This document shows, piece by piece, positions 1 through 64,000 of a stretch of 64,000 nucleotides of DNA. Below the pieces are notes generated by a model. It had not been told where the DNA came from. It saw nothing but the letters and a program-made list of their open reading frames with translations, and did no database searches. The stretch is from Rhodopirellula sp. (GTDB lineage Bacteria; Planctomycetota; Planctomycetia; Pirellulales; Pirellulaceae). Numbering within the stretch: position 1 is the first letter of the stretch; each line of letters starts with the position of its first letter. A program made the translations under genes and the position numbers. The stretch covers positions 276,608-340,607 of the forward strand of contig NZVD01000057.1 of the NCBI GenBank assembly GCA_002701385.1, in the 5' to 3' direction.

Positions 1-21
1 TTACTGTTGTTGTCTGATCGT

Positions 22-1209
22 TCACGATGGGTCATCCTGAGATTTCAAATAGGCGGCCGTCGCTTCCTGATAAACTGCCTGGATCGATACGTCATGTGTT
101 TCACTGATTATCCGGCAGGCTTCATATTCCGGTGAAAATCTTTGCTCACCATCGGGAAGCGTTGCCAGCTTACCCTCAATTTTTCCCCAAAGTGTCTCCA
201 CTTGATGAGCTTCTCGTGGAAGCACATGACGACTGGCAAGCCATTTACGAATGCCGATAGTTGAAGTTTGTTTGAATAGAATCTTTTCAAGTCGTTTGAC
301 GTCTGCCGCATAACACAAAACTGTCAGCTTCACGCCGGGACGGTTTTTTTTCATCTGGATGGATGAGGAGTAGACATCGAGAGCCCCAGCTTCGCCCAGC
401 AATTCTGCACAGTGTCCGATGATTTCTCCGGACGTATCGTCCAGATTTGTTTCCAATACCCAAATCTGATCGGCCACCGAGGCTTCATCCACTTGCCCGA
501 CAAGCAGCCGCAAAATATTGCCCTGTGTTTCGAGATCCTTGTCACCAGCTCCATACCCGATCGTCTCAATCTGCATCGGTGGTAAGTATCCGAATTGATC
601 AACGATGGTCGAGGCGATCGCCGCGCCGGTAGGCGTCGTCAGTTCACACTCCACATCGCTGGGAGCAATCGGAATTCCCTTTAACAGCTCCGCCGTGGCA
701 GGCGCCGGAATGCTCACTCGACCGTGAGCAATTTTGACAAAGCCGTGCCCGGTTGGAATAGGGGAACATTCAATCCGTTCGACGCCGAGCAAATCCCATC
801 CAATTGCACTTCCTACAATATCTGCAATCGAATCCACTGCTCCGACTTCATGAAAATGTACTTTCCTCAAAGTGGACCCATGAACATGTGCCTCGGCTTC
901 TCCAAGTCGCGTGAAAATTCGCTTGGCAAGCTCTTTCTGGGAAGGGGTGATGACATCACTTGCATCGATCATATCTGTGATGTGATGCAAATGACGATGG
1001 GCATGCTCCGGCTCATGCTCGACCGTCACACTGGTAGCTCGAAAGCCCCTCTTCTTGACCTCGGTGGCCACCAGACGACAATCGGGCAAGCCAAGCGAGT
1101 CAATTCCGGCCTGAATCGCTGACAGGTCCACACCAGCATCCACCAATGCGCCCAGTGTCATGTCTCCAGAAATACCACTCATACAGTCCAGATAAGCGAT
1201 CTTCATCAT
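22..1209 (-). CDS. larC: LarC, nickel-pincer cofactor biosynthesis protein
   Basis: This 395-residue protein begins with the typical LarC signature (YLDCMSGISGDM). It matches the LarC (formerly DUF111) family over its full length. In characterised systems LarC inserts nickel into the pyridinium bis-thiocarboxylate cofactor of lactate racemase and related enzymes. A histidine-rich stretch lies at about residues 66-76 (EHEPEHAHRHLHH), as expected for a nickel protein. LarC1 and LarC2 are one uninterrupted frame here, with no programmed frameshift. Two ATGs in tandem (1209 and 1206) can serve as start, and a GAGA-type site lies just upstream. It is divergent from the methyltransferase gene. LarB and LarE are not in the window. 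Confidence 0.9.
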   Translation of the reverse strand: MMKIAYLDCMSGISGDMTLGALVDAGVDLSAIQAGIDSLGLPDCRLVATEVKKRGFRATSVTVEHEPEHAHRHLHHITDMIDASDVITPSQKELAKRIFTRLGEAEAHVHGSTLRKVHFHEVGAVDSIADIVGSAIGWDLLGVERIECSPIPTGHGFVKIAHGRVSIPAPATAELLKGIPIAPSDVECELTTPTGAAIASTIVDQFGYLPPMQIETIGYGAGDKDLETQGNILRLLVGQVDEASVADQIWVLETNLDDTSGEIIGHCAELLGEAGALDVYSSSIQMKKNRPGVKLTVLCYAADVKRLEKILFKQTSTIGIRKWLASRHVLPREAHQVETLWGKIEGKLATLPDGEQRFSPEYEACRIISETHDVSIQAVYQEATAAYLKSQDDPS

Positions 1210-1302
1210 GTCTCTTTCATCTGTTGATTAGTCAGTTCAATCCCTGTCGTTTGTCGGGACCTCTTCAATATACCTTAGGGGATGCATGGTAGAATACGCC
1301 CT

Positions 1303-2115
1303 ATGGCGAAGTATAAAAACAGACCTCAGTGGCAGCTACCCAAAGGGGTTTCCCACGGCCTCTGGGATTACACCCAATCGAATTCCATTGCAGACGATTA
1401 CGACGAATACTTCTCCTACACGAGTCTATTTGAGTTAGATCAGGGACTGGTACTGGAAACGCTCGCGCAAGTAGGAAAGCCAAACGATCTGGTCGCTGAC
1501 CTGGGCTGTGGAACTGGGCGAGCTTTGGTCCCCGTCGTGGAAGCAGGCTATCGCGGTCTGGCCATTGATCTTTCCTGGCCGATGTTACAGTTGGTGCAAC
1601 AGAAAGCTCAGCAACAGAATTTGAACATCCAGTGCCTACGAACGAACCTGGTCGAGATGAACGGATTGGCTGAAAATTCGGTGGACCATTGTATTTGTCT
1701 GTTTAGTACGTTGGGCATGATCTCCGGCAAAGACAATCGTCAGGCAACGTTACAGCACATTGCCCGCATTATGAAACCTAGTGGAAGATTCATTCTTCAC
1801 GTCCACAATTACTGGTACAACCTTTACGATCCAGGAGGTCCGAAATGGCTTATTCGCAACTGGCTTCAAAGTTTGTTTACCAAAAACGTTCAACGGGGAG
1901 ATCGCCAGTTTAGCTATCGAGGCGTGCCCAATATGTTCTTACATGTGTTTCGATACCGTGAGATTAAGCGGGCATTAAAGTCTGCAGGTTTATCGATTGA
2001 ACGAACCGTGCCGCTGCATGCTCAACGTCAAAAGCCACTATGCAATCCATGGTTGTTCAGAGATCTACGGGCCAATGGCTGGATATTCTCAATTCGTCAT
2101 CATGGTCACCCATAG
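1303..2115 (+). CDS. class I SAM-dependent methyltransferase
   Basis: The 270-residue protein carries the SAM-binding motif I near residues 64-72 (VADLGCGTG). The acidic end of strand 2 follows (AIDLS), and a motif IV-like stretch (HCICLFSTLGMI) comes later, so the fold is a class I methyltransferase. The substrate cannot be told from sequence. An in-frame ATG at 1282 would add seven residues, but its only purine-rich stretch lies too close. I prefer 1303, although neither start has a strong ribosome-binding site. It is divergent from larC and is followed by a 271-base spacer holding the GAPDH promoter. Confidence 0.8.
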   Translation: MAKYKNRPQWQLPKGVSHGLWDYTQSNSIADDYDEYFSYTSLFELDQGLVLETLAQVGKPNDLVADLGCGTGRALVPVVEAGYRGLAIDLSWPMLQLVQQKAQQQNLNIQCLRTNLVEMNGLAENSVDHCICLFSTLGMISGKDNRQATLQHIARIMKPSGRFILHVHNYWYNLYDPGGPKWLIRNWLQSLFTKNVQRGDRQFSYRGVPNMFLHVFRYREIKRALKSAGLSIERTVPLHAQRQKPLCNPWLFRDLRANGWIFSIRHHGHP

Positions 2116-2236
2116 AAGTTGGGCCCGATGGGCCCCGAATCGAGCCTCATAATTTACCTCGATGGCACAACCGGTATGAGTTGGGGGCCTGTTGTTTCTC
2201 ACGATCGATGAGTTGGGCAATCTTGGTTTTAGCCCG

Positions 2237-3412
<1,176 letters not shown>

Positions 3413-3443
3413 TTTCAAGTTATCGCCAAACCAAGGTATAACT

Positions 3444-3477
3444 AACCGCAGAGGTCACAAGCCTCTGCGGTTTTTTT
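3444..3477 (+). terminator. rho-independent terminator of gap
   Basis: A perfect 9-base-pair stem, CCGCAGAGG (3446-3454) with CCTCTGCGG (3462-3470), encloses a 7-base loop. Seven T residues follow immediately. It lies 33 bases after the gap stop codon. Confidence 0.93.
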
Positions 3478-3518
3478 ATGCTCCTATTCATTCCAACTGT
3501 TTTTCCCTGACAGGCTCT

Positions 3519-5198
3519 ATGATTCACTTCAACGAACTCAACGCTCCCAAACCGGAACTCGACAGCGTTGCCGACCAAAGCATCGCCATCCTCGATAAGA
3601 TTCAATCCTCGCAACAAACCGAAGACGTCCTTACTTCGATGAAAGAATGGGATCAGCAACGTCGCGAGGTTGGCACTTACCTGGCGTTGGTTTATTTACG
3701 GTTCACTCAAAACACAGCTGACCTGCAGGCCAAACAGGCGAAAGATGAATCGGATGCGATGCGCCCGAAGCTTACTGAGCTGGAAAACAATATCAAAAAA
3801 GCTCTGGTACAACATCCATGCCGTCAGGAATTGGAACAGCAAATAGGTTCTCAGATGTTTAGTCTTTGGGAATCTGAAATTCCAACGTTTGATCCGGCAA
3901 TCGCCGAAGACTTGATTGAAGAATCGGGACTGGAGTCTCAATACACCGCGCTCACCGCATCCGCAGAGTTTGAATTTAATGGTGAAACACACAACCATTC
4001 GACCATCGGGAAATATCGTGAGTATTCGGATCGGGAACTGCGTTATGGTGCTGAGAAAGTAAAGTGGCAGTGGTTTGAAGAGAATGGGGATGAGCTGGAT
4101 GACATCTACGACAAAATGGTGCAACTTCGACACGCCATGTCGCAAAAGCTAGGATTCGAGAATTATGTCGAATTAGCTTACCTCAAAATGTGTCGTGTCG
4201 ACTACGACCAGCAGGATGTTGCTCGTTATCGACAAATGGTCCGAGATCACGTGACTCCACTTGGAGAGGTAATCCGAGAACAACAAGCTCAGGCATTGGG
4301 CATTGAAAAGACAATGTACTGGGACGAAGCCGTCTACTTAAATGAAGGAAATCCACTCCCACCGGAAGATTACAATACGATGATTCGGTTGGCTCAGGAG
4401 ATGTTCGACCAGCAGGGATATGGCCTGGACGACTTTTTCCGAGTCATGACTGAAGGCGGGTATATGGATTTGCAAAGTCGGAAAGGCAAAGCCGGAGGCG
4501 GATACTGTATGTCCTTCGATACCATTGGAATGCCTTTCATTTTTGCCAACTTCAAAGGTACTCGGGCCGATGTCGAAGTCTTCACTCATGAGATGGGCCA
4601 TGCGTTTCAGGGATACATGAGTCGCAACCAACCCTGGATCGACTATCTCTGGCCGACCTACGAATCGTGCGAAATTCACTCCATGGGATTAGAGTTTTTA
4701 ACTTATCCTCAGATGGATTTATTCTTCGGGGATCGAGCGGACCAATTCCGACGAATCCATCTCTCCAGCAGTCTGATGTTTCTGCCGTATGGAGTAAGCG
4801 TCGATGAATACCAGCATCGAGTTTACGAGAAACCCAATGCGACTCGAGAGGAACGTCATACGATGTGGAAAGACATCGAACAGAGCTACATGCCATTCGT
4901 TGATTACGGAGATCTGCCCCATGCTCCCAAAGGAGCTCGTTGGCATGACAAACAACACATTTTTCGTTCTCCCTTCTACTATATTGATTACACATTAGCC
5001 CAAACCTGTGCCTTGCAATTCTGGATTCGTGCTCAACAAGACCGTGCCACCGCGATGGATGACTATGTGGCGTTGTGTAAACGTGGAGGAGAAGCACCGT
5101 TCCAGCAGTTGGTAAAAGGAGCTAATCTGATCAGCCCGTTTGAGCAGGGTTGTTTGGAAGGAGTGGTCAAGCAAAGCCGCGTCACATTGGGACTCTAA
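3519..5198 (+). CDS. M3 family oligoendopeptidase (PepF-like)
   Basis: The 559-residue protein is a zinc metallopeptidase of family M3, which cleaves short peptides in the cytoplasm. The active site HEMGH is at residues 357-361, and the likely third zinc ligand Glu385 is in the conserved CEIHSM block. No signal peptide is present. The frame is open from 3147 but that part overlaps gap and its terminator. ATG 3519 is taken as the start because the family-like sequence begins there, with a short CAGG site upstream. It lies downstream of the gap terminator, so it needs its own promoter, which I could not identify. Confidence 0.92.
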   Translation: MIHFNELNAPKPELDSVADQSIAILDKIQSSQQTEDVLTSMKEWDQQRREVGTYLALVYLRFTQNTADLQAKQAKDESDAMRPKLTELENNIKKALVQHPCRQELEQQIGSQMFSLWESEIPTFDPAIAEDLIEESGLESQYTALTASAEFEFNGETHNHSTIGKYREYSDRELRYGAEKVKWQWFEENGDELDDIYDKMVQLRHAMSQKLGFENYVELAYLKMCRVDYDQQDVARYRQMVRDHVTPLGEVIREQQAQALGIEKTMYWDEAVYLNEGNPLPPEDYNTMIRLAQEMFDQQGYGLDDFFRVMTEGGYMDLQSRKGKAGGGYCMSFDTIGMPFIFANFKGTRADVEVFTHEMGHAFQGYMSRNQPWIDYLWPTYESCEIHSMGLEFLTYPQMDLFFGDRADQFRRIHLSSSLMFLPYGVSVDEYQHRVYEKPNATREERHTMWKDIEQSYMPFVDYGDLPHAPKGARWHDKQHIFRSPFYYIDYTLAQTCALQFWIRAQQDRATAMDDYVALCKRGGEAPFQQLVKGANLISPFEQGCLEGVVKQSRVTLGL

Positions 5199-5279
5199 TA
5201 TGAAGAATCTCCGGAAATCTCGATGGCCGATACCGCCAACCGCCCAAATGTCTAAATAGTTAATTGGTTTCGTGTTTAA

Positions 5280-6548
5280 ATGGGAATGAAAGCTACAATT
5301 CGAGCATTGTTGTTGCTGACTATTTTGGTTGCCACTGCCCATGCGTGTTTATGGGATACCGATACACTCGATGAAGAAAGAAGCGATTCACCATCGGCCA
5401 TCGAATTGGTCACCGGTGCCTTTGCTCGTCATAGCGCCGCGTTTTATCGCTGGAGGATCCAGGACCGCCAGCAGAAGCTGGAGGATGGCGATGATAAGCC
5501 ATTGCATTACGATGATATCGCCGTTGCCTATGACAAACTAAAAGAGTCCGGAAAAGCGATTGAATGGATGCATAAGAAAGAAGGGGCCCATCCGGGGCTT
5601 TATGAAACCTATGCCAATCTTGGAACATTTCATATTCACAGTGGCAATTTTCCGGAGGGCATTCGCTATATCGAAAAGGCCTTGAAACTAAATCCACAGG
5701 CCCACTTCAATCGTGAGCGTCACCAGTTATATGTGGTGAAGTACTTGCAGCATCGTGTGCAGCACGGGCAACTGGTCAATGGAAAGCTCTTACTTCCACT
5801 GAGCAGGGACCCATATCTGGAACAGCGCAATTTCAATCGAAAGAACCATGACAATCCTGACGTTGAGCAACTTAGCATACCGGATCGGGGAATCATCAAT
5901 TTCTACACTTTCATTGCCGATGATTTGGCGGATAAGACGGGCGAAAACTACAACCCTAAATATGCCCGCATGCCAGAAGATAAAAATCAGGAAGCCATCC
6001 AAGGTATCTTGGGCATGATGCGATTCGGACATCATGACTCTGAGGTCCTTTTGGAGTGCCTATGTGACTTACTTGTCCCGCCGGGAGGTCATGGTGTTGG
6101 TAATCGCATTGCAGCCCGGGCAATGTTAAAGGCCTCCTACAGTACTGAAGATGAAGAAGCGAAAAAGATGTATTTTGACAAAGCCTGTTATGCTATCGCC
6201 GGTCAGGAAGGCGTGAAAATCGGTCCATTGGAGCGAGCTTTACGGCGTGAATTACTACAGGCAGAAAAGTACTTTGATGAGTTAGTTCAACTGGAAGCAA
6301 GCTGGGTAGAATCCGGCGTCGATGTGGAATCTGAATTTCGAAAAAAGTACTATCAAAACTCTGGTGACGAGTCCCAGTTGGCCTACTTTCCGATTGAATT
6401 TGAATCGGTCAGCACACCCGTTAAACGCCAAAATGTCTTTGGCTACTCGATCTTTGCCACCATCGCTTCCCTGATCCTAGGCTGTTCCATCGCGGCTCAT
6501 CTTCTTCCTAAATTCATGAGAAAACGACAAGGATCGAACGGTCCATAG
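5280..6548 (+). CDS. exported TPR-repeat protein with C-terminal membrane anchor
   Basis: The 422-residue protein begins with a signal-like segment (hydrophobic residues about 8-22). It contains at least one tetratricopeptide repeat around residues 108-141 (YANLGTFHIHSGNF...) and ends in a single hydrophobic segment followed by a basic tail. This predicts a protein mostly outside the cytoplasmic membrane and anchored at its C-terminus. I do not recognise a named family. TPR repeats usually mediate protein contacts. A second ATG at 5286 is possible, and neither start has a clear ribosome-binding site. The next gene also encodes an exported TPR protein. Confidence 0.75.
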   Translation: MGMKATIRALLLLTILVATAHACLWDTDTLDEERSDSPSAIELVTGAFARHSAAFYRWRIQDRQQKLEDGDDKPLHYDDIAVAYDKLKESGKAIEWMHKKEGAHPGLYETYANLGTFHIHSGNFPEGIRYIEKALKLNPQAHFNRERHQLYVVKYLQHRVQHGQLVNGKLLLPLSRDPYLEQRNFNRKNHDNPDVEQLSIPDRGIINFYTFIADDLADKTGENYNPKYARMPEDKNQEAIQGILGMMRFGHHDSEVLLECLCDLLVPPGGHGVGNRIAARAMLKASYSTEDEEAKKMYFDKACYAIAGQEGVKIGPLERALRRELLQAEKYFDELVQLEASWVESGVDVESEFRKKYYQNSGDESQLAYFPIEFESVSTPVKRQNVFGYSIFATIASLILGCSIAAHLLPKFMRKRQGSNGP

Positions 6549-6606
6549 AGATAAATTCATATTTACCCGCGTGCGTCCAAACTTCTATACTTGCCAATGA
6601 CTAGGC

Positions 6607-6629
6607 ATGACAGGCAATTGTCATAGCCT
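6607..6629 (+). repeat. short hairpin element, copy 1
   Basis: ATGACA (6607-6612) and TGTCAT (6619-6624) form a hairpin around GGCAAT, extended by flanking GGC/GCC. The motif TGACAGGCAAT (6608-6618) followed by GCCTC recurs at 8608-8618. Each copy sits a few dozen bases upstream of a gene start. Confidence 0.4.
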
Positions 6630-6666
6630 CTTATTCACCACCTCATTTTGTGTAGAGTCTATCAGG

Positions 6667-8604
6667 ATGAAAATCCAGCCTGCCCAATCCGTTGTTGCAC
6701 GGAGTGTCTTGACCCTGATTTTTACTATCAGCCTCGGCGTTTCCCTGATCGCTCAGGACGCGTCAGAGGAGCCGACTGAGTCTGTCCTCAAGGAGGAGAC
6801 CACTGCGGAGGAATCAGCCGATACGGGAAATACAGAGCCCAAGGAATTTACTCCACCAGCGATTACTCTTGGAAGTGCCGCAAGTGAAACTCCTGGTGAA
6901 TTCACTTTCAAACCATCGACATTTGAAACTCTGACTCCAGGTGTATCCACCTCTGCTGAGGTTTTGGAAAAGCTAGGAGACTCTAGAGCCACCATCGAAA
7001 CTAACGGCAGTCAGGTCCTGGTTTACTCCATGGAACCATATGACCGAGTTGGTATTGTCATTAAGGAAGATGTTGCGGAATCAATTCATCTGCACTTCAA
7101 ACAATCAACCGAATTAAAACAACTCGTCACTGAGATGGGACTAACCGAGAACGCCGCCGTCACTCAGGCCACCTCCTCCAACAAGGCCTTCCTGTTGATC
7201 TGGCCAGAGCAGGGCGTCACGTTCCACTTCAAACGCAACGAAGAATCGGTCGATTTAGTTTCCCGGATTTCATTTACCACTATTCAGGCTTCAGCCTATC
7301 TGGAACGTGGAACGAATCGTCAGTGGTTTGATTTTGCGGGAGCACTTTCCGATGCCCGTGCAGTGCAGGCACTTCAGCCAATGCAGCACGACGCATTCAT
7401 TCTGGAAGCCCAAGTCCAACAACGGATGGGCAATGTGAAAGCCGCCAATGCCGCTCTGGAGAAAGCCGTCGAACTGTCACCCGGCAATACAGAATTACTG
7501 TTGATGCAGGCAGGATTGACTGGATTCGTTAAAGATACTTCAACCATGCTTCAGCGAGTCCGTGCCATCCGAAACAATACTCGGCTCGACCCACTCGTCC
7601 GATCTCGGGCAGCTTATATGATGGGGCAACTGCTGGCTAATGCCGACACACCGGATTACAAACAGGCCATGATTCATCATTCCGAATCCATTCAGCGTGC
7701 ACGCGAAATGATGGAAGACGATGATTTACAAATCCAGTACGATGCCATTCGACTTGTTATTGACGGACATCTGGCAGTCGCTAGTGACATCGCTCATGGC
7801 ACATTCGCTGACGAAGAGAAAGTCTCAGTAGTTCCGCGGTGGGCAAATATCGCCTGGGAATTGACAGACCATTTGCTACAGAATGACTACCACGACAGCA
7901 CGCTGGGACTGGAAGTTTGCCGCCGTTCTCTGGCAGCGTTGGCGTTACTCGATGAAGGCGTCGATTTAGCTCCGTGGATTGACCGAGTCGACCAGCTTTC
8001 CGCCGAGTTACAGCAAACAGACGGAGCATCTCCAGAGTATCTGGAGCGTATTAAGTGGGATTGGGCGTTGTCTCTGGCTCACGGCACTGAAGCAGCTCGA
8101 AAAGGAAAAGATGGTGATCGGGTACAGCAACTGGGAATGGAGTCTTATCAGTTGTTTCAACAATTTCTCAAAGTGGAAACCGTCTCGCCGCAATGGGAAA
8201 ATGCTCAGACGCATGCTGCTATGGGAGCTCTGTGTTATACGTTGGGTAGTGTCAAAGCCATTGACAACCAAAACCACGAGGAAGCCTGCCAATGGTACGA
8301 TCGGGCCGTGGAGTATCTTACCTCAGAGAATGTCGAAAAATACACCCGTGGCATGGGATGGCACGGTGAACGCATGGTAAGCATGGGACTTTCCTACTGG
8401 AAGGAAGGGAATCGCCCTAAAGGACTAAATCTCACCAAACGCGGAATTCAGTGGATCGAACGAGCGGTGCAGTTACAGGAATTCTCTAATCAAAATCTCA
8501 AGATTCCGTACAACAATTTGGCAATCATGTATCGAGCTTTAGGCCAGCCCCAAGAGGCAGGAAAAATATCGGATGCTGCTGAGGCTCTGTCCAAGCAACG
8601 CTAA
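6667..8604 (+). CDS. exported TPR-repeat protein
   Basis: The 645-residue product has an N-terminal signal peptide (hydrophobic residues about 12-29). An acidic, Ser/Thr-rich linker follows, then a domain of about 150 residues with no recognised family. The rest contains helical repeats of TPR type, for example the segment around 'RMGNVKAANAALEKAVELSP' and the C-terminal 'NNLAIMYRALGQPQEAGKI'. It is probably periplasmic or membrane-associated. The frame is open from 6607. ATG 6667 is chosen because the signal peptide starts there, although no strong ribosome-binding site is seen. Function is unknown. Confidence 0.75.
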   Translation: MKIQPAQSVVARSVLTLIFTISLGVSLIAQDASEEPTESVLKEETTAEESADTGNTEPKEFTPPAITLGSAASETPGEFTFKPSTFETLTPGVSTSAEVLEKLGDSRATIETNGSQVLVYSMEPYDRVGIVIKEDVAESIHLHFKQSTELKQLVTEMGLTENAAVTQATSSNKAFLLIWPEQGVTFHFKRNEESVDLVSRISFTTIQASAYLERGTNRQWFDFAGALSDARAVQALQPMQHDAFILEAQVQQRMGNVKAANAALEKAVELSPGNTELLLMQAGLTGFVKDTSTMLQRVRAIRNNTRLDPLVRSRAAYMMGQLLANADTPDYKQAMIHHSESIQRAREMMEDDDLQIQYDAIRLVIDGHLAVASDIAHGTFADEEKVSVVPRWANIAWELTDHLLQNDYHDSTLGLEVCRRSLAALALLDEGVDLAPWIDRVDQLSAELQQTDGASPEYLERIKWDWALSLAHGTEAARKGKDGDRVQQLGMESYQLFQQFLKVETVSPQWENAQTHAAMGALCYTLGSVKAIDNQNHEEACQWYDRAVEYLTSENVEKYTRGMGWHGERMVSMGLSYWKEGNRPKGLNLTKRGIQWIERAVQLQEFSNQNLKIPYNNLAIMYRALGQPQEAGKISDAAEALSKQR

Positions 8605-8607
8605 TCG

Positions 8608-8634
8608 TGACAGGCAATGCCAGGCCTCATTAAG
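8608..8634 (+). repeat. short repeat element, copy 2
   Basis: TGACAGGCAAT (8608-8618) followed by GGCCTCATT repeats the element at 6608-6618. It lies between the TPR gene stop and the fxsA start at 8647. A third partial match (TGACAGGC at 3508-3515) lies just before the pepF-like start. Confidence 0.35.
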
Positions 8635-8646
8635 AAGTAATAAACC

Positions 8647-9114
8647 ATGGGAATTCTCTTTGTTCTGTTTGTCGCGATGACGCTCACAGAACTCTATCTC
8701 ATCATCGAAGTGAGCGGAGCATTTGGCTGGGATTTTACGATCGGGTGGTCGATCCTTACTGGTTTAGCGGGTAGTTGGCTAGCAAAACAGGAAGGCCGTC
8801 GAACGATGGCCAGTATTCAGCAAAAGATGGCCCAGATGGCGATGCCCGGGCAGGAAATGGCGGACGCTTTATTGATTGTGATTTCCGGAGCTCTGTTAAT
8901 CACACCAGGGTTCTTAACCGATATCATCGGATTTACAATCTTAATTCCGGTGACACGGTCTTTATACCGCCGAGGAATTAGCCGTTGGTTTAAATCTAGA
9001 ATTCGCGTGAATGAGTTTTATCAACAGGTTCCGCGGGGATTCGATCAGGTAGATGCATCTGCCCCGGACGTCGATCCTTGGGAAGATATTGTCGAAGGCA
9101 AATTAGAAGAATAA
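8647..9114 (+). CDS. fxsA: FxsA family membrane protein
   Basis: This 155-residue protein fits the FxsA family, small cytoplasmic membrane proteins. The founding member in E. coli lessens F-exclusion of phage T7, but the general role is unclear. Hydrophobic segments lie near residues 2-22, 28-45 and 72-105. The last contains the family-typical stretch GALLITPGFLTDIIGF. A hydrophilic acidic tail follows. The gene follows the TPR gene by 42 bases and may be cotranscribed with it. It converges on the MnmE-like gene. Confidence 0.87.
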   Translation: MGILFVLFVAMTLTELYLIIEVSGAFGWDFTIGWSILTGLAGSWLAKQEGRRTMASIQQKMAQMAMPGQEMADALLIVISGALLITPGFLTDIIGFTILIPVTRSLYRRGISRWFKSRIRVNEFYQQVPRGFDQVDASAPDVDPWEDIVEGKLEE

Positions 9115-9158
9115 GCACCAGCTCTTCTCAAGCTCAAACTGTCTAATTGTCCAAATGG

Positions 9159-10241
9159 TTAAATGGAAATCTCTCGCATTTTCGTTTCCATCGCTTCAGA
9201 AAAAAGCACCTTGAAGTCCGGGTTACCAAACCCGGGGACGAGTGTTTCAAGGATGAGTTCCAGCAAGGAATCAATACCTGCTGAAGTCTGAGCAGAAACG
9301 ACCAACTGAGCCCAATCAGGCACTTCCGTTGTTAGATCGGCTTTATTGCCGATCACCAACATTTGTTGATGAGGAATCTGTTCAATCCGGCCCGCCTCCC
9401 AGGGATCTGTCAGATCATGAATCCAAAGTACCAGATCTGCCTGGCTCAACTGGCCCTTTGCCATTTCGACTCCCGCGACTTCGACCGCATCCTCTCCCTG
9501 ACGTAAGCCAGCGGTATCGACAAATTCGACCGGCCATCCGTGAATCACGGTCTGAGCTCGCAATACATCCCGAGTCGTACCTGGTTGCTGGTTTACAATC
9601 GCTCGTTGATATCCAACCAATTGATTCATCAAGCTGCTTTTCCCGGCATTGGGTTTTCCTGCAATCACGACATTCCAGGGTTCGATTAAATGACGTCCTC
9701 GCTGACTGGCTCCTTCGTAGGGCTGAAGTATTTGACGGACTTCCTGCGTTTGCCCAGCCTCTTTCAATTTGGCAACTTGCTGCAATATCTGCTCGACTTC
9801 ACCCTGGACATGTTCCATAACGAGCTGAGTGGCCAGAGTGGTGGTGGTTTGTGGTAATAACTGCTCGGCCTGTTTCCAATAAGGCAACTCTGCACCGAAT
9901 TGCAATTGATCGAGTTCCTTCCAATTCAATTGGTGAGCGCCAGACTTTACCAAAGAAGCAGCCACGGCTTCGACAGCGACCATCCCTCCGTGACAGTGAA
10001 TTTCCAGCTGATGATCCGCAACACGCGAAACTACCAATTCCTCAAACGTACCATCCGGATGAATCCACTTGCCAAAGACAATACGCCTAAGAGGGTAGTC
10101 GGTCAGCGTTTTGTTGCCAAGTGGCTGAAAGTAAGAGGAAACAACCTCCGCCGCCGGTTCGCCTACAAGTACTAGAGTTGCAATTGCGGATCGACCGACA
10201 GGAGTAACCTGAGCGAAACTTAGGGAACCGCCACTGCTCAT
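9159..10241 (-). CDS. MnmE-like (TrmE-type) GTPase lacking the C-terminal Cys motif
   Basis: The 360-residue protein resembles the tRNA-modification GTPase MnmE but is about 90 residues shorter. The N-terminal part keeps a TPVGRSAIA-type start and an EIHCHGG block. The GTPase motifs are G1 GKPNAGKSS (195-203), GTTRD (221-225), DTAG (242-245), NKAD (299-302) and G5 SAQ (316-318). It ends in MREISI, so the C-terminal Cys-x-Gly-Lys motif required for tRNA uridine modification is absent and the helical domain is short. ATG 10241 overlaps the coaX stop as ATGA, suggesting translational coupling. A GTG at 10250 is an alternative start. It may have a role other than canonical U34 modification. Confidence 0.8.
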   Translation of the reverse strand: MSSGGSLSFAQVTPVGRSAIATLVLVGEPAAEVVSSYFQPLGNKTLTDYPLRRIVFGKWIHPDGTFEELVVSRVADHQLEIHCHGGMVAVEAVAASLVKSGAHQLNWKELDQLQFGAELPYWKQAEQLLPQTTTTLATQLVMEHVQGEVEQILQQVAKLKEAGQTQEVRQILQPYEGASQRGRHLIEPWNVVIAGKPNAGKSSLMNQLVGYQRAIVNQQPGTTRDVLRAQTVIHGWPVEFVDTAGLRQGEDAVEVAGVEMAKGQLSQADLVLWIHDLTDPWEAGRIEQIPHQQMLVIGNKADLTTEVPDWAQLVVSAQTSAGIDSLLELILETLVPGFGNPDFKVLFSEAMETKMREISI

Positions 10242-11014
10242 AACTGCCACTCAGACTGCACGGCGATCGCAATCCCATGAAGGCATAAGTGCGCCGTCAC
10301 TTTGCATTCCATGTTTAGATGACTTGCCAACCACCGGTCACCGCCCGAGATAAAGACCGGAGTGTCCAAACCCAGGGTTTGCCGTTGTTGGTAAATGAGT
10401 TCTTTAATAGAGCCTAACAGTCCCCAGAAGATTCCTGCAGAAATTGCCTCGGAGGTGTTTATGCCGATCGCTGACGGAGGATGTTGTCCATCCGGATTAA
10501 CTTCAGGTAACTGCGACGTGCCAGCATTTAAGGCTCGGGCGATAAGTGCCGAGCCTGGCATGATCACTCCACCGGCGAATTCGCCCTGTGCATCTAACAC
10601 ATCGACGGTCACTGCCGTTCCGGAATCTATCACAATGGCTGGTCTTGCGTATGGAAATAATTCCCGCACTGCTAATACAGCCAGCAAACGGTCAGTGCCA
10701 ATCAATTCCGGTGAGTCCAGCTTGGTACTTATCGGTAGCATCGAGTTTTGCAAGTGTGTGATTTTTGCTGACGGGCAATCTGTCTTTAGAAGGTTAGTCA
10801 ACGCATCGCAGGCCGATTGATTCACACTGGCAATAACCCAGTGAGAGTTTGCGGCAATCATTGCACAAAAAGCGTTCCAGGATGAGCTGGCAAGTTCTTC
10901 TTCGCTAAGTGTCAAAACCTGCGAAGGGGGTAGTTCGCCTGACGTGCACCCGTCGGGAAACCAACCCAGTTTAATACTACTGTTACCGACATCAACTGCG
11001 ACGAGCGAATTCAT
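10238..11014 (-). CDS. coaX: type III pantothenate kinase
   Basis: CoaX phosphorylates pantothenate in the first step of coenzyme A synthesis. The 258-residue protein shows the ASKHA-fold signatures: the N-terminal phosphate loop DVGNS (residues 8-12), the GTDRL block that binds pantothenate in known enzymes, and the catalytic DSGTA block. Its ATG overlaps the obgE stop by one base (TAATG), and its own stop overlaps the MnmE-like start (ATGA). The three genes therefore look translationally coupled. Confidence 0.93.
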   Translation of the reverse strand: MNSLVAVDVGNSSIKLGWFPDGCTSGELPPSQVLTLSEEELASSSWNAFCAMIAANSHWVIASVNQSACDALTNLLKTDCPSAKITHLQNSMLPISTKLDSPELIGTDRLLAVLAVRELFPYARPAIVIDSGTAVTVDVLDAQGEFAGGVIMPGSALIARALNAGTSQLPEVNPDGQHPPSAIGINTSEAISAGIFWGLLGSIKELIYQQRQTLGLDTPVFISGGDRWLASHLNMECKVTAHLCLHGIAIAVQSEWQL

Positions 11015-12009
11015 TATCCAGACGCCTGCTGCAAAGCCTGAAAAATTGCATTGGACAGCTCATTGAGTCCCTGTCCGGTTACCGAGGAGATTAGAAACAC
11101 GTCTGAGTTTGTTGCCGCTGCCAACTGGTCACGTACCTGCTCCGCGTCAGGAAGTTCTGCTTTTGTGACGGCAACTAGTTGCGGACGTTGTCCGAGTTGT
11201 TCGTTGTACTGAACAAGCTCATCGGTGATTGCGTGGTAATTTTCCAGTGGGTCTGTACCATCCATGGGTTGCGGCTCAACTAGGTGAACTAGAATCCCGG
11301 CTCGTTCGATATGTCTTAAAAATTCGTGCCCCAATCCTACACCGTCACTGGCTCCTTCAATCAGCCCAGGGATGTCGGCCATGATAAACGTGCGTTCCCA
11401 ATCCAGAACAACTCTTCCCAGGTTTGGAAACTTCGTGGTAAAGGGATAGTCCGCGATTTGAGGAGTTGCTTTGGTCACGCGACTGAGGAGTGTACTTTTA
11501 CCGGCGTTGGGTTTCCCAACCAGCCCTACATCAGCAATGACTTTCAATTCCAGCTTGAATTTCCGGGCTTCGCCTTCGGCACCCGGGGTCCACTCACGTG
11601 GTACCTGATTGACGGAAGATTTGAATCGTGCATTTCCTTTGCCGCCCTTGCCACCCTGAGCGGCCACAAATGAGTCACCGTCTTCTACCAGGTCCTTGAT
11701 GACAAAGTCATGTTCAGCATCAATGATGATGGTCCCCGGCGGGACTTTGACAGTAACGTCGTTTCCATCTTTACCACGGCGATTTTGCCCGCTACCGTGA
11801 TGGCCTCGATCTGCTTTCCAGAATTTGCGATGGCTCAGTGCGGTCAGACTATCAACTCCGGCTTCGGCCTGGATGATGATACTCCCTCCGTTACCACCGT
11901 CACCTCCATCCGGCCCTCCTCGAGGCACATATTTTTCCCGGCGAAAACTCAAACATCCATCTCCGCCTTTACCGGCAATGAGTTCGATGGTGACACGATC
12001 AACAAACAT
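11014..12009 (-). CDS. obgE: Obg/CgtA GTPase
   Basis: Obg is an essential GTPase that binds the 50S subunit and takes part in ribosome assembly and stress responses. The 331-residue protein has the glycine-rich Obg fold (residues 1-158, beginning [18 protein letters not shown]). The G domain follows, with GKPNAGKS at 165-172 and DIPG at 212-215, and NxxD appears as TKAE rather than NKxD. No long C-terminal OCT domain is present. It lies downstream of rpmA, the usual partner, but a terminator stands between them. rplU, often the first gene of this set, is absent. Confidence 0.95.
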
Positions 12010-12044
12010 GGCGTGGTAGATCCCGAGCTATTTTTGAAAGCAAT

Positions 12045-12081
12045 AAAAAAAGGGATATCCCCAACAAATGGAGACATCCCT
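12045..12081 (-). terminator. rho-independent terminator between rpmA and obgE
   Basis: Read on the minus strand, AGGGA and TCTCC pair with GGGGA and TCCCT around a 7-base loop, with one 2-base internal mismatch. A T-run (A-run at 12045-12051 on the plus strand) follows. It lies 21 bases after the rpmA stop and would end, or partly attenuate, transcription before obgE. Confidence 0.75.
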
Positions 12082-12101
12082 GTGCATGTATTGGAGAGTG
12101 A

Positions 12102-12353
12102 TTAGTTGCTGGCCGCTACCACGTTGATTCGACGACCTTTGCGGTCAAACTCAACTACACCATCAGTAAGCGCAAATAGTGTGTAGTCTTTTCCCTGCCC
12201 AACGTTTTTACCTGGGTGGAATTTATTGCCCACCTGTCGAACGAGGATATTACCAGCGATGACTGCTTCGCCACCGAATTTCTTAACTCCACGACGCTGT
12301 GCATTTGAATCGCGACCGTTTCGACTGGAGCCTTGTCCCTTCTTATGAGCCAT
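12102..12353 (-). CDS. rpmA: 50S ribosomal protein L27
   Basis: The 83-residue protein matches L27 along its length ([20 protein letters not shown] at the start). The N-terminal arm reaches toward the peptidyl-transferase centre of the ribosome. It starts directly with MAHKKG, so no N-terminal cleavage extension like that of Firmicutes is present. It stands upstream of obgE, separated by a terminator. rplU is not adjacent, and the next gene upstream is an unrelated exported LysM protein. Confidence 0.97.
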
Positions 12354-12587
12354 GGTTCTGACCTATTGCTAATCTGTTTTGTTGGAATGTTGTTTTTCTG
12401 TCCACCAAGGGCGGAAAGGTCTTTTTTAAACTGGCTTGGCCAACTCATCAAGAGGCTATTTCAGCTGAATTTGCCTTAACACCGGTTTACCTCGCTTCAT
12501 TTCCTCTTGTCTTGAGGACTGAAACGACTTTTGGGTCTACCTATCGTCAGCAGTATCCTCCGAATAGGCAGCAATTATGTCACGAGT

Positions 12588-14072
12588 CTACTTGGTGATT
12601 GGCTGCACTTCTGTGGTGGCGGGATTTTCAGCACTGCGGAATACCGGCGAGTTAGTGCCGGTGTAGATCCACTGACTTTTGGAGAACTTATTCATTCCAT
12701 AAAGTCGCATAATCCTTACCTGCCGCAACGTATAAATCTTGTAAATATCCTGTTGGGCATTGTTTGGGCGATTGAGACGATTGAGATTAACCGGAATCAT
12801 CACAAGTTCTCCCACAACAGGTTCCTCTCCAACTGCGATGTAATCTGCATTTATTCTTCGCAGGTCAATGACCTGAACATCGTAAGTCTTGGAAATTGAA
12901 TCCAGCGTTTCGCCTGTCCGGGCAGTATGCAGAATGACGGGATCCAGATCGTTGTAGCGTTCCTGATTATTTCGAGGAAAGCGGATCAGCGTCCCTTCTG
13001 GAAGTTTATTGGGAGTCGATAGAACATCTCGGTTAAGTTGATAGATCTCAAAGGCCCGGGATTCGTCACTTAGAAAACGCTTAGCAAGTGACTTGAGATT
13101 GTCTCCCGGTTCAATGGTGTAAATGATCTCCGGTCGCGGCACGGCATTCGGCAAACCAAAGAACACGTCATCCTTAGTTAACTCGATCGTATCTCCCGGT
13201 CGGTAAAAATTAAGTTGCAGCGTCTTTAGCTCAATCTCCCGCCCAGCAGCTATTTGATCTCCTACCTGCGGATCTTCTGCCGTGTCCTGATAACGGTAGG
13301 CGTTTGTCAGCCCTTGAATATAGAGTGAAAAGAAATTAGTTCTGGGATCGATATCTTCCCAAGCAACCACTCCCCAAATTCCTTTGCCTGATTCGGCGTC
13401 CTCTTTGGGAATCTTTGTATTAGACATTTGAATCGAGTTGAGCAGTGGACCCGGCACCTTTTCGATCTCTGCAATTTCGTCAATTGCCGATGGAATCAAC
13501 CGATCAAGATACTCTTTATCTTCCAGATGACTTCGCAAAGTGAAATAAGGAATGAAATAGCGGTACTGGGCATCTTTACGGATGTTACTAAATCGAGCGT
13601 ATCGAGGATCACCATCACCGATATTATCCGGTTGTGATTCGAAATGAACTTCTTCCCCTAAATAACGAACTCGATAAACCATATACCAGATCGTTTTACG
13701 TTGCATTTTCCCGGAGGCCTGCGGCACGTCCACTTCAGCCATTCGAAACGGCTTAAAAGTGAACTCCAATCCCCAAACATTACGACGCAATGGGACTTGT
13801 AACGAGCGTTCAAACAACGTCCGTGTGGCTGGGGTGAAATTAGGCTGCCATTGCAGGAACGAACGCGCTTTGGAGATTTCAATCAGATCTGCCGGCGTCG
13901 AGTAGGTTTCGCCTTCTTCAATTACCGGGGCAATGGTGGTAAGCACACCCGGTGCGAGGACGCGTTCTGCCTGCTGGGCAGTCGCTTGTCCCGGGGCAAA
14001 AAGCCACAGGGCCAACAGTGCTGCGTAGCATGTCGAATTTGCAAAAACAGTATGTATGGATGATCTGGTCAT
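12588..14072 (-). CDS. exported protein with two LysM domains
   Basis: The 494-residue product has a signal peptide (hydrophobic residues about 15-32, AQA/TAQQA cleavage region). A central domain of about 280 residues matches no family I know. Two LysM modules follow at about 319-366 (YTIEPGDNLKSLAKRFL) and 382-428 (HTARTGETLDSISKTYDV). LysM domains bind peptidoglycan or other N-acetylglucosamine polymers, so a cell-wall or periplasmic location is inferred. It lies downstream of another exported protein on the same strand, 125 bases away. Confidence 0.82.
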   Translation of the reverse strand: MTRSSIHTVFANSTCYAALLALWLFAPGQATAQQAERVLAPGVLTTIAPVIEEGETYSTPADLIEISKARSFLQWQPNFTPATRTLFERSLQVPLRRNVWGLEFTFKPFRMAEVDVPQASGKMQRKTIWYMVYRVRYLGEEVHFESQPDNIGDGDPRYARFSNIRKDAQYRYFIPYFTLRSHLEDKEYLDRLIPSAIDEIAEIEKVPGPLLNSIQMSNTKIPKEDAESGKGIWGVVAWEDIDPRTNFFSLYIQGLTNAYRYQDTAEDPQVGDQIAAGREIELKTLQLNFYRPGDTIELTKDDVFFGLPNAVPRPEIIYTIEPGDNLKSLAKRFLSDESRAFEIYQLNRDVLSTPNKLPEGTLIRFPRNNQERYNDLDPVILHTARTGETLDSISKTYDVQVIDLRRINADYIAVGEEPVVGELVMIPVNLNRLNRPNNAQQDIYKIYTLRQVRIMRLYGMNKFSKSQWIYTGTNSPVFRSAENPATTEVQPITK

Positions 14073-14197
14073 CTCCGGACCTTTTCTCTGGCGAACTCAA
14101 GCTCAAGAAGTTTAATGACTCCTTGCGACTTTTGCTCTCATTTCGAGTATAAAAACCGCGTTTTCAAACGGTCAAGTTTTAAATGGGTTGAAGTCTC

Positions 14198-15607
14198 TTA
14201 ACGTTTGGTCGTGCTAGTAGCTGCGGAGGCCGGAATAGGCTGCTTTTCAGCCTGTTCTGCACGAAAAACAAAAGACTCAATAATGTTTCGATCCTGTAAC
14301 TGAAACTGTGTCACTTTGTCACTGGGAATCGTAAATACAAACACGTATTGGTTTCCTGATAAGTCGGTGATGTGGTGATAGGCCCACTGATATGTGGCTT
14401 CCCCTACTAATCCCACGGCCGCAATGTGAGTCAGAGGATACTTGCCATGCAACCGTTCCTGACGAGAGTCGGTGATCTTGGCTAATTTGTCTCCCTGTGA
14501 CTTTTGAATTTGGTCTTTCAACAACTGGACGCTCATACGTTGGCCATCACGAAGTGGTTGTAGTCGGCTAAGGCTACATTGTGCCACCAATTCACCACGA
14601 ACCACCTGCCTCATGACTAGCAGTTCAGGCTGATCCATCATGACGTGCCAGTCCCGATTGAGTTTTAACTGGATCGAATTTACCTGGGGAATAAACTCGA
14701 GCATTTCATCGGATGCGATTATCGGGCGATCACACTTCTCGATAATCGAATCTGTCAAAGTCTTAAAAGAGTCTGTTGGTTGTAAGGCAACCACAATTCT
14801 GGCTTCAACATCCAGTCCTGGTTTGGCGTATCCGATCTCGCGTCGTTCTGACATTTCCAATGAGACTAGGGTGAAGCTATGGGTTGTCAGATTGTATTGT
14901 GCGGAAAGCTCAAGGTCGATTTGAGTGAGCACACCGTTGACACCTCCTCCGACACTTCCTTTACATACGATCTGTGCTTCATTAGCCGTGACCGATTGGA
15001 GTGTTGCTGAAATATCGCTTTGAGCCACAGCATCCAATGTAAGTAATGCTGAGAGGTCAGCCTCATCCAATTGCCACTGGTCACCCTGCATCACAGGTCC
15101 TGGCGGGAGGAGCTTGTAGAACACGGTCGGACTGAGCTGTACATCAAGCAAGTCTAGTTCATCGCGCGTCAGCATTCCCTGTGGCGAATAGAGGCGATGC
15201 TGTTGATTTTGATACTGGTCAACAACGAGTCTGCGTTCTTTACGTAATTGATGCGATAGTTCGCCTTCACCAATGCTTACATTCGATTCCAGGTTTTGAT
15301 AATACCGAATCGCTCGGCATAACTGGGTAGCTCGTTGAAAGGAGAGCCGTTGCTCATAGTTTTGCTTTCCATGAACTTTCACGCGTTGGTCCACAACGCC
15401 GAATCTTGCCGACTTGATTTTGACCACCCCCTGAACATCTACAGAAACATCGACTTGCTGACGTAGTGGTTCGTCCTCGGGCTGAAGCAGATAGGTTTGA
15501 GCCTGGAGTACCTGTCCCGGCATAAGAGCGCACGCCGAGAACAAACTGATCATGGAAGTGACCAGAAGCTTTCTGCGTAGGTGCTGGCGTGATTGCTTCT
15601 TAACCAT
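14198..15607 (-). CDS. exported protein of unknown function
   Basis: This 469-residue product has a basic N-terminus and a hydrophobic core (about residues 14-30), typical of a signal peptide. The following sequence is beta-strand-like and is rich in Gln, Ser and Val. I do not recognise a domain. The frame is open from 15643, but ATG 15607 is chosen because it places the signal peptide at the N-terminus. It lies upstream of the LysM gene on the same strand and could share its transcript, suggesting an envelope role. Confidence 0.65.
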   Translation of the reverse strand: MVKKQSRQHLRRKLLVTSMISLFSACALMPGQVLQAQTYLLQPEDEPLRQQVDVSVDVQGVVKIKSARFGVVDQRVKVHGKQNYEQRLSFQRATQLCRAIRYYQNLESNVSIGEGELSHQLRKERRLVVDQYQNQQHRLYSPQGMLTRDELDLLDVQLSPTVFYKLLPPGPVMQGDQWQLDEADLSALLTLDAVAQSDISATLQSVTANEAQIVCKGSVGGGVNGVLTQIDLELSAQYNLTTHSFTLVSLEMSERREIGYAKPGLDVEARIVVALQPTDSFKTLTDSIIEKCDRPIIASDEMLEFIPQVNSIQLKLNRDWHVMMDQPELLVMRQVVRGELVAQCSLSRLQPLRDGQRMSVQLLKDQIQKSQGDKLAKITDSRQERLHGKYPLTHIAAVGLVGEATYQWAYHHITDLSGNQYVFVFTIPSDKVTQFQLQDRNIIESFVFRAEQAEKQPIPASAATSTTKR

Positions 15608-16266
15608 TGAGTTTACATATCGTTGTGATTGGCTAGCGGGCAAATCGAGAGAACATCATGAGGCATTGCTTGAATTGCTTCATGGTTGTTTCGAATTAAG
15701 CGCGCATGGGCGGTTGTCACCGGAATGTCATAAACGGACCGGTTAATCGGTAAATCGACGTATAAACAGCCCTTTGTTAAGGCAATTTAGCTGCGCAGCA
15801 GGGATATCGAGGTGTTTTCAGTGTTTTGGCAGGCTCTCGGAATCCTCAGTTTTTCATAAAAACTGGTCTATATGTTCTCAAACCACTGTTTTTTTAGACT
15901 CATTTAGTAACAAATCGAGTGGTTGGCGAGTGAGAATTAGGTGCACCAAGCGTTGTTTAGCTACTTACTTATAGGGAAAAGCTTGACAAGGCCTTTATAA
16001 TGAATGTGTCATCTCGTAAGTAGCAGATTGGACACTTTAGTTAGCCAAACTAGAGCAGCCTCAAAGCTACTACGGTTATCAGGGGCTCACCACACGAGAC
16101 GGCAACATAAGATTCCTGATTTGCGTGACGACACTTTGTAACTGTTTTTGGTAGCAATCGACTGTTGAAGTCTTGGGAAGGACTTTTGATCGCCGTATTG
16201 CTCATCAGTCAAAGGGTGCGTTCACATGGAACAGCAACCAGGAGTCTGGCAGAGAAGGGAATAGCC
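15608..16266. other. divergent intergenic region upstream of the sigma-factor gene
   Basis: This 659-base spacer separates the minus-strand exported protein from the plus-strand sigma factor. It is AT-rich around 15840-16010. It holds a small palindrome, CAGTTTTT-CAT-AAAAACTG (15847-15865), a TTGACA (15983-15988) and a TATAAT (15996-16001). The last two are only 7 bases apart and cannot form one standard promoter. Promoters for both genes are expected here. No convincing coding frame was seen. Confidence 0.5.
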
Positions 16267-17940
16267 ATGAACTCATCTTACCGTAGTAGTGCGCTGCGCG
16301 AATTGCGAGACGCATTAGCGTCTGTTAGCGATCGTGAAGTCATCTTGCTCTACGTCAATCGTACAGAGAAGCTGATATACGATATCCCCGGCGATCAGTC
16401 GTTCTCATTTGGATACCTCTATAGTCGAATTACCGGCCAAAGTGATAGGCCGGTCGGAGTGGACTCAAAGCTGAAGCTTGATAGCCAAGACATTCAACAC
16501 GATTTGCGATTACTTGTCGAAGATCTAACCGAAGGAATTAGTCTTACAGCAGACGAGATCATCGAGCCTGTCTATACGGTTCAGACTTTGAGTGTTCATT
16601 TGCAAGTTTCATCCAAGACTATTTCCCGTTGGCGAAATAACGGATTAGTAAGTCGCAAGATTATCATCCAAGGACGTAAGCGTGTCGCGTTCACTCGTAC
16701 GAGCGTTGATACGTTTATTTCAAACAATCGAGAACGAGTATCTCGCGGCGAGAAATTCAGTCAGCTTTCTGATTCGGAGAAGAGCGAGATTTTACTGCAT
16801 GCTCGCCAACTTGCTGCCACCGGCGCCTGCCCTTCAGAAACAGCTCGACAGGTTGCAGACCATTTTGCACGAAGCATCGAAACCATACGTTATACGCTCA
16901 AACGCCATGACATCGATCATCCTGATTCGGCGATATTCCCTCGGGCTCGAGGCAAACTGTCTGAAGAATCCAAACGAAGTATCTTCCAGCGGTTCAATGG
17001 TGGTACCAGCGTGGCGATGCTAGCAAGGCAATTCAATCGAACGGCTTCAACAATCCATCGAGTCATCAATGAGATGCGTCGCGTTGCGATTATGGAATTG
17101 CCTTTAGATTTCATGCATTCGGATGAATTCAGTCGCCGAGGTGCCGAAAGAAGAATCATGGCTCCGATCCCTGAACCAGAAACGACACCCCGCCGGACGC
17201 GAGCCCCAAAAGAGCTTCCATCCTACTTATCATCGCTGTACGAAGTTCCATTGCTGACTCGAGCTCAGGAACAGCATTTATTCCGTAAGTACAACTACAC
17301 GAAGTACCGCGCTGCGAAACTAAGGTTGATGTTTGAGAAAACGGACGAGCATTCCTTAATGGACGAAATCGAATCGTGGTGGGAATCAGCTGTGGCATTG
17401 AAGCAGATGATTGTCCGGTCAAACCTACGACTGGTTGTCTCGATTGCCAAGCGGCATATGAAAGCGACGGAAGATTTCTTCACGCTTGTGAGTGATGGCA
17501 ACATGTCCTTGATTCGTGCGGCGGAGAAATTCAACTATCTGTTAGGAAACAAATTCTCAACGTATGCCTCCTGGGCCATTATGAAAAACTTTGCTCGGAC
17601 GATTCCCAACGAATTTCGTCATCGCGATCGATTCCGAACCAGTCTGGAAGAAGCCTTTATTCTTCAGGATGATCCTCGAACGAGTCGCCAGCAATTGGAA
17701 TTGGAAGACGAGAATCGCAAATTAGCGATCAGCAGTATCCTGACTCAATTGGATGACCGAGAGCAGAAGATTATCATCAGTCGCTTTGGTTTGTCACCCG
17801 GACGCGAGCCTCAGACACTCCAGCAGGTTGGCGAGGAGATTGGCGTGACCAAGGAACGGGTTCGACAAATTGAAGCCAAGGCGTTGAGAAAGCTGCGTCG
17901 TGAAGCGACTGTGGAGCATATGGAGTTGATTGAGAATTAA
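16267..17940 (+). CDS. sigma-70 family RNA polymerase sigma factor with N-terminal HTH modules
   Basis: The 557-residue protein directs RNA polymerase to promoters. Its C-terminal half has sigma region 1.2 (about 319-353), region 2 (383-450, with NLRLVVSIAKRH and FSTYASWAI) and region 4 (489-546, with VTKERVRQIEAKALRKLR). Region 4 follows region 2 after about 40 residues, so region 3 seems to be missing. The N-terminal 300 residues are unusual. They contain a MerR/excisionase-like HTH (103-150, LSVHLQVSSKTISRWRNNG) and two further HTH-like units (about 165-215 and 230-275). ATG 16267 has an AAGGGA site 6 bases upstream. The frame stays open to 16165 without a better start. Confidence 0.87.
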   Translation: MNSSYRSSALRELRDALASVSDREVILLYVNRTEKLIYDIPGDQSFSFGYLYSRITGQSDRPVGVDSKLKLDSQDIQHDLRLLVEDLTEGISLTADEIIEPVYTVQTLSVHLQVSSKTISRWRNNGLVSRKIIIQGRKRVAFTRTSVDTFISNNRERVSRGEKFSQLSDSEKSEILLHARQLAATGACPSETARQVADHFARSIETIRYTLKRHDIDHPDSAIFPRARGKLSEESKRSIFQRFNGGTSVAMLARQFNRTASTIHRVINEMRRVAIMELPLDFMHSDEFSRRGAERRIMAPIPEPETTPRRTRAPKELPSYLSSLYEVPLLTRAQEQHLFRKYNYTKYRAAKLRLMFEKTDEHSLMDEIESWWESAVALKQMIVRSNLRLVVSIAKRHMKATEDFFTLVSDGNMSLIRAAEKFNYLLGNKFSTYASWAIMKNFARTIPNEFRHRDRFRTSLEEAFILQDDPRTSRQQLELEDENRKLAISSILTQLDDREQKIIISRFGLSPGREPQTLQQVGEEIGVTKERVRQIEAKALRKLRREATVEHMELIEN

Positions 17941-17994
17941 ATTCTCAGTTGGACTCTTCTTGATTAGTCTCGCCCGAATTTATCTATAGAAGGA

Positions 17995-18058
17995 CCAAGC
18001 CGAAGGCCATGACGGTGCTACTGCGCTGCCATGGCGCATTGGCCCTCTTGGTTTGTTG
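17995..18058 (+). terminator. probable terminator after the sigma-factor gene
   Basis: CCAAG (17995-17999) pairs with CTTGG (18047-18051), and an inner GGCCA pairs with TGGCC. TTTGTTG follows. The stem is interrupted, so this is a fair but not certain intrinsic terminator. Confidence 0.45.
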
Positions 18059-18180
18059 TACGGCTGTTTAACTGTTGAATTGTTCGATTTTTCCTGCATT
18101 CTCCGCTTCACAGGTCCGATGGGCAGGTATATTTTGGTTCTATACCATTATTGAAACTGCTAACTCTGTGAAGTCTCATA

Positions 18181-18208
18181 TTGCAGAAGTGGTTGTTTTC
18201 GGTATATT
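18181..18208 (+). promoter_or_regulatory. candidate promoter of the tRNA-tuf operon
   Basis: TTGCAG (18181-18186) and TATATT (18203-18208) are 16 bases apart. Transcription would start about 50 bases before the first tRNA. The -10 matches 5 of 6 consensus bases and the -35 only 3. The rest of the 326-base spacer (17941-18266) holds only the probable terminator. Confidence 0.4.
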
Positions 18209-18266
18209 TACACGTTTTACCGGTTGGGCAATTCCCGTTTGGGGGTCTAGGCTGGTAAACAGGTAG

Positions 18267-18339
18267 GCCACTGTAGCTCAATTGGCAGAGCAGCTGATTT
18301 GTAATCAGCAGGTTAAGGGTTCGATTCCCTTCGGTGGCT
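18267..18339 (+). tRNA. tRNA-Thr (TGT)
   Basis: The 73-base cloverleaf has the acceptor pair GCCACTG/CGGTGGC and the anticodon stem GCTGA/TCAGC with loop TTTGTAA (anticodon TGT). The T-arm is GGTTCGATTCC. CCA is not encoded. It is the first of four clustered tRNA genes upstream of tuf. Confidence 0.97.
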
Positions 18340-18414
18340 CTCGTGAAAAGCGGGTTCCGGTCTATTAAAGACTCTAGTAGTCTGATGGGTTTGAACTTAA
18401 ATAGAACGATAACC

Positions 18415-18496
18415 GGTGGGTTTCCCGAGCGGTCAAAGGGGTCAGACTGTAAATCTGATGGCAGTGCCTTCGAAGGTTCGAATCCTTCACCCACCA
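18415..18496 (+). tRNA. tRNA-Tyr (GTA)
   Basis: This 82-base class II tRNA has the acceptor pair GGTGGGT/ACCCACC and the anticodon stem TCAGA/TCTGA with loop CTGTAAA (anticodon GTA). It carries the long variable arm typical of tyrosine tRNA. CCA is not encoded. Confidence 0.97.
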
Positions 18497-18689
18497 CTTA
18501 AAGGGTTTTCCTCGCAATAACTGGAATACAATTGACTGGCGGATTGGTGCGATTTATAGAGCACTAATTGTCAGTCGATTTATTTTTGGATTCTTGCTGA
18601 AAAGCCTCTTATCAGTATCCCCTTTTTTGCGTAAAAATAGAGGATTACTGCACATTGTGTATGGGTGTCATTGCGCACTGTAAAAGATT

Positions 18690-18760
18690 GCGGGTGTAGC
18701 TCAATGGTAGAGCCACAGCCTTCCAAGCTGAAGACGAGGGTTCGATTCCCTTCACCCGCT
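18690..18760 (+). tRNA. tRNA-Gly (TCC)
   Basis: The 71-base cloverleaf has the acceptor pair GCGGGTG/CACCCGC and loop CTTCCAA (anticodon TCC). The first anticodon-stem pair is an A-A mismatch, leaving four pairs (CAGC/GCTG). CCA is not encoded. Confidence 0.96.
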
Positions 18761-18816
18761 CTTCCTGTCTCAATGTGTTTTGATCTGTCATGGGTCAAAG
18801 GCGCCAAGGCGGCTCA

Positions 18817-18889
<73 letters not shown>

Positions 18890-19069
18890 CTTTAGCTGGT
18901 TTCGTGTTATTCACGAGGCCGGTAAATACAGACGTTACTAAGTTCAACCGAACTTTCGGAGGCATCTCTGTTTTTTGCAGCGAGTCTTTTAGGGGTTGGA
19001 AGAGCTTTATAAAATATTTAATTCCGTCGGAAACGACACAATATCATTTTCAGAAGATAGGTAAAGGAA

Positions 19070-20263
19070 ATGGCCAAGGAGACTTTCGAACGTACAAAAC
19101 CCCATGTCAACGTGGGTACGATCGGCCACATTGACCATGGTAAAACAACTACCACTGGTGCGATTCTTGCAGTGCAAGCTGAAAAGGGTCTGGCTGAACA
19201 CAAGGATTATTCCGAGATTGCAAAAGGTGGTACAGTTCGTGACGAAACTAAGACTGTTACCATTGCTGTGGCTCACGTTGAGTATGAAAGTGAAGTTCGT
19301 CACTATGCTCACATTGACTGTCCTGGACACGCTGACTTCATTAAAAACATGATTACCGGTGCTGCTCAGATGGACGGAGCGATTTTGGTGGTCTCTGCTG
19401 CTGATGGCCCAATGCCTCAGACTAAAGAGCACGTTTTGCTTGCCAAGCAGGTGGACGTACCAGCAATCGTTGTATTCCTTAACAAATGTGACCTCGTTGA
19501 TGACGAAGAGCTACTGGAATTGGTTGAAATTGAAGTTCGTGAACTTCTAAGCAAGTACGACTTTGATGGTGACAATGCAGTAATCGTTCGCGGTTCAGCG
19601 TTGCCTGCATACCAAAACCCAGGTGACCCAGGTGCTTCTGCCTGTATTACTGAATTAGTTGAAGCAATCGATGCTAATGTCCCGGAACCAGATCGTGACG
19701 AAGACAAGCCATTCCTGATGGCCATCGAAGACGTCTTCTCGATCGAAGGTCGTGGAACTGTTGCAACCGGTCGTATCGAGCGTGGTGTGATCAATGTTGG
19801 CGACGAAGTTGAAATCATCGGACTTAAAGACACTCACACCACGACTTGTACTGGTGTTGAAATGTTCCGCAAGTTGCTCGATAAGGGTATGGCTGGTGAC
19901 AATGTTGGGTGTCTGCTTCGTGGTGTTAAGCGAGAAGATATTGAGCGTGGTCAGGTACTGGCTGCTCCTGGTAGTATCAATCCTCACTTCAAATTTGAAG
20001 GTGAAGTGTACTGCTTGAGTAAAGAAGAAGGTGGACGTCATACTCCATTCTTCAGTGGATACCGTCCTCAGTTCTTCTTCCGTACGACAGACGTAACCGG
20101 TACTGCAAACCTGCAGGGCGCTGAAATGTGCATGCCTGGTGACAATGTCAAAATGGAAGTTGAGCTACACAAGCCGATCGCGATGGACGAAGGTGTTCGC
20201 TTCGCTATTCGTGAAGGTGGTCGAACCGTAGGTTCTGGCGTAGTAACCAAGATTGTCGAGTAA
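19070..20263 (+). CDS. tuf: elongation factor Tu
   Basis: EF-Tu brings aminoacyl-tRNA to the ribosome as a GTP complex. The 397-residue protein has G1 GHIDHGKT (residues 19-26), DCPGH (about 83-87) and NKCD in the G domain, followed by normal domains 2 and 3. The switch I loop is unusual: where most bacteria have an EEKARGITI-type sequence, this protein has [14 protein letters not shown] (52-65), keeping only the terminal Thr-Ile. An AAAGG site precedes ATG 19070. It lies in a tRNA-Thr/Tyr/Gly/Thr-tuf-Trp array and is the only tuf in the window. Confidence 0.98.
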
Positions 20264-20285
20264 TTTTACTCGGCATTCTTTAAAC

Positions 20286-20358
20286 AGGGGTGTAGCTCAA
20301 TTGGCAGAGCACTGGTTTCCAAAACCAGCGGTTGCGGGTTCAAGTCCCTCCGCCCCTG
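20286..20358 (+). tRNA. tRNA-Trp (CCA)
   Basis: The 73-base cloverleaf has the acceptor pair AGGGGTG/CGCCCCT and the anticodon stem CTGGT/ACCAG with loop TTCCAAA (anticodon CCA). Unlike the other four tRNAs here, the 3' CCA is encoded (20359-20361). It starts 22 bases after tuf and is probably cotranscribed with it. Confidence 0.97.
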
Positions 20359-20361
20359 CCA

Positions 20362-20734
20362 TATAATCCTTGATCCGAGCTGCAGGATTGACACCTGCTT
20401 CTCGGGTTGGGGAACTTAAAATTTGAATATTTAACACTGATTTACTCATCGTACGAGATGGATCTGTTACACGTACGAGAGTTTCCACCGCAAGGTGGAC
20501 AGCGCAATCCGAACGCTGGATGATGATTCGGGGATTGTGTTGAAATAGAGTCAGGGTCGCAGGGAAACCTCGACAGAAAATCTGATTCTAGTTGGCCTGA
20601 TGGACTCAGCCGGGATTATCACAGCGGGAAACTGTGGTAGCACTCACTGAATTCTATTGCTTCTGAGGCTGAGTAGTCGGTTAGTAACCCGAGTTCTATA
20701 TGGATTCGGATATTAATTGGATGACAACGACGTA
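20362..20734 (+). other. secE leader region with hairpin and direct repeat
   Basis: This 373-base spacer has no convincing gene. CGTACGAGA occurs twice (20450-20458 and 20472-20480), 22 bases apart, about two helical turns. Just downstream TCCACC-GCAA-GGTGGA (20484-20499) forms a 6-pair hairpin with a GNRA tetraloop. These could be an operator and an RNA element in the secE-nusG leader. No good promoter was recognised. Confidence 0.45.
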
Positions 20735-21211
20735 ATGTCCAAAAACCCAAATTCGCAGTCTTCTGCTAAATCAGATCAGGCTGTTGTCAATGAATCGCTG
20801 TTTAAGACTTTGTTGAGTGCCACTCGGCACCGTCCCACCATGGGATTGGTGACGCGGCGAACGACAATGTTGACATTATTTATTGTATTTGGGCTGGGGA
20901 TATGGTCACTCAACATCTGGGCCACAAGTAATTCACAGAACGAGTTTCTGATGAATAACGGAAATACTATTTGTGGAGTCCTGGCAGTGGCTTCTATCTG
21001 GTTTAGTTACCGCATTGTGCACTGGTTCAAATTCGCTGAATTTCTGATCGCAGTGCAGAACGAAATGACCAAAGTATCTTGGCCCAAACGCCCGGAGCTT
21101 CTGCGTAGTTCATTCGTTGTGATCTTAACAATGTTTTTATTTACAGCAGCTTTATTCGGGTATGACCTGATCTGGCAGTTGTTATTGCGGGCCATCGGTA
21201 TCACCGCCTAA
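20735..21211 (+). CDS. secE: preprotein translocase subunit SecE
   Basis: SecE is the small subunit of the SecYEG channel. The 158-residue protein has three hydrophobic segments (about 45-63, 79-95 and 124-152). Before the last is the conserved amphipathic SecE motif, NEMTKVSWPKRPEL (109-122). The three-helix form resembles E. coli SecE rather than the one-helix form. A TTG at 20717 would add six residues. ATG 20735 is preferred, but neither has a strong ribosome-binding site. nusG follows, as in most bacteria. Confidence 0.93.
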   Translation: MSKNPNSQSSAKSDQAVVNESLFKTLLSATRHRPTMGLVTRRTTMLTLFIVFGLGIWSLNIWATSNSQNEFLMNNGNTICGVLAVASIWFSYRIVHWFKFAEFLIAVQNEMTKVSWPKRPELLRSSFVVILTMFLFTAALFGYDLIWQLLLRAIGITA

Positions 21212-21348
21212 TTGCGGCATACAGGTACGACCCTCAGACCAACCCCTCTTTACATTCCTGAACTACGTGTCTGTTTTGTGAAGAATGAGCCAACCAAGCT
21301 GTAGCCTGGCAGACATGTCAGGAGTATTTGTGTTTCGGAGTTTTAACC

Positions 21349-22440
21349 GTGAACGAATTTCAAGACGAATCCAATGAGTCGTTAGAACCACAGGCGGATC
21401 CAATGCCTGAGGCTGGCGAGAATATTTCTCAGGACTCTCAAGAATCTCAAGATTCACAACAGGACACTCAGGAATCCGCTCCTGGAGTATCTGGCTCTGA
21501 TACCGTGGAATCAGCAGAACCTGCTCAACCGGAAGACGAGTCCTCCGAGCAAGTCGAAGCAGCACCTAGCGAACAGCCTGACGAGATTGACGGCGAAGTA
21601 GTTGACGAAGTCGAAGAAGAAGCGGAAACCGAGGCAGAAACCGAGTCAGACAACAGCACTGAAGATGCTGACGAGGCGACTGAAGCAGAAGCTGTAGAAG
21701 AAGACAGCTCGACTGAAGAAGCGGAAGCCGAGGATGATGGCAACGACGAAGCTCCGGAAGAAGTTGCTGAGGAAGTCGTGGAACCGGAAGCTGAAGCTGA
21801 GCCTGAACCAGAGCCTGAAACCGAGTCAGATGACAGTGCTGAAGATGCGCCTTTCGACCCACATAACATTCCCAAGAAATATGACAGCCAAACTTTTGAG
21901 TGGTACATCCTGAAAGTTCAGGTGAATCGTGAAACTTCGATTCGCGATGGATTATTACGACGCATCAAGATGGAAGGCTTAGAGGAATACTTTGAAGAAG
22001 TAATCGTTCCGACCGAAGACATTGTCGAGTTCACTCGCAGTGGAAAACGTAAAGTCGTCAAACGCAAGCTCTACCCTGGTTACATCATGGTCAATATGAT
22101 GTTGCAGGATGACTCGTGGTTCCTTGTTCGTGAGACTCCAGGGATCGGTGATTTCACCGGAACGTTAGGAAAGCCCTCGCCAATGCCGGCCGATGAAGTG
22201 GAACGCATCCTGAGTGTCGCTCAGCCTGAAGAAGAGGCGGATGGAGAAGAACCGCAATTGAAAACTGCGATTCCTTTCAAGGCAGGTGACCGGGTTCGCG
22301 TGAAGGATGGAAACTTCCAAAACTTCGAAGGTGAAGTAGATGGTATTGACGAAGCCAACGGCCGAGTTACTCTAATCATCAACATCTTCGGTCGAAGTAC
22401 GCCAGTGGAACTTGAACACTGGCAAATTGAAGAGATTTAA
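21349..22440 (+). CDS. nusG: transcription factor NusG with long acidic N-terminal extension
   Basis: NusG binds RNA polymerase and links it to Rho or the ribosome. The NGN domain begins near residue 183 (FEWYILKVQVNRE), and a C-terminal KOW domain follows (FKAGDRVRVKDGNFQNFEG). At 363 residues the protein is twice the usual length because of about 175 N-terminal residues. These are rich in Glu, Asp, Ser and Ala and have no Lys or Arg before residue 176. A motif ETESD(N/D)S(T/A)EDA is repeated within it (about 97-107 and 157-167). GTG 21349 is chosen for its CGGAG site 8 bases upstream. A TTG at 21328 is possible. Confidence 0.95.
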   Translation: MNEFQDESNESLEPQADPMPEAGENISQDSQESQDSQQDTQESAPGVSGSDTVESAEPAQPEDESSEQVEAAPSEQPDEIDGEVVDEVEEEAETEAETESDNSTEDADEATEAEAVEEDSSTEEAEAEDDGNDEAPEEVAEEVVEPEAEAEPEPEPETESDDSAEDAPFDPHNIPKKYDSQTFEWYILKVQVNRETSIRDGLLRRIKMEGLEEYFEEVIVPTEDIVEFTRSGKRKVVKRKLYPGYIMVNMMLQDDSWFLVRETPGIGDFTGTLGKPSPMPADEVERILSVAQPEEEADGEEPQLKTAIPFKAGDRVRVKDGNFQNFEGEVDGIDEANGRVTLIINIFGRSTPVELEHWQIEEI

Positions 22441-22550
22441 GAAATACAACTGACAGGAGTCAGCGGCGTTCGGTAATGAAACCGGATTGCTTTGCAGGCT
22501 TCCGCATTTAGACAACCGATCACAACTGTGATTTTTAATGGTGACTTGAA

Positions 22551-22976
22551 ATGGCAAAAGAAGTAGTAGGAGAAACAAAGTTCCAGGTTCCTGGTGGACA
22601 GGCAACGCCTGCCCCACCTGTAGGTACAGCACTCGGTAAATTCGGAGTGAACCTTGGGGATTTTGTCACTCAATTCAATGACCGTACACGTGAACTCAAT
22701 GGAACGCCTGTTCCGGTAATCGTGACCGTTTACAACGACCGTAGCTTTGACTTTATTGTCAAGAGTCCTCCGGCAGCCTCGCTTCTCAAAGAAGCAGCAG
22801 GAATCGCTAAAGGTTCCGGAGAGCCTCATGTGACTAAAGTTGGCTCCGTGACGATCGATCAGGTGGATGAAATCATCAAAGTCAAAATGGCCGACCTGAA
22901 CGCTCGCGATACAGAACATGCTCGCAATATCATCAAAGGTACTGCTCGTAGCATGGGTATCACCGTAGAAGAATAA
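22551..22976 (+). CDS. rplK: 50S ribosomal protein L11
   Basis: L11 forms the GTPase-associated stalk base with 23S rRNA and L10. The 141-residue protein is of normal length and keeps the proline-rich N-terminal domain ([19 protein letters not shown]) and the C-terminal rRNA-binding domain. It lies 110 bases after nusG, with a small CTGAC-AGGA-GTCAG hairpin (22450-22463) in the spacer. It is the first gene of the L11-L1-L10-L7/L12 set. Confidence 0.98.
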
Positions 22977-23016
22977 CAACACAGAAAACCACTAATTCAT
23001 ACTGGTAAATAAACAG

Positions 23017-23697
23017 ATGGCTAAGAAATCAAAACGATATCTGGCACAACTTGAGAAAGCCGAAGCTGCGGGAGCAGTGAACGTGGCGGATGCAGTTGGC
23101 CTGCTGAAATCTTTTGGTGATACAAAATTCGACCAAACCGTTGAAGTACACATGCACCTGGGTGTGGATCCAAAGCAGGCAGACCAAATCATTCGTGGCT
23201 CGCTCGCGCTAACCCATGGTATCGGTCGTGAACTAAAAATTGTTGTTTTTGCCAAGGGCGACAACGCCTCGGCCGCAGAAGCAGCTGGTGCTGACGAAGT
23301 TGGTGCCGAAGAGTTGGCTAAGAAGATCAGCGATGGCTGGACAGACTTTGATGTCTGTATTGCCACACCTGACATGATGGGTCTTGTCGGACCGCTCGGT
23401 AAAGTCCTCGGTCCTCGTGGCTTGATGCCTTCACCTCGAGCAGGAACTGTGTCTCCTGATGTGGCTCGGGTTGTGGGTGAATACAAGGCTGGGAAGATAG
23501 AATTCCGAAACGACGGTGGAGGTAATGTCCACGCGGTGGTAGGTCGTCTGAGCTTTGAGCCAAACCAGCTTGAAGAGAATATCAATGAATTCATTGATCA
23601 CATCGATTCGCTCAAGCCGGCCACGATCAAAGGTACTTATGTGAAGAGTATCTTTGTGTGTGCCACCATGAGTCCCGGAATTGAAGTTGCACTTTAA
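23017..23697 (+). CDS. rplA: 50S ribosomal protein L1
   Basis: L1 binds the mobile L1 stalk of 23S rRNA and in many bacteria represses its own operon. The 226-residue protein has the usual two-domain length, including the conserved [20 protein letters not shown] block. It starts 40 bases after rplK, so cotranscription is likely. I did not recognise a clear copy of the L1 operator before rplK. Confidence 0.98.
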
Positions 23698-23783
23698 TAC
23701 AAAAGGTTTGAAACCAATTTGGCCAAACTCTGAAAGGTTCAGAACCCGGTCGAAAACGGACATTCATAAATAAGTACGAAACC

Positions 23784-24476
23784 ATGAGTAAATTCGTCAA
23801 AAACCTGATCGTCGATCAGATCAAAAAAGAACTCGCCGAAGTTGAAGATTGTGTACTCGTCAACGTCATCGGTCTCGATGCCGGAGAGTCAGGTCAGCTT
23901 CGCGATCGGTTACATGAAAAGAACATCAACATCCGCGTTGTCAAAAAGAGTTTAGCGGTCAGAGCTACCGAGGGTACGAGCCTTGCTCCTGCCTTTGCAG
24001 AGACATCCGGAAGTATTGCCGTCTGTTGGGGTGGCAGTGATTTCGTCTCGATGGTCAAAGAGCTTGTCGACATTGACAAAGACGAAGATAACTTCGAAGC
24101 ATTCGCCGCTTGCGGTGGAGTGCTGGACGGTGAAGCCCTAACAGCAGAAGCTGTTACCGAAATCAGCAAATGGCCGACCCGTGAAGAAGTACTCGCCACA
24201 TTGGTTGGTCAGTTGCTTGGCCCCGGAGCCACTCTGGCAAGTCAGTTGGGCGGCCCTGGAGGCACCTTGGCTGCTCAGATCAGCGAGATCGATGGCAGTG
24301 GTGCAGATGCATCTGGCGAAGCGGAAGCAGAGCTCCCTGTGGAAGAAGCTCCGGCTGAAGAAGCAGGTGCTGAAGAAGAAGCACCGGCTGAAGAAGAATC
24401 AACAGAAGAGGCACCTGCCGAAGAAGCAAGTGCTGACGCTGAAGAAGAGGATGCTGAAGAAGCATCTGACGAATAA
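23784..24476 (+). CDS. rplJ: 50S ribosomal protein L10 with acidic C-terminal tail
   Basis: L10 anchors the L7/L12 stalk to the 50S subunit. Residues 1 to about 170 form a normal L10, including the helical segment that carries L7/L12 dimers. Residues 171-230 form a tail rich in Glu, Ala and Pro with no Lys or Arg (EEAPAEE-like units). It makes the protein about 60 residues longer than usual. It lies 86 bases after rplA and 145 bases before rplL. Confidence 0.96.
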   Translation: MSKFVKNLIVDQIKKELAEVEDCVLVNVIGLDAGESGQLRDRLHEKNINIRVVKKSLAVRATEGTSLAPAFAETSGSIAVCWGGSDFVSMVKELVDIDKDEDNFEAFAACGGVLDGEALTAEAVTEISKWPTREEVLATLVGQLLGPGATLASQLGGPGGTLAAQISEIDGSGADASGEAEAELPVEEAPAEEAGAEEEAPAEEESTEEAPAEEASADAEEEDAEEASDE

Positions 24477-24621
24477 GTTTGTTTTCTGGCCCCGGCGTTG
24501 GGAGTCAGAGAATTTTGAATACAAATGTTTTTTTGTTTTTGCAGTCGGAAAACACCCAGTAGGTTCAGTTCCGTAGGGTTTCCGAATTGCCCAGATAAAG
24601 TGAGAAAGGCTTAATCTGAAA

Positions 24622-25035
24622 ATGTCTGACGAAGCAGCAACAGTAGAAGTATCTGCCGAAATCAAAGGCTTAGGCGATCAGCTTGTCGAGTTAACTCTCA
24701 AGCAAGCCAAAGAACTCAGTGACTACCTCAAAGACGAGCACGGTATTGAAGCCGCAGCTGGTGGTGGTGCAGTTGTCGTAGCAGCTGGCGGTGCCGGCGG
24801 CGACGGTGGTGCAGCCGAAGAGAAAACTGAATTCAACGTGGTTCTAACCGGATTTGGCGACAAGAAATTGAATGTCGTTAAAGAAGTTAAGAACATCACT
24901 GGTCAAAGCCTGATGGATGCCAAGAAGCTTGTTGAAGGTGTACCTGCCACAATTAAAGAAGGTGCAGCTAAAGACGAAGCTGAAGCAATCAAAGAGAAGC
25001 TTGAAGAAGCAGGCGGTTCTGTCGAACTTCAATAG
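24622..25035 (+). CDS. rplL: 50S ribosomal protein L7/L12
   Basis: L7/L12 forms the multimeric stalk that recruits and activates translation GTPases. The 137-residue protein has an N-terminal dimerisation helix region, a Gly/Ala hinge ([20 protein letters not shown], about 45-64) and the conserved C-terminal domain ([20 protein letters not shown]). It is slightly longer than E. coli L12, mostly in the hinge. It is followed by a 956-base spacer before rpoB. Confidence 0.98.
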
Positions 25036-25991
25036 TTCGTCATGAATCGTAGGTGGGTGGGATTGATCACGAACCTTCTCCTCGGGCTTATATGATTTAT
25101 TGCTAACGGTCTAGCATCTTTTGCCAAAGGCCAGCGGCAACAAACAAGCTTCGGTGCGGTCACACGAATCAATCTCCCTCGATCTTCTGGTTTTTCCATA
25201 ATGGTTGGAGCCTGCGCAGCAAACTGCGTCATGCTTCCTCATTGGATTCCAGTAAAAACGGTGGATATTCAGACCAATTAGTCGTTACACTGAAGCGTTG
25301 ATTTAAACGTCTGAAGTGAACTTGTTGGTAAAGCCTGATCATTTCAGGCGTATTGAATCTCCGGAACTAGTACATTGGCAGCCCGAGTTAGGGTTTCCCG
25401 CCCCGGTTAAAGATTAATCAGCCGGGATTGTGAAAGGTGGTCGTTTGACGCAGGTTAGTATCGCCAGAAGTTTTTCAAAAAAAATCTTCGACGAATACAA
25501 AGCCCCAAGAATCGCTGCGCAGAATGTGCGCGCTGATTGGAAGACCTGTGTTACTAAACAACCTATTTCACAATTCCTCATGAATAATTTGGCCTTTGCT
25601 ACAACTAGTTCTTCGCCAATGCAATCCTTTGATCCCAATCCATATAGATTTGTTTCGCCCCTCTGCTTACCGCAGTCCGGCGGGAAATCGCTTTCCGCAC
25701 AACCAGATCAATTCTAAAGCATGCCCACTCCCCAGTTCGGAGTGGCATGCTTTGTTTTATGAATCAACTTTACGTTGTGACTTGGAATCGAATTCCACAA
25801 ATGGCTGCAAAAACGGGCTAAGTCCGTTTGCCAAATCGAGCGACTTGGTAGTAATGACCAGGTCGTGAGCAGAGTTTTGAAATTACCGCATACCTTTACG
25901 TTTTTTACCGACCCAATTAACGACGTGAAACCGTAAGCGCGTCGTGCCCCCGCAATGCCGGCACGATTCCTTTTGACAACGGAGCAACAAC
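25036..25991 (+). other. long rplL-rpoB spacer
   Basis: This spacer of about 950 bases is unusually long for rplL-rpoB. It contains a strong terminator-like hairpin at 25716-25758, described separately. A 95-codon frame (25430-25717) ends exactly where the hairpin starts, but it has no convincing start or family likeness. No tRNA, promoter or known riboswitch was recognised. Confidence 0.5.
25716..25758 (+). terminator. terminator or attenuator upstream of rpoB
   Basis: The left arm AAAGCATGCCCACTCC (25716-25731) pairs with GGAGTGGCATGCTTT (25739-25753) with a single bulged C, giving 15 base pairs around a 7-base loop. GTTTTAT follows. The T-run is interrupted by one G, so partial rather than full termination is plausible. 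It lies about 230 bases before rpoB. Confidence 0.7.
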
Positions 25992-28900
25992 ATGCCAATT
26001 AAAGCACAACGTCGCCTCGAGCCTACCAATATCCATCGCTTCGGCCGTGGTTATGATGCTCATCCGATTCCGGACCTAACCGCAATCCAGACTGCCAGCT
26101 ATGAAGCTTTCCAGCAGGCAGCAACGGATCCGGCTAAACGCAAGGAACAGGGGCTTGAAGGAGTACTGCAGGAAATCTTCCCTGTAGAAAGTTACGACAA
26201 ACAGCTCACTCTTGACTATCTGGATTACGATCTGGGCAAGCCACGTTACACCCCGGAAGAATGCCGTCAATTGCGATTGACCTACGGGCGTCCACTCAAA
26301 GTGAAGCTCCGGCTCAATAAGGAAGAGCCCATTGAGGAAGCAGTCTATCTGGGCGACCTCCCCGTCATGATGGGTGGTGGTGAATTCATCATCAATGGTG
26401 CCGAGCGTGTCGTTGTCAGCCAGTTACACCGGTCACCTGGTGTTGACTTTGTGATGGAAGCGGACACAACCACCGATCGGAAGTTAGCCAGTTGCCGGGT
26501 AATTCCTGAGCGTGGTAGTTGGATCGAAGTTAATGTAACGAAGAAAGATCTGCTGAGCATCCGCATCGACCAGAGCGGCAAGTTTTCGGCAATGACACTT
26601 CTGCGAGCGATGGGTCCTGAATACAGTTCGGACGCTGACATTCTGCGAACGTTCTATGACACTCAAGAAGAAACCGTCAAGGATGGGCGTAGTGTCAGCA
26701 AGATCGAAGGTAAGAAAACGGTTGACGATGTGGTTTATCCCTCCAGCAGCGAACGAGCTGGTGAAATCATTCTGGAAGCCGGCCAAAAGATCACTCGCAA
26801 TGCAGCTGAATTAATCTGTACTTCAGGCCTCGACAAAATCGAGGTCATGGAAGACACCAAAAGCAACTTGATTTTTAATTCGCTGGAAGATGATACCACC
26901 AGTAGTCATGAAGAAGCGTTGTTGCGAATCTATCAACGTCTTCGTCCCGGAAATCCTCCACAGCTTGAAAAGGCACGGACATTGTTCCAGGAGAAGTTCT
27001 TTGATTCCAACCGCTATCGTTTAGGACGTGTCGGACGATTCCGTATTAATCGAAAGTTTGGTTTGTCGGTTCCGGAAGCGGAGATGACATTACGTCCGGA
27101 AGACCTGATTGCTTCGATCGAATATCTGATCGGGCTCACCATTCAGGACTCCGACATGAATCTCCAAAAGTATCAAATTCTAAAATGTGATTACATTCAC
27201 GTGGATGACATTGATAACCTTGGAAATCGTCGTTTGCGTACGATTGATGAATTGGCTTCGGATGAATTGCGAAAAGGGTTCCTGAAATTACGACGAACGG
27301 TTCAGGAACGTATGAGCATGAAAGACCAGGAGGATATGACGCCTCGTAGCCTGATCAATCCCAAGAGTATTTCTGCTGCGATCGAGTATTTCTTTGGCCG
27401 TGGTGAATTGTCACAGGTGGTTGACCAAACCAACCCACTTAGCCAGCTGACTCATGAACGTCGTTTATCGGCATTGGGCCCTGGTGGTTTGAATCGTAAG
27501 CGAGCAGGCTTTGAAGTGCGTGACGTACACATTTCGCACTACGGAAGAATTTGTCCGATTGAAACGCCTGAAGGAACCAATATTGGTCTGATTTCAAGCC
27601 TAGCTATATATGCCAGTGTGGATGATTACGGCTTCCTGGTTACTCCTTACCGAAAGGTTAATAAGGGTCGTGTGACCGACGAGATCTGCACCTTACGGGC
27701 GGATGAGGAAGCGAATGCATTTGTAGCACCAGCCGATATCGCTGTTGATGGCAGCAAAATCGTTGGCGGTCCTAACCTGATCGCTCGTATTCGTGGTGAC
27801 TTCCGAATCGTTAATCCGGAAGAAATCGAATACATGGACATCGCACCATGTCAGATGGTTGGTGTCTCGGCCAACTTGATTCCATTCCTGGAACATGACG
27901 ATGCAAACCGAGCTTTGATGGGTTCTAACATGCAGCGGCAGGCCGTACCTCTTTTGGAAGCCGAGCCTCCAATCGTTGGTACCGGTATGGAACGCCATAT
28001 CGCTCAGAACTCCAGTATGGTGGTTCGAGCTCAGAACTCTGGCCGTATCAACCAGGTGGATGCGACTCAGATTACGGTGGGTAACACCGTTCACAAACTG
28101 AAGAAGTATGTCGGTCTGAATGAGCGAACCTGTAACAATCAAAAACCGATTGTGGCATTGGGTGACAAAGTCGAAGCCGGGCAGGTTATCGCCGACGGAG
28201 CAGCCACTCGTAAGGGTGAGTTAGCACTGGGTCGCAACGTGCTTGTTGGTTTCATGTCCTATGAAGGATACAACTTTGAAGACGCGATCATCATTAGTGA
28301 AGAATTGGTGGTCAATGACGTCTACACGTCAATTCACATTGAAGAATACGATGTGGAAATTCGTGAAACTAAGCTGGGTCGTGAAGAGTTCACTCGTGAC
28401 ATTCCTAATGTCAGCGAAAAAATGCTTCGCAACCTAGATGACAACGGAATTGTTCAGGTGGGTACTTATGTCAAACCTGGCGACATTCTGGTTGGTAAGG
28501 TTTCACCAAAATCCAAAACGGAATTAACTCCGGAAGAAAAACTTCTACACGCGATCTTCGGTCGTGCGGGTGAAGACGTGAAAAACGACTCACTCGAAGT
28601 ACCATCGGGCGTGGAAGGGATTGTGATCGAGACCGAGAAATTCTCGCGACGAATGAGTTTGTCAGACGCCGAACGTAAGATTTTTGAGAAGGATCTTAAA
28701 GAAGCGGAAACAGCTGGTAATGCAAATGTCGTTGAGTGTTTCCTGGAAATGATCGGCGAAATGGAAGGAGTACTGGGTCGTAAGCTGAGCGACGAAGATG
28801 GAACTCCTTACCGCACCAACGACGACATCAAGTATCTTGCCGAAGTCGCGGAACACTTCCGAGTTGACAGTGTCACAGGATCCATGCGAAGCGCCGATGC

Positions 28901-29753
28901 CGTGACCAAGATTACTAAGATTCACAAGGCGCATCTGGGAGGTCTGGAACAGGCTATCGATGTACGTGACCGTGAACTCAACACCATGAAACGTGGTGAT
29001 GAACTTCGCAGCGGCGTGTTACAGATGGTCAAAGTCTATATTGCCACCAAGCGGACGATTTCCGTCGGTGACAAAATGGCCGGACGCCACGGTAACAAGG
29101 GGGTGATCGCCAAGATCCTTCCTGTGGAAGACATGCCGTTTCTGGAAGATGGTACGCCGATCCAGATCATGTTGAATCCACTTGGTGTTCCCAGTCGTAT
29201 GAACGTGGGACAGATTTTGGAAACCCACCTCGGATGGGCTGGTGCCAGACTTGGCACACAATTCCAAACACCAATTTTCGATGGTGCGAAAGAAGGCGAA
29301 ATTAATGAATGGCTGGATAAAGCAGACTTGCCGTCTCACGGTAAGGTCTCTTTATACGACGGTCGTACAGGCGAATCGATGGAACAGGAAACCACGGTTG
29401 GCTATATCTACATGTTGAAGCTTCACCATCTGGTGGATGATAAGGTTCATGCTCGAAGCACCGGACCTTACTCGCTGATTACTCAGCAACCACTCGGCGG
29501 TAAAGCACGATTTGGTGGACAGCGATTTGGAGAAATGGAAGTTTGGGCTTTGGAAGCATACGGAGCCGCTTACATTCTTCAGGAATTACTGACCGTCAAG
29601 AGTGACGACGTGGAAGGCCGTACCAAGATTTACGAATCGATGGTGAAAGGTGAAAACACGCTCGAAGCCGGCACTCCTGCCAGTTTCGACGTGCTCACAA
29701 ACGAGATTCGTGGTCTGGCTCTGAATATGCAGCTCGAAAAACGACGCGTCTAA
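25992..29753 (+). CDS. rpoB: DNA-directed RNA polymerase subunit beta
   Basis: This is the 1253-residue beta subunit of RNA polymerase. It contains the rifampicin-pocket block ([20 protein letters not shown]), the invariant [18 protein letters not shown] block and [13 protein letters not shown]. The pocket keeps the Asp, His and Ser that correspond to E. coli D516, H526 and S531, so no classic resistance change is seen at those three sites. ATG 25992 follows a GGAG site. rpoC follows after 81 bases. Upstream is the long spacer with a probable attenuator. Confidence 0.99.
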
Positions 29754-29834
29754 TCAGAGTTTTCCTTTCCTAACAAACACCCAACCCTGTTAACCCCAAA
29801 CCGGTTAATGTGATCCCAAAAGGAGCACGAGCAA

Positions 29835-32800
29835 ATGACAGTTGGCGAAAATAATTACGACCGAATCAATGATTATGCCTCAGTGAAAATCTCACTGGCG
29901 CGACCACACGATATTCGTAGTTGGTCTTTTGGTGAAGTCAAAAAGCCTGAAACTATTAACTACCGAACGTACCGTCCCGAAAAGGATGGTTTGTTCTGTG
30001 AACGAATTTTTGGTCCTGAAAAGGACTGGGAATGTGCCTGCGGAAAATACCGCGGGATGAAATACAAGGGAATGATCTGCGATCGCTGTGGCGTTAAAGT
30101 CACACACTCCCGTGTACGTCGTAAACGCATGGGCCATATCGAACTGGCTGCACCAGTGGTTCATATCTGGTTCTTCAAGGCGATGCCTAGTCGGCTTGGA
30201 AACTTGCTGGCGATGAAAACAACCAGTTTGGAAAAAGTGATCTACTTCCAGGATTACGTTGTGGTTGATCCGGGTGAAACCGATCTGGAAGAAAAGCAAT
30301 TGCTGACTGAAGAAGAGTACCGTGCTGCTCGTGAGCAGTATGGTCCCACAGCCTTCGAAGCCGACATGGGTGCAGAAGCTGTCCGCAAACTGCTTTCCAA
30401 AATGGATCTGGTTCAACTTTCCGAGCAACTGCGGAAAGACCTGGAAGAGACCAATAGTAAGCAGAAGAAGAAGGACTTCACCAAGCGTTTAGAGATTGTT
30501 GAAGCTATTCGGGATAGTGAAAACCGACCCGAGTGGATGGTGCTGGAAGTGATTCCCGTTATCCCTCCAGACCTTCGTCCACTCGTTCTTCTCGATTCCG
30601 GGAACTTCGCGACCAGTGACCTGAACGACCTGTATCGCCGAATCATCAACCGAAACAATCGTCTGCGAAAGCTGGTTGACCTCAATGCACCGGAAGTGAT
30701 CATTCGAAATGAAAAGCGAATGCTACAGCAGTCCGTCGATGCGTTGTTTGATAACAACCGTTGTAAGCGACCTGTTCTGGGTAGTAGCAACCGACCTCTG
30801 AAATCCCTGACAGACATGATCAAAGGGAAGCAAGGGCGATTCCGTGAGAACTTACTCGGTAAACGTGTGGATTACTCCGCTCGTTCTGTGATCGTTGTAG
30901 GACCACGGTTGAAATTACACCAATGTGGTCTTCCTAAAAAGATCGCCCTGGAGCTGTTCCAGCCATTTATCATTCGCAAACTGAAGGAACTCGGCCACGC
31001 CGATACGATCAAGAGTGCGAAGAAGATGCTCGAACGTAAGGACGAGGAAGTTTGGGATATTCTCGAGATGGTCATTAAAAACCATCCGGTATTGCTCAAC
31101 CGAGCTCCTACGCTTCACCGTATGGGGATTCAAGCCTTCGAACCTACATTGGTTGAAGGGAATGCGATCCATCTGCATCCGCTGGTATGTAAAGGATTCA
31201 ATGCAGACTTCGACGGTGACCAAATGGCCGTCCATCTGCCACTGAGTGTCGAAGCTCAGGTTGAAGCTCACACTCTGATGCTGGCTACGAATAATATCTT
31301 CGCTCCATCTAATGGTAAGCCTATCATGAGTCCATCACAGGATGTCGTGATGGGGTGCTACTACTGTACGCTCGACATGCCTCATCGAACCGGGGAAGGA
31401 ATGATCTTCTCCAGTGCCGATGAAGCCGACTTTGCGTTCGCTCAGGGTGCCATTGAACTTCAGGCTCGAATCAAAGTTCGCTTGCCGAAGAGTCGCCGAG
31501 TGAAGACGGAAGATGACAGTGCTGAATTCGGAGCGATCATTGATACGACTTATGGTCGTATTCGTTTCAACATGATGCTGCCAACCGGCATGGACTATTA
31601 CAACAAGACGCTGCGTAGTGGTGACTTGTCGAGTATTATTGCCGACTGTTACGAGCGTCTTGGCCGTGCGGCCACGATCGACCTGCTCGATGACATGATG
31701 CAATTTGGATTCCACGAAAGTACTCGCTCCGGACTCTCTTTTGCGACCGACGACCTTGTCACACCGGACGAGAAATTGGGCGAAATCGAAGCGGCTGAGA
31801 AGAAGGTATTGAAATTCTCCAAGTTGTATCAACGTGGTGTCATTACCGAAATGGAACGGTACAACCAGGTACTGGATACCTGGACTCACGCTCGGGAAGA
31901 AATCACCTCGAAAATGATGGAAGCCATGGAGCATGACTATCGTGAAGAAGAACGCGAAGGTTATGTAAACCCTGTATTCCTCATGGCACACTCCGGTGCT
32001 CGTGGTGGCATCGAACAAATTCGACAGCTTGCCGGTATGCGTGGTCTGATGGCCAAGCCAACTGGCGAAATCATTGAAACGCCAATTAAAGCGAATTTCC
32101 GTGAAGGGTTGAGTGTACTTGAATACTTTAGTTCCACTCACGGTGCTCGTAAGGGTCTGGCTGACACCGCTCTGAAAACAGCGGACTCCGGTTATCTGAC
32201 TCGAAAGTTAGCCGACGTTGCTCAGAATGTCGTTGTCACGATGGAAGACTGCGGAACCACCCAGGGGATTACCAAAGGGGTGATTTACCGTGGTGAAAAA
32301 GTCGAAGTCAAGCTGTCTGATGCCATCTTTGGCCGGGTTAGCCGCCAGCCAATCGCCGATTTGGTCACGGGTGAAGTCATTGTGGCCGAGAACGAAATGA
32401 TCACGACAGAAAGCGCTCGAAGAATCGAAGAGCTGGGTATCGACAAGATTCAGGTTCGTTCAGGCATGACTTGTGAGGCTCCTTTGGGAGTTTGCCGCCG
32501 CTGTTATGGGATGGACCTGGCAACCGGCCAGCTCGTAGAAGAAGGGATGGCCGTCGGTATCATCGCTGCCCAAAGTATCGGGGAACCTGGTACTCAGCTG
32601 ACCATGCGTACGTTCCACATCGGTGGTACGGTAAATACGAGTGTGGAAGAGAGCGATATCAAGTCTCAGAAGGGCGGTATCATCAAGTTCACTCATCTGC
32701 GTTATGTAGAGAACGAAGAAGGTGCCAAGATCGTGCTTACTCGAAATAGTGAAGTGGCTATTCTCGATCCGAAAGGACGTGAACTAGAGAAGCATGCTGT

Positions 32801-34160
32801 TCCTGCCGGATCGATTCTAAAGGTGAACGAAGACGAAACGGTCAAAGCAGGGAAAATACTCTGCGAATGGGACCCACATAGTATTCCGATTATCGCCGAA
32901 GTCGGTGGTAAAGTTCGTTATGAAGATGTGGTCGATGGTGAAACTCTGCGACTCGAAAAAGACGCAGGTGGTAGCATGCGAAAGATGATCATGGATCATA
33001 AGGGTGAACTTCACCCGCAGATTGTGATGGAAGACGCCGACGGACGACCTCAGGATGTTTATTACCTACCTGAAGGTGCTCATATTGAGGTTGAAGAAGG
33101 TGATAACATCAAGGCAGGTGCGATCCTGGCGAAGACGCCACGTGAAGCTTCTGGTGTGACTGACATTACCGGGGGTCTTCCTCGAGTCACGGAAATCTTC
33201 GAAGCTCGGAAACCTAAAGACCCATCTGTCATTGCTGAGATCGATGGTGTCGTTGAGATTAAGGGCGAGAAGAAACGTGGTAAACGCTCGATCATGGTAA
33301 GGAACGAAGAAACCGGTGTTGAACATGAACATCTCGTGCCTCCAGGGAAACGCTTCCTGGTACATACAGGAGATATTGTTGTTGCCGGTAAAGAATTGGT
33401 TGATGGTCCATTAGTACCTCACGATATTCTCCGAGTTTCCGGTGAAGAAGAAGTTCAACGATATCTGCTACGTGAAATCCAGCAGGTCTATCGTAGCCAA
33501 CGAGTAGAAATCAATGACAAGCACATTGAAATCATCGTGGCTCGGATGCTACGAAAAGTGAAAATTGAAAAAGCCGGTAACACGAGCTTATTGGAAGGTA
33601 CGATCGTAGACAAATACGAATTCCATAAAGCCAACGAAGCACTCAAGCAGTGCTTAAAGATTAAATCGACCGGCGATTCCAGTTTCCCTAAAGACACGCT
33701 TGTACCAAAATCCGTATTACAGGATGCCAATGATCAGTTGGAAGCAGAAGGCAAAACCCCTGCCAAGGGAATCAAGCCTGAGCCAGCGACTGCCAGTACT
33801 CAGTTATTGGGTATTACCAAAGCAGCCGTTCAGAGTTCCAGCTTTATCTCGGCAGCTAGTTTCCAGGAAACAACGAAAGTGCTCACCGAAGCGGCTTTGG
33901 CCAGCAAGAAGGACCGCTTAGTTGGATTGAAGGAAAACGTGATTCTGGGGCACCTGATACCGGCTGGTACTGGATTCCGAAAATTCCAGGAAAGTGAAGT
34001 TCGATATCAAGCTGATGCTCTTCAAGCCATGAGTGAAGAAGTGCCGGATGCGTTGGTGACCGAATTCCCTCTGTTAAATGCGGATACTCCAGCTCCATCA
34101 CTGGATTCACTGCTCGGTGGAAGCGAAGCTCCTGCCGTGGAAGAGAATCCGGAAGAATAG
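29835..34160 (+). CDS. rpoC: DNA-directed RNA polymerase subunit beta'
   Basis: The 1441-residue beta' subunit has the N-terminal zinc ribbon (Cys67, Cys69, Cys82, Cys85). It has the catalytic NADFDGDQ motif at residues 456-463, with magnesium-binding Asp458, Asp460 and Asp462, and the second zinc site around [11 protein letters not shown]. It ends in a short acidic tail ([11 protein letters not shown]). An AGGAG site precedes ATG 29835. It is the last gene of the secE-to-rpoC run. Confidence 0.99.
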
Positions 34161-34179
34161 ATTACAAGCATGGTGATCA

Positions 34180-34216
34180 CTCCTGTTTGCCGATACAATA
34201 TATAGGCAAACAGGAG
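34180..34216 (+). repeat. 12-base inverted repeat after rpoC
   Basis: CTCCTGTTTGCC (34180-34191) and GGCAAACAGGAG (34205-34216) are perfectly complementary around a 13-base AT-rich loop. No T-run follows, so it is not a typical intrinsic terminator. It may protect the 3' end of the rpoC message or stop polymerase with a factor. Confidence 0.7.
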
Positions 34217-34354
34217 GAATCTCAGCTGAATTATCTGTTCTCCTCCTACCGTCTTAAACCCCAATAAGTGAGGCGGTCCTGACCAACGGACTTAGGTTAG
34301 GTATCTTAGGCAAGGTCGCCTATTAAGTTGTTCGTTAAAAACGTCGATTGGGAA

Positions 34355-34382
34355 TTGACAACGATGGATGAGCGTGTAACTT
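34355..34382 (+). promoter_or_regulatory. candidate promoter of rpsL-rpsG
   Basis: A perfect TTGACA (34355-34360) is followed after 16 bases by TAACTT (34377-34382). The same TTGAC...GTAACTT arrangement occurs before rpsJ (37865-37893). The leader would be about 107 bases. Confidence 0.4.
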
Positions 34383-34496
34383 GAGTAGTTTCCGGGAGTT
34401 TTAGGGCTCTCGGCGGGGCCTCCCCGTATTTATGGGGTAAGCTTACAAAACATAATAATAGAACGAAAAAAACATAACGGCTTTTGGAAATACCCT

Positions 34497-34865
34497 ATGC
34501 CAACAATTAATCAACTCATTCGCAAAAACCGCAAGAAAAAACGCAGTAAGTCCAAAGCACCTGTGCTGGAACGATGCCCTCAGAAACAGGGTGTCTGTCT
34601 TCAGGTGCGTACGATGACGCCAAAGAAACCAAACTCAGCGTTGCGTAAGATTACTCGTGTTCGTCTCTCGAATGGCAAGGAAGTAACGGTTTACATTCCT
34701 GGTGAAGGTCATAACCTGCAGGAACACTCGATTGTGTTGGTACGTGGTGGTCGAGTTCGTGACTTACCTGGTGTACGTTACCAGGTTGTCCGTGGTGCTC
34801 GAGATGCTTTGGGTGTGGATGGACGTCGGCAGTCACGAAGTCGTTACGGTGTCAAGCGACCTTAA
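34497..34865 (+). CDS. rpsL: 30S ribosomal protein S12
   Basis: S12 lies at the decoding centre. The 122-residue protein begins [10 protein letters not shown] and keeps the [11 protein letters not shown] loop, whose lysine is the classic streptomycin-resistance site and is unmutated here. The C-terminus (RSRYGVKRP) is normal. It is followed 69 bases later by rpsG, with which it is probably cotranscribed. Confidence 0.99.
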
Positions 34866-34934
34866 TATAGGTTCGGGCACTCCCTCATTACGTTCCAAAC
34901 GGATCATTTATAGAGAGTTAAGAGACAATCCAAG

Positions 34935-35405
34935 ATGGGTAAGATTACCGCAAGTAAAAAGCAGTTGAAGCCAGACCCGCGTTTCAATTCCCTGCTCGCC
35001 AGCAAGTTCATCAACTGCCTGATGCTCGATGGCAAAAAAACTGTTGCTCAAAACGTTTTCTACCAGGCACTCGAAGAAATCAGCACTCGTGTTGCTGATG
35101 TGGAGCCATTGGAAGTATTCACTGAAGCAATTGAAAATGTAAAACCGCATATCGAAGTACGCTCTAAACGCGTCGGTGGTGCAGCTTATCAGGTTCCCAT
35201 GCAAGTGAATCGTAATCGCCAGCAGGCTTTGGCATTTCGCTGGATTCTGATGGCTGTCCGTGAAAAGAAAGGACGCCCAACTCACCTGAAGCTGGCCGAC
35301 GAACTCGTCGCCGCCTATAAGAAGGAAGGTGCTGCGATCACTCGACGTGAAAATGTTCACCGTATGGCCGAAGCAAACAAAGCTTTTGCTCACTTTGCCT
35401 GGTAA
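34935..35405 (+). CDS. rpsG: 30S ribosomal protein S7
   Basis: S7 starts assembly of the 30S head by binding 16S rRNA. The 156-residue protein is of the usual length, with the conserved [13 protein letters not shown] block and a C-terminus ending in FAHFAW. A terminator follows 17 bases after the stop, separating it from the EF-G gene. Confidence 0.98.
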
Positions 35406-35422
35406 TCATTCCAATTCAAATC

Positions 35423-35459
35423 AAGCCGCGTTCGACAATTATGTCACGCGGCTTTTTTT
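35423..35459 (+). terminator. rho-independent terminator after rpsG
   Basis: AAGCCGCGT (35423-35431) pairs with ACGCGGCTT (35446-35454), nine base pairs. Further T residues complete a 7-base T-run. It closes the rpsL-rpsG unit. Confidence 0.92.
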
Positions 35460-35556
35460 GTGCATTTAGCCAAACTCCAATCTGACGTTTTCCCTAAAGA
35501 ATTCTCTTCATCATTCTTTTTACTTTATTCCCCTTTAATGCAGAGTTCCACCGATC

Positions 35557-37656
35557 ATGTCTCGTCAAATCGACAAGCTAAGAAACATCGGAATCATTGC
35601 CCATATCGATGCCGGTAAAACCACCGTCACTGAACGTATGTTGTTCTACAGCGGTGCAAAACATCGAGTTGGCATGGTGGACAAAGGAACAACGGCCACG
35701 GATGATGACCCGGAAGAACAGGAACGCGGCATCACCATTTACTCTGCCTGTGTGACCTTTAGCTGGAAAGACATTCACATCAACCTGCTGGACACGCCGG
35801 GGCATGTCGACTTTACCGCCGAGGTGGAGCGATGTTTACGGGTGCTGGACGGGGCCGTAGTTGTATTCAGCGCGCGGGAAGGAGTTGAGGCGCAAAGCGA
35901 AACTGTCTGGCGTCAAGCGGATAAGTATGGAGTCCCGCGGGTTGCATTTATTAATAAGATGGACCGGGAAGGTGCGGACTTCGAAAACGTCTTTAACGAA
36001 GTCGGCAATCGGCTTCAGGCCAATCCGGTAGCCATTCAGGTTCCAGTCGGAGCAGGACCTGCCCATGTAGATGAACCCTTTAGTGGTGTGCTGGATTTAA
36101 TCCGGTTGAAAATGCTGCAATTCGATTCCGCCAGTGAAGGAGCGGATATATCTGAATCTGAAATTCCTGAAGAACATATGGCCTTGGCACAACTGTGGCG
36201 TGAGTCCATGCTTGAACAACTCGCCGAGCACAGTGATGAACTCATGGAGCTTGTTCTGATGGAAGAGGAGATTCCCGAACAGTTGATTCATGACGTTCTC
36301 CGCAAGGCAACTATTGAGCGAGCTATTCAACCGGTGCTCTGTGGCTCAGCACTACACGGTATTGGCGTGCAGCCGGTTCTCGATGCGGTTCAGTACTATC
36401 TCCCCAGCCCCCAGGAACGTCCGCCAGTGGAAGGTGAAGCCATGGGTAAAGGGAAGAAGAGCGAGTCAGGAACCGTAGCACGAAAGCCCGAACCGAGTGA
36501 GCCTTTCTGTGGTTTAGTCTTTAAGATCATACCCGCAAAGACCGGAGATATTTCCTGGGTACGAGTTTATTCCGGTACACTCAAAGCCAATTCCCGAATT
36601 TACAACCCCGGGAAGGACAAGAAAGACAACATTGCGCAACTCTGGCAGATTTACGCCACCCGCAAGGACCCACAAGGGCAAATCGATTCGGTGGAAACCG
36701 GAGATATCGTGGGGATCATCGGACTGCGACACAGTATTACCGGTGACACGCTGTGCGATGCGGCTCACCCAATCCTACTGGAGACAATCGAATTTCCTGA
36801 AACAGTCATTTCGATGGCGATTGAACCGGAGAACACTACTGAGCGGGATAAGCTGGAAGACACACTGGAAATGCTTCTTCGTCAGGACCCAACGCTGGAA
36901 GTGATCAGCGGCGACACCGGCCAAACGTTAATGCGAGGCATGGGTGAACTGCATTTGGAAGTCATCAAAAATCGTTTGCTACGGGAATTCAATCTCAATG
37001 TGCGATTCCACAAACCTCAGGTAAGTTATCGCGAAACCATTCAGGACAGTGTGGAAGTGGTTGGTGAATGCAACCGTCTGATTAACGGCGTGCAGAAATT
37101 CGCGCGTGTGAAGTTACGCTTAGAGCCTGATGAGAAAGTCACTCAGGGCGTGGCCATCATGAATCAGCTAGCTCCCGAGAGCCTGATGCCTGAATTGCTA
37201 GAGGCGACGTTCGATGAATTGAGAAGCTGTGCTTCTGGCGGAGGGTCGATTGCCGGCTTCCCGCTAATGAAAATGAAAGTCACTGTTTTGGATACCGAGG
37301 TGGCCGAAGAGGGCTCGGACGATATCGCTTTTCGGATCGCCTCCTCTCATGCCTTTGAGCAGGGGCTTCAAGCTGGAAAACCGGTACTACTTGAACCGAT
37401 TATGAGGCTTGCGATCACGACTCCAGAGGATTATCTCGGAGATTTTGTCGGAGACCTGCAAATGCGTAGGGCTATTATTGTGTCTACGGATCCTCGTGGA
37501 GATCGTACGGATATCGTTGCTCACGCACCAATGAAGGAGTTATTTGGTTATTCAAGTGCTATGCGGAGCCTCAGCCAGGGACGAGCCGGCTGTAGTATCG
37601 AGCCGTTACAGTACAGTCCGGCACCGGCAGAAGACATTCAGGAGTTAGGATTCTAA
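35557..37656 (+). CDS. fusA: elongation factor G (variant type)
   Basis: The 699-residue translation GTPase has G1 AHIDAGKTT, ERGITI, DTPGHVDF and NKMD. The later EF-G domains follow, with the domain IV/V blocks ending at PMKELFGYSSAMRSLSQGRA. A Gly/Lys/Ser insert (GKGKKSESG) lies before domain II. The sequence is closer to the spirochaete/planctomycete duplicated type (spdEFG) than to classic FusA, and whether it acts in translocation or ribosome recycling cannot be told here. It lies between rpsG and rpsJ as in other bacteria, but a terminator precedes it and no tuf follows. Confidence 0.88.
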   Translation: MSRQIDKLRNIGIIAHIDAGKTTVTERMLFYSGAKHRVGMVDKGTTATDDDPEEQERGITIYSACVTFSWKDIHINLLDTPGHVDFTAEVERCLRVLDGAVVVFSAREGVEAQSETVWRQADKYGVPRVAFINKMDREGADFENVFNEVGNRLQANPVAIQVPVGAGPAHVDEPFSGVLDLIRLKMLQFDSASEGADISESEIPEEHMALAQLWRESMLEQLAEHSDELMELVLMEEEIPEQLIHDVLRKATIERAIQPVLCGSALHGIGVQPVLDAVQYYLPSPQERPPVEGEAMGKGKKSESGTVARKPEPSEPFCGLVFKIIPAKTGDISWVRVYSGTLKANSRIYNPGKDKKDNIAQLWQIYATRKDPQGQIDSVETGDIVGIIGLRHSITGDTLCDAAHPILLETIEFPETVISMAIEPENTTERDKLEDTLEMLLRQDPTLEVISGDTGQTLMRGMGELHLEVIKNRLLREFNLNVRFHKPQVSYRETIQDSVEVVGECNRLINGVQKFARVKLRLEPDEKVTQGVAIMNQLAPESLMPELLEATFDELRSCASGGGSIAGFPLMKMKVTVLDTEVAEEGSDDIAFRIASSHAFEQGLQAGKPVLLEPIMRLAITTPEDYLGDFVGDLQMRRAIIVSTDPRGDRTDIVAHAPMKELFGYSSAMRSLSQGRAGCSIEPLQYSPAPAEDIQELGF

Positions 37657-37864
37657 GCTGCATTAGCCGACGGCATGGAATCAGACGGCACTCGGGATGA
37701 ATATTAGGTTTGGCAAGCAAAATTCCTCTGATTTTCACGACTAGAGCGATTGGTTTTCATTGAGTTGGAAATCACCTTAATACGATACATATTGTTTAAT
37801 GAGACGGGATAAATACAGCGTTTGACAATTCGAATCTTTTTACCGTTTTTTGAAAATCTCGCTG

Positions 37865-37893
37865 TTGACGATCCATGCATACGGACGTAACTT
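37865..37893 (+). promoter_or_regulatory. candidate promoter of the S10 operon
   Basis: TTGACG (37865-37870) and TAACTT (37888-37893) are 17 bases apart. The -10 is weak against the E. coli consensus, but the arrangement is shared with the rpsL upstream region. Confidence 0.4.
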
Positions 37894-37994
37894 AGACTGT
37901 TTCCCCACCTAACATTATTGTGACCTGTTTAGGGCACTTATTTTATGAGCAAGTGGCTCGATAAGTGTGTTATCAGGAATTGGCAATTGGGTGC

Positions 37995-38012
37995 CTTCTG
38001 TGCAAACAGAAG
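37995..38012 (+). promoter_or_regulatory. GCAA-tetraloop hairpin in the S10 leader
   Basis: CTTCTGT and ACAGAAG form seven perfect base pairs around a GCAA tetraloop. Outer bases GTGC/GCGC may extend the structure. It could be a binding site for a ribosomal protein. Confidence 0.45.
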
Positions 38013-38145
38013 AACTTTCGAGGCGCTGACAATGGATGTCGCTTTGCCTGTAGGGTATTTTATGCCCCGGCATAGCTAACGGCTGTTAGTGCTGAGTGTA
38101 GACATATGTTTTTTGGACCTCAAAACTCAATAGGGAGTTTTACTA

Positions 38146-38469
38146 GTGGCAAAACAGACTGAAGTGCTCCGCATACGAATGGAAGCTTACGATCACGCGA
38201 TTCTGGACCAGAGCGCTCTTGATATCGTAGACACAGCCAAGCGAACCCACTCGGAAGTACATGGCCCCATCCCGCTGCCGACTCGGATTGAGCGATATAC
38301 GGTACTCCGTAGTCCTCACGTCAATAAAAAGTCACGGCAGCAGTTCGAAATTCGTACACATAAACGAATTATCGATATTGTTGAAGCAACTGCAGGAACG
38401 ATTGAAGCGCTTAATAAGCTTAATCTTCCCGCTGGTGTTGATATCAAGATTAAAGCTACGACTCGCTAA
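38146..38469 (+). CDS. rpsJ: 30S ribosomal protein S10
   Basis: S10 is part of the 30S head and, as NusE, also an antitermination factor that can meet NusG. The 107-residue protein matches the family throughout ([19 protein letters not shown]). It starts with GTG, preceded by a GGGAG site, and it is the first gene of the S10 operon. Confidence 0.98.
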
Positions 38470-38637
38470 GGATTAGTGAAGTCAATATAGAGGAAGATCG
38501 AGAGATCTTGTCGGGTGATGAGTGATCGCCGGACGAATAAAAAAAGAGATAGTAAACAAGACTATGAATGGAAGTCAGTCAGGTAACCTCCTGTAAAAGG
38601 GCAGTCCTGGCCGGCAAAGACCACGAGGCATATTGCG

Positions 38638-39354
38638 ATGACCAAGGGAATACTAGGCCGTAAGGTCGGTATGACGCAGATTTATGATGAACAGGGCAAT
38701 GCAGTTCCTGTCACAGTGATTGAGGCTGGTCCTTGTCACGTTCTGCAGATTCGAACGGTTGACCGAGACGGTTATGAGGCCATCCAGCTTGGCTTTGATG
38801 ATAAGAAGCGTCCTCAGGGCAAGCGGATAAATCAGAGTCAGGCTCGTCGCAGTGAACGTGGTCATGTCAGTGGAAAGCTTGGCAGCAAACGCAGTGAGCG
38901 TCGCGCCGCCGCTGGCATTGAAGCAGTTCCCAAGGCTGAATGTGAGCCTAAGAAGTTTATTCGGGAGTTTCGGGGATCCACCGATGGCTATGAAGTCGGG
39001 CAGGAAGTCACCGTAGCGGATCTCGCTGAGGTGTCCAATGTCGACGTGCAGGCTATCAGTAAGGGTCGCGGATTTGCTGGTGTAATGAAGCGACATAATT
39101 TCTCTGGTCAGCGAGCCACGCACGGGGTGAAGAAAGTTCACCGTCACGCTGGTGGTACTGGTATGAGTGCTTACCCGAGTCGTTTGTTCAAAGGGAAACG
39201 AATGGCGGGGCAGTACGGAGCCAAGCAGAAAACGAACCGCAATCTAAAGTTGGTCCGTGTGGACGAAGATAACAATCTACTGTTGGTTAACGGTAGTGTC
39301 CCAGGTCCAAACGGCGGCTACGTGGTTATTAATGAAACCAACCACGTGGGTTAA
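38638..39354 (+). CDS. rplC: 50S ribosomal protein L3
   Basis: L3 starts 50S assembly and reaches to the peptidyl-transferase centre. The 238-residue protein begins GILGRKVGMTQIYDE and keeps the RATHGVKKVHRHAGG loop. It is about 30 residues longer than E. coli L3, with an insert rich in Arg, Ser and Ala near residues 60-95. It lies 168 bases after rpsJ. Confidence 0.98.
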   Translation: MTKGILGRKVGMTQIYDEQGNAVPVTVIEAGPCHVLQIRTVDRDGYEAIQLGFDDKKRPQGKRINQSQARRSERGHVSGKLGSKRSERRAAAGIEAVPKAECEPKKFIREFRGSTDGYEVGQEVTVADLAEVSNVDVQAISKGRGFAGVMKRHNFSGQRATHGVKKVHRHAGGTGMSAYPSRLFKGKRMAGQYGAKQKTNRNLKLVRVDEDNNLLLVNGSVPGPNGGYVVINETNHVG

Positions 39355-39398
39355 GAGAAAGACAAGTAAAGGAAACGCTCCATTTAGGGCATAAAACG

Positions 39399-40025
39399 AT
39401 GGCAACATTAGACGTATACAACTTATCCGGCGATGTAACCGGCAGTATTGAGATCGACACGGACAAGCTTCCGTCGATTAACAAGCAATTGCTGCACGAC
39501 GTGGTTGTGATGTATCAAAACAATCTGCGGCAGGGCAGTGCCAAGACCAAAACTCGTGGTGAAGTTGCTGGCTCTCGTCGAAAGATGTATCGCCAAAAGG
39601 GTACGGGTAATGCTCGTGCCGGTCACCGCACCAGTGGTGTTCGTCGTGGCGGTGGTCACATTTTCGCCAAGGCTCCTCGCAATTTCTACTATCGTCTTCC
39701 AGCTAAGGCTGTTCGTAAGGCGACTCGTATGGCAATTGCTTCCAAGATTCTGGACAACGAAATTGTTGTTGTCGACGGACTTAGCTTAGAAGCTCCTCGT
39801 ACGAAGGAAATCACCGGGCTACTAAGTAATCTGGATCTCTGTGGCAAGAGTGCTTTGATTACGACAGCAGAAAACAACACTAATGTATATAAGAGTGCTC
39901 GCAATATTCAGCGAGTGGATGTATCCACACTGGACAACCTCAACGCGTTAAGCGTTCTGAAGGTCGATGCACTTGTAATGACTCGGGAAGCGGTAGAAGC
40001 ATTAAACGCCAAGTTAAATGCTTAA
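39399..40025 (+). CDS. rplD: 50S ribosomal protein L4
   Basis: L4 lines the exit tunnel and in E. coli represses the S10 operon. The 208-residue protein has the basic loop ([16 protein letters not shown]) and a normal length. It lies 44 bases after rplC. Whether it controls the structured S10 leader upstream is unknown. Confidence 0.98.
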
Positions 40026-40075
40026 AGCTTCCTTTTAATTTGAAATAACAAAAGCCTTAAACAACAGGTTTAACA

Positions 40076-40408
40076 ATGGCTCAATCTGGTATTCAGAATC
40101 GACAACCCAAATCACGGCTCGTACTCGAGCCGCATCAGGTGATCCTGCGTCCGCTGGTCACTGAAAAGGGAATTCATCGTAGCACTCGTCATCATCAGTA
40201 TGCTTTCGAGGTCAATCCTCTGGCTGACAAGATCATGATTCGTGAAGCGATTGAAGCTTTGTATCCAAATGTTGTAGTTACGAAAGTTGCGACTCAGAAC
40301 CGCAAGGGGAAGGCCCGTCGCTATCGCTACCGCATGGGGAAGACGAAGAACTGGAAAAAAGCAATTGTCACGTTGGATCCAAATCACGGAGAAATTGAAT
40401 TCTTTTAA
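40076..40408 (+). CDS. rplW: 50S ribosomal protein L23
   Basis: L23 lies at the tunnel exit and docks trigger factor and SRP. The 110-residue protein keeps the LVTEKGI block and the KARRYRYRMGKTKNWKKAIV region. It has about 15 extra residues at the N-terminus compared with E. coli. Confidence 0.97.
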   Translation: MAQSGIQNRQPKSRLVLEPHQVILRPLVTEKGIHRSTRHHQYAFEVNPLADKIMIREAIEALYPNVVVTKVATQNRKGKARRYRYRMGKTKNWKKAIVTLDPNHGEIEFF

Positions 40409-40477
40409 TGGTTGACGATTTGGGGCAGATGGCTGTTCTGACAAGCAATCAGTGATTGAGAGAATTGAGAAATAGAC

Positions 40478-41335
40478 ATGGGTATTCGACATTACAAGCC
40501 GACAACACCGGGACGTCGTGGTGCAACTGTTAGTGACTTTAAGGATCTAACACCCGGATACGAAGTAGAGAAGTCTTTGCTTCGTCCTATCACGAAGACC
40601 GGTGGTCGTAATAATCAAGGAAAGATCACAGCACGACATCGTGGTGGTGGTCACAAGCGTCGTTATCGTGTGATTGACTTCAAACGATATAAGGATGGAA
40701 TCGAAGCTCGTGTGGATTCGATTCAGTATGATCCAAACCGTAGCGCTCGTATTGCCTTGCTGAAGTACGCAGATGGTGAGAAGCGATATATTATCGCTCC
40801 TGATGGACTGGCTGCCGGAATGACGGTTGTTAGCGGTGAAGCCGCAGAACCTAAAGTTGGTAACTGCATGCAGCTCAAAAACATTCCTACTGGAATGACG
40901 GTTCACAATATCGAACTGTATCCTGGTCGCGGAGCATGTATGTGCCGCAGTGCCGGAACCAGTGCCGTGTTGATGGCTCGTGAAGGAACCTGGGCTCAGT
41001 TATCACTTCCGAGTGGTGAAATTCGCCGAGTTCCTATTAAGTGCCGAGCGGTTATCGGGAAGGTTGGAAACACTGATCACAACGCGATTGTGCTTGGAAA
41101 AGCCGGGCGAAAGCGTTGGTTAGGTCGCCGTCCTCATGTTCGTGGTACGGCTATGAACCCAATTGACCACCCGCACGGTGGTGGTGAAGGCCGAACCAAG
41201 GGTGGTCGCCATCCTGTTTCGCCAACGGGTGTACCGGCCAAGGGTGGAGCGACTCGTAAGCGTCGTAAGCCATCGAATGCATCGATTGTGCGTCGTCGTC
41301 GATCACGTCGTTACGGTCAACTGAAACTAAAATAG
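40478..41335 (+). CDS. rplB: 50S ribosomal protein L2
   Basis: L2 is needed for subunit joining and peptidyl transfer. The 285-residue protein keeps the invariant [14 protein letters not shown] block, which holds the critical histidine, and a basic C-terminus. Length and position after rplW are normal. Confidence 0.99.
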
Positions 41336-41374
41336 TACTCGTTGTAGTATTTAACAAACCATAGAAGGTCAACC

Positions 41375-41632
41375 ATGAGTAGATCTCTGAAAAAAGGTCC
41401 ATTCGTCGATTTCAAAACGTTCCGCAAAGTGGAGCGTCAGATCGAGGAAGGTATTAACAAACCTATTAAAACCTGGGCACGTGCTTGCACGATTGTTCCT
41501 GAATTTGTGGGTTTCACTTTTTTGGTCCATAACGGCCGACAGCATATGGAAGTTCATATCACCGAAGATATGGTTGGACATAAGCTGGGTGAATTCGCTC
41601 CAACGCGAACATTCAAAGGTCATAAGGACTAG
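41375..41632 (+). CDS. rpsS: 30S ribosomal protein S19
   Basis: S19 is a 30S head protein paired with S13. The 85-residue protein begins [12 protein letters not shown] and keeps the [17 protein letters not shown] block near the C-terminus. AGAAGG precedes the ATG. It lies 39 bases after rplB. Confidence 0.98.
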
Positions 41633-41722
41633 TGGAATCTGGCACCTTTGTCAGACCCCCGGTCATCCGGATCACGTAGTCCGGATAATAACGTTTAGAA
41701 AGAGTAAAGAGGGAACAGGCCC

Positions 41723-42085
41723 ATGGCAGGCAAACAGTTCCAAGCAAGTCATCGATACGCACGAATTAGTGCTCGTAAAGTTCGTCCACTGGCCGATCTG
41801 GTCCGTGGAAAGAATGTAGTGGACGCGTTGAGTATTCTTGAGTACCAACCACAGCGGGGCGCATACCTGCTGAAGAAGGTCATTGAGAGTGCTTTAGGCA
41901 ATGCAATGGATCCGGATCAATCGTCTGATTCTCAGATGGTACGTCCTGAAGATTTGGTCATTTCTGATGTACGTGTTGACGGTGGTCCGATGTTCAAACG
42001 CATGCGACCTCGAGCTCGCGGAATGGCATTTGTAATTAAGAAACGAACTTCACACATCCGAGTCACGCTCGGAAGTAATGAATAA
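41723..42085 (+). CDS. rplV: 50S ribosomal protein L22
   Basis: L22 extends a loop into the exit tunnel. The 120-residue protein keeps the YARISARKVRPLADLVRG start and the RMRPRARGMAFVIKKRTSHI loop, with no change typical of macrolide resistance evident. It is slightly longer than E. coli L22. Confidence 0.98.
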   Translation: MAGKQFQASHRYARISARKVRPLADLVRGKNVVDALSILEYQPQRGAYLLKKVIESALGNAMDPDQSSDSQMVRPEDLVISDVRVDGGPMFKRMRPRARGMAFVIKKRTSHIRVTLGSNE

Positions 42086-42174
42086 ATAAATCAAAGGAAG
42101 GGAGACCTCCGGTAGTCGAATATTGGAATTTCGAGCCAGGTGGTCTTTAACACCCCAGAGAGTAGTAAAAAACT

Positions 42175-42888
42175 ATGGGTCAAAAAGTAAATCCTATCGG
42201 CTTCAGAACAGGCGTAGTTCAGGGTTGGAAGAGTCGCTGGTACGCTTCCAAGCAGGAATTCGCGGGCCTGCTTCTTGAAGACAAGAAGATCCGAGAATTT
42301 ATCAAAGATCATCCGAAGCGACCGCAATACCGTAATGCTGGTATTGATCGCATCGAAATCGAACGTACTCGGGATGAGGTCAAAGTCATCCTCCATGTCG
42401 CTCGCCCCGGGTTGATCATTGGGAAGAAGGGTCAGGAAGTTGAGTTACTGCAGGAAGAATTGCAGAACTTGGTGGGTCGTCGCATCAATCTGAAGATTGA
42501 AGAGATTTCCCGTCCCGAGTTACAGGCACAGCTTGTTGCAGAAGACATTGCCGGTCAATTATCGCGTCGAGCTAGTTTCCGACGAACCATGAAACGTTCG
42601 ATGGAACAGACGATGGATGCAGGTGCCAAGGGTATCAAGATTCAACTGGCAGGTCGTTTAGGTGGAGCTGAGATGGCTCGCCGTGAAAAACAAATCACTG
42701 GATCGATTCCGCTGAGTACATTGTCCGCCAAGATTGATTACGGCTTTGCTGAATCATGGACGGCACAGGGACACATCGGCGTTCAGGTCTGGATTAACCA
42801 AGGTACATATCAGGGAGACAGTTCCGATGGCGCTAATGCCGAGACGGATAAAGCATCGAAAGGTGCAAAGAGGCCGAATAAAAGGTAA
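42175..42888 (+). CDS. rpsC: 30S ribosomal protein S3
   Basis: S3 guards mRNA entry and has helicase activity in the ribosome. The 237-residue protein begins MGQKVNPIGFR. It has a KH domain with GKKGQEVELL and a normal C-terminal domain. About 20 C-terminal residues rich in Asp, Ala and Lys are translated from sequence that is also the start of rplP, giving a 62-base overlap. Confidence 0.98.
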   Translation: MGQKVNPIGFRTGVVQGWKSRWYASKQEFAGLLLEDKKIREFIKDHPKRPQYRNAGIDRIEIERTRDEVKVILHVARPGLIIGKKGQEVELLQEELQNLVGRRINLKIEEISRPELQAQLVAEDIAGQLSRRASFRRTMKRSMEQTMDAGAKGIKIQLAGRLGGAEMARREKQITGSIPLSTLSAKIDYGFAESWTAQGHIGVQVWINQGTYQGDSSDGANAETDKASKGAKRPNKR

Positions 42889-43255
42889 CGCGACTCGTGG
42901 AAATAAGGTCGTATTCGGAGAATATGGCCTCCAATCGTTACAAGCCGGCTGGATAAAAGCTCAGACTATTGAAGCGGGACGTATTGCTGCTCAGCAGTAC
43001 ATCCGTGGTGATGGCGGAAAGCTCTACGTACGTTTATTCCCTCACCGTTCGATCACTTCCACCCCGTTGGAAACTCGAATGGGTAAAGGGAAGGGTGAAC
43101 CGGAGGCGTGGGTAGCAACCGTCAAGCCTGGCACCATCCTTTATGAATTGGGTGGTGTGAGTGAACAGCAAGCTCGAGTTTGCTTCGCTCGTTTGGCTCA
43201 TAAACTGCCGGTCAAGGTGCGTTTGGTCAAACAGCGTCCTAAATTGGGATCCTAA
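42827..43255 (+). CDS. rplP: 50S ribosomal protein L16
   Basis: L16 helps shape the A-site of the 50S subunit. With ATG 42827 the product has 142 residues and begins [16 protein letters not shown], as the family does. An AGGGAG site lies about 9 bases upstream. The start lies inside rpsC in another frame, so the genes overlap by 62 bases. The frame is open to 42734, but that part is only a shadow of rpsC. Confidence 0.97.
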
Positions 43256-43419
43256 ATAACAGGCCTCCCCGTAGAGACTGGGAATTTTAACACGAGGGTT
43301 TAAGTCAAGCATTCTTAACCGAATCAAGTGACCTGACCTGATAGACAAAACCAAAGAGTATTCTTTCCTGACTGAGTCGGATTTGGACCGACCAAGGGAA
43401 AGAGGAGAAATAAAGACAG

Positions 43420-43632
43420 ATGAAGGCTCAAGAACTTCGAGAAATGACAGACGAGGATTTAGAGCAAACGCTTGCGGAGACCTCCAAGCGATTGTTTGAA
43501 TTGCGAGTTCAGGCTCAGGCCGAGCGATTAGATGCTCCTTCTGAGATCCGTCGTAGTCGTCGATTGATTGCTCGTATTAAGACGATTCAAACCGAACGTG
43601 GGCAAGTGGAAGCAGCCACCGAAGCCGAGTAG
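43420..43632 (+). CDS. rpmC: 50S ribosomal protein L29
   Basis: L29 is a small helical protein near the tunnel exit. The 70-residue product has the expected two-helix pattern (KAQELREMTDEDLEQTL and RRSRRLIARIKTI). It follows rplP after a 164-base spacer with no clear structure. Confidence 0.95.
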   Translation: MKAQELREMTDEDLEQTLAETSKRLFELRVQAQAERLDAPSEIRRSRRLIARIKTIQTERGQVEAATEAE

Positions 43633-43726
43633 TCGCGGCCTTGGGCTAAGACACCCTCATCCGTCTGAGTTTAATCAGACTGTAATTAACGAAAACAAAT
43701 AGACCTTAACTAGATTAGAGCGAACC

Positions 43727-44155
43727 ATGCCGAAAAAAGTAGCCGTAGGCGTCGTAAAGAGTGACAAGATGGATAAGACACGCCGAGTAGAAATTGCTCG
43801 TCTCGTCCGCCACCCACTCTATGGCAAATATGTTGGTAAGCAGACTGTCTGCTACGTTCATGACGAAGAAAATGTTTCGAATCAGGGCGACCTGGTTGAG
43901 ATCATCGAAAGTGTTCGTCGCAGCAAGAAGAAACGCTGGGATTTAGTTCGGGTGGTAGAAGAGAACACTGAAGTCGACGTGGTTGCTCTGCGAGCAGCTC
44001 AGCGTCAGCAGCAGTTGGACGCCGAAATCACCGGAGTGGGTGAAGTCGCGCAACCAGCAGAAGAAACCCCAGCTCCGGCTGAGGAAGTCGCAGAAGCAGA
44101 AGCTCCGGCTGATGAAGCGGATGATTCAGCGGAAGCAAGTAACGAAGAAGGTTAA
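43727..44155 (+). CDS. rpsQ: 30S ribosomal protein S17 with acidic C-terminal tail
   Basis: S17 is an early 16S rRNA binder. Residues 1 to about 87 form a normal OB-fold S17 (VGVVKSDKMDKTRRVEI). Residues 88-142 are an addition, and from about 105 on they are Glu/Ala/Pro-rich with no Lys or Arg. The protein is about 55 residues longer than usual. The core keeps its position between rpmC and rplN. Confidence 0.96.
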   Translation: MPKKVAVGVVKSDKMDKTRRVEIARLVRHPLYGKYVGKQTVCYVHDEENVSNQGDLVEIIESVRRSKKKRWDLVRVVEENTEVDVVALRAAQRQQQLDAEITGVGEVAQPAEETPAPAEEVAEAEAPADEADDSAEASNEEG

Positions 44156-44240
44156 AAACAGACGACTCGGAATACGGGTCCTCGCTGGGTTTGACCAATA
44201 AATAATAACCACAGTTTCAAATCGAAATTCGTGTGAAGCA

Positions 44241-44609
44241 ATGATTCAACAAGAAACAAGACTGACTGTAGCAGACAACACTGGGGCACGCGAAGTGGCC
44301 TGTATCAAGGTGCTTGGTGGTTCACGCCGCCGTACCGCGGGGCTTGGTGACGTCATCGTCTGCAGCGTGAAAAATGTCGCTCCTGGTAGCGAAGTCAAAA
44401 AGAAATCCATCGTCCGAGCGGTGATAGTTCGCTGTAAGCAACCAACACGCCGTAGTGACGGAAGTTATATCAAGTTTGACAGCAACGCTGTAGTTCTGAT
44501 TGACAAAGACGGAAACCCTCGGGGGACACGTATTTTCGGAGCAGTTGCCAGAGAGCTACGTGAGAACAAGTATATGAGAATTGTCAGCCTCGCAAGTGAG
44601 GTAGTGTAA
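44241..44609 (+). CDS. rplN: 50S ribosomal protein L14
   Basis: L14 forms an intersubunit bridge and is the docking site of the silencing factor RsfS. The 122-residue protein begins [17 protein letters not shown] and is of normal length. The next gene starts 2 bases after its stop. Confidence 0.98.
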
Positions 44610-44611
44610 CT

Positions 44612-44935
44612 ATGAAAATCAATCGAGATGACAGAGTTCTTGTAATTGCCGGCAAGGACAAAGGACGTACCGGAACTGTATTGAATGTCGATCGTCAGAC
44701 CGGCCGGGTCACAGTTTCTGGGATCAATATTGTGAAGAAGACGGTCCGCCGTAGTCAACAAAATCCTCAGGGAGGCATCATTGATGTCGAACGCCCGATT
44801 CACATTTCGAATGTGATGCGAGTGGATGAAGAGAGTGGTGTAGCTCGTCGTCAAGGATCTGAAGGTTCAGGTCGTGACAAGCAACGCGTATTCAAGCAGC
44901 ACTCAGGACGCCCCATCGGAGCTTCTGAAGAGTAA
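44612..44935 (+). CDS. rplX: 50S ribosomal protein L24
   Basis: L24 is one of the two assembly initiators of the 50S subunit. The 107-residue protein has the KOW motif (DRVLVIAGKDKGRTGTV). Its start lies 2 bases after the rplN stop, so translation is probably coupled. Confidence 0.97.
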   Translation: MKINRDDRVLVIAGKDKGRTGTVLNVDRQTGRVTVSGINIVKKTVRRSQQNPQGGIIDVERPIHISNVMRVDEESGVARRQGSEGSGRDKQRVFKQHSGRPIGASEE

Positions 44936-45054
44936 AGCATCGTCACGCTGTCCGGTCACCGGGGGCACTGATGAAAAACGGAAACAAGATAAAAAGGAGA
45001 CTTTCTTCAGCCGACATGCCAACAAGAGTTGTCGTACAGAGAAAGTAAAAAGAA

Positions 45055-45603
45055 ATGAAACCAAGACTACAGGAAAAGTTCGAAAACGAAATTCGCCCAG
45101 CCATGGCAGAAAGCCGTGCCGGACTTAACGTCCATGCTTTGCCTCGATTACAGAAAATCGTGGTCAACATGGGAGTGGGTAAAGCGATCGACGATAAGAA
45201 GTACCTGGAAATGGCCGTTTCAGCACTCACTGAAATTACCGGTCAGAAACCAATCGTCACTCGGGCTCGTAAATCCATCGCCGGCTTTAAGTTGCGTGAA
45301 GGACAGGCGATCGGAGCGAAAGTTACATTACGTCGTCAGCGAATGTATGAATTCCTGGATCGCTTAGTAGCGATTGCTCTTCCTCGAGTGCGTGACTTCC
45401 GCGGTATCAACCGTTATGCCTTTGACGGCAATGGAAATTACAGCTTGGGATTAACTGAGCAAACAGTCTTTCCGGAATTGAACCCGGACAAGTACCTGCT
45501 GCCGCAAGGGATGAATATTTCATTCGTCACTTCGGCCGAAACCAATGAAGACGCACTGGAATTGCTGGAGAAATTCGGCATGCCATTCCAAGCTGCTTCG
45601 TAA
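45055..45603 (+). CDS. rplE: 50S ribosomal protein L5
   Basis: L5 binds 5S rRNA in the central protuberance. The 182-residue protein keeps the NMGVGKAI block, RKSIAGFKLREGQ and RGINRYAFDGNGNYSLG. It follows rplX by 119 bases. Confidence 0.98.
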   Translation: MKPRLQEKFENEIRPAMAESRAGLNVHALPRLQKIVVNMGVGKAIDDKKYLEMAVSALTEITGQKPIVTRARKSIAGFKLREGQAIGAKVTLRRQRMYEFLDRLVAIALPRVRDFRGINRYAFDGNGNYSLGLTEQTVFPELNPDKYLLPQGMNISFVTSAETNEDALELLEKFGMPFQAAS

Positions 45604-45690
45604 CCCCGAACAACGTGATGGATCGCACAGTTTGCAAGCTGTGAAATTCAATCCTGTTTTTTAGCCCAGCTTTATGCCAAAGGAAATAAA

Positions 45691-45876
45691 GTGGCCAGTA
45701 AATCAAAAATTGCAAAAGCAAAACGAGTACCTAAGTACTCCTCCCGTAGTGAGCGACGATGCCAGATGTGTGGCAGACCTCGTTCTGTATATCGAAAATT
45801 TGGTATCTGTCGAATTTGCTTCCGTAAATTGGCGGACCAGGGTTTGATCCCTGGCGTCCGTAAAGCCAGCTGGTAA
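45691..45876 (+). CDS. rpsN: 30S ribosomal protein S14, zinc-binding type
   Basis: This 61-residue S14 is of the short, zinc-containing (C+) type. It has two Cys-x-x-Cys pairs (CQMC and CRIC) and the ending GVRKASW. It starts with GTG 45691 and lies between rplE and rpsH. A second zinc-free S14 may exist elsewhere. Confidence 0.97.
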
Positions 45877-45893
45877 AAGGAACTGATATCACC

Positions 45894-46289
45894 ATGATGA
45901 CCGACCCTATTGCCGACATGTTAACACGGATTCGAAACTCCGTAAGTGTTGAACACCACGTGACCGATATCCCCACCTCCAAGATTAAACGAGGAGTGGC
46001 TGAGGTATTGAAACGAGAAGGTTACATTCTGGACTTCGAGGAAATCGAAGGCAATCCAGGCAACATCCTTCGCCTAGAACTTAAATACGGCTACAACGGC
46101 GAAAAACTGATTCAGCATATTAAGCGAATCAGTAAGCCTGGCCGCCGCGTTTATGCCAAAGCGAAGGAACTGCGTCCTGTTCTTAATGGAATGGGAATCA
46201 CTGTAATCAGCTCCAGTCAGGGTGTGATTAGCGACCGTGAAGCGCGACAGCGTGGAATCGGTGGTGAAGTTCTCTGCGAGATCTACTAA
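45894..46289 (+). CDS. rpsH: 30S ribosomal protein S8
   Basis: S8 binds the central domain of 16S rRNA and in E. coli represses the spc operon. The 131-residue protein begins MMTDPIADMLTRIRN and keeps the ISSSQGVISDREARQRGIGG block. It starts 17 bases after rpsN and has an AAAGGA site. Confidence 0.98.
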   Translation: MMTDPIADMLTRIRNSVSVEHHVTDIPTSKIKRGVAEVLKREGYILDFEEIEGNPGNILRLELKYGYNGEKLIQHIKRISKPGRRVYAKAKELRPVLNGMGITVISSSQGVISDREARQRGIGGEVLCEIY

Positions 46290-46334
46290 TCAAAAGCGTA
46301 CTGCTTCAGCGGTAGTCGTAACGATTAAGAGATC

Positions 46335-46393
46335 AATTGAACCTCGAAGTTCAATTTCAGAGATAACACTCGGATAAGTGAATCCAAGTTCAC
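46335..46393 (+). repeat. two hairpins in the rpsH-rplF spacer
   Basis: AATTGAAC (46335-46342) and GTTCAATT (46349-46356) form a perfect 8-pair hairpin. GTGAA (46378-46382) and TTCAC (46389-46393) form a second, weaker one. Both contain AAGTTCA on the right side. The spacer is 171 bases. Confidence 0.45.
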
Positions 46394-46460
46394 ATAAGTC
46401 AATCATCAAACATTAGTAATAACAAGTCAGAAGACAACGAGTCAGAATACGAGTTGCCCC

Positions 46461-47003
46461 ATGTCACGTATAGGTAATAAACCTGTTGAAATCCTCAGTG
46501 GAGTCACTGTCAGTGTCGCCAATGGAGTTGTTTCCGTCGAAGGTCCAGAAGGAAAACTTTCCCTGGAACCTCGTCCTGAAGTTTCTGTGGAAGTTAACAG
46601 CGAAGACAATACAGTTGTTGTAAGTCGCGCCAATGACCAACGCGAATCCCGAGCCTTTCACGGGCTGACACGCTCACTGATCAATAATATGGTCATCGGT
46701 GTGAAACAGGGTTATGAAAAGCGTTTGGAAATCGTCGGTGTGGGATACAACGGTCAAATTCAGGGAGATACGCTGAAGCTGCGAGTTGGTTATGCCAATG
46801 AACTGCAGAAGAAGATCCCTGTCGGGCTCGATGTTTCCTGCCCAGACAACACTCACATCGTTGTGAAGGGTCCTGACAAACAAAAAGTTGGCCAGTTTGC
46901 CGCGGAAGTCCGAGCTCTGCGTAAGCCTGAACCATATAAGGGTAAGGGAATCCGCTACGAAGGCGAACACGTCAAGATTAAGCCTGGTAAAGCAGCAACC
47001 TAA
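46461..47003 (+). CDS. rplF: 50S ribosomal protein L6
   Basis: L6 lies near the factor-binding site of the 50S subunit. The 180-residue protein begins MSRIGNKPVE and ends with the conserved KPEPYKGKGIRYEGE block. Its two-domain length is normal. Confidence 0.98.
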   Translation: MSRIGNKPVEILSGVTVSVANGVVSVEGPEGKLSLEPRPEVSVEVNSEDNTVVVSRANDQRESRAFHGLTRSLINNMVIGVKQGYEKRLEIVGVGYNGQIQGDTLKLRVGYANELQKKIPVGLDVSCPDNTHIVVKGPDKQKVGQFAAEVRALRKPEPYKGKGIRYEGEHVKIKPGKAAT

Positions 47004-47056
47004 TAGGCCCGTTTAACAAAACATTTCCACCGATCACAAACCCAAAGGTTTGAACC

Positions 47057-47425
47057 GTGAATAAGAACAAGTTTCTCAATAAGCAACGTCAACGCCGAGT
47101 ATTCCATACTCGTAACCGCTTGCGTAGCGATTCTGATGCTCCCCGTATGTGCGTCACTCGTTCCAACAAAAACATCTATTGCCAAATCATCGATGATGAA
47201 GCTGGTAAAACATTGGTTGCTGTTGGTTCCCAGAGTAAAGAGATTCGTGAAAGTCTGGGTTACGGCGGAAACAGCGACGCAGCTGGAAAAATTGGAGCCA
47301 CCATTGCCGAGAAAGCTTTGGCGGCCGGAATTAAGAAAGTCAAATTTGACCGCGGTGCTAACAAGTATCACGGACGCCTGGCAGCACTAGCTGATGCAGC
47401 TCGTGAAGCCGGATTGGAATTTTAG
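47057..47425 (+). CDS. rplR: 50S ribosomal protein L18
   Basis: L18 binds 5S rRNA. The 122-residue protein keeps RVFHTRNRLR, the SNKNIYCQIID strand and the C-terminal FDRGANKYHGRLAALADAAR. It starts with GTG 47057. Confidence 0.97.
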   Translation: MNKNKFLNKQRQRRVFHTRNRLRSDSDAPRMCVTRSNKNIYCQIIDDEAGKTLVAVGSQSKEIRESLGYGGNSDAAGKIGATIAEKALAAGIKKVKFDRGANKYHGRLAALADAAREAGLEF

Positions 47426-47497
47426 AATACACCAATGAGATAGAGTCCGCACTGGAGCGGAACGACTCAGTTACATTTTTTAGGGAGCAGCCGAATC

Positions 47498-47986
47498 GTG
47501 GCTACGAACTCTAACAACGATCAATTTATCGATCGCGTCATTAAGATCAAACGTTGTGCCGCCGTTGTCAAAGGTGGTCGCCGCTTTAGTTTTGCAGCGA
47601 TGGTTGTCGTCGGTGACGGCAACGGCAAAGTGGGATGGGGCTATGGTAAAGCCAATGAAGTTCCTCCCAGTGTGCAAAAAGCTCAAAAGCAAGCGCAGAA
47701 CAGCATGATCAATGTTCCTGTTCAGGAAGGCACAATCCCACATCAGATCAAAGGGAAGTTTGGTGCCGCCAAAGTCACACTCATTCCCGCTGGTCCTGGT
47801 ACTGGAATCATTGCCGGAGCGGCTGTACGAAGCGTTTGTGAAGCGGCTGGTATTTCCAATATCCTGACCAAAAGCTTTGGAACCAATAATCCTGTCACGC
47901 TTGTAAAGGCAACGCTGGAAGCACTTAGCAACCTGCGGACTAAGGAAGAGGTTCAGCGATTACGAGGAGAGGGGGTTAGCCTCTAA
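47498..47986 (+). CDS. rpsE: 30S ribosomal protein S5
   Basis: S5 lies at the mRNA entry site and affects decoding accuracy. The 162-residue protein has the double-stranded-RNA-binding N-domain ([17 protein letters not shown]) and the [15 protein letters not shown] block. It starts with GTG and overlaps the rplO start by one base (TAATG). No rpmD (L30) lies between them. Confidence 0.98.
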
Positions 47987-48471
47987 TGAAACTTCACGAA
48001 GTAAATGAAGGTATTCATAAGAATAAGAAACGCCGTCGTATCGGTCGCGGTCCCGGCAGTGGCTGGGGAAAAACTGCCGGTCGTGGACACAATGGCCAGA
48101 AATCACGCAGTGGTTGGTCGCAGAAAGCGACTTTCCAGGGCGGCACAATGCCTATGGTGCGTCGCATTCCTAAGCGAGGTTTTAATAACCGTTTCGCTTT
48201 GAATGTTGTCACTGTCAATATCAAGGATCTCGAGCGTACTTTTAACGATGGTGATCAGGTGAATCCTGAAACACTTAAAGCTCGTTCGTTAGCCCAAACA
48301 CGCTACGACGTACTCAAAGTACTCGGTGACGGTGAATTGACCAAAAAGCTCAATGTGGAAGCCCACCGCTTTAGCGGCTCGGCGAAAGAAAAAATTGAAG
48401 CCGCTGGCGGGTCTGTCACAATCTTGCCTGGTAAGGCACCGGTCACAAAGAACAAGATGGGTGGGGCGTAG
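47986..48471 (+). CDS. rplO: 50S ribosomal protein L15
   Basis: L15 is a late 50S assembly protein. The 161-residue product has the glycine-rich N-terminus ([22 protein letters not shown], from about residue 20) and a normal C-terminal domain. Its ATG shares a base with the rpsE stop, so translation is probably coupled. Confidence 0.97.
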
Positions 48472-48548
48472 ATCGCTTCCCGCAACCTGCTAAGAGAGTA
48501 ATGTCATAAGGCAACGGACTGTCTTCGGAAATAATTGGTAACAAACAG

Positions 48549-49916
48549 ATGTTGGAAAAACTTCGAGTTATATTCACGATCCCGGAACTGAGGAAGAAAA
48601 TCCTCATTACCTTGATACTGCTCGGTGTTTATCGAATCGGTTACCATATTACGCTGCCTGTCGTGGATCAAACTGAGATCGCCTCCAATGCTGCCGATGG
48701 TGTACTCGGGGGACTGATCCAGCGTGTCTCAGTTTTCTCTGCCAGTAACCTGCAACAGGCAACCATCTTCGGCTTGGGAATCATGCCTTATATCTCCGCC
48801 TCGATTATTTTTCAGATTCTCGGAAGCTTTGTGCCTACGATCCAAAATCTGAAGAAAGAAGGTCAGGCCGGGATGAAGAAGATTAATGACTACACCCGTT
48901 ACCTCACGGTCGTACTCTGCCTGCTACAAAGTGCCGTTTACGTCTTTGCTTATTTGGATAACAGCAGTTTAATCGCAGATGCGTTTAACTCGGGCACTGA
49001 AGCAAACCCCCAACTTAGTTTTGGTTGGAGTATCACCTCCATCATGATGATGACCTGTGGTGCGACCTTCCTGATGTGGCTCGGGGAACAAATTGATGAA
49101 TATGGGATCGGAAACGGTATCAGCCTTTTGATTATGGCTGGAATTTTGGCTGCGATGCCCGCCGCACTTTCGGATCTGTTTAGTAATTCAGAATTCACAC
49201 TCAAAGGGCTTGGCGGTGACGTTGGAGTAGAAACTATGATCCTGCTGGCCTGTGTATTCGTAGCCGTCGTGGTTGGGGTCGTGTTTATCACCATCGGCCA
49301 GCGTCGAATCCCCACCCAAAGTGCAAAACATGTGCGTGGACGCCGAGTCTTCGGTGGAACACGTCAGTACTTACCATTGCGAGTAAACCAGGGTGGGGTG
49401 ATGCCAATCATCTTCGCGTCCAGTTTACTTATGGTTCCGGGAATTATCTTTAGTTATCTGGAGACCCTCGCGCCTGCAGACGGACTAATGGGGAACATTA
49501 TGGCAGGTTTATCCCAGGCGTTTCAGCCAGGGTCAGGCTTCCTCTACAACATGATGTATGTCGGAATGATTTACTTCTTCTGTTACTTCTGGACAGCGAT
49601 CACCTTCAATCCGAAGGAAATGGCTGACAACTTAAAAGAGTACGGAAGCTTTATTCAGGGCTATCGCCCAGGGAAACGTACTGCGGATTACCTGGAAAAA
49701 GTGATGGTTCGAATTACTTACGTCGGTGCTGCATTCCTTTCAGTCGTTGCTATCGTTCCAACCCTGGTTGCCAGTTGGTTGAACGTGGATATGCAACTAG
49801 CCAGTTTCTACGGTGGAACTGGATTGCTGATTGGTGTGAGCGTCGCATTTGACTTGGTGCAGAAAATAGACAGTCACCTGGTCATGACAAGTCACAAAGG
49901 ACTTTTGGAATCTTAA
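48549..49916 (+). CDS. secY: preprotein translocase subunit SecY
   Basis: SecY is the channel of the Sec translocon in the cytoplasmic membrane. The 455-residue protein has the ten-helix pattern. It contains typical blocks such as LGIMPYISASIIFQ, YGIGNGISLLI and the cytoplasmic RRIPTQ region. It lies between rplO and adk, the usual place in the spc operon. SecE is encoded at 20735. Confidence 0.98.
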   Translation: MLEKLRVIFTIPELRKKILITLILLGVYRIGYHITLPVVDQTEIASNAADGVLGGLIQRVSVFSASNLQQATIFGLGIMPYISASIIFQILGSFVPTIQNLKKEGQAGMKKINDYTRYLTVVLCLLQSAVYVFAYLDNSSLIADAFNSGTEANPQLSFGWSITSIMMMTCGATFLMWLGEQIDEYGIGNGISLLIMAGILAAMPAALSDLFSNSEFTLKGLGGDVGVETMILLACVFVAVVVGVVFITIGQRRIPTQSAKHVRGRRVFGGTRQYLPLRVNQGGVMPIIFASSLLMVPGIIFSYLETLAPADGLMGNIMAGLSQAFQPGSGFLYNMMYVGMIYFFCYFWTAITFNPKEMADNLKEYGSFIQGYRPGKRTADYLEKVMVRITYVGAAFLSVVAIVPTLVASWLNVDMQLASFYGGTGLLIGVSVAFDLVQKIDSHLVMTSHKGLLES

Positions 49917-49984
49917 ACTGCCCTTGGCAAAATCCGAGAATTTAGAAGTCCTCCCCTTTGAAATAGCAACAGGAGAAAAAACGA

Positions 49985-50545
49985 ATGATCATCGTCTTCG
50001 TTGGACCACCTGGCTCTGGAAAAGGAACTCAATGCGAGTTACTAGCAGAACACCTTGGTGTGACGCACCTTTCCACCGGAGAGTTGTTTCGAATTCAGAT
50101 GGAATCGGGATCTCAGCTAGGCACAATTGCTGCCAGCTTTATTGATCACGGTAATCTGGTACCTGACCATGTCACCATTGACATTGTCAGTGAAAGTTTA
50201 GGCGAAGCCCAGTTTAATGTGGGATGCTTGTTAGATGGTTTCCCACGTTCGGTGCCACAAGCACAAGCACTCGATGCTTTACTTGCTGAGAACAGCTGTA
50301 AAGTCGACCTGGTACTCGCTTTAGACGTAGATCAAAAAACACTGGTGGATCGAATGCTCGCGAGGAAGCGAAAAGACGATACACTCGAAACCATTCAACA
50401 ACGGTTTGAGGCTTACGAAAAGTTGACTCGGCCTTTGTTAGAATACTACCAAAATCGAGAGATTTTGGTGACTGTCGATGGAAATGGAGATATCGACACT
50501 GTCTTTGAAGGGATTCGACAGGCTATGGAAACCGCTAAGTCGTAG
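49985..50545 (+). CDS. adk: adenylate kinase, short form
   Basis: Adk interconverts AMP, ATP and ADP. The 186-residue protein has the P-loop GPPGSGKGT and the LDGFPRSVPQA block. Only a short loop follows RMLARKR in place of the long LID domain with its zinc or Asp/His/Thr site. An AGGAG site lies 9 bases before ATG 49985. Its place after secY is conserved, but map and infA, which often follow, are absent. Confidence 0.95.
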   Translation: MIIVFVGPPGSGKGTQCELLAEHLGVTHLSTGELFRIQMESGSQLGTIAASFIDHGNLVPDHVTIDIVSESLGEAQFNVGCLLDGFPRSVPQAQALDALLAENSCKVDLVLALDVDQKTLVDRMLARKRKDDTLETIQQRFEAYEKLTRPLLEYYQNREILVTVDGNGDIDTVFEGIRQAMETAKS

Positions 50546-50656
50546 TTGTTTATAGCCTAAACGTCGTTCAAATCGAATATTTCGCCCCTTGTGGGTACGT
50601 TTGAGCGAAGTTTATACTAACTTACTTGCAACCTGTTTATTGAGGCCGGTATAGAG

Positions 50657-50770
50657 ATGAAAGTTCGAGCGAGTGTCAAGCGAATTTGCGAACACTGCAA
50701 AGTCGTTCGCCGCAAGGGACGAGTTTATGTTATTTGCAGCAACCCCCGTCATAAGCAACGTCAGGGTTAA
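50657..50770 (+). CDS. rpmJ: 50S ribosomal protein L36
   Basis: This 37-codon gene encodes L36 of the zinc-binding type, with Cys11, Cys14, Cys27 and His32. The protein begins [15 protein letters not shown] and ends RHKQRQG. It lies in the usual place before rpsM. A TTGAGG-type purine stretch and AGAG precede the ATG. Confidence 0.97.
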
Positions 50771-50890
50771 GCTGGCAGTGACAGCTTCGATGGCGGCAAG
50801 TAGTACGTACGTCAACGTTTTACATTACAACCATTCAACAGAGAGCCTGTTATTCTCTGTTTTTAATTGATTTAACCAAGGAGTATTGGC

Positions 50891-51274
50891 ATGCCACGTC
50901 TTTTAGGTGTGGATATTCCCAACGACAAAAAGACCGTTATTTCTCTGACATACCTTTTTGGAGTCGGACACAAAACGGCGCGAGATCTGTGTCATAAGGC
51001 AAACATTGAGCCTAGTACACCTGCTCGTGATTTGGCTGAAGATGAATTGAGCCGCCTGGCGACAATTCTCGAAGAAGACTACACGGTGGAAGGACCATTG
51101 CGTCGACAGGTACAGCAAAATATTGCTCGCCTTCGCAACATTCGTTCTTACCGGGGTATTCGCCATCGTATGGGACTTCCGGTTCGTGGACAGAACACAC
51201 AAACCAACGCCCGTACTCGTAAGGGACCGAAGAAAACAGTTGCCGGTAAGAAAGGGGTCAAAGACCTCCGTTAA
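50891..51274 (+). CDS. rpsM: 30S ribosomal protein S13
   Basis: S13 contacts the P-site tRNA and the 50S subunit. The 127-residue protein keeps [13 protein letters not shown] and the C-terminal [26 protein letters not shown] precedes ATG 50891. It is the first classic alpha-operon gene. Confidence 0.98.
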
Positions 51275-51365
51275 TCGAATTCCAACTATCTGGATTTCTT
51301 TCAACGCTTACCTGCAATTTAATCAGTGTCAAAACTGACATTCCTATTCAGAGGAGCTATTGGCT

Positions 51366-51746
51366 GTGGCCAAGACTAAAAAACGAAAACCACGTCGTAA
51401 CGTAACGGTGGCAATCGCTCACGTGAAAGCTACTTTTAATAATACGACCGTAACAATCACTGACACCAAAGGTGATACACTTTGCTGGGCAAGTGCAGGC
51501 ACAAGTGGCTTCAAAGGAAGCCGCAAGAGCACTCCATTCGCCGGTCAGTGTGCTGCTCAACAGGCAGCGGAAAAGGCGCTGAAGTTCGGCGTTAAAGAAG
51601 TCGACGTTCGAGTTAAAGGACCAGGCAGCGGCCGTGAAAGTGCAATCACTGCATTGCAGCAAGCCGGCCTCAATGTGAAGACAATCGAAGATCGCACTCC
51701 GATTCCTCACAACGGTTGTCGTCCACCTAAAAAGCGTCGAGTTTAG
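51366..51746 (+). CDS. rpsK: 30S ribosomal protein S11
   Basis: S11 lines the mRNA exit region of the 30S platform. The 126-residue protein keeps the basic start ([10 protein letters not shown]) and the [18 protein letters not shown] ending. GTG 51366 is preferred over TTG 51360 because GAGGAG then lies 9 bases upstream. rpsD, which often follows, is absent. Confidence 0.97.
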
Positions 51747-51830
51747 TTCGACTCGGAACAAAACTCCCTTTCCACTCCCATCCCGCCCGGGAAAACCTGC
51801 CCCTACACGACTATTCGGAGATACCTGATT

Positions 51831-52829
51831 ATGCATATTCGATGGAGAATGCTTGAGTTACCAAGTGTTGTTGATTGTGATAAAGCGTCGTTGAGCGATA
51901 CTTACGGTAAGTTTACTGCCGAACCTTTTGAACGTGGCTTCGGTGTTACCATCGGTAACAGCTTGCGTCGGATCCTGCTGTCGAGCCTGATTGGAAGTGC
52001 CGTCACCCAAGTGAAAATCGAGGGTGCGCAACATGAATTCACATCCATCCCTGGTGTCGTCGAAGATGTCACCGACATTTTGCTCAATGTGAAAGCGCTT
52101 TGCATCAAAAATCACTCTGAAAGCCTCAAAGTGATCACCATTGAGAAAAATACGGTTGGAGCAATCACCGGTAGCGATATCGTTACCGATCCCGATGTGG
52201 AAATCATTAATGGTGACCACGTCATCGCGACTCTGACTGAAGACGTTCCTTTCGGAATGGAAATGGTTGTCGAAAACGGACGCGGATACGATCCTGCTTC
52301 CGAACGAGAAAACAGCGATAACGAAATCGGTATCATTCCAATCGATGCCGTTTACAGTCCTGTCACACGAGTTCGCTACCATGTAGAAGAAACTCGTGTC
52401 GGACAGAAAACAAACTACGACAAACTCACGATGGAAATCTGGACCGACGGTACCGTCAATCCGGAAATGGCTCTTGTTGAAGCCGCAAAAATCCTTCGTA
52501 AGCACCTTAACCCATTCGTTCAGTACTCTGAACTGGGTGGTCAGGTACACGCAGCTGATCGTTCAGCTCGCAGCCCCGAAGATATCGAACTCGATGCAAA
52601 GCTAAATATGCCTCTGGCTTCATTGCAGCTTTCCGTTCGAGCCAACAACTGTCTGGAATCCGAACTGATTCATACCGTACGTGACCTCGTACAACAGACC
52701 GAAGATGGCCTGCTCGAAGTTCGTAATTTCGGTGAAACCACATTGACGGAAGTACGTGCTAAACTCGGCGAACTCGGATTACATCTGGGTATGCGAGTGC
52801 CACCACAACCTCCGCAATCCACTTTTTAA
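51831..52829 (+). CDS. rpoA: DNA-directed RNA polymerase subunit alpha
   Basis: Alpha dimerises to start RNA polymerase assembly and contacts promoter DNA and activators. The 332-residue protein has the N-terminal assembly domain (residues 1 to about 235, with [12 protein letters not shown]) and the C-terminal DNA-binding domain (about 255-325, with [11 protein letters not shown] and the [16 protein letters not shown] helices). It follows rpsK directly. Confidence 0.99.
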
Positions 52830-52872
52830 TAAATAACCCCACTGGGCATTAAGATACAGGTTTAATAGAACC

Positions 52873-53790
52873 ATGCGACACAGACGTCGAGGCCGTCAAC
52901 TCGGCCGCACATCACCACACCGCAAAGCAATGTTGAGAAACATGGCAAGCAGTCTCTTTTTGACTGAGCGTAGTGAAATCGCAAACGAAATTCATGGGAA
53001 CACCCCACGAGTTCGTCGCCGAATTGTAACCACCATTCAAAAAGCTAAAGAAGTTCGTTCGATCGTTGAAAAGTGCATTACGCTGGCACGTAAAGTACAG
53101 CCTTGTTACGACCAGGCTGCCGCATTAATGCCGGAAAAATTGCGTGATGCGGAAACTGATCGTCAAAGCACTGCTTACAAGGACTGGCGTAATTCTGACC
53201 AATGGCAAGAATGGGCCGCAGCACGAGCTCCCATAGTCAATGCTCAGCGAAAAGCTCTGCAAATGCTTGGCAGCCGTGAAGCAGTCGATATCCTCTTTAA
53301 CGATATTGCTCCTGCATTGATCGAAGAGGCACCGGAACGTGTCAGTGGCTTTACTCGTATCCTCAAGATTGCCAAGCCTCGTCTTGGTGATAACGGTACG
53401 CAAGCCATTTTAGAGATCCTTGGAGAATCCAATAATCGTGACACTTCTACCAGTGCTGCACCTCAAGCTCCTGTCCTCGAAGTCGAAGACGATGAAGTAG
53501 AAGATTCTGTCACCGACGAAGAAGCGACCGATGAAGAAGCGACTGATGAAGTCGCTGAAGAGTCAGAAGAAGTTTCCTCTGATGACGCTGATTCCGATGA
53601 TTCAGAAGAGGCCAGCGACGACGCGGAAGAAGAAGCGGCCGAAGAAGCTGAAGAACAAGACGTTGCCGAAGCCAGCGATGACGCTGAAGAAGCTGAAGCT
53701 GCTGCTGAGGCAACCGATGAAACAGAAGCAGCCGAAGAAGCTGCTGGCGACTCGGATGCAGATGACCAACAGGAAGAAGAGGAAGCATAA
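52873..53790 (+). CDS. rplQ: 50S ribosomal protein L17 with insert and long acidic tail
   Basis: L17 lies near the tunnel exit. The core is clear at the N-terminus ([20 protein letters not shown]), but at 305 residues the protein is about 2.5 times the usual length. Residues about 80-118 are an insert rich in Ala, Gln and Trp. Residues about 195-305 form an acidic tail of Glu, Asp, Ala and Ser with no Lys or Arg after the Arg near 189. It is the last gene of the alpha operon and is followed by a terminator. Confidence 0.95.
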
Positions 53791-53845
53791 CCTCGCTTCT
53801 TAACTCCTAAACGTCATTGGCTCTGGTTTAGCAACAAACCCACTG

Positions 53846-53878
53846 AAAAGCTCTTTGCTCACTGCAAAGGGCTTTTTT
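53846..53878 (+). terminator. rho-independent terminator after rplQ
   Basis: AAAGCTCTTTGC (53847-53858) pairs with GCAAAGGGCTTT (53864-53875), with one T-G pair, around a 5-base loop. The right arm runs into a T-run. It ends the ribosomal-protein superoperon. Confidence 0.92.
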
Positions 53879-53910
53879 ATTATCCGCTGAACTCTTCGAG
53901 AAAATCAGAC

Positions 53911-54567
53911 TCAGCCTGCCCGTCGTAACGGAATTAACTTTGGCTGAGGAATTTTGACTCCAACAATTCTGCCAAACCGGCGTTGAAGCTCAGAAAAATT
54001 AAAACGTACGAATTCGAACAAATCCTCGTCCGGCTCCATTTGCATCCACTCTCTGGCAAATTGAAGCATTTGCCGATCGTACTCCTTTTCACTGGAAGTA
54101 TGAACATAACAACGCCCCGCATGACGACGGATGTCTCCGTTAAAGTCTCCACTGATGTGCCATAACTCATGGAAAATTGTCGTCAGCTTCTCCTCAAAAG
54201 ATTCATTTTGGAAACGAGGCAGATAGAACTTCAGGATGTACATCATTTCCACTCCCTGCGCATCGAACAGACGCTGAGCACGATACCAACGGCCACGGCG
54301 TTTGCCTTCCATTGCTCCCTCTTCAAATCGCATTGGGGTGAGCGAGGCATGGATCCCATGTCGGACTCCTTTTCGTGCCTGCGAGAAGGCAACAGCCACC
54401 TGTGACATGTCGATGTGTCGCATTCGTGGGTGGCGTTGACAGATATCTTCACAAAGCCGCCGCATATGCCAGGTAAAGTCAAAACCGCTTGGGACGACTT
54501 CTCCTGTAAGGCGATCGCGACGCCCTGTTTTCCTGCGAAGATTCGATTTGGATCGATGGGATGGCAT
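53911..54567 (-). CDS. putative zinc metallopeptidase (HELWH)
   Basis: The 218-residue protein has an HExxH zinc site (HELWH) followed by GDFNGDIRRHAGRCYVH, in which a later His may be the third ligand. The arrangement resembles the small 'putative phage metallopeptidase'/SprT-like families, but the assignment is not firm. The N-terminus is basic, and no signal peptide is seen. TTG 54597 would add ten residues. ATG 54567 is preferred because the TTG lies in an arm of an inverted repeat. It converges on rplQ and is divergent from the lipoprotein gene. Confidence 0.65.
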   Translation of the reverse strand: MPSHRSKSNLRRKTGRRDRLTGEVVPSGFDFTWHMRRLCEDICQRHPRMRHIDMSQVAVAFSQARKGVRHGIHASLTPMRFEEGAMEGKRRGRWYRAQRLFDAQGVEMMYILKFYLPRFQNESFEEKLTTIFHELWHISGDFNGDIRRHAGRCYVHTSSEKEYDRQMLQFAREWMQMEPDEDLFEFVRFNFSELQRRFGRIVGVKIPQPKLIPLRRAG

Positions 54568-54587
54568 AGTCAAGACAGATAACAAAT

Positions 54588-54629
54588 TCTCGGACAATTC
54601 ACTATCAATGGGAATCGGTTTGTCCGAGA
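54588..54629. repeat. inverted repeat in a divergent promoter region
   Basis: TCTCGGACAA (54588-54597) and TTGTCCGAGA (54620-54629) are perfect inverted copies, 22 bases apart. They lie between the divergent metallopeptidase and lipoprotein genes. They could be two half-sites of an operator acting on both. Confidence 0.65.
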
Positions 54630-54732
54630 GTGATATTGATCCTATCAGGGAAAAAGGGTTAGTCTTTTTGGCTGAGTCATCTAAGCCCGAACCGCCACTA
54701 TACCTGCAATTCTCTTTCCAAGGATAGCCATT

Positions 54733-55608
54733 TTGAGATTTACCTATCTCAGAATACGATTGTTGCCTGTGCTACTGGCTATGGTATTGAGTGGCTGCCA
54801 CATTTTTGAAACACCGAATTGGTCGCTACATGAACAGGTGGAAAACTCTCCTCTGACGCCCCCTCGGATCGCACATGATTCGGTGGTGATTGAAGTGACT
54901 TTCGTACGCGTACCTGTGGAAGTAAATGAATCCAACGATGCTGTCTGGCAGGATATTGATGAAACACACCTCTCTCCTCAATTACGGGCTAAGCTTACTG
55001 AAAACGGATTTCGCTGTGGAAAACTTCCCAATGCCTTGCCAGCCTCGTTTGAACAATTATTGGCTGGCGATAAGAACCTGACCGACCTTACAGCTCAAAC
55101 AGGAACATTGAATCTGAATGTAGGCCTGCAGAATAAGCGTCTCCAGTGTGGAGCAGGCAGTGAAAATCACGTAGTACTCAGTGACTCGGTTCTGGAAAAC
55201 CTCGTTGTCGTTCACTCTTCGCAGGAATACACCTCGGCTGAACGCTTCCAGCAGGCGCAATGTCAGTTCGAATTTCGAACCTATCCACAGCCAGACGGCT
55301 CGGTGCGAATTGAAATCGTGCCTCAAATTCATCACGGAGCTGCTAAATCTCAATTCAAAGGGCATGAAGGTGCCTGGCTACTGAAGACTCAGCGGGATAT
55401 CAAAGAATACTCTGATCTGCTGGTAGACGCATCATTGCAACCCGGCGAGTCACTTTTACTAAGCTGTTCCAATTCAGCGCACGGTCTGGGCGGCCACTTT
55501 TTCTCTCACAATGACAAGGATCAGGAAGTACAGCATATGCTGCGGCTGAGAGTAATACATACACAGTACGACGACCTCTTCCAGGCCAACGATTCCGCAC
55601 TTCCTTAA
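54733..55608 (+). CDS. lipoprotein of unknown function
   Basis: The 291-residue product has a lipoprotein signal peptide with the lipobox LSGC and acylation site Cys22. The mature part has no domain I recognise. The start is TTG 54733, supported by AAGGA 9 bases upstream and by the well-placed signal peptide. It is divergent from the metallopeptidase gene, with an inverted repeat between them. Confidence 0.75.
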   Translation: MRFTYLRIRLLPVLLAMVLSGCHIFETPNWSLHEQVENSPLTPPRIAHDSVVIEVTFVRVPVEVNESNDAVWQDIDETHLSPQLRAKLTENGFRCGKLPNALPASFEQLLAGDKNLTDLTAQTGTLNLNVGLQNKRLQCGAGSENHVVLSDSVLENLVVVHSSQEYTSAERFQQAQCQFEFRTYPQPDGSVRIEIVPQIHHGAAKSQFKGHEGAWLLKTQRDIKEYSDLLVDASLQPGESLLLSCSNSAHGLGGHFFSHNDKDQEVQHMLRLRVIHTQYDDLFQANDSALP

Positions 55609-55889
55609 ACCTTGCTTCTGAGCCGGGGTGCCTGAGCCCTTAGAGAATTTCCTCTTACCAACCTCAGCAATCGTCCCTGGTCATCGTTCAGTTCAACCTC
55701 GAGATCAAAGTCGAGAGTAATCTCTCAAGCGTCTAACAAGAGGTTTTGAAGCTTTAATTATCAATAGCCCCCTTTTTCAGATAGAGAAGTCACTGAATAA
55801 TAAAGGCTCACCACCAAAAACGGTGAACTAAGTTAACTCATCCTGGCCTCTATCAAATCAGAGGCACCTATAACTCAAGGAGTAATTGA

Positions 55890-56900
55890 ATGGCACTCGT
55901 TCCTCTACGCGTAGTTTTGGATCACGCTGCTGAAAATAACTATGGTGTTGCAGCTTTTAACGTCAACAACATGGAACAGATTCAGTCCATCATGGAAGCA
56001 GCTGAAGAAACCGATTCCCCTGTAATCGTACAAGCTTCTCGTGGTGCCCGAGCTTACTCTCAGGACACCTACCTTCGTAATCTTATGCAGGCAGCGGCTG
56101 AACTTTATCCACACATCCCGATCGTGATGCATCAGGATCATGGTAACAGTGTCGATACATGTGCCAGCGCTATCGAAAACGGCTTCACTTCCGTCATGAT
56201 GGATGGTTCGCTCGAAGCCGATGGCAAGACTCCTGCGAGTTACGATTACAACGTTGACATTACTCGGAAAGTGGTTGAGTTAGCCCACGCTCAAGGCGTT
56301 AGCGTCGAAGGTGAACTCGGATGTCTAGGTTCACTGGAAACTGGAACGGGTGAAGCAGAAGACGGACATGGTGCAGAAGGTGTGCTATCCCACGACCAAT
56401 TGCTGACTGATCCGGAAGAGGCAGCTTCTTTTGTTGAAGCAACCGGTGTCGATGCTCTGGCCGTCGCCATTGGAACAAGTCATGGAGCCTACAAGTTCAC
56501 AAAAGCGCCAACTGGAGATGTTTTAGACATGGGTCGCATTGAAGAGATTCATGCGAAACTGCCAAACACCCATCTCGTAATGCATGGTAGTAGCTCTGTT
56601 CCTCAGGAACTTCAGGACATCATCAACGAGTTTGGTGGCAATATCAAGCAAACCTATGGTGTTCCCGTAGAAGAAATTCAACGTGGTATTCGCTCTGGTG
56701 TTCGTAAGATTAACGTTGATACCGACAATCGATTGGCGATTACTGGTGCCATCCGTAAAGTCCTGACAGAAAATCCAGCTGAATTTGATCCGCGAGCCTA
56801 CCTCAAGCCCGCTCGTGCCGCGATGAAGCAGGTATGTGTGGACCGCATGGTGGCCTTTGGACAGGCTGGCAATGCAGCTGATCTACGAAGCAAGCTCTAA
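55890..56900 (+). CDS. fba: class II fructose-bisphosphate aldolase
   Basis: The enzyme splits fructose-1,6-bisphosphate in glycolysis or makes it in gluconeogenesis. The 336-residue zinc-dependent protein has catalytic Asp83 and zinc ligand His84 in the HQDHGN block. The VEGELGCLG and GTSHGAYKF blocks and the phosphate-binding [11 protein letters not shown] follow. It most resembles the class II subtype named after the Calvin cycle, but no Calvin-cycle gene is nearby. AAGGAG precedes ATG 55890. Confidence 0.96.
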
Positions 56901-57082
56901 TCCAGCTTTTTTCGGCCCCGGATTGTCCGAGGTTTGATCACCCTCATGCTCGAATCACAATTGCTCTGAGACGCTAAACTGCGTTAGAATTCTCATTCAG
57001 AATTTGTGGAGTGCTGCGCGCAGGGTTTAATAGAACTTCAGCCGGCTCTCGCCACCTCCCATCCAGTCAAGGAAGACGGATC

Positions 57083-58150
57083 GTGAGTTCAGAAGTAATC
57101 AGAATCGGGCAAAGCAAGCAGCGTATTGGCCCATTTGAGCAATTGCGGCTCGCACGGGAGATTATCTCCACCGAAGCCGCTGCGCTCGAGCAACTGGCAA
57201 ATCATATTCCACCCGGATTTGTAGATGCGGTCGAAGCGATAGAACATTGTCAAGGGAATCTGATCGTTATTGGGATGGGCAAGGCCGGACTGATCGGCCA
57301 AAAACTTGTAGCGACATTCGCATCGACTGGTACGCCTTCACACTTCCTACACCCCGCAGAAGCTGTTCACGGTGACTTGGGACGCGTCCAACCGAACGAC
57401 GTTGTCATGCTCTTGTCTTACAGTGGTGAGACCGAAGAAATAACCCGCCTACTTTCTTTCCTGACCAAGCTTCAGGTTACTCGAATCGCCATCACATCCA
57501 ACGCTTCCAGTACGCTGGCAACACAATCTGAAATCGTCTTGTCGTTGGGAACACTGAATGAAGCCGGAACGCTTGGCTTGGCTCCCAGCACCAGCACCAC
57601 AGCGATGCTTGCCTTAGGCGACGCCATTGCCCTGACCGTTAGCAGGCAACGTCAGTTTACCTCACTGGATTTCGCTCGTTTTCATCCTGCCGGCTCACTT
57701 GGGAAAAAACTAGCCTTAGTCGCTGACTGCATGAGGCCATTGCAACAATGTCGTGTCGCTCATCAGGACAATTCTATCCGAGAGGTCTTCACGCAGAGCC
57801 AACTGCCAGGTCGACGAACTGGAGCTGTCATGCTGGTCGACGACCAACAGCAGTTAACTGGATTGTTTACCGATAGTGATTTGGCTCGCTTGCTTGAACA
57901 GAATAAAGAACAGTGCTTTGACACTCCAATTTCTGCATTCATGACACAATCCCCAATCTGCCTTCATGCAACACAGCGACTCTCGGAAGCGGTCGATATC
58001 CTGGCCACCAAGAGAATCAGCGAATTACCGGTTATCAATGAACAACGTCAACCTGTTGGAATGATTGATATCACCGACACCGTTGCTTTGTTACCCGCCA
58101 CGGATGAAGACAACCAATCCACGCTCCCATTCCATACAGACAAGGCGTAA
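57083..58150 (+). CDS. kdsD: arabinose-5-phosphate isomerase (KdsD/KpsF/GutQ family)
   Basis: This enzyme turns ribulose-5-phosphate into arabinose-5-phosphate, the first step of Kdo synthesis. The 355-residue protein has an SIS sugar-isomerase domain (about 47-180, with GMGKAGLIGQK and HPAEAVHGDLG), then two CBS domains (about 215-340). GTG 57083 is chosen for its AAGGA site. The frame runs back to 57011 without a better start. kdsC starts 4 bases after its stop. Confidence 0.93.
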   Translation: MSSEVIRIGQSKQRIGPFEQLRLAREIISTEAAALEQLANHIPPGFVDAVEAIEHCQGNLIVIGMGKAGLIGQKLVATFASTGTPSHFLHPAEAVHGDLGRVQPNDVVMLLSYSGETEEITRLLSFLTKLQVTRIAITSNASSTLATQSEIVLSLGTLNEAGTLGLAPSTSTTAMLALGDAIALTVSRQRQFTSLDFARFHPAGSLGKKLALVADCMRPLQQCRVAHQDNSIREVFTQSQLPGRRTGAVMLVDDQQQLTGLFTDSDLARLLEQNKEQCFDTPISAFMTQSPICLHATQRLSEAVDILATKRISELPVINEQRQPVGMIDITDTVALLPATDEDNQSTLPFHTDKA

Positions 58151-58154
58151 CCAA

Positions 58155-58682
58155 ATGTCCTCCACTGAGCATTCCTTTGAAAAAATCAAACTTATCCTCT
58201 CGGATGTTGATGGAGTACTGACGGACGGTGGAATTTCCTTTGACAATAATGGAATTGAATCGAAAAAATTCCATATCAAGGATGGTCTGGGTATCAAAAT
58301 GTGGCAACGAGCAGGATTTCGATTTGGAATTCTCACGGCAAGAACATCCCACATTGTCAAAGTTCGTAGCGCAGAATTAGGTATCGAAATTGTACGCCAG
58401 GGTTTCGAGGCGAAATTGCCCACTGCCGAAACCTTGGCGAAGAGCATGGACTTGCAGATGAATCAGATTTGTTACATCGGTGATGATTTAACAGATCTGC
58501 CCGTCCTACGTGCAGTAGGACTTGGAGTCGCTGTGGCGGATGCGGTGGATGAAGTATTGGCCGCCGCCGACTTGATTACCACCAAAGCCGGAGGGCAAGG
58601 GGCTGTTCGGGAGTTGATTGAAACGATCCTCAAATCCAGAGGACGTTGGGATGATTTGGTACAGCAGTATTATGCTGCCTAG
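58155..58682 (+). CDS. kdsC: Kdo-8-phosphate phosphatase (HAD family)
   Basis: KdsC removes the phosphate from Kdo-8-phosphate. The 175-residue protein has the HAD nucleophile motif DVDGVLTDG with Asp17 and Asp19. The GDDLTDLPVL motif follows, and there is no large cap domain, as is usual for the KdsC tetramer. ATG 58155 starts 4 bases after kdsD. The upstream part of this frame only overlaps kdsD. Confidence 0.94.
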   Translation: MSSTEHSFEKIKLILSDVDGVLTDGGISFDNNGIESKKFHIKDGLGIKMWQRAGFRFGILTARTSHIVKVRSAELGIEIVRQGFEAKLPTAETLAKSMDLQMNQICYIGDDLTDLPVLRAVGLGVAVADAVDEVLAAADLITTKAGGQGAVRELIETILKSRGRWDDLVQQYYAA

Positions 58683-58719
58683 TTTAATTTGTTTAGCTTG
58701 TTGAATTGAGATTGTAGTT

Positions 58720-61635
58720 ATGTGGCGTCGCTGTTTAGGAACGGTTGGATATCTGGCAATTGTCCTGATTGCCTACTCCGTCTATGCACTGGCGGCAGCT
58801 CCCGTTATTGAACCTGAATACACCAGCCCAACAACCACGTCAGAGGATTCGGAGTTCTACTGGCAGACCGCTCCGTCTCAAAGCCGGCAAATGCTCAGTC
58901 AGATCTTCAAAGAAGATGCCTGGCAACTTGATTCCCCGAAAGTATTTGAGTTTTCACAAGGTGAAGGAAATACCCCCGGAATACTCTTATTTCAGGAATA
59001 TGAGCAACTTGATGGTGAGTTCCTTATCAAACCTTGCACTTGCGTTATCTTCCAATCCAAAAATAAAAAATCGCGAATTGTTACAATGCACGCGCCAAGC
59101 GGGGCTGTGCTAAATGTCGACGCTCTGGCTTCGGAGCCAACGACTGACAATCAGGAAGCACTGACCGGCCGATTGATTGGTGATGTTATCATTCATAGCC
59201 AGGAATCAGAGCCCGGAGCCAACGACGGAATTCAATTCATCACTCGCAATGTTCAATTCGAAAAGAACCGCATCTGGACGACTCATGATGTGGAATTTCA
59301 GTACGCAGGCCACCTTGGACGTGGTCGGGACTTGATTATCACTTTAGGCGAGCAGGAAAAAAACAGTCTCGACTCAACAAACAGTCGTCCTTTTTCCCGA
59401 GTCGATTCTATTGAGTTGATTCATGTTGATGAGCTGGTTTTACAAATGGAACGTGAATTACTGCCCGGCGCAGGTCCATTAGTAGTAACCGACCGAAACT
59501 CGGTTTCAGCTCAAAGCAACTCAGAGATGGTCATTCAATGTAACGGCCCGTTCAGGATCGATCAGGCCAATTCCCAACTATCGTTAGAAGATCAGGTCCA
59601 AGTCACGTTTAAACGGGATGGGGAAGTCGATGACACCATGGTCTGCGATAAACTTCAGGTTACCTTTACTCCGCCCTATACCAATCAATCCGATACAACC
59701 AATCCTTTGCTCGACACCTCTGGTCAGTTCAATCCACAAAGCATTATCGCTGACGGAAATCCCGTGCTGATCCAATCACCCTCGCGTCAGTTGGCGATTA
59801 AAGGGCAGAGAGTTTCTATCGATTTGGACGAGTTGAAATTCTCCATCAAAGATGCGGTTGAGAGCACGATAACGTTTGAAAATTTTTCGATCAAAGTGCC
59901 CAAACTCGAATACACCTTTGCGGACGACTTCAGTCGCTTAGGCACTTACAAAGCAGAAGGGCCGGGCGAATTACGTCTTGCTGCAAGCCCTAATGAACCA
60001 GCTCAGTCAGAGCTCTTTGTTCAGTGGCAAGCAAACAGTACTTTGACAGTCAATGATCAACAGGAAAAGGTACTAGCACTCAATAAAGACGCTCGTATCC
60101 AGATTTCAGAAACCGAATCGATATCCAGTGACCGCCTGCATGTGTGGCTGGAAGAAATTGAGGTGCCGTCGGCTGATAGCAAGGAGGCTGAATTCGAGTT
60201 AACGCCCTACAAGATGGTGGCAACAGGCCATGTCGAAATTGACTTACCGGAACTACATGCCAAAGCTCATCAAACGCGAACTTGGATTTCCAGAGAACCC
60301 ACAACGACGGGTTCACAGCCCTCCACAAAACCTGCACTCGACAATCCAATCAAGCTATTTGACCGCTCTCAGAACTCTGGTAATCCTGAAACTCTTAAGC
60401 GATATATTGTGACGGGAGAACTTCTCAACCTCGATTTATATCGTTCTCAGTCGGGCTTGCAAATTAAAGGGGCCAACATGGAAGGTAACTTATCTTTCCA
60501 TCAGCAACCCTTACCCGGACAATCCCGCTCCGCGTTAGCATTACATGGCGAACGAATCAATCTTAAACGCGGCTTATCGGGGCTGGCGGAAATTACGATT
60601 ACGGGAAAAGAGCGACAAGGAAAACCTGCTTGGATCTCTTATGAAGGATTTGAGCTTTCCGGAAATTCAATCCGGCTCGACCAGCAAAGCAATCTTGTTT
60701 GGATTGACGGAGCAGGTGAATTAGTTCACTTAGCACAGGATAACCCAAATCCTGAAAACGCCAAGCGAATTACCTGGGAAGAACAAATGGCGTTCACCGG
60801 TTCCAAGTTTCAACTTTTTGGAAATGTCCAATCCCGCTTTCGTATGCAATCCCCTCAAGGCGAAACCAAAGAGATTTCACTACGTTGTAAAGTACTTGAT
60901 CTCTACTTAAATCAACGCATTGACTTCCAACAGCCACATCTGTCATCGCCGATTCAAATCAGGGAATGCCGAGCTTTGGATCAGGTCGAGATTCACAGGC
61001 GAACGATTGACAAAAATAACCAACATCGTGATCTACAGCACATCCGTGTCGAACACCTCCGTTACTTCCCAAGTGACAATCGGATCGTTTCCGACAAACA
61101 GGGAAGTATTCGATACACATGGGTCGACGATGGAAGCCTGCCGACCATCGGCAAGCCTCTCAGGGACCAGGAGAATATCCAGAGCCTAAACGTGGAATTT
61201 AACAAAGGTGTTCGGGGGGATCTGGCGAATCTGGAACTCAGTTTCCATGGGAAAGTTCAGGCGTTGCTGGGATCCGTGCCACAATGGGACAGCCGGCTCA
61301 CTCCACAAGAGGTGAAACAAAACGAAGGCGTTGAACTCAATTGCGATGAACTCTCGATTGCCAATGTCAGTAATACCGACGATCTTTCGATAGTCATATC
61401 AGCTACCGGAAATACGCACATCGCCATGGCAGGATATACTGCCGTGGCAAATCGGGTTTCCTATTCCCAGTTCAAAAATAACATTGTGCTGGAAGGAGGA
61501 CGGGGTGACGCTCAGTTATGGCTCAACACTAACAAAACCCTCAAACCCAACGCTTCTGCGCGGCGGATTTTCTATGATCTGAAAACCGGTAGTATTGATA
61601 TCCAATCCCCCAGTTTGTTGGACTCCGGTAACTAA
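58720..61635 (+). CDS. OstA/LptC-like LPS export protein
   Basis: The 971-residue protein has one N-terminal membrane segment (about residues 8-28). A long beta-rich periplasmic part follows, with LptC/LptA (OstA)-like stretches such as the GRLIGDVIIHSQ and MVCDKLQVTF regions. Such proteins carry LPS across the periplasm in the Lpt bridge. It follows kdsC by 37 bases, so Kdo synthesis and LPS transport are linked. It is far longer than LptC (about 190 residues) or LptA (about 185), and may combine several bridge units. The family assignment is from pattern, not a search. Confidence 0.72.
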   Translation: MWRRCLGTVGYLAIVLIAYSVYALAAAPVIEPEYTSPTTTSEDSEFYWQTAPSQSRQMLSQIFKEDAWQLDSPKVFEFSQGEGNTPGILLFQEYEQLDGEFLIKPCTCVIFQSKNKKSRIVTMHAPSGAVLNVDALASEPTTDNQEALTGRLIGDVIIHSQESEPGANDGIQFITRNVQFEKNRIWTTHDVEFQYAGHLGRGRDLIITLGEQEKNSLDSTNSRPFSRVDSIELIHVDELVLQMERELLPGAGPLVVTDRNSVSAQSNSEMVIQCNGPFRIDQANSQLSLEDQVQVTFKRDGEVDDTMVCDKLQVTFTPPYTNQSDTTNPLLDTSGQFNPQSIIADGNPVLIQSPSRQLAIKGQRVSIDLDELKFSIKDAVESTITFENFSIKVPKLEYTFADDFSRLGTYKAEGPGELRLAASPNEPAQSELFVQWQANSTLTVNDQQEKVLALNKDARIQISETESISSDRLHVWLEEIEVPSADSKEAEFELTPYKMVATGHVEIDLPELHAKAHQTRTWISREPTTTGSQPSTKPALDNPIKLFDRSQNSGNPETLKRYIVTGELLNLDLYRSQSGLQIKGANMEGNLSFHQQPLPGQSRSALALHGERINLKRGLSGLAEITITGKERQGKPAWISYEGFELSGNSIRLDQQSNLVWIDGAGELVHLAQDNPNPENAKRITWEEQMAFTGSKFQLFGNVQSRFRMQSPQGETKEISLRCKVLDLYLNQRIDFQQPHLSSPIQIRECRALDQVEIHRRTIDKNNQHRDLQHIRVEHLRYFPSDNRIVSDKQGSIRYTWVDDGSLPTIGKPLRDQENIQSLNVEFNKGVRGDLANLELSFHGKVQALLGSVPQWDSRLTPQEVKQNEGVELNCDELSIANVSNTDDLSIVISATGNTHIAMAGYTAVANRVSYSQFKNNIVLEGGRGDAQLWLNTNKTLKPNASARRIFYDLKTGSIDIQSPSLLDSGN

Positions 61636-61637
61636 AA

Positions 61638-62387
61638 TTACGCAACCGGTAATCTCAAACGCTCCTGTTCCATACGTTCGACGAGAAACTCAACCGCCTG
61701 TTGAGCCTGAACGTTGTAGTAGGCAAAACCATGCCCACCGGCGGATGTCTCGAAATCATATTCGTGAGGCACGCCAAGTGAATATAGCTTCATCTGTAGG
61801 CGATCAACACCTTCAAACCAGTACGAGTCGACAGGATCACAACAGAAAAACTGATGACGCGGCCAATTGAGCGGATGAATATGTAGCAACGCGGAATCCT
61901 GACGAGCCACCTCGGGATCGTCATACATTTGAGGCAACGTCTCATCAATGCCTTGCTTCATTCGCAGATGATAGTCAATGGCCGGAGAAATCGCTGCGAC
62001 GACAGGAAAGAGCCCTGGGTATTTGTAACTCAATCGCAGAGCTCCCTGGCCTCCCATACTGGTGCCTAACAAAGCCACTCGCGGAGTGGTAACTCCCCAG
62101 TGATCTTGGATATGACACATCACATCATCTTTGACAAAGCTCTCAGCAGTTTTTTGCATATCAAATTCATCACAAATCCGATCGGACCACCAACTGCGTT
62201 GCGTACGTGGACCGATGACCCGTAAGCCAAAACGCTCAAATTGCTCTGTGAACGCCGGCTTATCGTTAAGCCACTCGCCACTCACTCCATGAAGATAAAC
62301 AATAACGTATTGATGTTCAGAAGGCTGCGTTGGCTCAAAAACTTCGCAGTCATGGCCAGCTAATTCAATTGTTGACCACATACTCAT
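61638..62387 (-). CDS. alpha/beta-hydrolase, esterase D-like
   Basis: The 249-residue protein has the nucleophile elbow GTSMGG with Ser110. Likely partners are Asp184 (CCDPVDS) and His219 (GGHGF), forming a catalytic triad. The layout resembles S-formylglutathione hydrolase/esterase D enzymes, but the substrate is unknown. No signal peptide is seen. Its stop lies 2 bases from that of the OstA-like gene, to which it is convergent. It may start at the second Met (62381). Confidence 0.82.
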   Translation of the reverse strand: MSMWSTIELAGHDCEVFEPTQPSEHQYVIVYLHGVSGEWLNDKPAFTEQFERFGLRVIGPRTQRSWWSDRICDEFDMQKTAESFVKDDVMCHIQDHWGVTTPRVALLGTSMGGQGALRLSYKYPGLFPVVAAISPAIDYHLRMKQGIDETLPQMYDDPEVARQDSALLHIHPLNWPRHQFFCCDPVDSYWFEGVDRLQMKLYSLGVPHEYDFETSAGGHGFAYYNVQAQQAVEFLVERMEQERLRLPVA

Positions 62388-62481
62388 TTACTCAATGTGA
62401 CATCTTGTGTGTTTAGGAGAAACAATGAAGTTTAATTGATTAGAGACAATGAGTACAATGGCCTGAACGAATTCGGATAGG

Positions 62482-63081
62482 GTGGAGCAGCCTATTAGTT
62501 ACAACGCCGCCAATGTCGACGAAACTTGTGCTCAACAGGATTTTTCGGTGAAAGTACTCATTTCAGAAGAGCAATTGCAGCAGGGCATTTCGGAGATGGC
62601 CAGTGCGATTAATGCGCGACTGGACAACCAACCCCTGACGGTCATCTGTGTGATGACGGGCAGCATCATCGTGGTTGCTGATCTCATACGGCAACTTACC
62701 ATGCCTGTAAAGCTAGGCTCGGTTCATGCTAGTAGCTACCGCGGGGCCACCAATCGAGGCAATCTGAATCTCGATACCTCGATGCTTCCAAATTTACAGG
62801 ATGCTAACGTCCTAATCGTGGATGACATCTTCGATACTGGACATACGCTACATGCGGTAACTCAACATATGAATTCGCTTGGCGTTGCAAGCCTGCACAC
62901 CGCCGTTCTACTTTACAAACACGGACGACAAGAACTTGCACTGGATGTCGACTTTATAGGATTTGAAATTCCGGACGAATTTGTTGTGGGATACGGTTTA
63001 GACTACCAGGGAATCTACCGCAATCTTCCTTATATAGGCGTCATGGAACATGAAGACCTTTCAGCTAACGAAAAAGAATAA
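62482..63081 (+). CDS. hpt: hypoxanthine phosphoribosyltransferase
   Basis: The enzyme joins purine bases and PRPP in salvage. The 199-residue protein has the PRPP-binding loop VLIVDDIFDTGHT near residues 110-122 and the VMTGSIIVVADL block. The start is uncertain: GTG 62482 fits the open frame, while GTG 62548 has an AGGA site about 7 bases upstream and gives a product of 177 residues, the usual family length. The next gene starts 26 bases after its stop. Confidence 0.88.
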   Translation: MEQPISYNAANVDETCAQQDFSVKVLISEEQLQQGISEMASAINARLDNQPLTVICVMTGSIIVVADLIRQLTMPVKLGSVHASSYRGATNRGNLNLDTSMLPNLQDANVLIVDDIFDTGHTLHAVTQHMNSLGVASLHTAVLLYKHGRQELALDVDFIGFEIPDEFVVGYGLDYQGIYRNLPYIGVMEHEDLSANEKE

Positions 63082-63107
63082 GGCAAGCACGAAAAGTAAG
63101 ACCCGTT

Positions 63108-64000
63108 ATGGCTGGAATGAGAATTGCAATGATAACCCGACGTTTTTGGCCACTGGTGGGTGGCGCAGAAATGGTCATGGCGAATCTTGCTTCTGAATTC
63201 CAGCGACAAGGTGTCGACCCAGTCTTACTAACCGCCCAATGGGATCCGACCTGGCCAATGCAATTCACTCATCGTGAAGTCAGTGTTCAGAGATTGGCGA
63301 ATCCCGAGCGAAAGGGATGGGGGACATACGTTTATATGGATGCTCTCTCGAAGTGGCTTCGAACCAACCGGCATACATACGACATCGCCTTTGTTTCAAT
63401 GCTAAAACACTCTGCGTATTCAGCAGTGACAGCTTGCCGCAAACAACCACAAGGCGTAGTACTCCGAGTCGAAGGAGGGGGGACTACAGGGGATTGCAAC
63501 TGGCATAATATTGCTCGGTTTGGCAATCGTATTCGGCGACGATGTAAAGAGGCCAATGCAGTGATTGCCCCAAGTGATGCCACCTATGATGAGTTGGTCG
63601 AAGCACAATTCGCCTTGGATCGCATCCATCAAATTCCTAACGGCGTCGCGTTATCCGAAACGCCTCAGACTCCCGAGTCGATAACTGCTGCACGACAGAT
63701 TTTATGCCAAAACAATCGAGACTTCACCTCTCATCCAGATCATTACGTCAGCGTTTACACCGGTCGATTAACGAGGAATAAAGGACTTTTTGAATTACTG
63801 GATGCCTGGCGGGTCGTCGTTCATCAAAGGCCACACAGCCAACTATGGCTAATCGGAGAAGGGCCGGACCGAGAAGCCCTGTATGATCGAATTCGTGAAT
63901 TACAACTAACCGGCCATGTCCTGATGCCTGGAGCTTTTGACGATGTAAGCGATCTGTTAAAAGCTGCCAATTCATTTGTTCTGCCGTCGTATACAGAAGG
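63108..64000 (+). CDS. GT4-type glycosyltransferase, partial
   Basis: The gene runs off the right edge, and 297 codons are present. The start RIAMITRRFWPLVGGAEMV is typical of GT-B (GT4) enzymes. A later VYTGRLTRNKGLFELLDAW and LWLIGEGPDREAL form the nucleotide-sugar domain, and the visible end SYTEG is the start of the Glu-x7-Glu motif. Such enzymes build polysaccharide or LPS, which suits the nearby kdsD, kdsC and OstA-like genes. The acceptor is unknown. Confidence 0.88.
   Translation, partial: MAGMRIAMITRRFWPLVGGAEMVMANLASEFQRQGVDPVLLTAQWDPTWPMQFTHREVSVQRLANPERKGWGTYVYMDALSKWLRTNRHTYDIAFVSMLKHSAYSAVTACRKQPQGVVLRVEGGGTTGDCNWHNIARFGNRIRRRCKEANAVIAPSDATYDELVEAQFALDRIHQIPNGVALSETPQTPESITAARQILCQNNRDFTSHPDHYVSVYTGRLTRNKGLFELLDAWRVVVHQRPHSQLWLIGEGPDREALYDRIRELQLTGHVLMPGAFDDVSDLLKAANSFVLPSYTE

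Follow-up and report, generated by a model that had tools for sequence, protein, structure and literature searches.

Sigma factors and transcription activators usually occur as different proteins, and within the sigma70 family region 3 provides the extended -10 contacts and the sigma finger. ECF factors are defined as holding only regions 2 and 4, without regions 1.2 and 3, and in regulators of the MerR family a dimerising helix and an effector part come after the helix-turn-helix (HTH). Planctomycete ECFs with N-terminal extensions form the groups ECF87-89, of which none has been studied experimentally according to a review (PMC8103513). The protein reported here is encoded in the window, the 64,000-nucleotide stretch of Rhodopirellula sp. 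(Pirellulales) DNA that was analysed, and joins an array of three HTHs to sigma regions 1.2, 2 and 4 in one chain (HTH-array sigma). No description of this architecture was found in the literature searched, which comprised listings, the openings of abstracts and portions of PMC2754498, PMC8103513 and PMC8999054. We regard it as a so far undescribed variant of the sigma70 family, ECF87-89 being compared by description only.

Gene model and domain layout

The open reading frame is genuine. Its ATG is preceded by AGAAGGGAATAGCC, and a start ATG at the equivalent position, giving a protein of 556-557 residues, is present in 8 of 8 orthologs compared. The features of the gene and its surroundings are collected in Table 1.

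Table 1. Features of the HTH-array sigma gene and its surroundings, in window positions. NTD, N-terminal domain.
Feature	Position	Strand	Basis or remark
TTGACA-N7-TATAAT, 284 bp before the ATG	15983..16001	+	conserved across the window's genus; also ahead of this gene in L047, L049, L080
Leader hairpin, possibly a degenerate copy (GTG-CGTT-CAC then ATGGA)	16216..16230 (within about 16188-16253)	+	alignment; unmatched by covariance models
HTH-array sigma protein, whole CDS, 557 aa	16267..17940	+	ORF, Pfam, AlphaFold2
NTD, residues 1-97, helices and short strands	16267..16557	+	models, profiles
HTH1, winged, MerR/excisionase/BldC-like, residues 98-160	16558..16746	+	model, fold comparison, alignment
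HTH2, tri-helical, residues 161-225	16747..16941	+	model, fold comparison, profiles
HTH3, tri-helical, residues 226-284	16942..17118	+	Pfam HTH_38 and Mor above cut-off, model
Pre-sigma segment, residues 285-316, small helix	17119..17214	+	model, alignment
Sigma region 1.2, residues 317-357	17215..17337	+	alignment, model
Sigma region 2, residues 377-452	17395..17622	+	Pfam, alignment, residue conservation
Linker where region 3 would lie, residues 453-485, modelled as disordered in part	17623..17721	+	model, alignment
Sigma region 4, residues 486-550	17722..17916	+	Pfam, model, residue conservation
tRNA-Thr, Tyr, Gly, Thr, tuf, tRNA-Trp (downstream neighbours)	18267..20361	+	sequence reading

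In the window protein, Pfam Sigma70_r2 (residues 382-440) scores 39.2 bits against a cut-off of 24 and Sigma70_r4 (residues 492-544) 66 bits against 24.1, which places the protein in the sigma70 superfamily. HTH_38 (230-267) and Mor (223-275) also exceed their cut-offs. Around residues 102-154, HTH_17 (23 against 27) and MerR_1 stay below theirs, and no Pfam family is above cut-off in the NTD. For the protein as a whole, RpoD_Cterm scores 137.2 bits against a cut-off of 354. Among 78 orthologs with pairwise identity below 75%, matches at E ≤ 0.01 were obtained for Sigma70_r4 in 75, Sigma70_r2 in 73, HTH_23 in 72, HTH_17 in 70 and HTH_28 in 67, counts that do not equal domain counts because some of the Sigma70_r4 matches fall on the HTHs. 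Profile-to-profile comparison aligns HTH2, HTH3 and region 4 to one another. Moreover, R121, G126 and L127 of HTH1 are invariant across the 78 sequences, and HTH2 of the window protein has a net charge of -2.

The AlphaFold2 model of the full-length protein (78-row alignment) has a pLDDT of 90.3 and a pTM of 0.59, and residues 1-284 folded alone give 93.6 and 0.73. HTH units are modelled at residues 102-153, with a beta wing (strands at 102-104, 130-134 and 137-143), 169-217 and 233-276. In the full model, small helices at 286-297 come next, then region 1.2, region 2, a disordered stretch at 451-471 (pLDDT below 50) and region 4. Against sigma70 chains this model matches over about residues 315-556 with Z values of about 14-15, the rmsd being mostly above 20 because of domain placement.

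For HTH1 (101-155), the fold comparison gives a phage terminase small subunit (7lwr; 53 residues, Z 8.0), the Xis protein of a phage (4j2n; Z 6.6) and BldC (6amk; Z 6.5), and sequence profiles concur (BldC 6amk, E 1.6e-4; 2lvs, E 7.6e-7). The model of HTH1 thus has the winged HTH fold of the MerR/BldC/Xis type. The protein does not have the layout of a MerR regulator, HTH1 being followed by HTH2 and HTH3 with no dimerising helix or effector part. HTH2 and HTH3 together (165-277) are similar in fold to the paired Myb repeats of Cdc5 (6jui; Z 7.3, 98 residues, rmsd 6.4), and HTH3 resembles sigma region 4 of BldN 6dxo (Z 6.8, rmsd 1.1 over 46 residues). HTH3 (229-282) also matches DeoR and resolvase HTHs, its best two matches being a yeast mitochondrial ribosomal subunit chain (8d8j and 8d8k, Z 8.1-8.2). 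Because of these ribosomal best matches, and because the Z values for the N-terminal model are middling, the fold alone is no proof of DNA binding. For residues 1-97, a range barely covered by the fold comparison, a structure match was not established. The 50 matches listed from a viral structure library are mostly phage sigma factors with low TM-scores.

A preliminary description of this locus had proposed three N-terminal HTH modules, the first of them MerR/excisionase-like, followed by sigma regions 1.2, 2 and 4. Structure prediction bears this out with HTH folds within residues 100-280; the winged model, the Xis and BldC fold matches and the frequency of HTH_17 among the orthologs agree on the nature of HTH1. 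Model and alignment show the three sigma regions, and Pfam shows regions 2 and 4. To that architecture the present analysis adds the folded domain 1-97 ahead of the HTH array.

Absence of region 3 and shorter paralogs

Region 3 was sought in the model and against the three RpoD-like proteins of the same genome, and it was not found. The stretch that follows region 2.4 in those proteins is absent from the window family, in which a linker, disordered in the model at 451-471, leads directly to region 4. The earlier suggestion that region 3 is apparently lacking is confirmed, none being present between residues 450 and 489, and the protein differs in this from the RpoD (group 1/2) type. The linker equivalent to residues 452-485 has 34 residues in 60 of the 78 orthologs, 23-33 in 15 and 0-15 in 3.

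Shorter sigma paralogs that have neither region 3 nor HTHs were observed in several families of the phylum (L169-L186). They measure 307-489 residues when the first ATG or GTG is taken as start, and their pre-sigma segment is similar to residues 285-316 of the window protein. Profiles of the NTD and the HTHs gave no convincing match in the stretch before their region 1.2. Since region 3 is missing from all 18 paralogs aligned, its lack is not special to the HTH-array sigma. In a FastTree phylogeny of the sigma core, whose inner branches are weak, 72 family members and the 18 paralogs stand apart from the RpoD-like proteins and L005 with a support of 0.75.

Distribution

The HTH-array sigma is encoded by one gene per genome. 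A match was obtained in 40 of 40 genomes (its own and relatives), extending from residue 5 or earlier to at least residue 547 in 37 of them and shortened in G014, G026 and G031. The closest named relative protein, among the best 80 of 408 relatives, is 97% identical and comes from an uncultured Pirellulaceae. With the N-terminal profile (E ≤ 1e-8, scoring at most 8 candidates in each genome), 113 of the 294 genomes of the phylum were matched, each by a single sequence except G238, where two matches on two contigs resemble halves of one gene. The match is confined to the first 84 residues in G047 and G084, and a few other genomes are partial too. At the level of the class the same profile matches 51 of 52 genomes, and the exception (G324) has an open reading frame with HTH3 and the sigma part only. 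A whole-protein search at E ≤ 1e-25 matched 112 of the 294 genomes, paralogs counted in. The N-terminus had no match in plasmids, and in phages the matches are confined to residues 319-551 (20 of 35 records listed).

Conservation of the HTH array where region 2 has decayed

The weight given here to individual sigma positions comes from the residue roles of E. coli sigma70. By these, 71 of the 78 aligned orthologs, that of the window included, have the core-binding and promoter-melting residues of a sigma70 factor and 7 do not. Among the 71, the counts are N386 70, L389 69, V390 70, G411 71, N412 67, F430 71, Y433 70, W436 68, E530 69 and R533 70, and the equivalent of W434 is Ala in 68. The HTH arginines are kept to a similar extent (R121 71, R123 66, R202 69, R208 70, R265 67, R271 65). 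In the window lineage, as we read these alignments, the sigma part would be under equally strong constraint.

In the other 7 orthologs (L159-L165), region 2 is without most of these residues; region 4 was not found in 6 of them, and L163 has one above the Pfam cut-off at 31.9 bits. To these were added 23 further N-terminal loci from families suspected of sigma decay, of which 22 were used, L209 being left out because the profile of residues 1-97 matched it too poorly. Profiles found the NTD in 22 of the 22 loci, HTH1 in 21, HTH2 in 22 and HTH3 in 19 (a 20th HTH3 match is weak and overlaps HTH2), with region 2 in 4 and a C-terminal region 4 in 12. In the resulting decayed set of 29, region 2 has diverged or was not found and region 4 is still present in 13.

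The arginines that lie within or next to the recognition helices are retained in this set: R121 in 28 of 29, R123 in 28, R202 in 26, R208 in 29, R265 in 25 and R271 in 26. E205 is kept in 26, R130 (17/29) and R137 (13/29) are poorly kept, and the mean pairwise identity of the N-terminal part is 0.31. Moreover, the positions that are at least 90% conserved in the 71 orthologs are retained in the first 7 decayed proteins at 0.88-0.92 in the NTD and HTHs versus 0.14-0.52 in the sigma parts, and in the other 22 at 0.72-0.88 versus 0.28-0.31. For these 22, the sigma columns come from addition to a frozen alignment and could be out of register, chiefly in region 4; the profile counts are more reliable. 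The decayed set was picked by the N-terminal profile and by suspicion of sigma decay, a choice in which loss of both halves is invisible. Also, these 29 proteins are not 29 events, and the losses may be few, because they come from few families and share descent. A separate observation concerns L187 and L188, both of one family of the phylum, which have the NTD and regions 1.2, 2 and 4 without the HTHs.

Because the HTH arginines are kept where region 2 has decayed, the array probably has a DNA-binding task of its own, which in 13 of the 29 would probably be partnered by region 4 only. The preliminary description had gone further and combined activator and sigma roles in one protein. A separate DNA-reading role of the array gains support from the retention of the arginines, and the joint action of both parts on one promoter is what we infer. 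This pattern of conservation suggests that one molecule may serve as activator and as sigma factor. Regions 1.2, 2 and 4 would bind core RNA polymerase and read elements of the -10/-35 type, and the three HTHs, led by the winged HTH1 with its invariant arginine, would bind an extra conserved site beside the promoter. The array would anchor the holoenzyme at that site and so compensate for the absent region 3, restricting this activator-sigma to few promoters, perhaps its own among them. We regard this one-piece activator-sigma as the reading with most support and give it roughly even odds (about 0.5); the 13 decayed proteins with region 4 leave them unchanged because core binding needs region 2. 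Against it speak the middling Z values, the poor retention of R130 and R137 in the decayed set, the negative net charge of HTH2 in the window protein and the lack of the upstream element described below in most orthologs.

Another reading is that the array is mainly regulatory, holding the sigma part inactive or sensing a partner, with no need for array-DNA contact in the choice of promoter. An extra folded domain does precede the array, the paralogs manage without HTHs, and for the N-terminal extensions of planctomycete ECFs a review (PMC8103513) suggests a different regulatory mechanism, not yet understood. However, the arginines within or next to the recognition helices persist even where the core-binding region that would have to be inhibited is degenerate, and we consider a mainly regulatory array unlikely. 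Just as improbable in our judgment is a protein that is primarily a three-HTH transcription factor, be it a repressor, an activator or a chromosome-organising protein, in which the sigma part is a recruiter or a relic and does not initiate alone. The 29 orthologs that keep the array with region 2 degenerate or not found would fit such a factor, but the near-invariance of the core-binding and -10/-35 residues in the 71 others, including the window's, would be surprising for a relic.

Upstream element and leader hairpin

Upstream of the gene, TTGACA-N7-TATAAT is kept without mismatch in the window's genus, and a GTCA block lies immediately 3' of it. A spacer of 7 bp is unsuited to a regular -35/-10 pair. 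In 1.66 Mb of sequence, consisting of the loci fetched around the sigma gene, the element occurs perfectly 12 times, always upstream of that gene: one genus accounts for 9 occurrences, a second group for 2 and a third for 1. Other spacers gave no match apart from spacer 16 (3 matches); with the scrambled pair, 1 match was obtained, at spacer 8. In the window's own genome the element occurs once, and so does the reversed control pattern. A promoter motif common to all orthologs was sought: the perfect form is confined to the window's genus, L047/L049 and L080, with mismatched look-alikes in L146, L153, L154 and L108. With a matrix built from such sites, 13 of 143 ortholog upstream regions score z > 3, and most are without the element. 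Inverted-repeat flanks around the element were spotted by eye, and they suggest an operator.

In many Pirellulales a bulged hairpin lies about 40-60 nt 5' of the start codon, with an outer stem, an inner stem GCGAY..RTCGC and a 3' bulge ANGGAACA; an example with the ANGGA bulge is found ahead of the sigma gene at L048:5936-5979. The 52 rows of the leader alignment were picked for ANGGA. Sequences forming 7 or more of the 11 outer pairs were selected, 14 in all, and in these 12 of 16 pairs have changed on both sides. A covariance search of 92 loci outside those 14 placed its top 19 matches all just upstream of the sigma gene, and the first match elsewhere has an E value of 0.26. Leaving aside one that equals a training sequence and 3 repeats, 15 of these 19 are distinct and new, all with ANGGA. 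The 33 matches fitted to the model, of which 30 are distinct, have both-side changes in 13 of 16 pairs; none of 500 shuffles attains their score, and in a sliding control the pairing falls from 92.7% to 30-41%. ANGGA is present in 30 of the 30 distinct matches, the model having been trained on ANGGA rows.

In whole genomes, leader model R1 matches 18 of the 57 genomes of the order at 19 places and gives no match in the other 39, the window's own included. Of five such matches for which the position of the sigma gene is known, four are adjacent to it and the exception is the weakest. Neither R1 nor R2 matches the window leader, and R2 also fails on most leaders of the Rhodopirellula/Stieleria type, whose inner stem is longer. 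Rfam at threshold gave tRNAs only in window positions 15600-21400 and ten loci, the leader having no family. CsrA binds ANGGA sites, and the window's own genome has four csrA matches; CsrA is therefore a candidate binder of the leader hairpin, judged from sequence.

These upstream features allow a more specific version of the activator-sigma, which we put forward tentatively. Here, the array would read a fixed site near unusual promoters, such as its own TTGACA-N7-TATAAT, and would replace region 3 and perhaps the normal -35 spacing. It could outlive the polymerase-binding part as a free transcription factor, and the level of the protein would be set by its dedicated leader hairpin.

Gene neighborhood

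The preliminary description had also pointed to tRNA-tuf neighbours. These are present in the window, where the tRNA-Trp gene is followed by secE, nusG and rpl/rpoBC genes (protein names read from the sequences), but the arrangement is not general. Counting loci with enough sequence only, tuf lies within 4.2 kb downstream in 31 of the 60 from Pirellulales, in 5 of 16 other loci at order or class level and in 0 of 23 other loci of the phylum. Because tuf is found in only part of the loci, the tRNA-tuf neighborhood is no pointer to a target. Upstream, a divergent gene (14198-15643, about 480 residues) is the neighbour of the sigma gene in 76 of 77 Pirellulales loci, and its product has no Pfam family at E ≤ 0.01.

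Three further observations concern the downstream side. The presumed nusG frame at 21328-22440 is extended at the N-terminus by a long acidic stretch of about 185 residues. Upstream of tRNA-Thr, an inverted repeat GGTATA-N9-TATACC (18126-18146), partly conserved in the genus, and a TTGCAG-N16-TATATT (18181-18208) ahead of tRNA-Thr/tuf, conserved in the genus, were spotted by eye. A consensus scan of the tRNA-Thr/tuf upstream region gave 3 promoter-like sites against a shuffle mean of 4.6, TTGCAG-N16-TATATT not being among them.

The 567-residue sigma factor RB12251 of Rhodopirellula baltica is reported as repressed under heat, cold and salt, along with EF-Tu and the ribosomal proteins. Its pI of 9.4 is near that of two Rhodopirellula MAG proteins (9.2-9.3), yet those have 557 residues, 0 of 8 orthologs has a start giving 567, and the text of the paper names the gene rfaY; its orthology is a lead only. 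As a guess, which this lead alone favours, the HTH-array sigma might have a role in growth or translation control.

Comparison with known sigma factors and HTH proteins

The HTH-array sigma points to an unstudied regulator of the Planctomycetota. A widely conserved single-gene fusion that comes with natural half-variants, namely L187/L188 with NTD and sigma part and the 29 others with the array and a decayed region 2, allows a direct test of an activator built into a sigma factor in place of region 3.

With the RpoD/SigA factors (groups 1-2), it shares regions 1.2, 2 and 4 and most of the core-binding, -10 and -35 residues. However, it is without region 3 and without the long insertion between regions 1.2 and 2, region 1.1 was not seen, the equivalent of W434 is mostly Ala, and the HTH array is present at the N-terminus. 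With the ECF factors (group 4), it has in common a region 2 followed by a short flexible linker and region 4, with no region 3, whereas residues 317-357 align with region 1.2, so that it does not consist of regions 2 and 4 only, region 2 is RpoD-like and a 284-residue N-terminal part holds the three HTHs. That it is an already reported planctomycete ECF with an N-terminal extension (original ECF87-89), and hence not new in kind, is hardly probable: such ECFs are known from Planctomycetes genomes (PMC8103513) and region 3 is absent as in ECFs, but region 1.2 and the RpoD-like region 2 set it apart from ECFs as these are defined.

The HTH-less paralogs of the Planctomycetota share with it regions 1.2, 2 and 4, the pre-sigma segment and the absence of region 3, and differ in having no convincing match to the NTD or the HTHs. 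Finally, BldC, phage Xis and the terminase small subunit have in common with it the winged fold of HTH1 (about residues 97-160). Their solved chains are short separate domains, whereas HTH1 is one of three HTHs inside a sigma factor.
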